A stretch of DNA of 64,000 nucleotides, from NCBI GenBank assembly GCA_029532415.1, contig JAQOTA010000034.1, positions 620,001 through 684,000 on the forward strand. Direction: 5' to 3'. A program made the translations under genes and the position numbers. Positions 1 to 64,000 of this stretch are shown one piece after another. The notes below the pieces were generated by a model. It was not told where the DNA came from, searched no databases, and worked only from the letters and a program-made list of their open reading frames with translations. This DNA is from Marasmius tenuissimus (Eukaryota; Basidiomycota; Agaricomycetes; Agaricales; Marasmiaceae). Each line of letters begins with the position of its first letter. Within the stretch, counting starts at the first letter, position 1.

Positions 1-1
1 T

Positions 2-139
2 ATGTTTGATCAGCGCGAAATCTCTGCTGCCGGCGCAGGCAACCTAGACGTGTCGGACGTTGTGGTGGACACCCTCCCGAAAGATATTAGGCTATACTTG
101 TCGGTTGTTGTTCAAGGAACCGCAGAAACGGCGGGATGA
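2..139 (+). CDS. possible 3' end of a gene entering from the left (partial, unrecognised)
   Basis: A reading frame is open from the first bases of the window to a TGA at 137-139 and would encode about 45 residues (MFDQREISAAG... to ...GTAETAG). Its composition looks protein-like, with no simple repeats. I do not recognise a family. It could be the last exon of a gene lying to the left, or a chance open frame. No function is proposed. Confidence 0.25.
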   Translation: MFDQREISAAGAGNLDVSDVVVDTLPKDIRLYLSVVVQGTAETAG

Positions 140-1048
140 GATTGGCCTCTCTGTCCCCGCGGTTAAGTGCACTCACTAGTCTGCTGTCTGAGATCTGGAG
201 CCCCATCCTGACTGGCAGGACCACACACGATATTTCTGCGCCCGTCGGACGTTATCAGAACCTGGTGCTCCCTCCGCCAATCGGGCACAAAAACCGTCGT
301 GTGAGCGCTCGATTGCTTCTCGTGAAGGTCACACAACACAAGTAGCGAGGCTATCAACCTTCTCTGAATGCGAGATTTGCATGACTTCCATGGCGATAAA
401 AGCCCCTTAGCGGGGCAACTCTTTGAGTACATCTGTTGCAATCTATTGAGAAACTGAACACTGGGCATCTTCTCAAGAAATGATCTGGGAAAAAGAAAGG
501 ATGTCACTGTCAATGAAGCATCCTCCATACGTGGATCCCGGTACGAGGAAGTTCGGTGCTCGCCATATGTTTGGAGTTTGGGGCTCATGAGAGATTTGGA
601 GCCAATTGATTGAGATAAGTGTAGGTTCAGACAGTACTTTTCTCATTGCTGTAGGGGAAGCGAGATGAGTCTCTGACGCCTTGAGGGGCCCAAGTGTGTT
701 CCTGCATGTTCCTGTACGTCTATTAAGAGGAGATGACAGTCGAAATTTATGGTTGATACAGGCCAAGCTGTCGAGAGGGTTGCATACCGTTGCATAAATC
801 GCAATAATTAGAAATATGAAATTTAAATTGCCGGGAATTGCTTGATTTGGATTGGATCCATCAGAGCCGCCATGTGGAAGCATTGAAGATAAAAGTGGAC
901 CAATAAACAACCGAGTTAGCCGGCAACCCTTGCTCTCCAGATCTTTAAAGCGTTAGGCGTTATCTGCCTTCTCCTTCTTTCGACCCAACTTTTTCCCCTC
1001 CCTTTTTCTATTTAACCTTCTCGTATCTGGGTCTGACAAGCGACCAAT
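140..1048. other. intergenic region, no gene seen
   Basis: About 0.9 kb without a convincing coding region. The open frames here are short, lack family resemblance and show no intron-joined continuation. The last 100 bases are pyrimidine-rich (runs of ctt/ttc near 960-1010), as is common just upstream of fungal start codons, and probably belong to the promoter and leader of the permease that follows. Confidence 0.5.
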
Positions 1049-3741
1049 ATGGTCAATTTCCTCGATCGTCTGAATGCCCAGGTCTGCCCAATCACTGCCG
1101 CTCGCCTCCTTGAAATTTTTTCTAGCTGACCTCTGTATGACCAGGTTGCAGACTCTATTGTTGGGAGATGGTTCAAACTAGAAGGATCAGGTCATCCAAG
1201 AGAGCGAATAGGGTCCAGATTTACAGTGCGTCATATATTTCTCGAGCCTTGTATACTGTCTGACCGGTTCGAACATGGTAGACTGAAATCCGAGCCGGAC
1301 TCACGACGTGGGTGAGTATACTAGTGGTGTTCTACAAAAAGTAATTTGGTTGACCTGAGTGCGCTAGGCGGCTATGGCTTACATCGTATGTCTCGCTTGC
1401 TTAACCTCGTAAGACGCGTTGACGAAAGTTGCTGTAGATTTCGGTCAATGCAAACATCCTGTCGGATTCGGGAGGGACATGTGTCTGTCCTACGAATGGT
1501 ACTTGTCCCAATGATCGTGATTACGCGCAGTGTGTCAGCGAAGTGCGGAGGGACTTGATCATTTCGACAGCCGCGATTTCAGCGCTGGCTTCATTCTTGA
1601 TGGGTGCGGTGGCCAACTTGCCCATCGGCATGGCACCTGGCCTCGGACTCAACGCCTACGTGAGTGTTCTCTGTCCCCATCTCTCCGGGAATACAACTCT
1701 CATTTCCTCGTTGCTCGCATTATAGTTGGCATATTCTATCGTCGGATTTCACGGATCCGGTGGCATAGTCACTTATGGCGAAGCTTTAGCCGCCGTCTTC
1801 CTTGAAGGGTAAGTTAACTCACAACCTCAAAAGTATTTCTGACTTTATCCTCTTCCAGATGGATTTTCCTGTTCTTGTCAATCCTCGGTCTCCGTCAATG
1901 GCTTGTTCGGGTCATGCCTCAGTCTCTTGTGCTTGCCGTTGGCGCTGGCATCGGTCTTTTCATTGCGTAGGTTGTTATAAATTTATCTCAAGGCACCTTT
2001 GTTGACATCCCGTTCTACATTTAGATTCATTGGACTCTGTGAGAAAACCTTTCAATCTGCTTCCCGCAAGTTCTGACGTACCTCGTCAGCCTCGAGTGGC
2101 CTGGGAGTAATCGGCGGCGACACCACCAACCTCGTCGGTCTCGGAGGTTGCAAAGCAGAGGACTTTAAGGAAGGCCTTCCGCATTACTGTGCACATAAGG
2201 TACTACAAAATCCGACAGTGTGGCTTGGGATCTTTTTGGGAGGGTACGTCGACAATTTCCCATCGTCATCGCCCAAGTTTGGTCTAACGCTGTTGTCGCA
2301 CAGCATCCTCACTATCATCTTGATGCTTTACCGCGTACGGGGTGCTCTCTTGATTGGCATCTTCCTCGTTTCGATAATCTCCTGGCCGAGACCGACGGCC
2401 GTCACTTATTTCCCACACACGGAAGAGGGAGATGCCCTCTTCGATTATTTCAAGAAAGTGGTCACTTTCCACACTCTTGACAAGGTTGGCAATGCTATCA
2501 ATGTGAGTAGTCATCTGTTATAATTGTCTCTTGCTCGACTGATCTGTGACCACTATCAGTACTCTGCATACAGGTAATTCAAAACATTTAGACGTTTTGA
2601 TTACATTTCTGACCTCTGTGATGGAACAGTAATGGCCGAGTGTGGTATGCCCTCGTCACCTTCCTCTATGTCGATATCTTGGGTACGTATCTCTCATTTT
2701 CTCGAAATCCTCGTACTTATCGTCTCCTTTTAGACACGACTGGGTGAATACTCTCCACTCCATTCCATCTGTGGAGCACGTCTGATTGACCTTGGCCCCA
2801 TAGTACTGTTTACTCCATGGCCAAGTTCGCTGGGCTCAGGGATCCAGTCACTCTCGACTTCGAAGGCTCAACCCTAGCGTATTGCATTGATGCCATGTGC
2901 ATCAGTTTCGGTTCTCTCCTTGGTGTGAGCCCTGTGACTGCTTACATCGAGAGTGCTACTGGTATCAGTGGTAAGTAATTGATTGACAACGGGTCGCGTG
3001 ACCACATCTGACCTTGCAAATCTCTGGTAGAGGGCGGAAAAACTGGAATCACTGCTGTCACCACCGGTCTTGCGTTCTTTGTGTCTGTGTTCTTCTCTCC
3101 GATATTCGCATCGATCCCACCATGGGCAACTGGAGGAGCTTTGGTCATCGTCGGGTCATTGATGATTCGCAAGTGGGTATTCTCTGTAGCTCGTGCGAGC
3201 GGGGCGGAATGCTGACTACACGGGTTCCTCAGTGTCCGCGAAATCAACTGGGATTACATCGGTGATGCAGTTCCTGCATTCATCACAATCCTTATGATTC
3301 CTTTGACTTACAAGTGCGTATCATGATAAACCTTTCTCCCCGCTTCTCAACTTACACCCGGCCCTTTAGTATCGCGTATGGTGTCATTGCGGGAATTGGC
3401 TCTTACTTCGTGATCAACGGGATTCCATGGGTGCTCATGAAGGTTTCTCGAGACCGTATCGTTCCGCCTAGCTACGAAGTCGCAGAAGAGTGGACAGTAC
3501 CCCCTGGCAGTATCTGGCCTGCTTGGCTGTACGTCTTGTTCTCCTCACATGTCGTGAAACGTCTAATATCTCTTGTCGCAGACTCTACCTCCTCGGTCGT
3601 CGTGAAACGGATGAGGACATGCAGATGCAAGATCGTGACATGCACCGTTCGGCATCAATAGACACGGCTGCTCAAGATTCTGCACGACCCGATAGCAAAG
3701 ACGATAGCATGTGTCAGATTGAGAAGCCCCGTGTGCTATAG
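1049..3741 (+). CDS. azgA: AzgA-type adenine/guanine/hypoxanthine permease
   Basis: A multi-exon gene for a polytopic plasma-membrane purine importer of the NCS2/AzgA branch. Joined exons give about 590 residues. The start MVNFLDRLNAQ at 1049 leads into an amphipathic N-terminus; the conserved family segment NLPIGMAPGLGLNAY lies near 1610-1660. A second conserved AzgA segment, GVSPVTAYIESATGIS followed after an intron by EGGKTGITAVTTG, spans about 2921-3070. Many hydrophobic helices follow, ending in a hydrophilic acidic tail rich in Asp, Ser and Gln. Introns are short GT-AG (for example after LGLNAY and after ATGIS). In Aspergillus, AzgA transports adenine, guanine and hypoxanthine by proton symport; that specificity is carried over from the family, not shown here. 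Some exon edges are approximate. The gene stands alone with no purine-pathway neighbours. Confidence 0.9.
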
Positions 3742-5138
3742 TATCCTGGAAGACGATACCCTTCCCCTGCGCCGTGGTTTAAAGAAGTCAAGCAAAAAGA
3801 AGTAAACAACCCCTCACCATGTACGACCAACCGAAACTAGTACCCACGCCCCATCCACGACCGACCTCTGCGCTACTCTATTAATCCTCTTTTGTGGGCT
3901 CCATTCGGCTTGCGACATATATTCTACAGGTTATGGTCCTTCTGCAGTCTGTTGTATACACTAGCCGGGCCTTTGCTGGGTTTGGGCGAACTTTAGTACT
4001 CTCTTTTACTACTCTCTTGCGTACATCTCTGTTTACTCGCTCAGTAGTTGTTATATCTTAGGTGCATCTGTAGTCGTGTTATAACCAATGTTTTCGTGTT
4101 TTGAATGGGCTCGGTTTTGATTTGCGAAGGGTAATTTCGGCGAGTGGGATCGTTGCTATTACTATACCTGGCCACGATGTGTTCACGTCCAGGATAAGTA
4201 ACTGCCCGATTTTATACCACTTCCCCTCACCTTCCCAACTCGCCAATTTTTTTGAAGTTCAATCTGATACCCTATATCATGACTACGAAGTATCCAGGGG
4301 AAATTCTGTCGTGTTGTTCTTCTACGACGCAAAATGTACGAAATCACGACTGTGTCACATGTGTGACTTCTTCAGGAACTATATATTGCGCCTACTGGTG
4401 TGTCTGCAAAGCTGTACCAAGTTCAAGTCTCACTATAGCTCCTCTAATATACTAAGTTTTGTGGTGAACCATTGCCATGGAAGGATTTTACAGAAGAATT
4501 CTTGTGGGCCGCCCGCGACAATGTGAGGAGAGGGTGATGGCAAATTAGGCGCTGCCGCGCCGTGACTTGCCGTGACTTTTACCAGTTACACTTCCTGGTC
4601 CAGCTCGGGCATTGCCCGAGAAGAGCTACTTCCCTCTAAAAAACCCAAGAAATTCAGGTTAAGGGTTTTTGACCCTCTAGAATCAGATTATCAACTTTAT
4701 CTAGGGAGTAGTAGAGCGCGGAAACCGCGTCTGCAAAAGTGACCTATCTTGGCCAGGTATAGTACTTTCCTTCCTGCTCAGTCCATGAGGCGACAGAGAC
4801 GGGCTTTGGCAAGCTCCGAACTCTAAATCTTGTGGTGGTATTTTCAAGTTCGTAGAGGCAGATTATGGTACGACTTGACCTTTCCGAATATTTTCGGAGT
4901 CGTTTGGCTCCCAGGCCAGGTTCTCTCGACAATCCAGAGCGAGGAATGTATTCAGTATCATGTCGAAGATCGGGTAGTTGGACTGATTCACGGCAGTGAG
5001 GCGGCAACAGTCTTCCCACGGCTGCTCACGCCATAAAAAAAATCCAAAAAGTGGTGTGTTTCTCCACTTTATAAAGTCAGGGTGCGTGGGCAAATTTTCC
5101 AACATCCCTCGGTCTTTCTTTCCTCGACCACCACGGCC
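3742..5138. other. intergenic region, no gene seen
   Basis: About 1.4 kb between the permease and the sterol oxidase gene. Open frames are short and show no family similarity. The first part is probably the permease 3' UTR and terminator region. A pyrimidine-rich stretch just before 5139 is consistent with a promoter/leader for the downstream gene. Confidence 0.5.
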
Positions 5139-6369
5139 ATGACCCTGAACGCGACGGCCCCTTCACCCGATGTCTACGACCAGCTTTATGCTGGGGTCGA
5201 CTACTCTTCACTAAACTGGTATGAGCAACAATGGGTTGCTTGGTACGTCTGGATTGGCAACCCAATCATTGCCACTGGTCTTTTGAGTTTCCTCATGCAC
5301 GAGGTACGTGTCGCTCACCTACGTCTTTCTGCAATTGAGCTCATCGTCGGGTCCAGGTTGTCTACTTCGGGCGCTCTATTCCTTGGATTATCATCGACGC
5401 GATACCATACTTCAGGAAATGGAAACTCCAGCCAGCGAAAGTGCCGTCACCGAAAGAGCAATGGGAGTGCACCAAGCAGGTTCTACTCGCGCATTTCACG
5501 GTCGAGCTTCCTACGGTACGTCGTCGCCTTTGGCATTGACGTGACACTAGATTCTTACAAAATGACTTCCAACGTAGATCTGGTTGTTCCACCCCTTGGC
5601 TGAGGCTGTCGGCATGAAGACATATCACGTTCCCTTCCCTACTTGGCAGACCATGCTCTGGCAAATCGCATTCTTCATGTTCTTCGAAGACTGGTTCCAC
5701 TTTGTTGGTGAGTCAATCGTAGATGCCGAATGTCGAATGAATTACTTATTCGACGTGTTTCGTAGCCCACCGCGCCCTCCACATGCCCCTTCTCTACAAG
5801 CACATTCACAAACTTCACCACAAGTACTCGGCACCCTTCGGTCTCGCTGCAGAGTACGCCCACCCAGCTGAAGTCATGATTCTCGGTTTCGGAACGCTCG
5901 GCGGATCCCTCATCCTTTGCTTGTTCACTGAGGTCCACTTCGTGACCTTCTTCATTTGGGTCATCTTGAAGTTGTTCCAAGCCATTGATGCTCACAGTGG
6001 ATATGGTACGTTGTTTTCCAAACAGTGTATTACCTCCTCACTCAAGCCGTGGTTGTTTTTATAGACTTCCCCTGGTCGCTCGCCCACATCCTTCCCTTCT
6101 GGTCCGGTGCTGACCACCACGACTTTCATCACATGGCTTTCACCAACAACTACGCTACCTCCTTCCGTTGGTGGGACAGGATCTTCGGTACTGATGACAA
6201 GTACCAAGTTTATCAGACCCGTCTCGCCGCTGCCAAGAAGCTGGCTAAGACCGGTGACAGGGCAGAGTTGATGGCCATTGAGCAGAAGCTATTGGATCAG
6301 GTTCTCGCTGAGGGCTTGAAGGAAGAGGCGAAGATTGTGAACAGCAAGAGTAACATCAAGGTCGAGTAA
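5139..6369 (+). CDS. ERG25: C-4 methylsterol oxidase (ERG25-type)
   Basis: Encodes an ER membrane di-iron hydroxylase of the fatty acid hydroxylase/sterol desaturase superfamily, about 330 residues after four introns. All three histidine clusters are visible: HRALH after the second hydrophobic region, HKLHH shortly after, and HDFHH in the C-terminal part (about 6118-6132). The start [15 protein letters not shown] fits the family and ERG25 proteins of similar length. ERG25 oxidises the C-4 methyl groups of 4,4-dimethylzymosterol in ergosterol synthesis, acting with ERG26 and ERG27. The C-terminus is charged (…NSKSNIKVE) and lacks a clear KKXX signal. Many basidiomycetes carry more than one copy of this family, so the assignment to the main ERG25 rather than a paralogue is likely but not proven. 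Confidence 0.9.
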
Positions 6370-6649
6370 ATGACTATAGGACAGTAGAATTGTGGAATGA
6401 CCTCGGGGAAAGAGTACTTTATAACCTAGATTGTTTACCTTCTTGAAATCTATAATTCTCGCATACCCTATAGAGCTCGTTGTGACATGTCCGAAATTTG
6501 CCTGGACGCTTGGACCAGGCGAGAATTCTTCGATTTAATCATGAGGAGGGGCGCTAATAGATAAGATCTCTTGGTCCGAGCGCTAAGCGTTTTCGCTCGT
6601 GCGTCTGGTCCGTTCAGGAACCTTTCCTTCCTTCCTTCCCTCTCTCGTG

Positions 6650-8047
6650 ATGCACCATGTCGTCCAGCAAGCCGACTCAGTCCACCAGCAGATAAACGTC
6701 ATAACGACTCTTCTAGAGCAGTTTAATGCTCGCCGCTCAGGCCTTCTTCGTGAAGCCTCTCGACGAGAGGAGGGCGGAGTCGAGAGCGAATGCCCTGGAA
6801 TCAGTTCAGTTGAGCCCTTAACAGTACCTCATACACACAACTCCAGCGGATCAGCTTTTCGACCATCAAAGACTCGCCCGATACTTCCTGCGGAAGTTCT
6901 GGACATCATATTCGGTAACCTGGAGAATAAACAACTCGTTCTTGCATCACGTACCAACAAATCTCTTCATGTGGTGGCAAACCGGCGCCTCTATCACACA
7001 ATCATCATTTCGTCCGACTTGCCACGATCAACGCGCTGCATGAGGACGCTCGTCCAATACAGGCCACTCTCATTGTTGGTTAGGTCCTTCTCCATACATT
7101 GGCCAGCAATATATACTCCGACATGGAATCTATACGACTTGGCCGATAGAACACTTCACTCTCTGCCTTCGTTGACAACGCTTTTCATCGACGTTCCGAA
7201 CGAGTTTCCCCAGTTACATCTCGACGATTGCACCTTCGCCTTGCAGTCTCTTAATGCTTCATTTCGCTTCGATGAAAACCTCATTCGGTTTCTAGAATCC
7301 CAGCCATCAATCACAGACCTTTCTCTACGTGGTTTCAACTCGGATCCATCCCAGTTCTCGTTTAGCGCTTCCACATTCAACCTCAATCCTTCTGCCCCCT
7401 CTCCCCCGTTGTTGAGTTCAATGGCGTTGCCTAGACTGAATAAGGTCAATGCTATTCATGCGGGGCCGGAGATAATGAGGGCGGTCGTTACGGGAAGGCC
7501 TGTGAAGATTGTGGTGATGCCCCTGTACGCCGATTCCGCGACCAAGTGCTTGGACGCTCTTTCAGCGACGTCCACGCCTATCGAGAAGCTCAGCATAATG
7601 AGTTTCGACCCCAATGCGCCGAAGTACATCTTGAGGGAGATTTCTGAGAGGTTTCCGGATCTCGAGGCGCTGGCGATTGTGCTGTTGCTTGCCGTCTGCT
7701 CTGAGGTATATTTCTCGCCTATCTCGTCCTTCTTTGTTTCAATTTCGTCTACAGGATTCATTAGAAGCTTCAGCGCCTTATTTAGCTCGTTTCGAACGTT
7801 TGAGGGTATAGTTGATGTGTTGACGTTTTTGGTTTGCCTTTTCCTGACCTCGATTTTCTTGTCCTTCTAGTACATCACCTTCATGTCCGCGTTACCGATG
7901 TCAGGCGTTTCCTCTGAAGTTGAAAATCGCATCGCGAAATCGTGGCACTCCAATTGCCCGTCTCTGAAGACAATCATATTACCTATGGGGAATGTGCTGT
8001 ATTTCGAAAATTCGACGTGGTCGGTGTTGAACGAGCTTTCGTCATGA
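6650..8047 (+). CDS. F-box-like / leucine-rich hypothetical protein
   Basis: Two exons joined across a 165-nt intron at about 7706-7870 (donor GAG|gtatat, acceptor ttctag|TAC) give roughly 410 residues ending …VLNELSS. An F-box-like stretch lies near residues 77-120 (RPILPAEVLDIIFGNL, then a Leu/Ser-rich helix region), preceded by a coiled, charged N-terminus. The rest is Leu/Ser/Pro-rich with irregular repeats, as in the large basidiomycete F-box family. Such proteins usually recruit substrates to SCF ubiquitin ligases through Skp1; no substrate can be inferred. An upstream in-frame GTG is not a likely start, and the ATG at 6650 is chosen. The intron is longer than most in the window, so the 3' part is less certain. 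Confidence 0.6.
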
Positions 8048-8795
8048 TGCAAGGCCTAGTTATGTGAACCACCGCAGCCTACAGGAATACTTATTCGTAA
8101 ATTGTACGTGCTATCCCTCAAAAGCACGCGAACCCTGATTGACCAATGCCCTTTCACAGAATTGTAATAATAATTCAGAGTCAGAGTCGGATATTTCGGG
8201 TTATACTCTAATTTCACCTACCCATCAGAGTGCAGTATTCGTTCAATCAACCAGCCTTTCACGCGGTTTATGGAGTGGAAAGGCGAGGGCTTCACACGAT
8301 AGTCCCGTGCAAGCATCATTCGTCCCTCTGAATTCCCGCGAACTCTCGTCGTGACGGTTAAGTCGTCAAGGACTTGTCTGCACGGGGAAAAGGTTCTCGT
8401 CAATAAACTCCGAAACCCGCTGCAGGCTGTACGCACGCGGCCTTCTTACAGCGGACTAAAGCCTCGTTGTTCAAATGAAATATACTGCGCATTACAACTC
8501 ACTTCCTACGCAGGCATCATGTTTGACATATACCCTTGGCAGGCGAAACCTTCTCGTGTGAGTACGTTTACTACTTCGAGGATTGCGATCGGTTATGTCT
8601 CTTCTACAGCTTTGCTTCTTTCCCTTACCAGGGTGTATCTTCTCAAGGTGGAAACTTGATGAACAGCTGCGTTAGCTGCTCGAGATTATTTAAAGGACAA
8701 GGCGAGGCATTTTTACCCTCCAACAAATTCACTCTCCCAGCTCTTCAACACTTACATCTGAACGCCTGTAATCTCTCCTACATACCATCTCCAAA
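8048..8795. other. intergenic region with promoter-like end
   Basis: No gene is seen in these 750 bases. A TATA-like stretch (gattatttaaagg, about 8684-8696) lies roughly 100 bases before the start of the secreted cupredoxin gene, followed by a CT-rich leader, and could be its promoter. Confidence 0.45.
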
Positions 8796-9871
8796 ATGAA
8801 GGTCTTCGGTCTGGCTACCGTCTTGTCCCTTGCTGTGGGGAGCTTCGCCCAAAACAACGAGGTTCGCCGGGCTCTCACATCGCCGTTGCCATCGTTCACT
8901 GACTGGCTTCATTCAGACTGTCATCAAGGTCGCCGTGGGTGGTGTGATGTCGCAGGGCCAGAATATCTATATGTTCAACCCGAGCAACGTCACGGCCAGC
9001 AACGGGAGCATAGTTCAGTTCGAGTTTTCTGGTAATATCGGAAACCACAGGTGAGACCATCTGCCCGATTCTCTAAAGGCATACGATCTCTGACTTGGTA
9101 TCTTCCCCTCTCCCCCAGCATCACTCAAAGTAAAGTTTTTCAGTGTTGGTGTCCTCTTGAGGAACGTCGCTGACTTCTGGTCTTCCAGGTAGCTTTGATA
9201 ATCCGTGTCAAGAGATTGATGGCGGATTTGATTCTGGCTGGGTCTTCGTTCCGGAAGGCTTCGGTGGTCCCTACGCTACGTGGAATCTCACAATCACCTC
9301 CATGAACCGTAAGCTCGCTTTAAGCTTTGACGAACGAGTTACATTTGACACCCCTTACAGCCATTTGGTTCTACTGCAAACAAACTCTCCCTCAGTATCA
9401 TTGCGCTTCCGGTATGCATCTTGTTGAGATCAGGCTTCGATACCTATACTTGAATTCACTCGTATATCCACTCATAGGAATGGTTGGAGCCATCAATCCC
9501 CCCACATCCGGTAATACCTTCGACAACTATCTCAATAACGCAAAACAGGCCACAAACCAGCTGCCTGGGGTAAGCACAATTATCTCTTGGCCTCCTTCTA
9601 TACCTCGGAGTTCTGACTAGCACACTCGCTCGTGTTTTAGCAAGCGGCTGGTGGACTAATCGGACAGGGAGCGTCCGCCTCAGCTATCCCTGGTCCTCTT
9701 ACCAGCCCCCTTCAGTACGTTGGTACGCCTGTGTCTGGTCAGGCGTCTGCCACTAGCAGCGACTCTGGCGGAGGCTCGGCGCCCAGTGGCGGTTCGAATG
9801 GTGCTTCCGCTCTCGGCGTCAGCTCGATTTTGACTTTGTTCGCCGCAATGCTGGGCATGTTGATTGCTTGA
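8796..9871 (+). CDS. secreted GPI-type cupredoxin-like (blue copper fold) serine-rich protein
   Basis: A secreted protein of about 215 residues made from about five exons. It begins with a clear signal peptide (MKVFGLATVLSLAVGSFAQ), followed by a single cupredoxin-like domain. The usual type-1 copper ligand pattern can be read in order: His in GNHSIT, Cys in WFYCKQ, His in QYHCASGM and Met in the same segment. After the domain comes a Ser/Gly-rich linker (ATSSDSGGGSAPSGG) and a hydrophobic tail (LTLFAAMLGMLIA), the layout of a GPI-anchored cell-wall protein. Fungal members of this family are common in basidiomycetes; their electron-transfer or adhesion role is mostly untested. The first intron (donor gttcgc) and the small exons make exact edges uncertain. 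The short exons and the copper ligands argue against a chance reading. Confidence 0.75.
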
Positions 9872-9990
9872 GCACGAAACACAAACTTAGCCCTCCACCA
9901 AGAAACATCTTACTTCCGATCACCAGTTCGAGTTCTACGTGTAATTATTGTACATCTACAAGATAAGCTGCCCTCTCGGGTTATCACCGT

Positions 9991-12622
9991 TCAAGTTAGC
10001 TCAGCATAACGAACGTCAGCATTCGCCTCCAACCACTCCATCCACTTGGAGAGATACTTGCTTCCTCGTGAAACGGTGGATGAATCACCTACTACGCACT
10101 GTTTAGGTGTCGGTAAGAAATCAATTTTCAGGTCTTTTGATAGAGATAAGCGGATGCCTACCAGATGCCTCTTTGCTCTAGTCATAGCGACATTGAGTCG
10201 TCTCTTCTCGCTAAGAAAACCAACTTCCTTCTTTTCGTTGCTCCTGACTAAACTGATGATGACCGCGTCCTTCTCTCGTCCTTGCATCCCGTCTACCGTG
10301 CCTATCTCGATTGGCCCCAGAGGCCGGAGGAGGGATGTGAGGAGGGTCACCTGGGCTTGATACCTACTTTGGGTGAGGCACCGAAACGAGACTCAGATTT
10401 GGAAGGAGCTCACGGTGTTATAACGGTAATTTGGCCCGGGCCTATTCCAGATTCGAGCTTTCGTCGTACATATAAGTAACAGAATCGTTGACCAGAGGCC
10501 GGCTTGCTCACCAATCTCGTTACCCATTGCTTGACTACACTCGCTTCGTTCTCGTTGTATCGACTGCCTCCTCCAAAACCCCCTTCGCCTTGTTCCTCGA
10601 CGTCGTAAAATTCTTGACCCGCGGTGTCGTAGAATACTACAGGCGCTTCCAAGTCCTCTATATCGTCTGTGTCCGTTTTCTCCTCGGTGATGATATCCGA
10701 TAATAGCCTCTCCGCGACTTCAGGGTCCGATATGAGTTTTTTGTCGTACAATGTCTGAGATGGGAATTCGCATATTCGGTCGTTCATCCGATACTGCACC
10801 TGCAGCATTCGTTTGACCCGAGAGCCGTACATCTCCTCGAGACGGTCAAAAAGAGTGGTCTCAAGAGTGTGAGGGGGTTTTAGGGCACCTGTCGACGTTT
10901 GCGTGGGCTTCTCCGTGTCACTCCCTTCTTCGTCTTCCGAGTCAGTCTCCTTCTCTTGCGCCTTTGAAGCCTTAGTGCGCTGTGTCTTCTTCTGCTCCAA
11001 CTTTCGTTCTCTCTTCTTCTCGACCGAAAGAACGGTCGGCCCTAGCTGCATAGGATCCCCAGCCAGTATCAACTTCGTATCGCGCTTTCCAGATGCCTGA
11101 AGGATCGGAATCCAGGTGACAGCTTCCATAGCCTGCGTCGCTTCATCGATGATGACCACATCGAACTCCTCCTTCTCAAGGAGGGACGTCCCAGCAGAGT
11201 GACATGTCGCGAGAACAACCTGACTGGGGCTTGAACTGTGTGAAGCGGGGACCTGCGACGGCGAAAATGAGAGGAGGTGGGAAGTAACTTGGTTCGATCG
11301 TTGTCGATGTTCGCGTCGTAGGGCTTTGACTTCCTCCCACATCTTCTTCCGTTCAGCCCCCTTGGGTCTTCCAGACGGTTTGCCTTCCGACCCGGTCCCA
11401 GTACGTCCTCCTGCACCTCTTCCTTTTCCTCGTTCTGGGGCCTTTGGGTTGCCTCTCCCCGAGCTGGTACCACTTCTGCCTGTTCCTTTGTTACCACCGC
11501 CGCCCTTGCCGGGACCTCTGCCAGTAAGGAGGCCCAGAAGACTCTCGAGCTCCTTCTTGACATCTTTCACTAGCTCGGCCTGGTCAGATCTGGCTGCCCG
11601 TGCGTCTAACGTCGCATCCAGGGTTTGAGGGGATGAAAGAACTCGAGCTGGGTGTCCAATTCGGGTACAAATTTGATTGAAGTCGATCGGGCGCGTGGGA
11701 TGCGTAGGGAGATTAACAAGTCGCTCTAGAATGTTATCGACTGCGAGATTTGAAGCGCCACAAATCAAGATTCGTTTTCCAGCAGACACGAGGTGCTGGA
11801 TGAGCTCGATCAAGGTGTGGGTCTTCCCAGTTCCTGTGATCGGAATTTCGCGTTAACCAAATAGAAACTAGAGAACGATACTGAAGGAAACGAAGGAAAG
11901 ACCCACTGCTTACCAGGTGGCCCGTGAATACATGCCACCTCTCTACTAGCCAGACATAATTTGACCGCTTCTTTCTGGGAGTCGTTCAACGACTCGTCGA
12001 AAAACTTGATCTCTTTCACCAACTGATCGTCAAAATCGGGCGCAGAGAGCTTGGAGAGGCCCAGTAACACGCGACAAAGAGGTGAAAGCGGTGTCTCCGA
12101 TGAAGCATTTGGATTCTGGGGATCGGAAAGAACGCCACCAGCGACGCATATCGCTTCAAGTTGATCTATCGCTTTGTCCATCCTATCATAGGTGATCGTG
12201 TTCGCGACCTTGACCAGTCGACATCGATCTGGCAAGTCCACCTCTCGTTCAGAATTGAGAGCGACGACAACTCGCGCAGCACTGATCCTGTAAATAACGC
12301 CTTCGATTCCTTGATCGTTTTCTTTGGTCTCTTGTGATGAGCCACCCTCTATCTTGGCCAAGTCTCCAGTTCGTATCTCGTTTGGAGGGAAGACTGCGCC
12401 GGTTCCACCGTATTCCAGCCCCAGTTCAACGAGAACTTTTCCTCCCAATCCGACTTCGACGCCGGAGACTGTCAATCCGAGGAGTGCGAGCCCATTCCTT
12501 TCTAGTTGTTTTGGAGGACATTTCGTGAGTAGCAATCGGCTCCTATCGAGGTCTGCAGCGCGTTCGAGCGCGAGGAGATGTCGTTGGCGGGAGATGAATG
12601 CGGATAATTCGGAAGAGGACAT
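9991..12622 (-). CDS. HCS1: SF1 DNA/RNA helicase of the Hcs1/IGHMBP2 (SMUBP-2) type
   Basis: A superfamily 1B (Upf1-like) helicase of about 800 residues read from the minus strand. An 80-nt intron (11834-11913) splits the Walker A motif, and the joined sequence reads [11 protein letters not shown]. Motif II is DEATQAME, motif [16 protein letters not shown], motif IV VQYRMN, motif [12 protein letters not shown] and motif [13 protein letters not shown]. Further introns at 10364-10413 and 10099-10161 restore [10 protein letters not shown] and RHLCVVGDSS. The N-terminus [13 protein letters not shown] resembles that of Hcs1 proteins, so 12622 is preferred over an in-frame ATG at 12667. Yeast Hcs1 copurifies with DNA polymerase alpha and human IGHMBP2 acts on ribosome-associated RNA. 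Odd point: a Gly/Arg/Lys-rich low-complexity insert (about 11340-11540) and an acidic/basic insert (about 10890-11030) interrupt the core. One more intron near 11220-11275 is possible. Confidence 0.88.
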
Positions 12623-12855
12623 GGCCACGTGGACGCCTTTGTCTTCCGAGTTCCCTGTACCAAACACCGTTCAACTGATGCTTAACATCTGTGTGTAGAG
12701 CTTGTAGTACATATTAAATTGCATAGAGTAGTCGCAATAAATAATGACAGTGGATACATATATCTACGCCTAAAAACTGAAGATTATACTGGTACATGCA
12801 CATATCAATGCTTACGCTTATACACGGCCTAAAAGCCGAATCATATCTCGATCCT

Positions 12856-14786
12856 CTATGTCTGGGAAACCGCCTGCAGCATCGAGCTTGAATACCCTCG
12901 AACCTTGTTCCAAAGCCACTTCATCGTCACTTGTCTTTCAGGATCCGGTTTCCGGTTCAGGTCCTGCTCCAATTTTACGACTTTTATCCATGGTAGCCAC
13001 TTGCCCGCCTTCTCGTGAACAAAGATGTGCTCGGGCTTCCCATCAGTAGCGCGACGAACGCGGTACAGGCCCGACTGCATGATTCTCAAAGAATCAGAAC
13101 GCCGGCGACGATGGCCATGCACGAGACGGAGAGTAATGGCTTCGAGAGCTACATGTTCGCGGAAGAGCGTCTCGGCTACTTCCGTTGCACCGTCATCTCC
13201 AGCTCGATGACATTTCCAAAGCTCGATAGACTTGAGAGTCGTGCCCTTGAGAACCTGAGAGAATTCGCGCTGCACGATTCCGACTCGGGATCAGCAAACG
13301 AACAGGAAAAAAAAAGTTGCCAAGAGAGAAGACGTACAAGATGAAAGCTCTCCTTGGGTTTGGTAGAACATATCACCGTCAAATGTTCAAGGCGTGGACA
13401 GCCTGTTACCAAACTCCGCAGCTCATGGATTTGGCCGTACTTGGTCGCCAGGGGGTCCTCCGTCGTAAAGTCCATCCATAACGACAGTTTTTTCAGAGAG
13501 GGAAGGGTGGAGACGTATTCCCGGAAGGCATGAAACGCGATCCCGTTGTAAGGTTCATCCGTCAACGTCAACTCCTCGATCGTTGTGTTGATAGCAAGGG
13601 GCAATGCACCTATGGAGATGGCACAACTAAGTGACTTGAGATGTTTCAGTGCCTGCCGGTAGCCGAGGTCTGGCAGACCATGGACACTCAGGTGTTTTAA
13701 GGATTGGTGGGAGAAGATGAAGTTGGTGAATGACTGGAGTAATGAGGGTCTGTCTTGTTCCTGCTCCGACGGCTCCTCTAGTCGACAGTTCTCAAGTACG
13801 AGAGTTGTGAGCTTGGGCCATTTTGCATCGACCATTGGTGTGATATCGAGGGTACGGCGTGCCTGAAGGCTTGGTCCACGATAACCTAAGGTGAGGCTTC
13901 GCAGGTTGGGTGAGCGATTGATGAGCATGTCCCAGAATGCCGATGGTAGCTTTTCGCCTTGGTTGTGCTCGAGATTGGCTGATGTGGTCAATACATTAAT
14001 CGGTTGGGCAACTCTCAGGACAAGAAATTAAAGACGCACGACCATAATGAGTGTCCCGTAGCTCGGACGAGAGCCAAAATCCGAGGAGGTTGTCAAACGC
14101 GAAGAGCTGAGGGCATGTATCGTCGGTATACTGTCAAACTGGAAGAATGGTTTATGTAGACACACCTGGCTCTCCGGACTTATCGGTCTCGTCCCAAGGT
14201 TCGTGCCAACAGTTCGGAGTAATGGGCAGCTTTCATGAGGTAAAATAAGAATATTAACGTTCGTGAACCGTGGGCCACGCACCATCGTTGCAGCGCGAGC
14301 CAAAGATTATCATCAGGTACCTCGAGCCCATCCCAGATGAACTTCTCCAGCGAGGTAAGATTTGGCGCCAACAACTCTACAGCTCTCGCCAGCTCAACTT
14401 CACCAGCGACTGACTTCTGCATGGCTCCTTGCTTGACGTTGCTGGGGACGAGGACGATTTCCCGGACGAAACGGCTAAGGTACGGCCGAGCAATGAGAAA
14501 ACGAATTCGAAGCAGGCATTCGGAGTCGTTGAGACGCAGATTCGAGTAAAGGTATGGAAGGACGAAAGAGCAGATCGACTTTGACTGGGAGATTGGAGGG
14601 ATGAATTAGAAGAGTGTGGATGTCGCAGTTCAAGGGAAGCATTACCGTCAAGCAGAGACTGAGTTTGTCCGCGTCGCCGAGGTACTGAGCAATCTCCCCG
14701 TACAGTTCGATCGAAAAGGGGCTTTTGTTGTCTTGGAGCTCGCGAGACTTGGATTGTTGAGGGAGCCCTGGGTGAGTAAACCACAT
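12856..14786 (-). CDS. F-box / leucine-rich-repeat-like hypothetical protein
   Basis: Read from the minus strand in several exons. The N-terminus (MWFTHPGLPQQ… at 14786) runs into an F-box-like segment, SPFSIELYGEIAQYLG, followed by introns that are hard to place between about 14030 and 14600. The main exon (about 13330-13990) carries irregular Leu-rich repeats (for example PKLTTLVLENCRL, LKHLSVHGLPDL, PSLKKLSLWMDF), and after a short intron near 13270-13335 the last exon ends …SSMLQAVSQT. This is the standard layout of basidiomycete F-box proteins, which probably act in SCF ubiquitin ligases; the substrate is unknown. The start and the 5' splice pattern are uncertain. Confidence 0.6.
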
Positions 14787-15377
14787 TCTGAGAGAGAGAG
14801 AGAGAGGAAGAAAAGGAACGGAAAAGACAAGAGGATCCCACGAAGAAGATGGGGCAGAGGAGGAGAAACGCGAAACCTGGTCGTCACATCATTCTTAATA
14901 TGAGAAGCAATCGTCGGTCAGGGACCGTTTTGAATTGTCTCCGAAACGGAATTTGTCACTGTCATGGGCGCCCGTGAAGATTGGTCGCTTTTCCGGAGCA
15001 AATCGTGGACGTTACTTTGCCGCCTGGAACCGAACTTGTTCATCGTAAGCGTTGAGCCATGTTGCATGTAGCACGCCTCGCGAAAAAGATTTTTTTGGCA
15101 GGGTAACGGAAGAGAAGAATGCTGAGGACAAAAAAAAACCAGAAACACCCACATCGCCGAGACCGAGGTCCAGACACTGTTTTGCCGTTGTCATCATGAA
15201 ATACCCGACTGGTTTTTCTTCCGCGACAGTCACTTGTTCGAGGATGCCTGATGACCTCGCCTAGTTCGTTCGACACCGGAAGGAGAAACAAAATTAGCTT
15301 GCCCGATGCTAGCGGATGCGTGTACTGTACATGTCTGAGCTGGGAGGTGGATGACTTGAATAGAGTCGCAACGGGGA
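14787..15377. other. intergenic region, nothing recognised
   Basis: About 0.6 kb between two minus-strand genes. It contains a (GA)n-rich run near 14790-14815 and several short open frames on the minus strand without recognisable content. It probably holds the promoter of the F-box gene and the terminator region of the Cbp3 gene's downstream flank. Confidence 0.4.
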
Positions 15378-16546
15378 CTACTTTTTTAGGCGGTTCAGGC
15401 CTCCGAACTTCATCGCCGCAGATACGTATCCCTCCATAATGTCCTCATCACTGATGCTCTCGAGGCGAGCGAGCTCCCGTCGGATATAGGTGACAAGCTC
15501 CAGCATCAGCTCTGGGTAGCGAACATACTTGTCGACCTGGTCAGGGAGATAATCGTGAACACCTGATCCATCATCGCTTCTTTCCTCTTTCTCAAAGTCA
15601 ACCTTCTCGGGATTGACGACGCTGCCTCCTACTAGGTTGACTGATCTTCTGAAAGCTGGGGTAGAGGAATCTGAGTCAGAGTAAGCGATGCCACGAGCGC
15701 CACGGGCACCCATCAGGTTCCGCCAAACTGCCGCCGCCAGTTCTGCGTCGCCTTGAACTAGTCCGAGATCGAACGACATGCCCATGCCCATCCACTGTTC
15801 CTTGAAGATCTTCATTTGACGAGTGACTAGTCGTTCTGGTGCTCTGCTACCTCGTTTGAGCTTTCCGTCTGCTGGAATGTTCGGGTTGACGTAGAACGAG
15901 GTGAATGATGTATACGGAGGGATGGGAGGTATGGAAGGTTGTAGAATGGCCCGTATGCGGTCTTCAATGTCAAGGAAGAAATGGTCGACCAAGGACTGTA
16001 CGTAGTGTTTCCCGTGAGGGTCAGGGAGGGCACGTAGACGGACAGTGAGGATCCAGATGTGAAGATTCGCAACCGTGAACCAAGATTGGAATGTCGGAGG
16101 AAGATCACATTCTGTCAAACTCTAGATTAGCACAGAGCCTCGGAGGAGAAGAGGCGACACAAAGAGCCTGGGGTGGTGCTTAAACACTTACCATTCTGCC
16201 AAAACTCTCTATTCGCATCTGGTGCACTCACACAAAGGTCCTGATACAGTATGAGCGTTCTCCGCCCCGATATCTGTTTATCCGTATTGTATCCGAGCAC
16301 AGTCACCAGCTTGTCGAACCAGAACTTTGTGGTTGGAGAAGTCTGTATCTTTGTAGCAAGCCATGTTGGCTGGTGCGCTTTTGGTTCGGGCTGGGTACTG
16401 GACTTGTTGTGAGGGAAATCCTTTTTAGATGTGCGGGAGGTTTGTGTCGATTTTAGTCGTCTGGGAGCATTGCCAGCAACACGACACTGGTGAAGATGGA
16501 CTAGTGACCTCGGGACTATTGGCCGGGTGTGAAGCAGTCTAAGCAT
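15378..16546 (-). CDS. CBP3: ubiquinol-cytochrome c reductase chaperone (Cbp3/UQCC1 family)
   Basis: A mitochondrial protein of about 360 residues on the minus strand in two exons, joined across an 80-nt intron at about 16112-16191. The N-terminus is Arg/Ser-rich with few acidic residues (MLRLLHTRPIVPRSLVHLHQ), a typical mitochondrial presequence; an in-frame ATG five codons upstream (16561) is also possible. The body matches the Ubiq_cyt_C_chap domain, with the conserved region FQSWFTVANLHIWILTVRL, then DHFFLDIEDRIR and the later KIFKEQWMGMGMSFDLG segment. With Cbp6, Cbp3 binds newly made cytochrome b at the mitochondrial ribosome exit and hands it to complex III assembly. The Ser/Asp-rich stretch (YSDSDSS) near the C-terminal third is an insert-like feature. 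Confidence 0.85.
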
Positions 16547-16561
16547 GGTGAAGCGCGTCAA

Positions 16562-16982
16562 GGAAAAACGCGAAAACCTTCGATGTCACCCGCCACGTGA
16601 TGCGAGCGTCTACTTGGCGCCTAGTGGCGATCCGCGGACCTCTGACGGTACGATGACGATGACCTGTTTCAACCCTCTCACAGCAGTCTCCGGATCTCAT
16701 TTCGCACTTTGAAGGGTATCGAATTCATCGGCGGCAACTTCATGGGACACCTTCCACTGGTTCCAGTCTAACGGGCCTCTTTACGATGCACATGATGTGT
16801 CAATGACCAACTTCAATGACAAGAAGTCCTGGCAGGATTAATCATCAACATTCTCTTGTTACCCACCACGCTCCCATGTACCGTTCTGCATGACGCAAGA
16901 GGGAAGGCAGCGACTCCTTGCCGGCTGCAGCAAATGTCTATAAAAGCATTCGAACTGGGACGGTTAAACTCAACTCACAACG
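16562..16982. promoter_or_regulatory. divergent intergenic region with TATA box for the questin-oxidase-like gene
   Basis: About 420 bases separate the Cbp3 gene (minus) from the next gene (plus). A clear TATA box, TATAAAAG at 16939-16946, lies about 40 bases upstream of the ATG at 16983. No other motif could be supported. Confidence 0.5.
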
Positions 16983-18690
16983 ATGTCAGTCGGTAACATT
17001 CTTAGCAAGCTCTTTCCCAGACCGTCTTTGTCACCTTCCGCAATATCCCCTCATATCTTCCCTGGAGTCACTCCAGAGTCAACGAAGACAGTGAGGAACG
17101 TTCTTGAGGATAATTACAAGAAACATCATATCTTTTTTAATGACAAGAGATTCCACAAGTACGTTTTCTCCCTTGAACATTTGCAACTCATAGACGCCGA
17201 TTGACGGCTGCTCTAGTCATATCATCCATCGTGCTCTCGCAGTGTGGGCTTTAGGAGGGGACGCCCATGTTATACAGGCTGGCTACGATCACGATAAATC
17301 CTCCCAGAGGCCATCGTACGAATCCCCGGAGCCTATTACCCGCGACAATTTCAAGGATCACTTGGGCGACGAAAAGTAAGAAAAGTTTCTTAGTGATTAC
17401 TGGTTTCAAGTCATCTTACTCATTCGCTGTACAGTTTCTACGACGGTTATCTCAAATACTTCGTTGCCGAACTAGACCAAAGCAGCGTCGGGAAGGTCAT
17501 CGAGGAATCTGTCTTCTCCCCCGCCTTCAACTTTGCAGTGGAGAACAAATTTGGCGAGCATCCGGAAATGCTCAGTCGATTCTTGGACGGCCTTTTACAC
17601 CCAATGATACATACCGGATACGGCGTGGAATTTGACCTCCCCGGAATCGTAGCTGAAGGTTAGTTCACTTCGGGTTGAGCACCTGATATCTTCCAAGACT
17701 GAGTTCGCTCCAGGTTTAGCGCAGGCTGCAGTTCACAAGGCTTCGAGCACCACCATAGTCCCACCCACCGCCTTTAGTGCGGATTCGATGCCGTCGGATG
17801 GTTCCCTTTCCTCACGCTTGTACCAAATGACTTTCGGTTCGAAAAACGCCACCGCTGGAAAAACCTCGCCCCATGCGTTTACCACCCTCGCGCGGGTTTT
17901 GAAGGATGACAAGGTTAAAACTGGAGACCCAGACGCAAAGAGCATGTACGTAGCGGCACTGGAGGAGTCAGGGGAAGCGATTCACAAGCATGTTTCTGAA
18001 TGGGCCGAGTTCGACCCCTCGGATCCTGAGATCGTGAAGCGCAAAGTGGAGGAGCTCCAGTGGGTCAACGTCTTGTTTTACGCTATTCCTGGCTTCGAAG
18101 CTGCAGAGAATAAGGAATTCAAAGCTGACTTCTTCACGTGAGTTTGACAATATCTTCAGGGTCTTGGCCTACAGCGACTGATCACGAACTTTTCCCCTGG
18201 CAGAATGCACCTTGTTACTTCCTCACTATTCCTACCGTCCTTGATTGCGCCTCTCTCGCCAGCGTCACAACACCTTCTGCTACGTAGCTACTTCGCTTCC
18301 AGCCTCGGTTGGTATATCGGTCGAATCGGCAAAAAGCCGCTCGACATCGGACGTTTCTTCGCCGCTGATACTGCCACTCCCACTCTTATGCCCACCCCGG
18401 AGAAGTCAGCACCCAATTCACTAAGTGCTGAGGCTTCGAACCCCAATCCTTGGCTGGGAATCATAAATCAATCTATCAACCACCTTGATGATCATCTGTG
18501 CAAGATTCAGAGGGCTTTGGGCCATTACTCGACGTTGTATGGATGGAGAGCGACGGAGGATTCGGAATTTAGTGCAACAGAGTTGGAGGGTGCTGAGAAG
18601 ATTGATGGGACGTTGTTCATTAGGGCCGCGGGGCTGACGGCGAAGAGGTTGGCGAGGGAACAGGAGGGAGATGGCAATCCCTGGGATTAA
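16983..18690 (+). CDS. questin oxidase-like protein (AflY / DUF4243 family)
   Basis: A gene of about five exons for roughly 470 residues. The start MSVGNILSKLFPRPS is followed by a family-like segment NHIIHRALAVWALGG and, later, [27 protein letters not shown], both typical of the questin oxidase-like domain (GedK, AflY). His-rich motifs in these segments fit the family, which catalyses Baeyer-Villiger-type ring cleavage of anthraquinones (questin to desmethylsulochrin; versicolorin-pathway step for AflY). The substrate in this fungus is unknown. No polyketide synthase or other pathway enzyme lies nearby, so this is an orphan family member and need not act in a toxin pathway. It ends …REQEGDGNPWD. 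Exons were joined through GT-AG introns at about 17160-17215, 17377-17434, 17659-17713 and 18138-18203. Confidence 0.8.
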
Positions 18691-20235
18691 TTTATGACGG
18701 TCGAACGTTCAAGTGTCGATCGTTTCCAGTGACTTATTAGGCGCAACATATGTAAATGACCTGTACTTGTATCTTGTATGTGTAATACCATGTCAGACCG
18801 CTGAACACGTTCGCTGTAGTTGAGTTTTGAAGCTCTCCGTTCGACGCAAGTTCACGTCAATGTACAATGTCCACTCAGCTTTCCGGCGCTTATTATGAAC
18901 GACGCCTGTTCTTCCGAGACCATGATGTCGGAATCACCGTGGGTTGGCTTCTGGTCCAACTTCATCGTTTGTTCCCACTGTCATTATCTAGCTTGGGTTG
19001 ATTCTGGCGCATTTTGCTCGCAGGGATAATTCCCAGTCGAATTCATCTTAGATTCGTTGTGTTCAATGACACAGGTGAGCTCAAAGTTATTGCTACCCTC
19101 CTTAAGATCTAACAAGGCTCCGGTTGATAGAGATCGTGGCACTGATGGCCTGGCTATGGATATCTCAAACCGTCTCGGGGCGACTCTGAGACGCCTTTCA
19201 AGTACCGCGGCGACGCCGGGCCAGGAGTGAGTCAGTGGTATAACACCGTGAACCGCCGCCGCCGCCCAGGGATATGAACTCAAAATGGCCCGCAATGACA
19301 AGAAACACTTTGGGGAATCCAATGAGAGTAGTCAGAATAATTGAAAGTCACATACTTGCTCCCGAACATATCGACACCTCCGACCTCTCTCGCGTACAAC
19401 TGGTACACATCGCGTAGCAGGCATGTAAGGGTTTCAGAAAAACGGGTTCAACACGGCTTGAAGAGCGGCACATAGTTGTGGTGCCATTTTTCTTGATTTG
19501 TTGAGCGCTGGCTCGGGTGGGAGGCAGTAAGTGGTAGTATCTCCGTGACTCTACGTGTTTCTGAAATTTTTCTGGACAATACAACAGCTCTCAGCCCTGA
19601 AATGAAAACGGCATCGGACTTAGCCTGTGGCAATTTTATACAACGAGCTCTCAAATGAATCTCGAACGACTCAATTTCGACAGGGTGCAAGGACTCGCGA
19701 GTAACGCCGCTCGGACTCTTTCCACCATTTCCGCAGCCGTTGTATGAAACTCTCGTACATCCCAAGCAAATATAGGCCGGCATCTTCTCAATGAATTTTG
19801 TAGGGTTCGTTCTATTCTTGTGTCGAGTAATTTTTGAACAGTACAGATATCTCTGAGCCTCTCAGTCAGTCCGCCTCCGGCAAGGTGCTTTTAGTACCTA
19901 CTACTCGACGCCACTGGGGCGAAAGCGACTTTCATTGGTGATCAGTGTCTCCACTGTTTTTCTTCGAAGGACAACCTCCGATTAAATTTGCTTCCCCAGC
20001 CCGGGTAATGCGGCGAGCAATGCCCTCCTTCTACCGGCCGCTCGCTTCGAAGCGTTTTACATTTATGTTAAAGGGTTCAACGTACGGAACTTCCCCATAT
20101 CTTCAAAAACACGATGAATACAATTCTGTTACACTTACGCGCCTGCCTCTTTCGGCAGTGAAGCCTGAAAGGTATAAGAACCCGTCAGTACTGACGAGAA
20201 TCTCATTGTCTGTTTCTCAGGGATATCTATCGATA
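18691..20235. other. 1.5 kb intergenic region, no gene recognised
   Basis: No coding region could be supported. Short open frames on both strands lack family resemblance or consistent splice partners. A TATA-like GGTATAAGAA at about 20170-20179 lies some 60 bases before the next start codon and is a plausible promoter element for the secreted Thr/Pro-rich gene. Confidence 0.4.
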
Positions 20236-21284
20236 ATGTTGACATACATCCTCGTCGCTCTTTCTTTCTCGTCGCTCCTTATCAATGCACACCCCGTCTG
20301 CTCTGACAACGTTACAACCGTTGTTTCTACGGTCACTGCGACCGCAACCGTGACGTGAGTGGATACAAGCTTGAGTAAGACGTCGTACGCTCGTTGCTGA
20401 CCTGGAGATAATTTCTAGTGTCTGCGACTGTGGTACCGGAGGCATCCCACCCACGACGTGCGTATCTCCTGACGAGTGTTCTTCTGTAGACTCAACTGTC
20501 ATATCTAGGGTGCCCACTACTAGCATAATCACCACTCCCACTGGTGGCGTCTCGTATGTGGTCATTTTAAATTGCAGCTCACTGTGCTTACATCAGGCTT
20601 AGGGAACCCCCGACCTCTACGACCATCTCCGTCCCTCCTACTGGTCCGCCTGAGAACCCTCCTGTCACCGAGACCGAGCCTCCGGCCACACCTACCACCG
20701 TCAGCACCACCACCGAGCCACCCACTAGCCCTCCTTCCAACCCACCTGAAAACCCTCCCACTAATACTGACACCAACCCTCCTACTACTACCACAGTCAC
20801 CACCTCCGAGCCTCCGACTAGCAGTGGCACAGTTCCCCCCACTAGCAGTGGCACAGTTCCTCCTACTAGCAGCGGTACAGTTCCTCCCACTAGCCCAACG
20901 AGCCCTCCGGTCACGCCTACCAGTCCCATCTATCCTGAGAACCCAGAGTCGTCGAGTTCCTGCACCAGTCCACCGACTAGCGAGAGCAGCTCAGTGCCAC
21001 CGGTTCAACCACCGTACTCAGACTACCCTGAGCAACCTTACTCCGACTACCCTGTCCTACCTCCCTACTCGGAGTGGACAATCTCGACCACTCCCGTGAG
21101 TATTGAACATCCTGTCCTTATGAATTCTGGAAGACTGACGATCGACTAGACTGGTCCCTATGGCGAAGCCACTGGCACCCCGTACGGTGGTGATTCTACG
21201 TACTATGGCGGCGATTCGACATACTACGGTGGCGATTCGACCTGCGACTCTCTTTACCAGGACTGCTCGGGGCAACAATACTAA
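20236..21284 (+). CDS. secreted Thr/Pro/Ser-rich repeat protein (cell-wall type)
   Basis: About 280 residues after three or four introns (near 20355-20418, 20459-20509 region uncertain, 20553-20597 and 21095-21149). The N-terminus is a signal peptide (MLTYILVALSFSSLLINAHP). The middle is a long Pro/Thr/Ser-rich region with the unit SSGTVPPT repeated three times (about 20820-20890), and the C-terminus carries Tyr-rich repeats: YSDYPEQ-like units and then GGDSTYYG repeated (about 21185-21245), before a Cys-containing end, DSLYQDCSGQQY. Such composition implies heavy O-glycosylation and a wall or secreted role; no GPI tail is visible. I cannot assign a family. The repeats may vary in number between strains. 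Confidence 0.6.
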
Positions 21285-21469
21285 TACCGTTACCTCGATG
21301 TCTTTCCACCTTTGATGATTACATCAATTGCTGTTCTAATATGTGAAAAATGTTGAAAAGGTGATGGAAGGGGTGAAGGGGGGTTTGAGAGATCACAGTT
21401 TCTTGATTTAGCCATTCCTATTGTACATATTGTGTGATAGATAATAGGTCCCTCGAAAACGCCAGTAGC

Positions 21470-23159
21470 TTATTTCTTCAAGTGAACTACCTCGTCGAAA
21501 ACATTGGGCGAGTAATCCATGAGAGGACCTGCACGAAGAGCTGTGCTGGAAGAGAAGTGGGCCATTGGCTTGTTCACGCCTTCGACGTGTTTAGCTTTCC
21601 ATTCCGTGAAGTTCGTATAGCCGATAAGGACTTGCAAGCTGTAGTCAGCGGAGATCGAATCATCATCGAAAGGTTCGCCAGCTGGGATGTTACGGAACCT
21701 AAATCCAATATCAATGAAAGAAACGAAGCGTCGGCATGCAAACTTTACTCACCATCTCATTGTCTCCTTCTCATCTTGTTGTTCCCACTTGAAGGTGAAT
21801 GTATCACCAGGACCGAGGATCTTGATTTTTTTCGGCGCAGGTTTCTGAATGAGCGAAGTCGGCTTGCGATGGGTCGTAGTGCGCTGTGCAACCGAGTGGC
21901 ACGAGGCGCATGCGCTGACAAAGTTGTCTGCCGGTCTACAAGAAGAGGTTAACCTGACGACCACGACAAGAACAGGGATCAACGTACCCGTTCATACGCC
22001 CGTTCCAGCCCCATGTCGGTCGAGATCCACCGAGTTCCTTGAGGAGCTCAAGAGCAACAGGGTTGAGCCAGAGCTCCTGGGGACGAACGCCGCTATCGTA
22101 TTTCTCCTGGGTGAGATTAGGGTCATTGCCCCATTGCAGGCCGACAGGGATCATGTTATCCCACTGCTTCACAGGCGGAAGCTGGATGGGTTTTCAGCTC
22201 TCAGGATTGATCGACTAACTTCAAGAACGCGGACAGACGTGCATTTGGGTTAGCATGGCGGCCGTCATAGACAAAGGTTCCAAAAGTCCATCCGATAGGA
22301 GCACGCTCGTCGCGAGCAGCAAAGTCAATTTGGACGAGTCTGACGGGATTTGCCGTGTTCAGCCGCACTTTGGGGTCGGGGACCACATTGGGATCGGTGG
22401 GAGGCTTGGCAATACAGGCTTCCCAGACTGGGGAGCAATGCATCGAGGGAACTTCGTCATCCGTCGCGGTATTGAAGAGGTTCTTGCAGATGAGAGATCC
22501 GTGGGGGAACTTGAGGTTGGTCTCCCAGGTGGGTTGATTGGGATTCTGCCAGACGCCGCCGAGAACGGATGCAGCTAAAGACAGTCAGTCAACTTACTTG
22601 TGCGAGCATTAATTAACGAACCTTCCGAATTGAAATAGCCACAAGCCCAGCACTGGAGAAACCTGTCCTGATTTTTCGCAAGCTCATTAGGGGGAGTTGC
22701 ACGTTCGAATGTCAAGCCGTTGATAGGCTCCCGACCGTTGTCGCTGTAGTGCATCCATGGAGCATGGTACCAGTCGCGGACCTACAGACAAAGTAAGCAA
22801 ATTGCAGCACTCCGGATGACTAGCGACCATTCGCAAACCTTGTTCTTCCGCACCACAAATCCATTCTCAACGTTGCCCTCGCAGAAATAGCTCCTGATCA
22901 ATTCGCAGTAGAGCTTAGGGCGTTTCTTGAAGTCGACGTGCAACCATGGCTTGGGATCGAATGGTAATCGACCTGGATCTGGGAGCTGGGGCAGTCCAGA
23001 GAAATCGTCACCTTCGACCTCTGGCAGCACACGGGCACGATGAGGATAGTCCTTGGGGTGAGGATAGTCGTTACGAATAGCCCATGGTTGATAGGGCTCC
23101 GGTGCTTGATGAACGGAGGACGTGTTGAATTGGATTTCAGCTGGAGTAGGAGCTGCCAT
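21470..23159 (-). CDS. c-type heme (CxxCH) protein, copy 1
   Basis: Six exons (1419 nt) give 472 residues. Introns at 22782-22838, 22575-22621, 22182-22242, 21936-21987 and 21699-21752. There is no signal peptide or mitochondrial presequence (MAAPTPAEIQFNTSSVHQ). A Pro-rich N-terminal third leads to VRDWYHAPWMHY, WACGYFNSE, VLGGVWQNP, DFAARDERAP and GWTFGTFVYDG. One heme-binding motif, CASCH, sits at about residues 345-349 in NFVSACASCHSVAQ, with Phe four residues before the first Cys. Downstream ETMRW (near residue 397) could supply a Met ligand. The layout recalls bacterial monoheme cytochrome proteins of about this size, from memory and not verified; it is not mitochondrial cytochrome c. 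The function is unknown; a covalently bound heme is inferred. The third intron appears to use a GC donor in this copy only. Confidence 0.82.
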
Positions 23160-23882
23160 GGCTAAGATCGTATGGAGGATGGGAAATCCATGAACTCAAG
23201 ACCATGGCTTTTATATGCCAGTTTTTCTTCATGAATAAACAAGGCATACACGGCGGCGTGACTGCATTGTGGAAATTTCCTGTCAATTAGATGTGAGTGG
23301 ATCATAGATTTTTTTGAACGTACCGACAAGTCTAAAAGACCTATGATACCTTGCATATCACCTTGCAGCTGCCTCGAGGCTCGTGTGGTGGATATTTGAA
23401 TCATCAACACCGGGTCGTTCATTCATGTAGGAGGTGATAATCTACCGGACTGGCAAACAGCCGGAATGTGGGGTATATTATCCTGACATCGGGCGAGACA
23501 GTGACAATGTTGCCTATCCCTAAATGATAGTCAAACTGTGGAATACGCAGCTCAGCTGGGACCCGCACGAGGTCTTTCTCGTTCATTCCTGAGCGACGTC
23601 TTGTTCTTGCTGGTAATTTGAGCGTTGTCATTGATTGAAGAAGAGACGAGGCCCAGTTTCCACGCCCTATCCGCGCCCGGAATGTGCCTTTCACCTGTAC
23701 CCGAATGGGGTCACGGACGCTCTATTCTGGTCTGTAAGTGTCATCAACCTATTACAGACCCTCAAAAATCCAAGAATGAGGATGGAACTCGAGGAAGTAT
23801 ACATTTTTCAATCCCTGTACGTCCACGTCGATTTTATTCTTTCCCCCCATCTCGTTAACCGCGTCGACGTCCAACTATAGTC
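23160..23882. promoter_or_regulatory. shared bidirectional promoter region of pair 1
   Basis: The 723 bp between two divergent start codons (23159 minus, 23883 plus). On the minus strand a TATA-like CATATAAAAG (complement of 23208-23217) lies about 50 bases upstream of the cytochrome-like start; copy 2 has CATATATAAAC at the same distance. This conservation supports a real core promoter. Coregulation of the two genes is inferred from the arrangement. Confidence 0.55.
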
Positions 23883-24851
23883 ATGTCCACAAAACTACCC
23901 CAGTGTCCTGTCTCTGGCCAGACAGCTAGCTCGACGAACGGCCTTGCGAAATGCCCAGCGTCGATCGCGAACATCGACCCGCGCAACAACATGCCAGTTG
24001 AAAGCCAGACCCCCGCAACTGGCCAGGCCAGCGAACTGTCTATTGAGCGTGTCACATCCTCTATACCGCGTCCAGCAGAGTCTACGTCTGGGCATCAGTC
24101 TAATAGTGAGCCTACCGCCGAGTACTGCCAGCACGACCTGGCTAAATAATGTCGTTAGCTCAGGACAACTGGGAGTACCCCTCGCCGCAGCAGTTCCATA
24201 ACGCACTGTTAAGGAAAGGATACGACACACCAGAAAACCAGGCTGAATCGATGGTCTTCATTCACAACGAGCTCAATGAATATACCTGGGGACAGGTGGC
24301 GCGATGGGAATCGAGGTTTCATGGCGGGTGAGCTGTCTTGTCATAGTTCGTGTCTCTTCCACAGTGACATTCGGGCTTCAGTGAGGAAGAAGCTGCCAAA
24401 CTCCAGCTCGCGTCTTTCTCTGGTATTCATGGACATCTCTCGAACAAAGCTCGTCTCTTTCGATACGGAAAGCGGATTCTCCCATCGTACTTCACGTCAG
24501 TGCCGGTGCTTATCTTACTCGATCTCTTTCTGACCCGTGTTCAGACTACCAGAACCATTCGATCGTCACGACTGGATCGTACGTCGTCCGACGAGCGGCC
24601 AAGAAGCTCGATATGTGATTGACTACTACCGTTTGAAGGATGACGAGGGCGACGATGCGTTCTATATGGATGTGAGGCCGGCTTTTGATAGCGTTTCCAA
24701 CGCATCAGCGAGAGTTGCTGCTGTGGTGCTCGATAAGGTTGCTTCTGCGGGTGGAAGTCGCAAGGCAAACTGGTCTTTGTTCAGCTCAATGGCAATCATG
24801 ACAGTGATAATCAGCGGGTGCCTAATTGTACCTATGATAGGTCGCAGATAA
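23883..24851 (+). CDS. holocytochrome c synthase (heme lyase) paralogue, copy 1
   Basis: Four exons (813 nt; introns 24106-24158, 24328-24381, 24496-24544) give 270 residues. The N-terminus carries two CP heme-regulatory-like motifs (PQCPVSGQ and AKCPASI), as in fungal CCHL. The core has the family hallmarks in order: [25 protein letters not shown], the segment [11 protein letters not shown] with the His that binds heme in HCCS (His154 in human), [27 protein letters not shown] and [14 protein letters not shown] attaches heme to the CxxCH cysteines of cytochromes c and c1 in the intermembrane space. Unusual: the protein ends in a hydrophobic segment ([17 protein letters not shown]) followed by GRR, like a tail anchor, not expected in ordinary HCCS. 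The gene is divergent from the CxxCH gene, which makes that protein its likely substrate. Whether the usual CCHL gene lies elsewhere in the genome cannot be seen here. Confidence 0.9.
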
Positions 24852-25010
24852 ACGTCTGTTTTCTTGCTAGTACTGGCAAGCGCTGTTCTAATATGTGAAA
24901 AGTGTTCAAAAGGCAATGAGGGGGTTTGGGAAGTCTCAATTTCTTGATTTAGCCATTCTTATTGTACATATCGTGCAGTAGATGATGGGTCTCTTGAGAG
25001 CACCAGTTAC

Positions 25011-26698
25011 TTACTCCTTCAAGTGGAGTACCTCGTCGAAAACGTCGTGCGAGTAATCCATGTGAGGTCCTGCACGCAGAGCTGCGCTGGAGGAGAAGTG
25101 GGCCATCGGCTTGTCCACGCCTTCAACATGTTTAGCTTTCCATTCCGTGAAGTTCGCATATCCGATCATGACCTGTAAGCTGTAATCGGAAGAGATCGCA
25201 TCTTCATCGAAAGGCTCGCCAGCTGGGATGTTACGGAACCTAAATCCAATATCAATGAAAGAAAAGAAGCTTCGGCATACAAACTTTACTCACCATCTCA
25301 TTGTCTCCTTCTCATCTTGTTGTTCCCACTTGAAGGTGAATGTATCACCAGGACCGAGGATCTTGATTTTTTTCGGCGCAGGTTTCTGAATGAGCGAAGT
25401 CGGCTTGCGATGGGTCGTAGTGCGCTGTGCAACCGAGTGGCACGAGGCGCATGCGCTGACAAAGTTATCTGCCGGTCTACAAGAAGAGGTTAACCTGACG
25501 ACCACGACAAGAACAGGGATCGACGTACCCGTTCATACGCCCGTTCCAGCCCCATGTCGGTCGAGATCCACCGAGTTCCTTGAGGAGCTCAAGAGCAACA
25601 GGGTTGAGCCAGAGCTCCTGGGGACGAACGCCGCTATCATATTTCTCCTGGGTGAGCTCAGGATCATTGCCCCATTGCAGGCCGACGGGGATCGTGTTAT
25701 CCCACTGCTTCACAGGTGAAAGCTGGATGGGTTGTCAGCATTGATCGTTGGGCTTGCGAAAATCGCAGATAGGCTTACGTTTGGGTCAGCGTGGCGCCCG
25801 TCGTACATGAAAGTTCCATAACACCATCCGATAGGAGCACGCTTGTCGCGAGCAGCAAAGTCAATTTGGATGAGCCTGACGGGATTCGCTTTGTCCAGCC
25901 GCACTTTCGGATCGGCAATCGCTTTGGGATCGGCGGGAGACTGAGCAATACAGGCTTCCCAGACTGGGGAGCCATTCATCGAGGGAACTTCGTCGTTCGT
26001 CGCGGTACTGAAAATATTCTTGCAGATGAGGGAGCCGTGGGGGAAGTTGAGGTTGGTTTCCCAGTCGGGCTGATTGGGGTTCTGCCAGACACCGCCGAGC
26101 ACGGATGCAGCTACAGGCACATTTGTTAAATTTCACTTGGGTGAGTGTGGATCGACATACCTTCCGAATTGAAAAAGCCACACGCCCAGGACTGAAGGGT
26201 CCTGTTCTGGTTCTTGGCAAGCTCGTTGGCAGGAGTTGCGCGCTCGAATGTCAAGCCGTTGATGGGTTCCCGACCATTAGGACCGTAGTGCATCCAGGGT
26301 GCATGGTACCAGTCGCGAACCTACGATGAAGGTAAGCGAATTGCAGTGTGTCTGATGACTCGCAACTGGTCGCAAACCTTATTTTTCTCCAGCACGAATT
26401 TATTTTCAACGTTACCTTCGTAGAAGTAGCTCCTGATCAATTCGCAGTAGAGCTCAGGGCGTTTCTTGAAGTCGACGTGCAACCATGGCTTGGGATCGAA
26501 TGGTAATCGGCCTGGATCTGGAAGCTGGGGTAGGCCAGAGAAGTCGTCGCCTTCAACCTCTGGCAGCACACGGGCCGGATGAGGATGATCCTTGGGGTGA
26601 GGATAGTCGTTGCGAATAGCCCATGGTGTATAACCCTCTGGTGCTTGATGAACGGAGGACGTGTTAAACTGGATTTCAGCTGCGGTTAGAGTCGCCAT
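25011..26698 (-). CDS. c-type heme (CxxCH) protein, copy 2
   Basis: Paralogue of the 21470-23159 gene. Its six exons have exactly the same lengths (321, 160, 332, 194, 183 and 229 nt; 472 residues), with introns at 26321-26377, 26111-26160, 25723-25778, 25477-25528 and 25240-25293. It keeps NFVSACASCHSVAQ and the surrounding conserved segments. Differences are scattered through the N-terminal third (GYTPWAIRNDYPHPKDHP) and the C-terminal tail (ends VFDEVLHLKE). The intact frame, conserved splice sites and a change of the third intron donor to canonical GTAAGC argue that it is functional. Its promoter is now split by the retrotransposon, so expression may differ from copy 1. As for copy 1, there is no targeting presequence and the biological role is unknown. 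Confidence 0.82.
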
Positions 26699-27140
26699 TG
26701 CTGAGGTCGTATGAGAGGTGGAATATCCATGAAGTCAGAAACATGGTTTATATATGCTACTTGTGTTTCTAGAATAAAAGTAAGCCATGACAGTGGCGGA
26801 AATTTTGGGAAATTGCCTGTCAATGAACTGTGAACGGAACATAGATTTCTTGGAGTCATCAAGAGGTCTAGCAGACCTGCAATACCTCGCATGTGCCTCG
26901 AGGCTTGTGCGGTGGATTATTGACACCGGGCTTATTGTACAGGAGATACATCCATATATTGGGCTGGAGAACAGCCGAAATGTGGGGTAAATGATTTTGA
27001 CGTCGGGCAGGACAGTAGAAATGTTGGTTATGCCTGGAGCGACAGCCACAGTATGGAGTATGCAGGTCAGGTGGAGCCCGCATAGGACCTTCCTGGTTCG
27101 TTCCTGCGTTCTTGCTGACACTCGTCGCGGTTGCTATGAA
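26699..27140. promoter_or_regulatory. left part of the pair 2 promoter, up to the retrotransposon
   Basis: 442 bp upstream of the copy 2 cytochrome-like start, homologous to the corresponding part of the pair 1 spacer. A TATA-like CATATATAAAC on the minus strand (complement of about 26746-26756) stays about 50 bases from the ATG, so the cytochrome-side core promoter is intact, while more distal shared elements are cut off by the insertion. Confidence 0.5.
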
Positions 27141-27685
27141 TCGAGGCGAAGGCGGGTTCCAAGGGTAAGGAGCTGTCGCGAAGGCCTCGGCGCTTACACG
27201 TCGCCTCTCTTCCGCTTCCTCCCGTCACTGTGGTTTTCTTTATCTCTCCTTGTCCACTCCCCCACTCCATTTGCTCTCTGTCTATGCTTTTCGTAAGCAA
27301 ATCACTATTGTCTTTTCTACCTCAAAGCTGACTCCGTTGTCTAGCTTTGTTGTACCCCACTACAAGATCTATGTCTCAGTGGGGAGCTTCCCACCGCCGG
27401 TGCTATAGTTTATAGCTGAAGCCAGCGGTGGAGACGCCCAGGTTCCCTCTTTGCTTGGATCTCCTTCCTGGAACCTCGAGGTTCGTCTATTCTCTTCTAT
27501 CCCGCACTATTTCTCCTGACTTCTATCCCCCAGTGTCATCTATTCTCGTTGTCTATTCAACCACTATCTATTCCCCTGTTTCATCCCTCGAATTTCGAGG
27601 TATGACTATTCTATTCTTCTCTTTCTGTTGAAAGACCACTCACAGATCCCTCAGCGTAGCCTTCTTGTGCTCGCATTCACGCTGC
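27141..27685 (+). repeat. A1 split direct repeat of the Ngaro-like element
   Basis: 545 bp, identical by eye to A2 at 32056-32600. It contains strong inverted repeats: CCACCGC near 27389 pairs with GCGGTGG near 27427, with a ctatagtttatag palindrome in between, and GTGGG…CCCAC just upstream. Such folds are usual at the ends of these elements. A 67-codon open frame inside is present in both copies and is not taken as a gene. Confidence 0.9.
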
Positions 27686-27709
27686 TTCTCAGTTCCCATC
27701 TTAATATCA

Positions 27710-29011
27710 ATGTCAAGTGAAGATGTTGGAGTTCGCGCTAAGAGGTTCGAGAAGATTTTCGCAGACTTTGTTAAGGGAGAATTGGACGGGGTCACCACCG
27801 CCATTGAGCTTGCACAGAAGTTCAAGGACGAGGGCGCATCTGTTGCCGAGTCTGAGGATTATGTCAAGCAGGCTCAAACTCATCTCGAGTCCATCGTTCG
27901 AAATGGGCCAGGGAGACAGAAGACCCCCCCCGCTAGAGAGAGGACCCCTTCTGGTCTTGATGATGCCGGAGTCACGGAATTTAGGAAGCGTCGAGATGAG
28001 AGAGAGGCCGCAGAAGCTAAGGACAGAGACGACCGTTCCCGTAGAGCGTTCGAAGAAGCCAACTGGGCTAACTACCTCAACACTCTCAAAGCCTCGCTGG
28101 CTACCCCTGCTTCTTCGGCTGAGGTTGATGCTTTCCTCAGCTCCATCATTCCAAAGCACTCTCACTTCGGACTCCCTCCTGGTCTCGCCCTTGATCGTGG
28201 AGAACTGGACCAACTTGTCAACATCGACCCTCACATCGCGCAAACCAATACCATTCGTCTCCGCTACGTACAGGACAAGTCGGAACTCGAACTTGCTCTT
28301 CATAGGGTTCGGAATCTTCAGCTTACTGACCCTGTTCCCCACTCTGTCTGGAAGGATATCCTCCTCGACAGATACGTCAATTTCGACAAACTCAATCACG
28401 CTCTCCAACCCGGGTACAATCATTCCGACGAGCCCAAGTTGGAGCTCGGAGATCTTGTCATCTCTGATAAGAGTCGAATCGCAGCCAGGAAGCCTATCGG
28501 AAACGTGTCCGATTGGAACCGAGTCTTTGGCGCCTGGGCGGAGGCTGTATCAGCCGTCTATCCTCACCGCCGCGCTGAACTCCGAGCCTATCACTACCTC
28601 ATGTCAACGTTCTTCCGTAACCATTCTTCGAACCCACTCGTGGGGATCCGTCTCGACGATCGCATTCGCGAATCCTATTCACGATGCCCTTTCAAGCTCG
28701 ACGACCGAGACAAATTCACTGAGCACACCATTGCTCAGCTCTCCGCCTCCTCTGATATTTCGAAGAGGAAGGAGGCTCCTTCGGGGTTCGCCTCTCTCCC
28801 GAAACGTCCAGCGGGTCCTGTCTGTCTCAACTGGAACGGGAATCGCTGCAAGGACCCTTGCCCTTCTAACAGGAGGCATGGCATTTGCTGCCAGTGCAGT
28901 GGTTCTCACCGAGCCTGGGATAACCCCGACTGCCGTCGAGCCTTCAACTCACGATTCCAGCTCCGAACTGGAGACGATACGAAACCGGGTCCTGGTGGCT
29001 CAGCAGCCTAG
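27710..29011 (+). CDS. gag: Gag-like protein of the Ngaro-like element
   Basis: An uninterrupted frame of about 433 residues starting MSSEDVGVRAKRFEK. The N-terminal half is charged and helical; the C-terminal part carries a Cys/His-rich knuckle-like region (CLNWNGNRCKDPCP then GICCQCSGSHRAW and NPDC), probably nucleic acid-binding. This is the usual first protein of DIRS-order elements and would package the element RNA. It ends at 29011, and the RT domain is encoded in a different frame, so RT expression must rely on frameshifting, re-initiation or splicing. The whole gag region is also open in the RT frame. Confidence 0.8.
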   Translation: MSSEDVGVRAKRFEKIFADFVKGELDGVTTAIELAQKFKDEGASVAESEDYVKQAQTHLESIVRNGPGRQKTPPARERTPSGLDDAGVTEFRKRRDEREAAEAKDRDDRSRRAFEEANWANYLNTLKASLATPASSAEVDAFLSSIIPKHSHFGLPPGLALDRGELDQLVNIDPHIAQTNTIRLRYVQDKSELELALHRVRNLQLTDPVPHSVWKDILLDRYVNFDKLNHALQPGYNHSDEPKLELGDLVISDKSRIAARKPIGNVSDWNRVFGAWAEAVSAVYPHRRAELRAYHYLMSTFFRNHSSNPLVGIRLDDRIRESYSRCPFKLDDRDKFTEHTIAQLSASSDISKRKEAPSGFASLPKRPAGPVCLNWNGNRCKDPCPSNRRHGICCQCSGSHRAWDNPDCRRAFNSRFQLRTGDDTKPGPGGSAA

Positions 29012-29012
29012 A

Positions 29013-30896
29013 TCACTGATTTCACAATCACCGGTTCATTCATCGGTTACGGTCCCCGCGCTACGGAATTCTCTCCCTCTTCCACGTCATCGTCGAGGTT
29101 TTGGTTGGAAGGATCCGGCTTGTTTTCCAATCTCGCCAGCTGTTCTCGATTCCGAGACAGCGCCACCTCTACCTGGTCCTCCTCCTCACCTTTTCGAAGA
29201 CGCCTCTATTCAAGCCGCTCTTGCTGCTTATGGTTCATCGCATTGCAAGGTGGACACTCCCTTCAATGTTGATGCTTTCATCAATCTCCTCCATGATCAT
29301 CCTAATCGACCGCTCATCGATTCGGTTGCTCGGGGTTTTCGCGAGGGTTTCTGGCCGTTTGATGAAGGCGACTGGAAACTTGACTCTAATCGTTTTACGG
29401 ACAACTACGCGTCTGAGCCTGCAGACTTGCAGGCTATCTCTACCTATGCGACCAAGGAGTTGTCCAATGGACACTGGTCTCCTCAAATTCCCGAACTCCT
29501 GGACGGGATGGTCATATCTCCCATGTTCGTCGTATGGCAGCCTCAAGGGGATGGACTCCAACTCAAGCCACGTGTGGTGGTTGATCACACCGGGTCAGGC
29601 TTGAACGATGGAATCCCCAGAGAATCTTCCCGTGTCCGCTACGACAATATGCGTGATTTCGGACTCTCCATGCGCCACGCGAAGCTCTCCCATCCTAACC
29701 GCCGATTCGTCTGCTTCAAGAGTGATGTTCAGGGAGCCTTCCTCAACCTGCCAGCCCACCCCATCTGGCAGCTTCGCCAAGTTGTAGTTGTTGACAGGAA
29801 GCTCTACATCGTTCGTCGCATTATGCTTGGAACCAGAGCGTCTCCGCGGGTCTGGTGCACAATTTCTGCCCTTATCTGCTGGATTGGAGTTCGGAAGTTG
29901 GGCATCCGCAGTCTCCACGTCTACGTGGATGATTTCTTTGGCTATGACTTCGCCGACAACCTGATCCGCTATCGAGGTTTGAGGCGACCTCGTTCCCAGG
30001 TTCTTTTTCTGGTTCTCTGGGAACATATCGCATGCCCGTTCTCAGACGACAAACAGCAGCATGGTGAGGATCTCAAAATTGTCGGCTTTTGGATCCAAAT
30101 AAACGAGGGGGCTATCTCCATTCCGCCTTCTTCCATCGTGGACATTCAAGAACGAATCACTCGTTTCTTGTCTCATCCCATTCGCTCCCCCAACCTCCGT
30201 GCTTGGCAACAGCTCTGCGGCCACCTCAACTGGGCGTTGAACGTATTCCCTCACGCGCGACCAGCTCTCACGGAGTTGTATCGGAAGATGAAAGATAAAA
30301 ATCTTCCCCACGCAGCCCTGCCGGTCAACGGGGAGGTTCATCGGAACCTGCTTTGGTTCTCAGATGTATTAAATTCCGCCTCTGGGGTCCGGTTCATTGA
30401 TGATGGATTTTGGGCTGAGGAAGACGCCGACATTGTCATCCACACGGATGCCAGCGGAAACGATGGCCTGGCTTTTGTTTATTCAAACCGGGGCTACGTC
30501 TACCAACTCAGGAAGGTCACCGGGAAACGAGTGGTAGACATCTTCTTCCTAGAGCTCACTGCCATCTTATCCGCCATCCACCATGTCTGTTCCTTCCGCC
30601 TTCCACCGAAGCGCCTCCTCATCTTCTCCGATAGTCTTGACTCAGTTCAAGTCTTCGATTCTCTGAAAGCGGAAAACCCCATGCACAACGGGATCTTGCT
30701 CGCCATAGCTTCTATCATCATTTCCACTGGTATCGACGTCAGGGTGCGTCACATCCCAGGGAAGGACAACATTGCCGCTGATCTCCTTTCGCGGCTACTA
30801 TTCGACGAGTACTATCGTCTTTATCCCGCAAACAGCGTCGGCTATTTCAGTCCCCCGCGGGACATCATCCCGGCGCCGTGGCGAGAGCAGTTTTAG
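29013..30896 (+). CDS. reverse transcriptase and RNase H of the Ngaro-like element
   Basis: An open frame whose recognisable domains lie between about 29100 and 30896; the frame itself is open back to 27717 across gag, so no initiation codon is assigned. RT motifs in order: KPRVVVDHTGSGLNDG, a DVQGAFLNLP segment with the first catalytic Asp, and YVDDFFGY with the catalytic Asp pair (near 29925). RNase H follows, with HTDASGN, LELTAIL and FSDSLDSVQVF holding the acidic residues, and HIPGKDNIAADLLSR at the C-terminal side. The enzyme copies element RNA into DNA and removes the RNA strand. The frame ends at 30896, overlapping the recombinase start by 19 bases. No frameshift or stop is seen. Confidence 0.9.
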   Translation, partial: SLISQSPVHSSVTVPALRNSLPLPRHRRGFGWKDPACFPISPAVLDSETAPPLPGPPPHLFEDASIQAALAAYGSSHCKVDTPFNVDAFINLLHDHPNRPLIDSVARGFREGFWPFDEGDWKLDSNRFTDNYASEPADLQAISTYATKELSNGHWSPQIPELLDGMVISPMFVVWQPQGDGLQLKPRVVVDHTGSGLNDGIPRESSRVRYDNMRDFGLSMRHAKLSHPNRRFVCFKSDVQGAFLNLPAHPIWQLRQVVVVDRKLYIVRRIMLGTRASPRVWCTISALICWIGVRKLGIRSLHVYVDDFFGYDFADNLIRYRGLRRPRSQVLFLVLWEHIACPFSDDKQQHGEDLKIVGFWIQINEGAISIPPSSIVDIQERITRFLSHPIRSPNLRAWQQLCGHLNWALNVFPHARPALTELYRKMKDKNLPHAALPVNGEVHRNLLWFSDVLNSASGVRFIDDGFWAEEDADIVIHTDASGNDGLAFVYSNRGYVYQLRKVTGKRVVDIFFLELTAILSAIHHVCSFRLPPKRLLIFSDSLDSVQVFDSLKAENPMHNGILLAIASIIISTGIDVRVRHIPGKDNIAADLLSRLLFDEYYRLYPANSVGYFSPPRDIIPAPWREQF

Positions 30897-31876
30897 GTTC
30901 CAAGGGTGGTTCACGCCGAAGGCTGAACCACCCGAGCCTCGTCGACATAGACGAGCGCATCGAGTTTCTCAGGTTTAACGCTATCGAAAGTTCGACTCGT
31001 TCTGGTTACAACACGGGCGCGAAAGACTACATCAGCTTTTGCAGCCTTTACGATCTGCCACTCGACCCCACTCCTTTAACTCTAGCTCGATACATTTCCT
31101 ATACCTCGAAATTCATTGCCTCAGGCCCGAAGTATCTTTCTGGTGCCAGGCACTCCCTCGAGGGATCTTTTCCACACTTCGCAGAAAGCCGTGCTTCTCC
31201 TCTCGTTCAATCGGTCATCACAGGATCCAAAAAGGTTCGTGCTGACCCGGTCCTTCGCAAGGCACCTCTTCGTTGTTCGCACCTCCAACAGTTCAGCTCT
31301 CGCTATCTCTCCTCACCCTCGTATGACGACATCCTCTTCCTCACAATTCTGTCCACGGCGTTCTACGCATGCCATCGTCTCGGCGAATTGGTCTTTCGTT
31401 CACCTGGTGCTGTGGATTTTCGGAAGGTCGTCAAGCGTGCATCCTTCAATTCCACGACGTCTCACGTCTCCTTTCGGCTACCCTACCACAAAGGGGACCG
31501 TTTTTACCGGGGTACAGATATACTCCTCGGCCATCACGATGTCCTCGACCCTTACACCTTTCTGGTGCACTACGTAGCCATGCGAGACACCAAGTTTGGT
31601 GCTCGCCCACCATTATTCATTTGCGAGGATGGCTCTCACCCTACTCGCGCGTGGTTTGAGCGGCGCTATTTTGCTCTAGTCGGCAAGGAATTTGGTGGGC
31701 ACTCCCTTCGGGCCGGGGGTGCAACTTACTATGCCTCACTTGGCCTCTCTGAAACGATCATTCAGGCTCTCGGACGTTGGTCCTCGGACGCATGGAAAAT
31801 CTATATTCGCGACAACCCTACGGTGCGGGCGGAGTTGGAACTAGCAGCGATTCGTAAGGCCGCCCGAACTTCATGA
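30878..31876 (+). CDS. tyrosine recombinase of the Ngaro-like element
   Basis: An intact frame of 332 residues starting MARAVLGSKGGSRRR. It has an N-terminal SAM-like DNA-binding part (STRSGYNTGAKDYISFC…LDPTPLTLARYISY) and a C-terminal catalytic domain with the conserved residues in order: Arg in CHRLGELVF, His-x-x-Arg in GGHSLRAGG, and the final Trp/Tyr region LGRWSSDAWKIYIRD. This enzyme replaces the DDE integrase of LTR elements and joins the circular DNA form to the target by recombination, which explains the lack of target duplications. It overlaps the end of the RT frame by 19 bases in another frame. Confidence 0.9.
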   Translation: MARAVLGSKGGSRRRLNHPSLVDIDERIEFLRFNAIESSTRSGYNTGAKDYISFCSLYDLPLDPTPLTLARYISYTSKFIASGPKYLSGARHSLEGSFPHFAESRASPLVQSVITGSKKVRADPVLRKAPLRCSHLQQFSSRYLSSPSYDDILFLTILSTAFYACHRLGELVFRSPGAVDFRKVVKRASFNSTTSHVSFRLPYHKGDRFYRGTDILLGHHDVLDPYTFLVHYVAMRDTKFGARPPLFICEDGSHPTRAWFERRYFALVGKEFGGHSLRAGGATYYASLGLSETIIQALGRWSSDAWKIYIRDNPTVRAELELAAIRKAARTS

Positions 31877-31950
31877 CTACGACTCTCAATCACCATCTCT
31901 TTCTCACCGCCAGCCTCCCCTTCAACAGCAATTCCACACGCTTCTTTTTG

Positions 31951-32055
31951 GCTGTTCCTTTCGAGTCATTCTTCAATGGATTGTAGGCGGCCAGGGAGTC
32001 TCCTGCCGCCGTTTATGCCTATACTTTACTCGCACGGCGACTTATTAAGCTGAGG
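31951..32055 (+). repeat. B1 split direct repeat of the Ngaro-like element
   Basis: 105 bp, identical by eye to B2 at 32782-32886, and directly followed by A2. It contains an imperfect hairpin (GGCGGCCAGG … CCTGCCGCC, about 31987-32012). Confidence 0.88.
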
Positions 32056-32600
32056 TCGAGGCGAAGGCGGGTTCCAAGGGTAAGGAGCTGTCGCGAAGGC
32101 CTCGGCGCTTACACGTCGCCTCTCTTCCGCTTCCTCCCGTCACTGTGGTTTTCTTTATCTCTCCTTGTCCACTCCCCCACTCCATTTGCTCTCTGTCTAT
32201 GCTTTTCGTAAGCAAATCACTATTGTCTTTTCTACCTCAAAGCTGACTCCGTTGTCTAGCTTTGTTGTACCCCACTACAAGATCTATGTCTCAGTGGGGA
32301 GCTTCCCACCGCCGGTGCTATAGTTTATAGCTGAAGCCAGCGGTGGAGACGCCCAGGTTCCCTCTTTGCTTGGATCTCCTTCCTGGAACCTCGAGGTTCG
32401 TCTATTCTCTTCTATCCCGCACTATTTCTCCTGACTTCTATCCCCCAGTGTCATCTATTCTCGTTGTCTATTCAACCACTATCTATTCCCCTGTTTCATC
32501 CCTCGAATTTCGAGGTATGACTATTCTATTCTTCTCTTTCTGTTGAAAGACCACTCACAGATCCCTCAGCGTAGCCTTCTTGTGCTCGCATTCACGCTGC
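32056..32600 (+). repeat. A2 split direct repeat of the Ngaro-like element
   Basis: Second 545-bp copy of the A repeat, following B1 without a gap. The B1-A2 junction reproduces the ends of the element joined together, as expected for a copy derived from a circular intermediate. Confidence 0.9.
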
Positions 32601-32781
32601 CCACCCTCCACTCCCTGTTTTCTTTCCAATGCCTCTGATTGTAATTTTGGAATGTTACCTAACTCACTCGTCTAATCTCGTTGACGATACGATTGTATAC
32701 TCTACCACCACTCCGTTCCTGATAGTCTGGGTCCTATTTCCGAATGCCGCGACTGAAAACCTACTGTACTTGTATCGTTTA

Positions 32782-32886
32782 GCTGTTCCTTTCGAGTCAT
32801 TCTTCAATGGATTGTAGGCGGCCAGGGAGTCTCCTGCCGCCGTTTATGCCTATACTTTACTCGCACGGCGACTTATTAAGCTGAGG
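32782..32886 (+). repeat. B2 split direct repeat, right end of the Ngaro-like element
   Basis: Second 105-bp B repeat. It is separated from A2 by about 180 bases of unique sequence (32601-32781). Beyond 32886 the sequence becomes homologous to the spacer of pair 1 (gaagaagagatgagg compared with gaagaagagacgagg near 23635). Confidence 0.88.
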
Positions 32887-33168
32887 TGTGGTTATCGAAG
32901 AAGAGATGAGGCCACGCATTTCCCACGCCCTACCCTGACAATTATGTCTTTCATCTGTACTAGTACTATGCACCCAATTGAGGTCAAGTACGGCTACACA
33001 GCATCTATTCAGCTCTATTCCACTTGTCAACCTATCACAGTCCTTCAAACTCTAGAAAAAGGATGGCTCCCGAAGTAATCGGTACTGTATCATCCCTGTA
33101 CGTCCACGTCGTTTTTTTGTCCTTTCTCCCCATCTTTTTAACCGCGTCGACGTTCAACTCAGATAGTC
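32887..33168. promoter_or_regulatory. right part of the pair 2 promoter, after the retrotransposon
   Basis: 282 bp between the element and the second heme-lyase start codon, homologous to about 23635-23882. Added to the 442 bp on the other side it gives 724 bp, against 723 bp in pair 1, which confirms that the element entered an existing shared promoter. Confidence 0.55.
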
Positions 33169-34158
33169 ATGTCTACATCGCTACCCCAGTGTCCTATCTC
33201 TGGCCAGACAGCTAGCTCGACAAATGGCCTCGCAAAATGTCCAGCGTCACTTGCAAACATCGACCCGCGCAACAACATGCCAGTTGAAAGCCAGACCCTC
33301 GCAAATGGCCAGACGAACAAACTATCTATCGAGCGTGTCACATCCTCTATACCGCGTCCAGCAGAGTCTACGTCTGGGCATCAATCTAATGGTGAGTCTT
33401 CCGCTAAACAATGCGAGCCTGATCTGGCTCAATAATGTCGTCAGCTCAGGACAACTGGGAGTACCCCTCGCCGCAGCAGTTCCACAACGCATTGCTAAGG
33501 AAAGGATACAACACACCGGAGAACCAGGCTGAATCGATGGTGTTCATTCATAACGAGCTCAATGAATATGCCTGGGGACAGGTGGTGCGATGGGAATCGA
33601 GGTTTCATGGCGGGTGAGTTATCTTGTCATGGGTCGTAACTCATCCACACTCATCCACACCTGACCTTTACGCTTTAGTGAGGCAGAAGCTGCCAAACTC
33701 CAGCTCGCGTCTTTCTCCGGCATACATGGGCATCTATCCAACAAAGCTCGTCTCTTTCGATACGGAAAGCGAGTTCTCCCGTCGTACTTCACGTCAGTGT
33801 GATCGGTCTTCATTCCACTAGACCTGTTTCTGACCTGTATGTGTTCAGATTACCAGACCCATTCGATCGTCACGATTGGATCGTACGTCGACCGACGAGT
33901 GGCCAAGAAGCTCGATATGTGATTGACTACTATCGGCTGAAGGACGAAGAGGGTGATGACGCGTTCTATATGGACGTGAGGCCAGCGTTTGATAGTGTTT
34001 CCAACGCATCGGCCAGAATCGCTGCTGTGGTGCTTGATAAGGTTGCTTCTGCGAGTGGCACTGGCAAGACAAACCAGTGGTCTGTGCTTAGTTCAGTGGC
34101 CGTCATGACAGTGATGATTAGTGGGTGCCTAATCGTACCTATAATAGGTCGTAGATGA
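33169..34158 (+). CDS. holocytochrome c synthase (heme lyase) paralogue, copy 2
   Basis: Paralogue of the 23883-24851 gene, also four exons with the same first three lengths (223, 169, 114 nt; 816 nt in total; introns 33392-33444, 33614-33678, 33793-33848) and 271 residues. CP motifs PQCPISGQ and AKCPASL are kept at the N-terminus, and the core contains [11 protein letters not shown] with the heme-ligand His, [28 protein letters not shown] and [10 protein letters not shown]. The hydrophobic C-terminal segment ([17 protein letters not shown]) and its GRR tail are conserved between the two copies although neighbouring residues vary, which speaks for function. Regulation may be altered because about 5.7 kb of retroelement now separates this gene from its former partner. 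Confidence 0.9.
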
Positions 34159-34497
34159 TTGTCCGTTTTCTTACTACTATCGCTGTGTGGAAGATAGTAA
34201 TTCCTCTTGCGTGCTCGCTGCAAGTCCTTGACATGATTGTCGGTTTGGATGCTCGTTATCCTGTAAGTCCGACGCTTACAGATTTCCACAAGCTAAAAAG
34301 AGGACGAACTTTGATTGGTTTTAGAATGTTCCAGATAGAAGAGAGGTGTTCTAGTGAATTATAGAAGTACAAAGTACAATGCCAAGTCCGTAGCGCTTGA
34401 TTGAAGAATAGATGAAGGTATAAATTTAATGCTGACGTATGCTTGTTGTAAATGAGCTGATGAATTGATTTGCCCGAGAGGAGGGGAAAAGATAATT
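34159..34497. other. intergenic region, convergent genes
   Basis: About 340 bp between the heme-lyase copy 2 (plus) and the zinc-finger gene (minus). Shared 3' sequence with unit 1 stops within the first 40 bases. It should contain the terminators of both genes; nothing else is recognised. Confidence 0.4.
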
Positions 34498-35884
34498 CTA
34501 TAGGTCCCACTGGCTCGAGAGTTCAGCCAGGGGAGAGGAAAAAGAAGAGACGGGAGAGGGGTGTGCGAAGACAAAGTCTTCCGAGGCTGGTGGCGACAAC
34601 GAAAAGGACGAGTCGGAGGTTAATGAACATGATGGCGAGAATGGGGAAGAGGCGGAATGCACGTCGGGGAGAGATGAGGGCGAAGAGGGAGAGTAGATGC
34701 TTGGAAGTGAGAACGTGGACTCTGATGACGCTGGAGAGGCGGAGGAGGGGTAGTACGGTGCTGGTATGAAAGACGTCGTCCAATCGTAGGAGGGGTCAGT
34801 GGCATTAGTTCCGAGGAATTGTTGTTGTTGCTGTTGCTGCTGCACACACGGTGCCTCGAAGTCGAGGCCGAAGTTGAGGGTCTCAGGAATGCTCCACTGC
34901 TGAGGCTGGCACTGGGCAAGTTCCGCCTCGTTGACCATCATACCACCCATCCAATTCTCTCCCAACACACTCGTGCAGTTGTTGAAGTCGACGGTAGGCA
35001 TGGCGAAGTCCCAGTTGCCAATGGTCGTTGGCTGGTCGAAAGCGAGAACTTGATCCTGAGGCAGGTCCAACTTCAGGCCGTTCGAAGTTGCCCCCTCCGC
35101 AAATGCCAAGCCATCTTCCATATGACGCCCAGTGTCGACCGCAGGGTACATGATCTTGGGGCTGGGAGAGCGAGTGATGCGCTCCGTGTCCTTGATGCGC
35201 CAGAAATACCCGTTGACACCCTCCTGGTCCTGAGTGGCAGGCTTGCTCTGAGCGAGAGCCAGAGCGGTGTACTTCGACTCGCAGAACACGGGGGCAATAA
35301 GGGATTCGGAGGAGGAAGAGGGTGAAGAGCGAGAATAGGGTGCATGCCTGCGTGTGGCACGGGTGGTAGCAGTGGCAGACTGACCACCAGTACCGCGCGC
35401 CTTGCGGGGAATAGGGACGTATTGATGTTGCCTCTTCCGGTGTCGAGTGAGAGAACCGGGGTCGACGGTTCTGAAGTCACAATCGGGACATTTCTTGTTT
35501 TTGTCCCCAGTGCTATTGTGAAGCGCATCAGTAACAAAATTGCCATCATGGCTGTAGATATACTCACTGTGTCCTGTAGTGAGTGGTGACATTAGACCTT
35601 TGCAAGTTGGAGAAACTACAGCCTGGCCAGGGACATCCGTGTTGTCTATTGTATATCGTGAGGATTGAGGATGGTGATATAGAAGGGCAGACGTACATTT
35701 GGCTCTTATTCTCCGCGTGAGTCTTCATATGTCTTGACATGTCGCCGGCGCGCGCAAGAACGGCACCACAGACTGAGCATTCATGTCCTTCAGTTTGGGT
35801 CGAGGTCTATAGGATATGTTAGTATACCGTGCTCAGTTGTCGGAATCGGAGGTGACGTACTTTGGTAGACTTCCTTGGTGCCAT
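34498..35884 (-). CDS. C2H2 zinc-finger transcription factor-like protein
   Basis: Four exons on the minus strand give about 395 residues. The start MAPRKSTK at 35884 is followed by introns near 35807-35860, 35647-35697 and 35520-35572. Three zinc-finger-like units are seen in the N-terminal third: CSVCGAVLARAGDMSRHMKTH, CPWPGCSFSNLQRSNVTTH (C-x4-C type) and CPDCDFRTVDPGSLTRHRKRQH. The rest is disordered and Ser/Pro-rich, with a glutamine run (about 34819-34845) and acidic/hydrophobic patches that could serve as activation regions. It is probably a nuclear DNA-binding regulator; target genes are unknown. Similar three-finger proteins with a long Ser-rich tail are frequent in Agaricomycetes. 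Confidence 0.75.
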
Positions 35885-36446
35885 CACTGTAACTTTGGTT
35901 GAGAAGATTCTGGGAGGAATGGAGATATTCGTCGAGTGGATAACAATGTGGGCAAAGACGAGGAAGACATGGTGGACATTTGGGCTTCCTTTTAAACGAG
36001 CCCCAGAGGACAGAGCTCGATGGATTGGTTTCTCCCCAGTTTTGAGGATTTCTGCCTTTTTCGTCGCGCTACGAGTGGCACACGCCAGTAATTGCCTTTC
36101 GTGGAGGGATACATAGGCTTGGGACGTGGTGGCTCCGACACAAAAGGCAGAATGGTAGGATTGGGCTTTGCCTACTTCTCAAAAATTTCCCAAACAGGAA
36201 ATTTCTGAACAGCAGAGGCCTTTTGTCGCCACTCATAGGCAGAGAGTGGCCCATCGAGGACCCAGGTTGAGTTGTGGCAAGTTAACAAGGAGGATGGACA
36301 CAGCCATCAACACCATCAACGATTCCTTTGTCCTTCGGATTATTCCGAGCGCCCATTGATGTGTGGGAAAGCGTTTGCTCGCCTCTCCCAACACGGCGGT
36401 CACGCATTTTCGCGTCTCCTCTCTCTGTCATAATACAGAACTCTCA
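35885..36446. other. divergent intergenic region, no gene
   Basis: About 560 bp between the zinc-finger gene (minus) and SLD5 (plus). Two or three short open frames show no family content. It presumably holds both promoters. Confidence 0.4.
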
Positions 36447-37548
36447 ATGGACTGGGATGCAGAGTTCGAAGCTGGAACTCTTCTGAACGATGTCAACAAC
36501 AACAATGCACCTTCACGATCCTCAACACGTGCTGCCAATCGACCATCTGCATCCACTTCGACGCGAGGAGCAAGTACCCTCGTTGACAACGATCGCGATG
36601 TATCCATGGCTGCTCCTTCTGATCCAGCTGCTCTTCAAGATATCATAAACCCGCACAGGTCGGAAGAGACTCACCTGGAGAAACTGATGCGGCATTGGAT
36701 GAACGAACGACACGCCCCGGAGATACTAGAAGCACAAGAGGGTATATTATCCTCATTGTTGGATCATATTCGACGGCAAGTATGGATGCCACACGAGAGG
36801 GGAACCTGAGCATACTGGTGGACTGATAACTCATATTCGACAGTCGGAGGCCGTACAGCTTCTGCGGGGCGAAATGTCCACATCGGAGGAGGAACACCTG
36901 CGAATAATGTTGGTTCAGACGGAGGTCGAACGCGTCAAGTTCGTAGTGAGGTCGTACGTTAGGACACGGCTCTATAAGGTGCGTATCATGATACTTCCTG
37001 AACGGCCATGAACCTCAAACATTGTCCAGATCGAAAAATACGCGCGACATATAGTCAGCAATGCAGAGGTACAGAGAAAGTTGACAGCTTCAGAAATGGA
37101 GCACGCTCGTCGGTCAGTTATGCCATAGCTTGAATGTGTCTGCGCATAGCTGAATGGCCGTTCTGTCAAGATTCGCCAATCTGACTGATCAACACTTCTA
37201 TCATTCTGTCCTTCAAAGTCTCCCTGAATCACAATCGAAGCTTGACGACACTCCAATATTCGTACCTTCGTTAAGTATGCAAGCCATCGATTGAGCAAAG
37301 ATCTACAGGGTCTAATTGTGCGTCCATCTAGTCAACGAACCAGATCAACGACGGCCGGTTTTCGTTCATGCGCTGGATGACTGTCCTCCCATACGATTTG
37401 ACGAGTGCGTCCAAACTACTCTCCCCAGACATACGACTGACCTGCCACCAGTGGCACCTCTTTGCAGATGAACAAAGGCCATATATCATTGATGCCATAT
37501 TCTGCAGCGAAGGAACTGTTGTCGAAAGGACAAGTTCAACTCGTATGA
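36447..37548 (+). CDS. SLD5: GINS complex subunit Sld5
   Basis: Six exons (introns at about 36780-36843, 36979-37029, 37113-37170, 37275-37331 and 37405-37451) total 825 nt and 274 residues. After a Ser/Thr-rich N-terminus comes the GINS A-domain helical region (RSYVRTRLYKIEKYARHI, then LTASEMEHARRF and HFYHSVLQSLPE). The small B-domain follows (VFVHALDDCPPIRF, then DGTSLQMNKGHISLMPYS and a C-terminal VQLV). Correct joining of the last two introns restores the full B-domain, whose ending is a strong family match. Sld5 with Psf1-3 forms GINS, part of the CMG replicative helicase with Cdc45 and MCM2-7. The N-terminal extension of about 60 residues is longer than in human SLD5, as is usual in fungi. 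Confidence 0.9.
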
Positions 37549-37700
37549 TACATGTACCGCATCGACATTCCTGTATTGCGATGGACGGGATATAATACAG
37601 ACAGCTTCGAGTATGCCACACAATTACAACAGATCGACTGAGCGTAGACGTCCACAATATCCAATAAATATCCTCGAATGGCCGGCGACCTATAGGTGCA

Positions 37701-38450
37701 CTACCGACCTCGTCCTGGCATATAAGGCTTGTCTTCGTCTTCATCATCGTCCATATCCATTCCGTTCCGCCGCCGGTCGTACTCGTCGTCTTCTTCTTCC
37801 GCAGTGTCATTGTCGTGGTCAGGTTCTTCTGCAGGAGCCATTGTCTTCTCAGGAACCTCTTCTTCCTTCTTCTTCCTTCGTCTCTTCGGGGCGGGAGCGC
37901 CGTCTGCTCCAGTAGCTGCCTTCTTGCCTTTACTCCGTTTCTTCTTCTCTTTCTCTGCTGCCTCAGCTTCCAGGTCAATCGTTCCTCCAGCGGATGGATC
38001 GGGCACTCCCTCAACGATTTCTTTGAGGAAATCGAACATTTCTGTCGTCTCGACTGCATGTTTTCTGAGCGTGATGTAAGAGTTATGTTTTAGCGGAAAC
38101 CGTAAGAAAAATAAGCGTAAAAAGAAACGCACAGATGATATGCTTCCACCTTCTTCGATCCTCTTTCTACTGTGACTTTACTAGCCTCCTCTACGATTAA
38201 TGCGAGGAATAGTTCGAGGGCCTTCGCTACAAACCAGAGTTATGAGTATCGAAACATATTTTCCACGGGAAATGGACCCACATATCACTATGGGTGTTGC
38301 TTGAGCAACTTTCCCAACATCCTCATCCTTCTGCATAATCTTCTTTATCCGCGCCTGAACAGCAACGTCGATTAGACATGAGTTGAAGAGATGTCAAAGC
38401 GTTAGCGCACGTACGACAGGGAATTTCGTCTGCTTGTTCTTGTTCTTCAT
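37701..38450 (-). CDS. BUR6: NC2-alpha / Bur6 (DRAP1) histone-fold transcription repressor subunit
   Basis: Minus-strand gene of about four exons, starting MKNKNKQTKFPV at 38450. The joined exons show the histone fold: ARIKKIMQKDEDVGKVAQATPIV, then ALELFLALIVEEASKVTVERGS and KKVEAYHLKHAVETTEMFDF. After the fold comes a Lys/Arg-rich and then acidic tail (about 100 residues, with KRRRKKKEEE and EEEDDEYDRR) ending …KPYMPGRGR. NC2-alpha pairs with NC2-beta (Dr1) and binds TBP on promoters, repressing or tuning pol II initiation. The gene converges with SLD5 with about 150 bp between stops. Confidence 0.85.
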
Positions 38451-38597
38451 GGCGGTTCCGAAGGGGGTTTCGGTCGATGATGATTCTTTGTTGAATGGTT
38501 CGGGAGTCTGCTCACGTGGAAATTAACAACTTGACCATGCCGGACGGGCCGCGGGGCGCTTATAGTCAGCAAGCCGTATTGTCTCACCGAAACCATC

Positions 38598-40692
38598 ATG
38601 TCCGGGTCCCTGCAGTCTATCATAGAACCAACCAAACTTGAGTTGTTCAACAATCTTCAAGTGGACGCGGATGACCTAGACAAAACAGAACTCCCAGAGC
38701 TGCAAGAATACGCCGATCAGCTTCGTTCTCAATCGTCTTCAATGGGCACGCAAAGTGCCGCTAAAGGAAGCTACGAGTTAAAACGACCACTTGAAAGCTC
38801 CCCTGTCGAGGTGGACTCCAAGTCCAAGAGACCAAAACCAGGTATTGTCTCAGCACTCTCAGTTCCTCACTCTGCTTATGCAGGTTTGAAGACTATGGAG
38901 ATACAGGTCAATCTCAGATCAGCCTCGAACATTGGAGACAGGAGGCCGTCGACGAGATATACGAGGGTGAGGACTATGCGGGATGGACACCCGATAGCAA
39001 GGACGATTTTCTGCCGGATTGTCGGGTCTTAGGACATCGTTTTTTGGTGCGGGCAGAATACATCCGAATCTACAATGCCTGCAAACGGGAGTTCGACGGT
39101 TTTAAGGGCGCTTTCGACCCTGACATTTAGATAGCCGATTCGATGGCACTGTTCTTCTTTATCACTGGCCAACCCGGTATCGGTGAGCTAGCTTCCTTAG
39201 TTGGTTCACCCTTCTCTATCGTTTATGTCCTTTCTCGATCACCAGGGAAAACTTTCTGGGCCAAGTATGGAGCCAGTCGGTGCATCGTCGACCAACGACC
39301 ATTCGTATGGTTTCGCCCTGGGATGACCCCGTTGCTCGTTGTGACAGACGGAGTTTTCAAGTTGCCCGAAGATTGGCTTTCTACGATCCAGCGAGGTGCC
39401 ATGCTATGGACCTTCTTTGACTCGCAGTGTACAGAAGATCTACTCTATCTTCTTCGCATGGGTAGCCCGTTGGTTGTTTTCTTTACGACTTCACCTTTGG
39501 AAAAGCGGTACAAGCCATACGACATACTCAAAGTCGCGGATGTCCGGAATTTTGTCATGGACCCATGGACAAAGAAGGAGATTCTCAAGATGTAAGGAAT
39601 CGCGCTTTCTGGTTGAAATCTTTCCGACCGTCTATGCACAGTCCACCCATGTATAATCAATCTACCGGCGAAGCCATGAGCAGATATGATGCCTTCGGTC
39701 CTACTGCCAGGATATGTCTTGCACTGAACGCAGCACGCTATGCATTCTATATACAGAGTGTCAGAAGGGCATTGAGCGGAATCTCTATAGGTCAAATCAG
39801 GAAAGCGATCGCGGACGCCAGATACGCAAAGACGGACCAAGACGGCTTATCATACAAGCTCTACTTGATGACTCGGAGGAGTCGCGACATCACCATCATC
39901 GATGACTTCGAACTGTCCCCAATATCGGATCATATTCAAAACCAACTTATCGTCGCCCTCAAAAGAGCCAAACTATACAAAAAGATAGATCTGTACCAGC
40001 AACTGAAAGCAGTTCCATCCTCACGAAGATTGGCCGGTGTCGTTTGGAAAGTTCTCGTTAGCGAGCAATTGATGACATCCACTCTCGAGCTCTCATGTCA
40101 TGCGATGTTGAGACTCCCGGACCCCGATTCCGGTAAAAACAAGTCTCGCTGGCACTCTTCTCACCATTCCTTCAAAGACGAGAAGTTGGAAGCCATACGG
40201 GAGAATCTCAAAGAGTCCTCATTCCAGCTGAAGATGTCGAAACCCCGTGTCAATTTCTATTCCGACGCTCCTGAAGCACTCGAACCTAGCTCACGCCGCG
40301 ACATTCACCCCAACGTCCTTTACATCCCTGAATCCACCTCCGAGACCGCCATCGACTCCTTCATCCTTTTTGACGAAAACATCCTCTATTTGTTCCATGC
40401 TACTATGGCGGCAACCCACAGCATAAACGAAGGCCTTCAGGCCCTTTCCAAAAGGTTTCAGACTCCCCCCGTCGCCAAGTGGCGACTCATCTTCCTTATT
40501 CCAGTGAGTCACACTCTTGTCGTTCCTCAACAATCTGTTCTCGGAGAAATGTCTCTGTACTCGGGCCAACTCCCTCTCCCTTCCACTACTCAAGTACCGT
40601 TGACACTCCAGATGCACGTGTCACTTCCCATCCAACTTGTGTATCGGTCAAAAGCAAGTGTAGTAGTCGATAAGGCGCATAAAAATCTATGA
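38598..40692 (+). CDS. P-loop NTPase-like protein of a fungal-expanded type, reading frame possibly damaged
   Basis: The coding pieces are clear but their joins are not. The first exon starts [19 protein letters not shown] at 38598. A following segment ([20 protein letters not shown], about 38998-39060) is in a different frame and is followed by a TAG at 39128-39130 just before [11 protein letters not shown] (from 39143). An intron at about 39184-39249 restores the Walker A motif GQPGIGKT. A further intron at about 39592-39641 joins EILK to [23 protein letters not shown]. The C-terminal part is long and Leu/Ser-rich and ends near 40600 or 40692. I see the general type in many Agaricomycetes but cannot name it. 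The out-of-frame middle may mean a missed intron, a sequencing error or a decayed copy. Confidence 0.5.
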
Positions 40693-40710
40693 TATATACA
40701 CTCTGTACAA

Positions 40711-43700
40711 CTACCACGGCGAACGCATCGGCGTTCCCAGAGACCCCAGAGACCCGCCCTCTGTGAGCTGATAAAAGAAGGTTATAATCAGGATGGAGAG
40801 GGAAAGAAGAGGGGCTTACTACATGAGATATCTGTTTGTAGATCACGGTCAAGTCTGGAAGGGAAGCAATTTGTGTATCAGAACTTTGTGACCAGGAAGT
40901 AGGGACGAGAATAGACGCACAATCCAAATACGACATCGTTCCATTATTCTGATCTTCAACTAGCATGTCACTGAACTCGAGCTCGACCCCATCCATGTTC
41001 TGTCGACATATGTAGAACTTCGTTTGACGTCCTCCTCTTTGCAATGAGCGATGTGTGATGATATTTCGTACTTGCACAGAGAACAATGTCTCCAGGACAG
41101 GGAGGGCCGTCTTCTGCAACAGTCAGCAGGTGTAAAATGGCTCTACTATGAAGCACGCACCATATGAACGTCGACAGTGAATAGGTCATCTGTCCCCAAA
41201 AGGTCCAGTAGGAGTTGTGGCGAAACACTTGAGCCAATCCACAGAACCGTGAACTCTCCGTTGTCTGTAGCGACATTCGGCTTTAGATCGAAGTCTCGAA
41301 ACAAGATTCGCATGTAGACATACCAACCAAATACATCCCGTTGGAAACCATCAACGTATGTGTTGCTCTCATAACAGTCGGTAACGATATCACGCCCGTT
41401 TCGGGATCGGGCAAGGCGATCTTGTCATCCAGATCGTGGAGTGCGGTGAGCGGCGGATATAGATATTCCATAGTATTTTTGACCCCCATATACATGAGTC
41501 GATGGGCGTGATAGTTCTTGACATCGGAGGACATAACGCGAGCTACGTAGAATGGTCAGCACTTGGGGGCCGAAAAGACGATATTCATTCTCACCCTTCA
41601 GAGGTTTGGACTTGAGGAGGGCAAGTGTGTAGACGGGGAGAGATTTAAACGCTTCCGGTATGATCAGCTAGATAAACGTTTATCAGTACGATGTATGGTT
41701 GGCGTTGAAAACTACCCACACACCTGTGTAGGTCGTGTCGCGGCTGCACATTGGTTCCGATATCCCAACAATATTGAAGAGCAAGTCTCGCTCAACTCGT
41801 CTCGTATAACGGCCATTTTCTGTGATCCCATGCTGGAAATCGCTACATCATGAGGATAAGATATCGGAATTTGGTCAGTGGTACGAGACGCACCTTTTCG
41901 AACGGAGTACACAACAGTTGCATCGATATCTGCGTACTGGAATACGTTGCCGGCAAGCTCGACAGCCTGGGCAGCCAAGTTCAGTACCCTGACTCGACGC
42001 TGTCCCTCTACGCTCGTATACAGGACAGCGCATTGGAGATAGGCATATTCACGGGGGTTGAGCTTTCCCGCGTGGCGTAACGAGACTGCGAAGGCTTTCT
42101 CGGCATCCAACATTCCGAACTCCAGTCCTCTCATAGTTTCGTGGAAGTTGCCCAAGTATTCCGAAACCTGAATACCTAGGAATATTAAACGGATTGTTTC
42201 GGACAGACCCCATAGGTATCGTACCTTTTGAACATCGTACCAAGGCGGTACAGTTGTACCCAGTCCTGCGTGTCATCAACCTCCGTAACTGGCTCTCGAG
42301 GATGCTTTCGTCACTTCTCGGGTTGAACCGAGGATGAGAAAACAAATCTCCTCCAGTCGTTGAAGCAACGACCCCTATCGAAGGACAATCCATAAGCTGA
42401 GACGAAGACGAGGAATAAATTTGCCGTACTTAACGTCCCAACATCGATGTATTCGCTCATGCCCAAGAACATCGACACTCCGATGCCTTCACTCGCGCAT
42501 TCCTCCGCCAATTCCTTCCAACTCTCGTCGCGAGGGGCGTACAGAAGTTTCTCCTTATCCGTGTCATAGTGTTCCTGTTCGTTTGGCTTGCCCTTAAGGG
42601 CGCCTATTCCTATGGTTGGAAGGGTTGATTGGAAAACGACAACATGGCCGCCCCTTCCGGCTAGAGATGCTAGCCCCCCTCTCAATGCAGATCCTAGCGC
42701 AGAAACCGCCATGGGCTGCGCCGAAAAGCGCGTCGGAATTGCCTCCAGGAGACTTGTTACAGAATTTCGGGCTTCCCATGGATCAACAAACATTCCTCCG
42801 TGGGCGTGCATAGGAATGAAGACTTCGTCCAAGTCCGACACAACGATCATTGGTACCTCAGTCGCCTGTACTGGATCAATTAATTATTGTATAGGTCACG
42901 GAAGAGACAAGCAGAACCTTACCTTCAGATCATAGAAGTGCAATGTACTATCAAACGTCATGATTGCTATCCGAGTCCCAGGCACTAGAGTGGGCTCAAT
43001 CGACTCACTTCCGTACAGTGCGAGGAGAAGGGCACGGCAAGCAGAGGCGAGGAAGCCATTCCTGTTCGCATCATTAGAAACATCGAGTGCGAAGACATAG
43101 TCCATTTTAGAAGGGTTTCTGGGACCTGTGGCAGGAGGATAGGGCGAGAAATAGGAAGGTTTGAACGACGGTGAGGGATTTGAGGCCCAGTACTCTTCTG
43201 CTTCCGAGACTACAAAATCCACGGTCCCTTTGCAGAGTTCAGGTCTTTCGAGTAAATCGAAACGTGTTCCGTTCCCGTCGAGATGTGAGAAATATTCAGG
43301 TAGCACTGTAACAGTCGGTCGGTCGGAAAGTTGTGAACAGCGAAGTGTGAAGCATCATACACACCTGTGGTCTCGTGTGAGCACATATTACATTTCCACT
43401 TATTTCCTCCAGCCACCCAAGTGCACCACGGATTTACATATGCTCTACATCCCTCGCATCTTGCAGGCCCACTGTGTCCCGTTTCCACCAAGGGTATTGG
43501 TTCTTCTCTTGGATCCAGGTCTGCGAATGGCTGTACAACCGCTGCCAATGGGATACTGCAATCTGAGGCTAATCTTGAGGTATACGGAAAAGCCCATGTC
43601 GTCATTCGAATGAATTTCGGAGAAGAGTTCCCTGTCGACCATGAATCAGACTCGCGTTCAGTGTCAAACTTCGACTTGGACGCCCACCTTGATCTATCGC

Positions 43701-43953
43701 AAGGAAGTTTGTTGTCGAAAGCGGTACTTGCTTGCCCGGAAGAGTTGGAAAAGGTTGATTTTCCCATTGTTCTCGGTCGATTTCAATAGCCTCTACAGCG
43801 GAGGGTACTTGGCTAGGGTCGATACGCGGACGTAAGCCTGGTGTGCACTTGAGGAAAGAAATGACGATGACAGACAGCAGTTGGCGCACCTTGATACCCT
43901 TTTCCTGCAGTATGAGGTGGTTGAGGAATATGACTAGGGTGAGGGTACGCCAT
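40711..43953 (-). CDS. SEC24: COPII coat cargo adaptor Sec24
   Basis: A large minus-strand gene of many short-intron exons, starting [20 protein letters not shown] at 43953 and ending …GTPMRSPW at 40711. Domains in order: a short N-terminus, then the [15 protein letters not shown] segment, the zinc finger with [12 protein letters not shown] and KCNMC (about 43375-43470), the trunk/vWA-like region ([10 protein letters not shown] … [18 protein letters not shown]), the beta-barrel and helical region (TALVRCSKG), and the gelsolin-like C-terminal region ([19 protein letters not shown], near 41240-41330). Sec24 pairs with Sec23 on Sar1-GTP at ER exit sites and selects cargo. The N-terminal Pro/Gln-rich extension seen in many Sec24 proteins is short here. 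All domain landmarks are in order and no frame break is seen. Confidence 0.94.
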
Positions 43954-44397
43954 CGCGAGGTCTTCTTGAATCTGTATCGAATCAGAGTGTAAGTTCCATT
44001 GGCGATGGATGTTGAGATTCAAGAGGCATAAGCGCTCTATGCGGAAAGTGCCGCCGAGTGCCGTCGGTTGCCTGTTACTGACGTTGACGACAGATGTCTG
44101 CCGAAAATTCCTTGACTGAATCAACAAGAAGGCTCCAGAGTTCCTGACGGGCCCGCGATGCTTTATACTGCGTGTTACAGTAAACGTTGAACATTCCTAC
44201 ATTGGTTACCAACCGTCTAAACTGTTGGCCCGCTGGAGTAAACTAACCGGGTGCCCTTCTGCAATTTCAAAGGAAGATTCAACCGTTTTCATAATAACCT
44301 GAGTGTACTCTACGTTACATACGTCAGCTGTTTGGTAGGCTTGAACAACACCTTTCGACGCGTGAACTAAGCCCACTGGCTCGTGCCCCGACGCCCA
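43954..44397. other. intergenic region
   Basis: About 440 bp between two minus-strand genes. Expected to contain the SEC24 promoter and the terminator region of the next gene; no element could be named. Confidence 0.4.
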
Positions 44398-46834
44398 TTA
44401 CGCCTTTTTAGCCCTTTTCAGCTTCAACGACTCCTCAGTATCGCTATCAGGTGGAAAGGGCCTTTTCGAGGATGAAGGCAGGGCCGATGCCGCGGATTGA
44501 GAGAAACGACTGCTACCCCCAGCTACCGATCCAGGACCACTACCAAATGATGTACCTATCTGACCACTTGTTCGTGAGTGGAGGAAGTCCTGAGCGTGAT
44601 ACAACCCTGGCATGAGGATGGCTGGCTGTCCAAGGAACTGTTGGCTCGCGAACGGGGAATATGAAGGACCGGTAGATCGAAGGACATCGGGATATTGCGA
44701 CAACGCAAACGGGGGACTGAACTGAGGCGGTATGGCCGTATTGTTGACAGGGATACCGAAACTTGGTGCAGACGCAGCAGGCTTTGTTACCCTCGCCCTC
44801 GGGTCAGGGAATACCTGCCCAGGCTCGACCTCGGAGACAGACTGAAATTGCACTTCCTGCTTTGACAGCTCTGCGGCCACTTCGCGTGCGAGTACTGGAA
44901 CGTACCCAGTGGGTATACTGTGCCCGAACCTGACAAGCTCTATCGCGCCATCTCGTGCAGCGACACATAGAACGGCAACTTCGGCGTGCGCTTCACAGCG
45001 GTATTGATAGGGAACAGTATATTCCCTCCCATCCTGGCCATGAGGGTCAGTTTTGACTGTCATCGTTGCGCCATAGGCTAGAAGAGAATCCATGTCAACT
45101 TGAGAAGAAATAACAGATAGGAGGCCCACCATCTCTGTCTACGTGAAATTTAATCTCGTACGTGTGGGTTGGGTCCCGATTCGTGGGCTGTGATGGTCTG
45201 TCCGGCTGAAGTGCGGTTCGGATCCTCTTCGCAAGGTCCTTCATCTTCCCAGACACACTGGCCTCCAAGATAGCTTCAAGACTCCGAAAATAGTCCCCAG
45301 CACCTTCCGACATCGCCTGTAGACATACTGCCGTTTTGGCATCCTTCTCTTTCTTAAAACGCGGCTCGACAAAGTAAGATCTTGTTTCCCGGTCTCGTTG
45401 GAAACGAAGGATGCAACCCAGAACTACTGAGGACTTAGCGCAAGTGCGTATTCATGGAGATATTACTCACGATTACGATTGTCACCGTTCCCGCGAACGA
45501 GTTGGAAAGAATGTACTAGCCGACTGCCCTTCACTTTCTTGAGGGATGTGTTCAACCAGTTGATCGGTTGGAGTTTTGCGAGGGGTTGGTCCCCGAAACG
45601 TGCTCTAAACGCGGGTCCCAAAGCGTCGTAGAATTGTTGGGGGTCGTTCCAATGCGTACTGTTGTCCATCGTCGATCCTGTGGTGGAACCATCGGACAAC
45701 CGAAGATACTCGCCGAGGCCTTCCGCCAATGCGATCCGAGCGCATTCTTCTTGGGCAATGACCGCTGTGTCGCACTCGGAGGTAGTACTGTAGATCCTGT
45801 ACGAGTTATCGGAGAGTTTGACCAACAGGACGAATCCGGGTGCTGGTGTACATCTTCAGACAATGATGGAAAAGGCGCTAGTTGAACACCTACTATTTTC
45901 GAGTTTATTGTCCGTGTGTTGATACCAACGAAGGCACGAGTTCGGGCATTGGTGCTGGGCAACAAGGGCTTCAACCTGGTTGATATTCGCAGTGACGTTG
46001 GAATCCGAAGGGACGATAGCTGGTTCTAGGGATGCAGCAGAGTCAGATGCAGAAACACTACCCTCTGTCGGTACTATACCTTCTATGGTTGTATTTGTAG
46101 CACCTTTCTTCTGTTTCTTCCGCTTTTTCTTCTCTTTCTTAGATACGTTATCCTCTGAGTCCAGCAAATTGACAGGTTTGCTCGAGGATGAGTCGGCTAT
46201 CGAGCCATACTCTGCTTGCGCCCCTGTGGTCGACGACACATCTGCTCGAGATGCTCCGCTTGCAATGAACTTCATAGCTCCGCTTCGAATAGCCTTTGCA
46301 GCAGCATCATTCCGGGCCAAATCGGGTTTCTCTGACTGGCATGAGTCTATTGACATCGTCTCCCCATCGGGTTTGCAGATCGTCAACTTTGCTGTTGTCG
46401 TTAGCACGGGAAGAAGAATGATAGGTGAACGGGCGAATACCTTTCCAAGTTGTACATTTCCCTCCCTTAAGCAACAAGCTGTCCTTCTCGAGCTCCCATT
46501 TGAAGATGTCGTCTATTGGAACCTTAGGAAAGTAACGCATGCTCTGCGAATGGAGCAACTCGATGGGTTCGTCTGTGTTAAACGCGTTTGTAAAAGCCTT
46601 GTCTTCATCCTTTGTTGCGTTTTCCACAGGTTTACCTCCTGCAGACTGTGGCTCTAGAGCTGCAACGTGATCTCCCTCGAGGGCTCTGCGAACGGCGTCG
46701 GAATTCAGATTGAGGTTTCCGAAGCTGTAATCGACTTGTAGGGAATCATATTTAGAGGATGAAAGATAATCTTCGACAGAGATAGCACCTAAGCGTTTGA
46801 AGTTGAGAGATACGACGGTAAATGGGTCATCCAT
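44398..46834 (-). CDS. hypothetical protein with possible double-stranded RNA-binding-like segment
   Basis: Read from the minus strand over several exons with a start MDDPFTVVSLNFKRLG at 46834. An acidic N-terminal region is followed by a Lys-rich basic patch (KKEKKKRKKQKK). After an intron near 45860-45890, a segment FVLLVKLSDNSYRIYS continues with AQEECARIALAEGLGEYLR, which weakly resembles a dsRBM (beta strands then an Ala-rich helix). The C-terminal half is Pro/Ser/Gln-rich and ends in a basic tail, SLKLKRAKKA, with a likely nuclear localisation signal. I do not recognise a family; an RNA- or chromatin-related role is only a guess from composition. Intron positions between 45310 and 45460 are uncertain. 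Confidence 0.55.
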
Positions 46835-46944
46835 AGCTCAGCATGATGGTGGCGGTGGGGAAACAGAACGCGTACTGCTACTGCACGTCGCGCGCGGCAT
46901 GCATATACTCTCTACCAAACCACTGCCATCTCTATCCCTATTTG

Positions 46945-47772
46945 ATGGCCCCGGTCTTATCTAGCCATACAGTCCACTTTTTTACCCTAGATCATCACTC
47001 TATGGCCAGTACCGACGCTCTCACACACCTCCCCCGTTGTCAGAAGACTTTCACGAGACAGAAACCATCACCCCTCCGTATTTTCACGATGAACTGGAGG
47101 AGGAAATCGTATCTCAGCAACCAACCTTTTCTGTGCTCTCCCCTGTCTTGGAAGAACCTAGCATGCTTGACATGGATGCCTTCGTTACGTCGTATTCGTC
47201 AGTCAAATCGATCCAGGACCGTTTACTTAGCTAATTGGCAAGAATGGTACATGAAGCGTGTATTCTTGGCAGAATCGCCAGGAGAAGCCTCGTACCCAAC
47301 TTCCTCTTCATATTCGTCTCTTTCGACCATCAAGTCCATGCTCTTTAGGACAGGCCTCGACGTGTCCGCTTCCCCTGTGCAAAGTGAAGGAAGCAATGCC
47401 GATGACCATCCTACTCGAGCCCCATTTGCTGATCTATCTCACTCGAGGGCGGCTAATCCAATTGACGGGACCGATCTTTCTTCTACTATGAACCTCAGCT
47501 TCAGTTCTTCGTCTAGGGAACCTATCGAGAGACACCGCAACTGGATAGGCTCTTACAAGGAGCACTACGGATTCACGGGAAGTCGTCTCAAGGTCGAGGA
47601 GGAAACTGAAGGACTGAAGAATCAAGCCCAGAGAACCGACCATGCGGTTACGCAGAGGACCCGAGCGAGGGCGCTGTCCGAACTGGTCAAGGCTCTTTGT
47701 GGCAGTGGAGGACCGGGAACCGATCTTGTAGGGGTGGAGGTGAAGACGCCCATAAAGAAGACGCATCAATGA
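46945..47772 (+). CDS. hypothetical protein (splice pattern unclear)
   Basis: Two pieces are protein-like: LSEDFHETETITPPYFHDE and following (about 47037-47231, frame A) and AESPGEASYPTSSSYSS to the end …GVEVKTPIKKTHQ (about 47275-47772, frame B). They would be joined by an intron near 47215-47270. The protein is Ser/Thr/Glu-rich, with a charged basic C-terminus (SYKEHYGFTGSRLKVEEE) and no known domain. The ATG at 46945 or 47002 is a possible start, but both lie in frame B while the first piece is in frame A, so the true 5' end is uncertain. It is divergent from the preceding minus-strand gene. No function is proposed. Confidence 0.4.
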   Translation: MAPVLSSHTVHFFTLDHHSMASTDALTHLPRCQKTFTRQKPSPLRIFTMNWRRKSYLSNQPFLCSPLSWKNLACLTWMPSLRRIRQSNRSRTVYLANWQEWYMKRVFLAESPGEASYPTSSSYSSLSTIKSMLFRTGLDVSASPVQSEGSNADDHPTRAPFADLSHSRAANPIDGTDLSSTMNLSFSSSSREPIERHRNWIGSYKEHYGFTGSRLKVEEETEGLKNQAQRTDHAVTQRTRARALSELVKALCGSGGPGTDLVGVEVKTPIKKTHQ

Positions 47773-48334
47773 TCATATGGGAAGCTATTGGTCGCCAGAT
47801 ACCCCGTGAAGAGAGCTGGAGCGATGACGAGGCCGTGTATACGTATAATGAGTGGACATGATGCACGTACCCGTTCGAGGGTTCTCTCTGTCGAGCGACA
47901 GAGTTCATACTTGTATTTTCCCCCTATTTCCTCCGCACAAGAGATCTCGCTGCCTTGAGTTACCCGTGTTGAGATTTGATGATTCAGTACTCAGTACTCA
48001 CAGGCCGTCTGCGATCGAATGTTCAATGCAGCGTACTTAGTTGACTGCGTTTGAACGCACGCATGAACTGGCCGGCGGTTACCAGTTACCGTAGATACTT
48101 ACAGTAACACAGTAGTGCACCGCCCCTTTGACGGCAGGCCGGCCCCGGAGTATCCGAGGAGATCAGACCACGTGGCTGCTCAGTACGCCTTTCATGTTCA
48201 GATTCTCGGCCAAGTCCAACAATAGAAGCTGATTCAGTTCAGATCACTGTCAGGGCAATGAGGCTGTTTTATTGCTCTCCCCTTTACGACGACCACAGAG
48301 ACCCTGACTGCGGGTCCAGTCTTCTCTACTCGCG
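47773..48334. other. intergenic region
   Basis: About 560 bp holding no supported gene; probably the 3' end of the previous gene and the promoter of the DUF3433 gene. Confidence 0.4.
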
Positions 48335-51181
48335 ATGCCCTCCTCTAGAGATTCCCGTTCATCCACGCCGTCAAAACGCAACTCGCCTCTACTTACGGGC
48401 AGCAGCTCGACGTTTCCAGCATCACCAACATATGTTGACCTTGGTCGAGCCAGCCTTCAGGGCAGCAGGAGCAGTTTTAGCAGTGGTTTTGTTACACGAG
48501 ACTCGACACATCTCATTCCGTCTATCGTGGACAACAAGACGAGCAAATTCGTGCGTTAGGAGTACCGATTGTTTTGAGCTAGACGAGATTGACGTGCAGG
48601 CGGTTGTTAGCATCCTCTGGCACTTCGCTTGCCGATAGCTATTGGCGTCCCGATCGCCATGTTTGCTCTAGGAATCGCGTTGGAAGTGGGAGTAATAGTT
48701 TCGGGACGGAATAACGGTTCGCTACAGGACCTGCTTGGTGTCGTCCGAATGTTGTTCACTTTTGGTATCACAGGTTTCAGCGTCCCAAAGGACAACGCCC
48801 TGTCGTTCGCTTCTGCCCAATTTCTGCAGGTGAGTGCTGGAGATCGCGCGTACAATTCGTGTTTCAACTGAGGTCGTGGCATGCACAGGCATTCGTCCCT
48901 ACAATGTGCGTCAAATACCGATTGATTCGTTGTCATCTAACCTCTTGGGTTATAGTCTCATAATACCTATTGCGGTACTGTGGAGAGAGTTGGATTGGCA
49001 TGTTAGGCAGTACCAGGTGAGCACTCCGATTAGGCTCGCAACTCAAGGATAGGCTTGAACTCAGCAAAACACCAGCCATACATCGTATTGTCGAAAGGGG
49101 GTGCTTCTGCGGAGGAGAGTCTCCTCAACGACTATGTACGTACCGTCGTCTTAGAGTCATTTGACACTCACGGGAGCCTGCCCTCCAGGTCGGCGCAGGG
49201 TAGGTCGATTGCCATGCTTTGTTGGCGCGCCAGCTAATCGATACGAAAGGGTCGCTGGTTCAGTAATCAACTCCAAGCGCTTCAAACACCGCCTAGTTTT
49301 TTGGTCATCTCTCCTTGCGTTGATGAGTTATTCGCTTCAACCATTAGGTTCGTCAAGACAGCAACAACCTTCACGGAGACTGGACTTACGTTGACACCTT
49401 CCAGCTGGAGCGATATTCCAAGTGCAAACACGCAAGCAGACTTCATGTCAGTTGTTTTTGGCGAAGTGCGGTGCTGGCGCTTGCTCATGACAAATATTTG
49501 TAGGGTCGACCGTCACCAGCACCAGGAGCTTGGGACTCTCCCCGGACATCCTCGAACTCAACGCCTTTGTCGCCTCCGCTGGGGTAAACCATTGACGTTC
49601 TTCTAGTTGTATGTTCCATTAATGTGCCCCTGACAGTTTGCTGAGGCCGCTGTCTATAACGGCCTTGCGGATCCGCCTTTCGTGTGGCAAAAATGGACGG
49701 TTGCCCAGTTCGAAGTTGGTGGTTCCATTCCAGAGTCACTGATCCGCCTTGCTCACGTATAACATAGTTTCCACACAATGAATTTCTGAACGGCACGATG
49801 GTAGTCAACACGACTTCCATCCAAACGGACACAGATTGCTTCCCACCAAAATCTACTGAAGTGATGCAGGGCTCGGGCGAAAATTTCACCATATCCTCAA
49901 CATCTGTTAAGGATTGCAACGTGAAGGTTAATTTTAATCTCCAGGTGAGAAACCAGACCTCGGAGGTAACGAAACATCCTGAACGTCGTGCGCAGGTGGC
50001 AGCACAACAATACGGGGTCGCTGACGCAAGTTGCGATCTAACCCCCAATCTCAACATAACTTTCAGGCCCGTCATGTTCTGGTGTGTTTTGCTGAGTATA
50101 CTCGTCAACGCTGGTTTCTGAGATGCCATTCAGGTACTTCCACAAGAATGATAGAGACCAGAAGCCGGAAGCGAAAACTGTTTTCTGTGCTCCTACCCTC
50201 ACTGCCCACAAAGTCGAGGCTACGGCCAGTCTGAATAACGGTTCGCTCACACTTTTGGACAAACAAGGTCCATATTCTGCCCAGAATAATGTTACCCAGG
50301 GAGAATTTGCGGGAAAGGCTTTCAACGGGTGAGCTTCAGACTGATCTGAGGCGGTGACTATACTAACTTATGGATGCAGGGTCTTGTTCGACACGACTAA
50401 TAATACTTTTATCGATGCACGGGGGACGGCAGCGAAGGCAGGTATACCAGGGGCCGTTTTCCGTGCCGCTTCTCAGAGACCGAATGGCTTGCAGGCGGAG
50501 TTCGACTCAGCTAATGGGTTCCTGGATCTCACGGATAAGATATATGTATGTTTAGAATTCTTATATATCTGCGATGCACTGATCTTCAACCACACGCGTA
50601 GACACAATATCTCTCCCTTGCCGCGAAAAGTATCTACTTTGTGCCTCGTAATGACACGATACGTGCTAGGATGGACTCCTTACTACCTCGACTCATCATA
50701 AGGTGGGTCAATCGTTAAATTCCGGGGGGACGTTCTGAAGCTGACTCCTGTTAGTCCCATCCCTGCGCACGGGATGGCCCTCAATATGGTCCTCATCGGT
50801 CTAATTGGATTGGCCGTGCAGATCGTTCATCGACGTCAACGAAAACAGTTGCACTTGGCCGCCCCTCCGGGAACCATAGCCTCTGTCATGGCCTTATCCT
50901 CCCATTCAGGCTTCGGGCAACTCCTCATGCCGTACGACAGCGAAGAGAAAATGCAAAATAAGCTTAGCGGCTTGAGGTTCCAGTTGGACAAGAGGACGGG
51001 AGCGTTGATTGCGGATGACAAACCGCCGAGTATGATGCAGATGAAGAAGGAGAGGGACGAAGCTTTACAGACGCTTTTAGGAGAGCACAAAGGCGTGGAG
51101 TCGTCTTCGCAGGCAGCATACGAAGGAGCAACTGGATACCCGCCCTGGCAGACGCAATACAAGACGCCGTACGACGCATGA
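48335..51181 (+). CDS. DUF3433-type membrane protein
   Basis: Many exons starting MPSSRDSRSSTPSKRNS at 48335 and ending …QTQYKTPYDA at 51181. A Ser-rich cytosolic N-terminus leads to hydrophobic helices (PIAIGVPIAMFALGIALEVGVIV, near 48630-48700, and others near 48957-49000). The conserved DUF3433 segment is the pattern PYIVLSKGGASAEESLLNDY (about 49077-49134). Helices, an extracellular region with N-glycosylation sites, and a second helix near 50770-50830 follow, then a Lys/Glu-rich C-terminal tail. The family is specific to fungi, with a proposed plasma-membrane or vacuolar role that has no firm assignment. Exons are short and several splice edges are approximate. Confidence 0.7.
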
Positions 51182-51426
51182 ACCCGACTGATGATTGAAG
51201 TGCTCTTCACATCGGATGACCCTGTTTTTCTTGTTATAGTTATTGTACTTTAACTCTCATTTACGCACGTTTAGACGATTTGGCCTACCGCTTTTGATGC
51301 ATGTTTATGGACAATATTATCTGGTTGCTCGAATTGCCATTCCAATGTAGAACGTTATTTTACGCGTTGAGCGCTTGCGCTTAGCCATGCGGGAAGGCTT
51401 CGACAGCACGGGCGCTTGCTGTCTTC

Positions 51427-54400
51427 ATGACACTATTCCGGCCATGTGCTGCTGCAGCCAAAACCGGTGGGATCTGGCAGCGCGCCTTAGGCTCCAGCCT
51501 TCATCTGTGTCGGCACAAGGCTTCATTATCCTCTCCAAGATCAAAGATGGTGGCACAACCAATTCCAACCGGTGAACGTTTGAAGAAGCTGCGCGCCTTG
51601 ATGCAGAAGGAGGGGAACAACGTCAATGCCTATCTGGTACCCAGCGAAGATCAGCGTGAGCTCTTCGGGCAAAGTGATCAAGGGCGATCTGTTCATCATC
51701 TTTCTGTGTAGATGGGAGCGAATACATTGCCGAATGTGACGAGCGAAGGGCTTTCATTTCTGGGTTTGATGGTTCTGCAGGTGAGTATTGGTACCATTTC
51801 GCGACGGTCGCTACTTATTGACCTCCCTATTCGATTGAATACTAGGATTTGCTATTGTTACTCTCAATGAAGCTTTCATGTTCACGGATGGACGATACTT
51901 CTTACAAGCAGGACAGCAACTCGACAAGTAACTGCTTTGAATCTCTTTGAATTCGAGCAATGCCAGACAGCACTGACGTCGTGTCACAGGAACTGGACTC
52001 TGATGAAACAAGGGCTCCCTGGTACGCTCTGAGTTCAGACAATGTCCCAAGGTCTACTTCGTGACTCAATCCATACTAGATGTCCCAACCTGGCAGGAAT
52101 TCTTGACAAATGTAACGGCAATTTTCGCCCATCCGTTGTATAAATACTCATCTTGTCCCAGAATCTTCAAGAAAATTCCCGAATTGGGCTTGACCCGACT
52201 TTAATCACCTACGGTACTTTGAGTCTTTCATGAACGAGCAGAACCACTGAACAAATTGCCAGACGACTCGACCTCTCTTTCCAAAACTCTCAAACCACGG
52301 GACTCCACCCTCGTTTCCGTGTCTAATCTCGTTGACGATGTGTGGGGAACTGAACGCCCTCAGCGTCCCAAGAACCCCGTCGTCCATCTTGCCGAGAAGT
52401 TCTCCGGCGAGTCTCATACCTCCAAGCTCGACAGGCTCAAGAAGATTGTCACCGATCCTGCAAGTTCGAAAGATAACACTCCTGGCTCCAAGCCCCTTGC
52501 TGGATCTAGCGCTATTCGCAAGGTTGTCGTCCTTACTGCTCTGGACGAGATCGCCTGGCTGTTCAACCTGCGTGGGTCGGATATCGCGTTTAACCCCGTG
52601 TTCTTTGCCTACGCTGTGGTTCACCTGGATGACACTAAGCCGAGAGCAATTCTATTCGCCCAGACGGAAGGGATCGAGGCTGGTCAGGGATTGAAGGACA
52701 AACTCGGAGAGGAGGTTGAGATACGGCCCTATGATGAGATATGGACATACCTCAAGAGTCTAGGCGAGAAGTCGAGGAAGGGCGTCGAAGATCAGACCGA
52801 CGATAACAAGGTGCGCTAAACGCATCTTCTTCAGCTGTGGTTCTGACTAAGCGCGGCTTCTTCCCCATTCAGAAAGTCGTTTTGTTGTCGGATAAGACGA
52901 GCCTTGCTGTTGCTGAATCCATTGGAACGGTATGTCCTGAGTTGTCGCGGTACTGCATGGGGCCTCATCCTGTTTTCAGGACATCATCATCACTGCGCCA
53001 TCCCCAGTCGCCGTGTTGAAGGCCATCAAGAACCCGGTCGAACGTGATGGCTTCCGTCAGAGCCATATACGCGACGGTGCTGCCTTGGCTAGGTACTTTG
53101 CATGGCTTGAGGAGAGTCTGGTAGCCGGCAAGGTCTTAACCGAGTGGCAGGGCTCTGAGAAGCTGGAGGGGTTCCGCAGGTTGGTCGCCCTCAACGACTT
53201 TCATAGAACAATTGACCGATCCTCTCGTTCAGTGAACTCGATCTCTTCAAGGGCCTCAGTTTTCCCACTATCTCCTCCACAGGTCCTAACGGAGGTTTGC
53301 AGAATCCGACTCCTCACCGTTCACTTCTGACTTGTATGAACGTCTCTGGTAGCTATCATCCATTACTCCCCAAGTCACACGGATAGCGCGTTTATTAAGC
53401 AGGAACAAGTCTATCTTTGCGACTCTGGAGGTTAGTCCATCAGATCCGCTGGGCTCCGATATCCTCCCTAATATTCGTGTAGCACAATTCATGGATGGGA
53501 CAACCGATGTCACCAGGACTTGGGTACGTACTCTCTACCTCCAAAGTATCGAATCTTCTTCTCAAAACACAATCACCTAAGCACTTTGGAGCTCCTACAG
53601 ACGAGGAGAAGCAGGCAGCAACTCGAGTTCTACAGGGGCATATTGCCATTGACACCGCAGTATTCCCCACTGGTACAACGGGTACGTGGGATGCGCCACC
53701 ATACTTTCTGGTCTTAATCCATTTCTCTTTGGCTGTAGGCTTTGTCATGTAAGTCGAGATTACTTTCGCGCGATGTAAAATCTGAAGATTTGCTGGGAAT
53801 AGTGACTCATGGGCACGAAGAGCACTATGGAAGGATGGACTGGGTAAGGTCATACGTTCAACTTTCAAGGGCCGCTGACGTACCTTTGTTTATCAGATTA
53901 CAGGTAACTTACACCCACTCAGTAGGTATCACCGGAGGCTAACGCTGGCTGGTAGACACGGTACCGGCCATGGTGTCGGTCACTTCCTCAATGTCCACGA
54001 AGGCCCGCAAGGAATCGGTACCAGGATAGGTGAAGCCCATTCTGCAATGTGATGGACTCCGGTCTGACACCTGGGGATCAGCGTACAACAATACTCCTTT
54101 GAAAGTTGGCATGACCGTGTCGAACGAACCGGGGTATTACGCGGATGGGAAGTTTGGCGTAAGGATCGAGAATGTGGTCCTCGTCACTGAGGCGAAGACA
54201 CCGAACAACTTTGGGGAAAAGGGGTATCTCACCTTCGAACATGTAACAATGTGGGTGGCAGAAAGGTTTTACCTACGGAAGGTCATTCTGACACTCCTTC
54301 TCTTCTTGCGCAGGTGCCCCATCCAGACGAAATTGATCGATACGAAACTCCTTACAACTGAGGGTATGTCTTGTCATTATTCATTAGACATGTTATTAAA

Positions 54401-54539
54401 TGAACGGGTGTCTGGTTCAGAGCTTCAATGGGTGAATGACTACCACAAAGAAGTCTGGGAGAAGGTATCCCCGCTTCTAGCGAACGACGAAAGGGCTCTC
54501 AAATGGTTGGAGAAGGAATGTCAACCGATATCCCAGTAG
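51427..54539 (+). CDS. Xaa-Pro aminopeptidase P (M24B metallopeptidase), possibly dual-start
   Basis: Many exons give about 640-680 residues. Two in-frame starts exist: [15 protein letters not shown] at 51427, giving an Arg/Ser-rich N-terminus that looks like a mitochondrial leader, and [15 protein letters not shown] at 51547, which matches cytosolic AMPP. The N-terminal creatinase-like domain ([25 protein letters not shown]) precedes the pita-bread fold. The metal ligands are visible: the Asp residues in CDSGAQ and DVTRTWHFG, the His in [12 protein letters not shown], and the Glu residues in [10 protein letters not shown] and LTFEHVTM. The enzyme removes an N-terminal residue preceding proline, and needs two metal ions. 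The C-terminal segment ends [12 protein letters not shown]. Introns were joined by GT-AG rules and some edges are approximate. Confidence 0.9.
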
Positions 54540-55303
54540 ACCTCGATATGCGCCAAATAACAACATATGTAATAGGAATAGGGTCAAGCAGAATCGTTTT
54601 ATTTTTGGTCAAGACGTCGTTCAAGCCCCCTCCCTGACCGGGTCGGAATCCCCGTCGTTCACAACAGTGAGAGTCGGGCGTATCCCATTTCGGTTACATA
54701 TACGGAACCTCTCTGTTTTGCACGACCAAAGGAAGCGTATGACCCGGAGTCGAAAGGAACATGTACACGATCATGAAGCCAGATAAGTATGGGCGGTTAG
54801 GAAACCATAGCACGACTGGGGAAAGGGAGTCAGGACATATGAAAGAAAGTGGACCTCCGCAGTGCTTACCTTAGTAGTGCCCGGAGACGCTTGATGAGCA
54901 CGAAGTCGCGACGTGGGTCCCAAAGAGTGGGTCCAGGGCTCAGATGTACACTTCCGAGTCCAAATCCCGGCAGGTGCGGAGGTACTATGTACACTAAGGC
55001 CGTCCACTGCGGAAGGGTAAGTATTATACACTGTCAAGAATGACTGTGGTAGTATGCTTATGGTCCGTGGGCCGAAGCTGTATATTTCAACTGCCCCAGA
55101 GCGAATGCCTCGCTCGGAGCTGGGAAATTTGGGCTTGGAATAGTATCTGTCGGACTGTGGTCCTGAGAAAGAGTGTTCATCGTCGTGAATGTAGGCTGGG
55201 ACATGGTTGGCAGATCTACACCCGTCATATTGGTATCCCTTCCAAGGTAGGCCAGCTTGATTCGAACCGTGATTAACGAAAAGATGATTCCCTACGAATA
55301 ACG
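54540..55303. other. intergenic region or uncertain 3' exon of the membrane protein gene
   Basis: About 760 bp between the AMPP stop and the listed end of the next minus-strand gene. On the minus strand two different frames are open over about 55060-55250, one giving DLPTMSQPTFTTMNTLSQ and the other NHVPAYIHDDEHSFSG. Either could be a cytosolic tail exon joined by an intron starting at about 55312. The join cannot be decided from sequence alone. Confidence 0.35.
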
Positions 55304-56432
55304 TTACTTGAGTTTCAGCCGGGAGTACTCAAACGGGCTCACCACGGATGGAGGGAGAATTGACACCATGATATTCAGCGCCGGATGTCTCGCCATGAAC
55401 AACCCAAGTATAACGAGTTCGAGCAAGACTTGAAGTGCTGCAGATTCTAGGAGTATCCAGAAAACTGGCCGGAGAATAGACGAACGCCCAGGCAGCATTT
55501 GTTGACGGTATCCCGACCAAAGGGGCAATATCATGAGAGCGGTGGCAGTAATATTCAGGAAGAGTGTGACGACGTAGAACGAGATTGTGAGATAGCCCAA
55601 TGTGGGGTTGAGAGGCGAATCCAAACTAGCGCGAGTGAGAAGGCCAGTTATCACCGAAACTAGAACTAGTAGGTCTACGGTAAAAGACATGAACCTTCTC
55701 TCAGCTACGAAACACGCACCAATTTCGGCGAGGAGAAGAAACAGAGGGATGGTGATGATCTTCCAGCTCTTATTCCTGAGAACCCAGCACCGGTAAATCT
55801 GGGCTCAATTCTTTGAGCATTGATAACTCGTTATTCAAACGGTGTAACTCACAGCCGCTGCCGAACCCAATATTTCCGAGATGGGGTATAGAGTACTGTA
55901 CGTGAGGTTCTCCCACGAGCCTGCAAGGACGAACGTGATGCCCTCTGGTACTGCGAAAGGTCCACCTTCTGATGCAAACGGTATGTTATCCGAGAACGGT
56001 TTCGTCGGCACACCCCATTTCATGAAACGGTAGCCTGCAAGGATCACATGCAAGGTTGCAATGAAGAACATCACATTGGTGAACCAGAAGACGGACTGGT
56101 GAGTAAGAACAGCACCATGAAACCAGCGTCAGATCAAATGAATTGGCCAAAAAGCGTGTCCTTCCCGCTCACCTTCAAGTAGCGTCTCTCCCCCTCCCTT
56201 CCTCGAGAGGCGAAGGTGAGAATCAGGTCTATCCCGAAGAGGCAGAAGTAGAGTCCTGGGTAAAGAAGGTTGAATGCGGAAACGGATGCAAACCTCGGAT
56301 GACGCGTACCGAAAACAATGGCCTGAATAAACGCGTTCAATTTATCGATGAGCGGAGGGGAGAAACCTAAGTATTTCTTACCTCAATCCATACAGCTAAA
56401 AAGAATGACCCTTGATATGACAACGCAGCCAT
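55304..56432 (-). CDS. multi-spanning membrane protein (basidiomycete seven-helix-like family), 3' end uncertain
   Basis: Minus-strand gene starting MAALSYQGSFFLAVWIE at 56432 in about six exons. Hydrophobic segments are seen at AFNLLYPGLYFCLFGIDLIL (about 56240-56300), MFFIATLHVILAGYRF, the region LAGSWENLTYSTLYPISEI, and two in the last exon (FTVDLLVLVSVITGLL, ILLESAALQVLLELVILG). A glycosylation-type site (ENLTYS) lies in a loop. The arrangement is like the poorly characterised seven-helix proteins common in Agaricomycetes. The listed stop is one possible end; a longer tail encoded further left is plausible. No ligand or role can be assigned. Confidence 0.6.
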
Positions 56433-57925
56433 CCTGGGGCAAGTATGTAGGCGAAGGAACGACCTAGTGAAGAGAGGGCGGACTGAAGAAGGGAGGGAAT
56501 GCGAGGGAATGTGGAGAAGCCAGGTGCCAACAATATATGTATGGGGACTAGAGCGCAGGAAATCATTTGTCGCTAAGACGCCGGGAAATTGACAGGCAGG
56601 CCTGGCTAAGGGAAAAAAAGCATGAAGACCAATTAGGTTCGCGACGTCATGTGAAAGATGTCGAAACCGCACTCAGCAGTCTAGATTTCTATCCAGGTGG
56701 CCGTCAATGAGCGAGCCTAAAATTGAGCGAGAATTCAGGTTGAGGTGCGTTGAGAGTATCTCTCTTGAGTTCCGCTCAGTACCTTGAACACCCGCCCTCA
56801 GGCCACTCCTAAGCTCTAGAACGGGACCTATATATATGATGTGGAGTTCTTTATAAAGCGGTATCAATTCGAGAATTAGGGATGTGGTAATGTCGTGTGT
56901 TTACAACGCTGAATCCCCACGAGCGGATGTACAGCGGTTCAAAAACGTAGGCGCCCTGCATGTAGGTCGTTAGCGAAGGGATTCAAGAAGCACTTAGAGC
57001 AGAATAAGCAGCCATTTATGAGATCGAGAGGTGACATGCGGACCGGTATTGGAGCATCATCAAGTTTGTCGCTGACCAAACCCCGACCAATTTGCAGCGA
57101 AGTTCAGCTGGCTTGCGCGATACATCTTCACTGGGTCCACGGGCAGAAGAGCTGCAGGAAGAATCACGGCTCTTACTTATGTCGATAAATGTGTGGTGGC
57201 CCTTTCAAACGACCTCGTGTGCCAGCAGTCAGGGTGATCGACGGCAAAAGACCAGGCGATGATAGAAACATAAATACGCTGCCCATCTACTTGCGTGGAT
57301 TCGGGTGGCTGGCTGACGGGAGAAAGGCTGTGTCAAGTACCTGCCACTGGGTCGCTGTGACTCCATTCAGGACACAAGGACCCGTTGAGGACCCGGTTGA
57401 ATGAACGCGTTCGGACGCGTCGAGCCATATTCCAATTTTGGCCAAAGCTACTGAGTCATAGGCGCTGAAAACCTGAGGTTCGAACTTGACGATAGTCAAC
57501 AGACTGGGCTTGACCTGGGAGATGAGTTTTCCTGTTGAGCTTCATTGAACAGGGTCGTTCTCGACATATGGAATACTCACGACATCTTACATGAACGGCG
57601 ATGGTGGTACGCGAGTACGCGAAGCAACGTGTATCCCATGAGCCAGCCACCGCTGAGTCTGAATCGGAGTCTGAAATTTTTGTGGGGGTGTTGACATTGA
57701 TTTTGCTGGGTTCCATCTTGTTCGCCCACGCGACGACGACGACGAATCCTTCCCTTATCCTCCTTCATCTTTAAGGTATGTGCTCCTCTCGCTGTTCTCA
57801 TCTACTGCAGGCGTGTATCAGAGCAATCCGTGATACACATCGCTCCCAGAGCGCGCCATGGGCATCGCGTTTTTCCTCGTACCACTTTCCTGCAATCAAC
57901 ACAGAAACTGATTACCACCTGCAGC
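56433..57925. other. 1.5 kb intergenic region
   Basis: No gene could be supported. Short open frames at about 57189-57404 (plus) and 57456-57801 (minus) lack family content. The last part should contain the beta-tubulin promoter and leader; a CT-rich run (cttcccttatcctccttcat near 57749-57770) is the only promoter-like signal. Confidence 0.4.
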
Positions 57926-59722
57926 ATGCGTGAAATTGTCCATCTCCAAACCGGCCAGGTGAGCACTGCTGTCTTTCAATCCCTAGTCCTATCGTTGATC
58001 ATTGCTCTCGCCGACAACAGTGCGGTAACCAAATCGGTTGGCATCTTTGTCTCAGGTGGCAGCTTCCTTGGAAATAACGCGCTTCTTTCTTGCTCTCTAG
58101 GTGCCAAGTTCTGGGAAGTTGTCTCCGATGAGCACGGTATCGAGCGTGACGGTCTCTACAAGGGCAACAACGACCTCCAACTCGAACGTATCTCCGTCTA
58201 CTATAATGAAATTGGTGCCAACAAATATGTTCCCCGTGCTGTTCTGGTTGATCTGGAGCCTGGTACCATGGACTCCGTTCGCTCTGGACCGCTGGGTGGC
58301 CTTTTCCGTCCCGACAACTTTGTTTTCGGACAGAGTGGTGCCGGTAACAACTGGGCCAAAGGACGTGCGTACCTCACCGCCCAACAGTTACACAGGGATA
58401 ATTGACTCTACTTGCGAACAGATTACACTGAAGGAGCGGAGCTGGTGGACTCTGTCCTTGACGTCGTGCGCAAAGAGGCTGAGGGTACGGACTGCTTGCA
58501 AGGTACATCATACATCTTCGACCACCCCTCTACATGTCTGACACTACTCCAAGGTTTCCAAATCACTCACTCACTCGGTGGTGGTACCGGTGCTGGTATG
58601 GGAACTCTCTTGATCTCGAAGATCCGTGAGGAGTACCCCGACAGGATGATGTGCACATACTCTGTCGTCCCTTCGCCCAAGGTCTCTGACACCGTCGTTG
58701 AACCGTACAACGCCACTCTTTCGGTTCACCAACTTGTCGAGAACTCTGACGAAACCTTCTGCATTGATAACGAAGCTTTGTACGACATCTGTTTCAGAAC
58801 GCTCAAGCTATCTACACCCACATATGGTGACCTTAACCACCTGGTGTCGATAGTCATGTCTGGTATCACCACATGTCTCCGATTCCCTGGCCAGCTCAAC
58901 TCTGACCTCAGAAAGTTGGCTGTTAACCTTGGTGAGTTCCTTGAACCAGGTTGCCTATCCCTCGGTCTCAACGGTCTTAACCTTCTTTGCAGTTCCCTTC
59001 CCCCGTCTCCACTTCTTCATGACCGGTTTTGCTCCCCTTACTGCCCGCGGTAGCGCCCAATACCGTGCAGTCACCGTCCCCGAACTCACCCAACAGATGT
59101 TCGATGCCAAGAACATGATGGCTGCTTCTGACCCCAGACACGGTCGTTACCTCACCGTGGGTTCGGTCGCTTTTCTTCTCGCATGAGTTCTGACCTATTT
59201 TTGTAGGTTGCCGCTGTCTTCCGTGGAAAAGTATCCATGAAGGAAGTTGAGGAGCAGATGCAGAATGTTCAGAACAAGAACTCTGCATACTTCGTCGAGT
59301 GGATTCCCAACAACGTCCTGACTGCTCAGTGTGATATCGCTCCTCGGGGTATCAAGATGGCTGTTACCTTCCTCGGTAACTCGACAGCTATCCAAGAACT
59401 CTTCAAGCGTGTCAGCGACCAGTTCACTGCCATGTTCAAGCGAAAGGCCTTCTTGCATTGGTACACACAAGAGGGTATGGATGAGATGGAGGTGCGTGTT
59501 TTCACGGCATTGCCGTCAGTTTCTGGTCCTTAAACCCCTATGACTCTAGTTCACTGAGGCGGAGTCGAACATGCAAGACTTGGTTGCTGAATACCAACAA
59601 TACCAGGATGCTACGTATGTCTTGTGTCTATCGCTGCCTAACCTAGACACTAACCCGTTGACATCAGCGTCGAGGAGGAAGGAGAGTACGAGGAGGAGCT
59701 CCCCGTTGAAGAGGATGTGTAA
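57926..59722 (+). CDS. TUB2: beta-tubulin
   Basis: About nine exons give a beta-tubulin of about 445 residues. The N-terminal [11 protein letters not shown] (first exon) carries the conserved autoregulation tetrapeptide MREI. Clear landmarks are [11 protein letters not shown], the nucleotide-binding [55 protein letters not shown] and [22 protein letters not shown], followed by the acidic tail [16 protein letters not shown]. Beta-tubulin forms heterodimers with alpha-tubulin in microtubules. The residues at benzimidazole-site positions were counted: Cys165, Tyr167, Glu198 and Phe200. Tyr at 167 is of interest because Phe is common there in sensitive fungi. Most Agaricomycetes have more than one beta-tubulin gene. 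Confidence 0.96.
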
Positions 59723-60256
59723 GCCCGACCTCTTCGAGGTTGTGTCGCAAAACGAAAAGCTCTTCTTTACCGATACCTGCCGATGCACACCTTTACTTAC
59801 GGCTTTTCATTTCTCTGTGTTGTCTCCTGCTTTTGGTCTCCCGTTCTGCATCAACTACATTAGCATCGTTTTCATTGTGTCGTTCACGATTTCTACAGTT
59901 TACAGTTCGCACTCTCTTTGTGGATATTACTTGAAACATTGGTGATTAATGCAATACTGATGCGTTTTGCCATCACGTCCCCTTGTTCGTGGAACTAAAG
60001 TATGCTGGCTACAATTTGAAGATGCACCAGTGTCGCGGGAGTGTCAGTGTTCAGTACTTCAGCTAGCGCTTCAAGCTTCAGTGTTCACCAAACATTGACA
60101 TTGGGTAAGCGCCCGTGCAAGTGACGTCACGGCGTCGATCAAAATGGCAACGCACGTTCTCGGCTTCGCCTTCTCACTACCACGACCTCAACACTCCTCG
60201 ACAGCCCTCAACCCATAGTACGGCCGCCTCTTGGCTAAGTTCTATCCAATTGTCCC
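59723..60256. other. intergenic region
   Basis: About 530 bp containing the beta-tubulin 3' UTR. No additional gene is seen. Positions 60000-60110 hold a few direct short repeats (cttcagtgttca), which are not interpreted. Confidence 0.4.
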
Positions 60257-60715
60257 ATGGGGTGCGTCTGGCTCACTCTTACTCACAAACTCAGGACTTA
60301 CATACCACCATTTAGTTGCATCGCGTCGTGTTTTGCAGGTAATTAAACGACACAGTTTAAGTTGAAGCTGTCTGGGTACCGCTCATGCTGAGATGGGATC
60401 TTTACAGGTATATTCGAATGCATTGGCGATACACTAATCGCCATTGTATCATTCATTGCTGGGATATTGGAGTGTATCGTAACCAGTGAGTGTCACCTTC
60501 GCGAAGTTTTGCGTAAAAGGTTTCTCATATATTGTCAAATCATTCCCAGCTATCACCGATATTTTGGTCTGTATCTGTAACTTCCTAACTTGTGGATGCT
60601 GTAGTCGGTGAGTTGGGCTTCTGATGACTTATTCTGCTGAGGTGGTAAAGAACTCGACTCACCTACTCCTGTGGCACGCTATAGGAGACATGCGCACTCC
60701 GATACAGTGGTTTGA
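60257..60715 (+). CDS. tiny Cys-rich, lipid-anchor-type membrane protein (64 residues, five mini-exons)
   Basis: A gene too fragmented for simple open-frame finding. Exons at about 60257-60261, 60316-60338, 60408-60485, 60550-60607 and 60685-60715 (195 nt) use GT-AG introns throughout. The product begins MGCIASCFAGIFECIG, continues with a long hydrophobic stretch (DTLIAIVSFIAGILECIV) and a second Cys-rich region (DILVCICNFLTCGCCSR), and ends RHAHSDTVV. The N-terminal MGC suggests N-myristoylation and palmitoylation; the nine Cys residues could be palmitoylated or coordinate metal. Small proteins of similar layout recur in Agaricomycetes, but I know no function. If the last intron is not used, the protein stops after CGCCSR (60611). 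The phase agreement of all exons is the main evidence. Confidence 0.6.
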
Positions 60716-61826
60716 AGGAGGGCTCCGGGGTTGATCGAAACGGTTCACTCTGGAGCCCGTGTTTGTGTGCTCGTGGTTGTGTGCTTAAGGCCTTTTGGTT
60801 GGTGGAAGGACGGCCGAATGTCGACGACTTTTAACGCCTTACGCTTTACGATGCTCGATCTATATTTGATACACGTCGGTGATAATTCACGATTTTGATT
60901 ATAAGATTGAACCTTCTTATGCGCATGCCTGATCTTAGGTAGGCATGGGTATCCCCTTTCTCCGTTCTTCTCTTGGCCTGCACATGAGATGGCTGCTTGC
61001 GATTCAGCGCTAGTGTCAGGACCTCAAGGAAGGTGCTATATACCCGTCCCGAAGTGGTCCAACTTATAATTGAGTAGACGAATATGCCTTATTTCGGTGT
61101 TCGCTTTTTTCCCGGGAGGAGCGACAGACAGCATGCATGGAACAGTGGCACCGTGTGGAGACAACATTGACGGAAAAGGTGTGTTTCCCGCTACTTATGG
61201 CCGTTCTTAAGTATATGATAGATTGTTTGTTAGAAATGCATTCGAACTAAGTTCAAAATAGGTTTCCCGTGTCTCTGTATCGGCTTTCAAAAGGCTTGTG
61301 TACTTTCTTTGTACCCGTATGTACTAGGAATCTATCATATGCGGCCACCGGGCGCCCTGCGCCCGTTCCGAGTACGCACAGCCGGCGATCAAGCTCAAGG
61401 CTGACAGGCACAACAGAACTTCATATAACTCGAATCTCGTCTTTCGTGAGAGGCCTTGAGACTGGAGTGAGCAAAAACAAGGGCAAGTTTCCATTCGATG
61501 CGGGCCAGGAGGAGTGGGAGGGTAAAATTCAGGGATGCACGTGGAATGTTCCAAGCTGCCGGCATGATGCCGCCACCGACCTGTTTCAGAAAATCTCGGT
61601 CTTGCACTCTAACTCCCACGTCTATAGTTACAACAATATTGGCTTCCTTCAACGTCCTGGCTATTCACTTCAAATCAAGCTCCAGTATATAAAAGGTTCG
61701 AACGCTTCATCAGTGATGCTGCTCCTCGAGACCTCGCCTCCGTGCTGCCACCTGGATTCCGCGTGTTGTAACGGATAAGAGTCAAGACACACAACTAGCC
61801 TGGGGTAAACCGTCCTTTCCTTAAAG
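60716..61826. promoter_or_regulatory. 1.1 kb intergenic region with a strong TATA box for the SLATT gene
   Basis: No gene is supported in the first 900 bases. A canonical TATA box, TATATAAAAG at about 61686-61695, lies about 135 bases upstream of the ATG at 61827, suggesting an inducible or highly regulated promoter for the SLATT-domain gene. The 169-codon open frame at 61269-61778 has unlikely composition and is not accepted. Confidence 0.45.
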
Positions 61827-63258
61827 ATGTCGAACGTTCAGGAAGCAAAAGTATTATCGCCCTCTGTTCAGCCCAAACCGCCTACCCAGGATACCACCAA
61901 GGGATCGAATGAACGCTCTGAACATTCAACTCAACCCATCTCACAGGGAGCATCATCGTCTGCGCCTATTCATGTATCCCAAACGCCGGCGCAGGATTCC
62001 ACACGGCCGTCGAACGAAACGTCTGAACGTTCAATCCAACCCATCTTACAAGCACCATCATCACCTGCACCCATCCATTTTCCACAGCCCCAAGTCTCGA
62101 GACAAGAACCCAGCTCCAATCTCGCTCCAAGTATACCTTCGCAGCCATCGACCCGTCCTGTCTCTCAGGCGACATCCACCGCGCCAATCGTGAGACTTCC
62201 AGCACCACCCCCCAGAGCTATCCAATACGATCAAAGAGCTCATGTGGATGACGGTCACACTGCTGCTGGGCATGGGCACGGGCCTGTTCGACGAACAAGT
62301 GGCACACTACATGATGTTAGCTCGAGGCGGACCACACTTCCTCCTTTACCTGTTCAAGGAGATGCCTCCAATCGCACCAGTCCGGATGAGATGCGATCGC
62401 CGGAATTTTTTGCGTTCGGGCGAATGCCTACAGCGAACACTCGAAGTCAGGGGACGCTCGATTATATTGTACCACAGCTTCCACTTGGTAGAGACGAGGT
62501 CAGTCGTCTTGTCTATTGCCGAACCGTTCGCGAACTGATCGTCGACATCTGAATAGAACCTTGGACCCAGGTCAATCAAGAAACGTATAGAGCCCACGAT
62601 AACTGAAGCAACGAACCAAAGAGCGAAGTTTGCGGCGACAGCAAGCTTAAACGGATATCTCTTGAATTTTGCCCTAGGTACCGGAACAGCTGAACTTGAT
62701 CTCTCCGATCTTTTCATAATCATTCATCAATTCAGGCCTTCAAGTGCTATTAGGAGCTTTGACAACTGGTCTTGCAGCGGTAACCACGGGTCGTCAGGTA
62801 CGTCTACGTATGACGGAGCGGATCGACCAAAATCTGACACAATTCCCATCTGTCCCTGCAGACCTCAATTGTGGTGTCCGTTCTTGGTAAATTTGGCTGA
62901 AGATTATACCCGGGCTGTTCAACAGCTAATGTTTTGATGTTCAGGTGGAATGACAACGCTTGTTGCGTCGTATCTTGCTCGTGTGCGAGGCTCTGGGGAA
63001 CCAGAATATTCGACAGGAAAAGTCAAAGACCTCGACCATTTCATCCGAGAATGCCGAGCGTTTGAATTGGATCACGGACATGAGATGGGTGGTGGTGTGT
63101 ACGACGCCAAATTAGTCGATTTTAGGGAACGCCTCGAAGACCTTCTTAATGATACGTGAGTCGAAAGATCTTACACAGGCTCCGGACGGAGATTATAACG
63201 AGTTTCTTATAGGGAGAAGCACGGGACGTCTACAAGAGACACAAAACAGCCTGCTTGA
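61827..63258 (+). CDS. fungal SLATT-domain (SMODS/SLOG-associating 2TM) protein
   Basis: Five or six exons. The first is a Pro/Ser/Thr/Gln-rich, repeat-like, presumably disordered 224-residue region (starts MSNVQEAKVLSPSVQ). The joined exons from about 62557 give a two-helix membrane domain: AKFAATASLNGYLLNFA, then LGLQVLLGALTTGLAAVTTG, TSIVVSVLGGMTTLVASYLA and the conserved downstream RVRGSGEPEYSTGK, with the helix-rich tail DLDHFIRECRAFEL. This matches the fungal SLATT family. In bacteria, SLATT domains are proposed pore-forming effectors in nucleotide-signalling conflict systems; in fungi the role is unknown. No partner SLOG or SMODS gene is seen nearby. Introns used: about 62499-62556, 62678-62735, 62798-62860 and 62885-62944, with a last one at about 63157-63211. 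The exact C-terminus is uncertain. Confidence 0.7.
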
Positions 63259-63654
63259 GCAAAATTCGTTCAAGGACACAGACACTATGACCATTTACGA
63301 TTATCCTGTGCATTCCTATCAGTATCTTTATTTTGTTTGAACGATAAGCTCACCCTCATTAATGTACATTTCGCGAACTTTTCCCGCATCTCCTTACATT
63401 CAACCAACATTCCGATTTCCCCGTTCCATTCCGGTTTCCCCGTTCCCTTCCTCCCAGCTCGGAGCTCCTCACCAGATCCTGCGGAAAACCAATCGAATCT
63501 GATCAACACGGCGGCCGCGTTATCAGGAAAGATCGATTCCGTTTGCACATGCTTCCCGTGCTTAAAAACCGTACTCTCGTGACGGAAATTTTTCGCAAAT
63601 CATTGCTCTTTTCTCCCTCCAGTCAGCACCTACAGTTCCTCAACTTCATCGACG
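63259..63654. other. intergenic region
   Basis: About 400 bp. Contains direct repeats of a ttccgatttccccgttccattccgg type near 63410-63450 and a pyrimidine-rich leader before the next ATG. No gene is seen. Confidence 0.4.
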
Positions 63655-64000
63655 ATGCCCGCCAACCCATCCCTCAAACTTAATACCGGTGCTGAAATGC
63701 CCACTGTCGGTCTTGGTCAGTGGCTCTAATGCAATGCCTCGTCATCATTCTCGTCCCAACCGAAATACATACTAACGGATCATGATTGTTTGTACTATTC
63801 AGGGACCTGGAAATCCGCACCTGGTGAAGTCGAACATGCTGTTGAACATGCTTTGAAGATTGGCTACAAGTCCATCGACACCGCCACCGCGTACGCCAAT
63901 GAAGCAGAAGTCGCAAAGGGTATCAAGGCGTCTGGCGTACCACGGGAGAGCTTCTTCTTGACCACAAAACTCAACAACCCTGACATGGGACGTCCCGCAG
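63655..64000 (+). CDS. aldo-keto reductase, 5' end only (cut by window edge)
   Basis: Starts MPANPSLKLNTGAEMPTVGL at 63655; an intron near 63716-63802 joins to GTWKSAPGEVEHAVEHALKIGY, followed by SIDTATAYANEAEVAKGIK, which contains the conserved Asp (DTA) and the catalytic Tyr (AYANE), and then SFFLTTKLNN. This is the N-terminal part of the (beta/alpha)8 barrel of NAD(P)H-dependent aldo-keto reductases. The catalytic Lys/His lie further on and may be partly outside the window. Many fungal members reduce xylose, glycerol-type aldehydes or other carbonyls; the substrate is not defined. The gene continues beyond base 64000. Confidence 0.88.

Follow-up and report, generated by a model that had tools for sequence, protein, structure and literature searches.

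A putative bacterial-derived substrate of System III heme lyases in fungi, linked to a lyase paralogue in Marasmius tenuissimus

Fungi probably possess a single-heme protein of bacterial derivation, which would receive its heme from System III lyases and which, in some Agaricomycetes, would be served by a dedicated and genetically linked lyase. To our knowledge, holocytochrome c synthase (HCCS), the System III enzyme, is credited with cytochromes c and c1 as its sole substrates and is described as rejecting bacterial c-type cytochromes. A literature search, with scant coverage of subscription journals, yielded neither a described fungal lyase-substrate pair nor a fungal relative of P460.

Two divergent gene pairs in M. 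tenuissimus

The window analysed here is the whole stretch of 64,000 nucleotides at positions 620001-684000 of contig 36 (0.77 Mb) in the 71-Mb genome of Marasmius tenuissimus. Spliced gene models place two gene pairs in it, in each of which a minus-strand gene for a CxxCH protein diverges from a plus-strand HCCS paralogue. A sequence-only reading of this DNA had described two such pairs, each with a 472-residue CASCH protein and a lyase paralogue, and both are present in the sequence:

21470..23159, minus strand: CxxCH gene copy A, spliced model with exons 23159-22839, 22781-22622, 22574-22243, 22181-21988, 21935-21753 and 21698-21470; 472 residues; intron 3 is GC-AG
23160..23882, no strand: intergenic region of pair A, 723 bp separating the divergent starts
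23883..24851, plus strand: lyase paralogue copy A (HL_A), exons 23883-24105, 24159-24327, 24382-24495 and 24545-24851; 270 residues; hydrophobic C-terminal tail; PF01265 match
25011..26698, minus strand: CxxCH gene copy B, exons 26698-26378, 26320-26161, 26110-25779, 25722-25529, 25476-25294 and 25239-25011; 472 residues; protein identical to P0001
27141..32887, plus strand: presumed retroelement between CxxCH copy B and HL_B, with nested direct repeats 27141-27440 / 32056-32355 (100%) and 31947-32056 / 32778-32887 (99%) and with reverse-transcriptase-like and tyrosine-recombinase-like frames
33169..34158, plus strand: lyase paralogue copy B (HL_B), exons 33169-33391, 33445-33613, 33679-33792 and 33849-34158; 271 residues; PF01265 match
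about 21680..22100, no strand: near-identical tract, copy A against copy B

Each CxxCH gene has six exons and five introns and encodes one CASCH motif in its 472 residues; the lyase genes have four exons each, with products of 270 (HL_A) and 271 (HL_B) residues. P0001, to which the copy B protein is identical, is the NCBI entry PM082_021076 of M. tenuissimus. In the NCBI annotation HL_B (P0100) has its start in a different frame and is without the conserved N-terminus.

The head-to-head arrangement attributed to both pairs is tight in pair A only, with start codons 723 bp apart. In pair B the starts lie 6470 bp apart because an insertion (about 27141-32887), which we take to be a retroelement, sits between them; this insertion is outside the lyase-CxxCH module. 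The 723-bp region of pair A could serve as a shared promoter. The neighbourhood out to about 10 kb contains genes for a questin-oxidase-like protein, the ubiquinol-cytochrome c chaperone Cbp3, a helicase, a C2H2 zinc-finger protein and Sec24; no obvious partner is found among them.

Between copies, the CxxCH proteins agree at 415 of 471 positions (12% different) and the lyases at 243 of 270 (10% different). The dN/dS ratios are 0.175 for the CxxCH gene (dS 0.36; 471-codon model) and 0.123 for the lyase (dS 0.38). Both genes in both pairs are under purifying selection, and with these ratios the reading frames cannot be put down to chance. All CxxCH introns are GT-AG except intron 3 of copy A; left unspliced, the frame reaches a stop ahead of the heme motif, so the earlier statement that both frames are intact holds for copy A on condition that splicing removes this GC-AG intron. 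Over the exon with the heme motif the two CxxCH copies are 95-100% identical, intron included, against ~70-90% around it, and this tract probably reflects gene conversion. A genome search found no members of the CxxCH family besides these two copies.

A bacterial protein family with one fungal clade

Members of the CxxCH family occur widely among bacteria, with 255 confirmed loci, and in 48 named fungal records besides Marasmius; the fungal members form one clade. Judging from these sequences, we regard the family as bacterial-derived in fungi. An otherwise bacterial family might suggest an assembly artefact or bacterial contamination, an explanation to which we give practically no credence: the genes have five introns and exist as two diverged copies, the same family recurs in many named fungal records, and the 0.77-Mb contig carries fungal genes such as Sec24 and the cytochrome bc1 chaperone. 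These observations refute it.

Pfam and NCBIfam searches with the CxxCH protein returned no family above cut-off. The profile of the cytochrome P460/c'-beta superfamily (PF16694) stays below its cut-off as well: 23 of 39 members match it at E values up to 0.1, and the best score in eight members scanned is 26.8 bits, against a cut-off of 27. PF16694 also appears in the precomputed annotation of 3 of the 98 family proteins, and K191, which might correspond to the lysine cross-linked to heme in P460, is invariant in all 38 alignment rows having a residue there. Among solved structures, Foldseek against the PDB gave nothing below E 0.7, a sequence search gave one chance match (E 0.69) for the CxxCH protein and none for the lyase, and searches with two profiles gave none and one unrelated match. 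At ~470 residues, the CxxCH protein is also far longer than the ~150 residues of the superfamily, and the excerpted text of a review of P460/c'-beta proteins makes no mention of fungi or eukaryotes (PMC11928373). A remote P460/c'-beta fold is therefore stated here as possible; if real, the resemblance would point to gas- or nitrogen-oxide-related chemistry.

Around the bacterial loci (80 of the 255 neighbourhoods) no widespread partner gene is shared. The largest groups after the family itself span 13 loci and represent Pseudomonas synteny, so that function is unreadable from context. A search of the M. tenuissimus genome for the CcmF/CcsA family gave no match, a weak negative, since the same type of search also missed cytochrome c (PF00034) and intron-split genes can thus escape it.

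An aromatic residue before the heme motif

HCCS requires an aromatic residue four positions before the first Cys of CxxCH (position -4) and binds it in both cytochrome c and cytochrome c1. The fungal CxxCH proteins carry such a residue in 48 of 49 named cases (F 44, Y 4, V 1), the sole Val belonging to an abnormal shortened model, P0072. None of the 80 bacterial loci does: 72 have P, two each have V, Q and K, and one each has A and N, where L081 is entered by its second copy and has Thr in its main one. In 46 unlabelled family proteins, Pro is commonest at -4 (23), followed by Phe (11), Leu (5), Ile and Met (2 each) and Ala and His (1 each), and one lacks the motif; ten of the eleven Phe proteins fall inside the fungal clade, while the eleventh, P0068, lies outside the well-supported fungal clade.

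A 39-row alignment gives the same division. At position 341, the -4 site, every one of the 24 fungal-clade rows has F or Y and each of the other 15 has P, K or A, whereas the nearby G336, P337, D339 and N340 do not vary in either group and position 342 does so in both. The pattern suggests a single shift on a long branch (0.65), followed by changes only to Tyr, as would be expected of a lasting constraint. Much else changed along that same branch.

With yeast HCCS, cytochrome c F15 variants receive heme at 80-90% for Tyr, about 40% for Trp and about 20% for Ile, and not at all for Ala or Glu, according to the portion of the study considered here (PMC4158909). Cytochrome c1 has Tyr at this position, as noted in part of another source (PMC11727520). 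The c1 of M. tenuissimus likewise has Tyr there: GYQVYREVCAACH. The position and the F/Y alternation of the fungal proteins are those that HCCS tolerates.

Could the fungal protein instead have lost its covalent heme, its cysteines forming a disulfide or binding a metal and the aromatic residue having a structural role? The motif lies 345 residues into the chain, far from the N-terminus, and the segment preceding it is not helical in the structure model, where the only helix nearby is 345-349; HCCS substrates use an alpha helix just before CxxCH. The heme-free folded model may differ from the enzyme-bound state of the protein. Against such a loss, CxxCH is kept in 97 of 98 family proteins and, with its His, in 24 of 24 fungal-clade rows, and the aromatic residue at -4 is confined to fungi, only as F or Y save in the one defective model. 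We consider the loss very unlikely.

The fungal CxxCH protein is thus a well-supported candidate substrate of HCCS; because the model has no helix before CxxCH, we do not class it as a proven one.

HL_A and HL_B fall in a distinct lyase clade

The three lyase exons of HL_A and HL_B that were scanned all match Pfam PF01265 above cut-off. Four PF01265 loci exist in the genome: C16, of the housekeeping CCHL type, C20, which is divergent and presumably CC1HL, and HL_A and HL_B. The latter two are accordingly the third and fourth lyase genes of the genome, and they are linked to a CxxCH gene that encodes neither cytochrome c nor c1.

HL_A and HL_B group with sequences from Imleria, Lanmaoa, Sphaerobolus, Psilocybe, Amanita rubescens, Crucibulum and metagenomes in a clade (clade I) supported in two quick trees (SH-aLRT 99 with 18 rows, 96 with 19 rows) and placed apart from housekeeping lyases such as C16. 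A separate clade II holds two Clavulina sequences, Tulasnella 427 and Tulasnella 408. The union of clades I and II as one clade is not rejected (AU p 0.166).

The active-site residues named for HCCS, in the part of the source used here, include the axial heme His (human H154) (PMC11727520). In a 25-row lyase alignment with sites mapped by motif, W79, Y81, P82, F87, A90, H110, N114, E115, F168, H177 and W179 are invariant. By sequence HL_A and HL_B belong to the same family as HCCS; having kept the axial His and most of the named active-site residues, they presumably catalyse the same reaction. Clade I differs from HCCS in the residues beside the axial His and in a C-terminal tail. The Phe two positions after this His is replaced by R/K/E/N in 13 of 13 sequences, and two prolines conserved in housekeeping lyases are replaced as well. 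Of the 19 clade I rows, 17 have a hydrophobic C-terminal stretch, a feature seen in none of the 135 other lyases fetched; the structure model puts a terminal helix at 248-268, with low confidence.

Linkage of lyase and CxxCH gene across fungi

We assessed linkage by comparing locus tags and the lengths of contigs between the CxxCH list and the lyase lists (best 120 of 2453 and best 120 of 5385). The sequence-only reading had proposed to check whether a lyase gene adjoins the CxxCH gene more often than expected, and the outcome is positive: among the matches listed, a clade I or II lyase lies on the contig of the CxxCH gene in five of the six species with both, compared with none of seven for housekeeping lyases. 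The linked species are the following:

Marasmius: two pairs
Psilocybe cf. subviscida: locus tags 003438 and 003440
Crucibulum laeve: both genes on a 3.28-Mb contig, a weak case
Clavulina: two lyases and two CxxCH genes on 41241 bp
Tulasnella 427: both genes on 11743 bp

In the sixth species, Imleria badia, the lyase and the CxxCH gene occupy separate contigs. Pairing does not extend to every species among the matches listed, and only in this weak sense is the refuting observation named beforehand, homologues without an adjacent lyase, borne out. Among these matches, clade I lyases appear without a CxxCH protein in Lanmaoa, Sphaerobolus and Amanita rubescens; the CxxCH protein appears without the paralogue in all Ascomycota, Mycena, Flammula, Neolentinus, Ceratobasidium, Naganishia and other Tulasnella; and most of the 48 other fungal records show no paralogue beside the CxxCH gene.

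The lyase and CxxCH trees agree in part. Both join Marasmius with the bolete Imleria and not with other Agaricales, and both pair Psilocybe with Crucibulum and Clavulina with Tulasnella.

One might see in this no more than inheritance, a single ancestral block having been duplicated and passed on with no shared function, and unrelated genes do show linkage in fungi, with only five supporting species here. Yet the pairing recurs in Agaricales and Cantharellales, both gene trees group Marasmius with Imleria over other Agaricales, and an HCCS paralogue adjoining a protein with an HCCS-type motif would be an unlikely accident; we rate mere inheritance as highly improbable.

A heavier challenge is that the CxxCH protein is an HCCS substrate matured by the housekeeping CCHL/CC1HL, the linked paralogue adding dose or regulation or performing another task. 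The aromatic -4 residue is present in Ascomycota and other fungi that have no paralogue among the matches listed, and a dedicated lyase is therefore not needed for the trait; yeast lyases also overlap in their substrates, as described in part of a further source (PMC7140478). This explanation nevertheless has to accommodate two distinct lyase clades that each adjoin the CxxCH gene, the clade I changes beside the axial His (F to R/K/E/N, 13 of 13) and at two prolines, and linked substrates without a presequence, and we judge it unlikely.

Linkage and divergence instead support the paralogue as the candidate dedicated lyase of the CxxCH protein. As first put forward, this claim made the lyase a dedicated enzyme for its neighbour; the recurrent linkage and the aromatic residue at -4 speak for it, but the CxxCH protein itself is not tied to the lyase, as indicated by its 255 bacterial loci and by the 48 other fungal records, most with no adjoining paralogue among the matches listed.

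Two types of N-terminus

By a simple criterion, 19 of the 49 named fungal proteins have an N-terminal basic stretch without acidic residues, followed by a hydrophobic stretch. Such presequence-like N-termini are found in Ascomycota, Ceratobasidium and Neolentinus and not in Marasmius; they resemble presequences sorted to the intermembrane space. Another 12 begin directly at the conserved TPAExQFxTSS region, and these include proteins from each of the six genera in which a clade I or II lyase occurs; the remaining 18 are partial or unclear.

HCCS coordinates the import of presequence-less apocytochrome c, according to the text cited above (PMC4158909). The two types of N-terminus suggest a c1-like route and a c-like route, the latter going with the linked lyase. 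With cytochromes c and c1 the fungal proteins thus share a CxxCH with an aromatic -4 residue and N-termini that are partly c1-like and otherwise absent, as in cytochrome c. In other respects they differ: the CxxCH protein is unrelated, larger, beta-rich and apparently of bacterial origin, its motif lies deep in the chain with no upstream helix in the model, and it has no known respiratory role.

Discussion

We propose that the CxxCH protein acts in the fungal mitochondrial intermembrane space, where HCCS-type lyases (System III), and not the Ccm/Ccs systems used by bacteria, would provide its covalent heme. The residue at -4 would have turned aromatic along the lineage leading to fungi, creating the hook bound by HCCS. 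In some Agaricomycetes a duplicated lyase would have become dedicated and genetically linked to this substrate, in the present case with a C-terminal hydrophobic anchor and changed residues next to the axial His. Because the protein of lyase-paired species has no presequence, the linked lyase would probably trap it as well in the course of import, much as HCCS traps apocytochrome c; for relatives that bear a c1-like presequence, the housekeeping lyases may carry out maturation. Four points had not been foreseen from the sequence of the locus: the derivation from bacteria, the adaptation at -4, the occurrence of two clades of lyase and the contrast in presequences.

In its fullest form the proposal would define a third natural class of HCCS substrate in fungi, a bacterial P460-like heme enzyme whose -4 hook was gained on entering mitochondria, with a dedicated linked lyase that evolved in some mushrooms at least once, perhaps twice, tail-anchored in clade I and doubling as an import trap. 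We see the case for this extended version as evenly balanced.

If true, a natural third HCCS substrate taken from bacteria would show which changes a protein needs in passing from System I/II over to System III, and the contrast at -4, Pro in bacteria versus Phe/Tyr in fungi, offers a natural series for testing the HCCS recognition rule. With a lyase paired to its own substrate, a classic housekeeping enzyme would have acquired a specialised version, and such a pair would constitute a natural experiment on lyase-driven protein import.

Sequence differences between the two CxxCH genes

The two copies of the 472-residue, single-CASCH protein gene differ in the donor site of one intron, which is GC-AG in copy A and GT-AG in copy B:

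22182-22242, GC-AG intron of CxxCH copy A

The functionality of copy A hinges on the splicing of this intron. Over the heme exon, a tract at 21680-22100 that takes in an intron is nearly identical to the matching stretch of copy B, a similarity that suggests recent gene conversion.

Neighbouring genes and the retroelement of pair B

27141-32887, retroelement between CxxCH copy B and its lyase paralogue HL_B, with reverse-transcriptase-like and tyrosine-recombinase-like frames
15381-16121, minus strand, ubiquinol-cytochrome c chaperone gene (Cbp3; PF03981)
17653-18687, plus strand, questin-oxidase-like gene (PF14027)

The retroelement is very young. Its repeats are ordered A1-body-B1A2-B2, an arrangement known from Ngaro/DIRS-type elements, and its two long frames had no match in the Pfam scan. 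The NCBI model of HL_B (P0100; 33169-34158) has a frame-shifted N-terminus; the DNA itself supports a normal one.

The Cbp3 gene is found about 5 kb from the CxxCH/lyase pairs, a closeness probably due to chance. The questin-oxidase-like gene adjoins the module.

Relatives in other genomes

In Clavulina sp. PMI_390 too, the CxxCH gene and the lyase paralogue each occur twice on a single 41-kb contig (database proteins P0042, P0051, P0218 and P0246), an arrangement resembling a second duplication of the pair. P0068, an unlabelled JGI protein, has F at position -4 (four residues before the first cysteine of the motif), yet is placed outside the well-supported fungal clade, possibly as an early branch.
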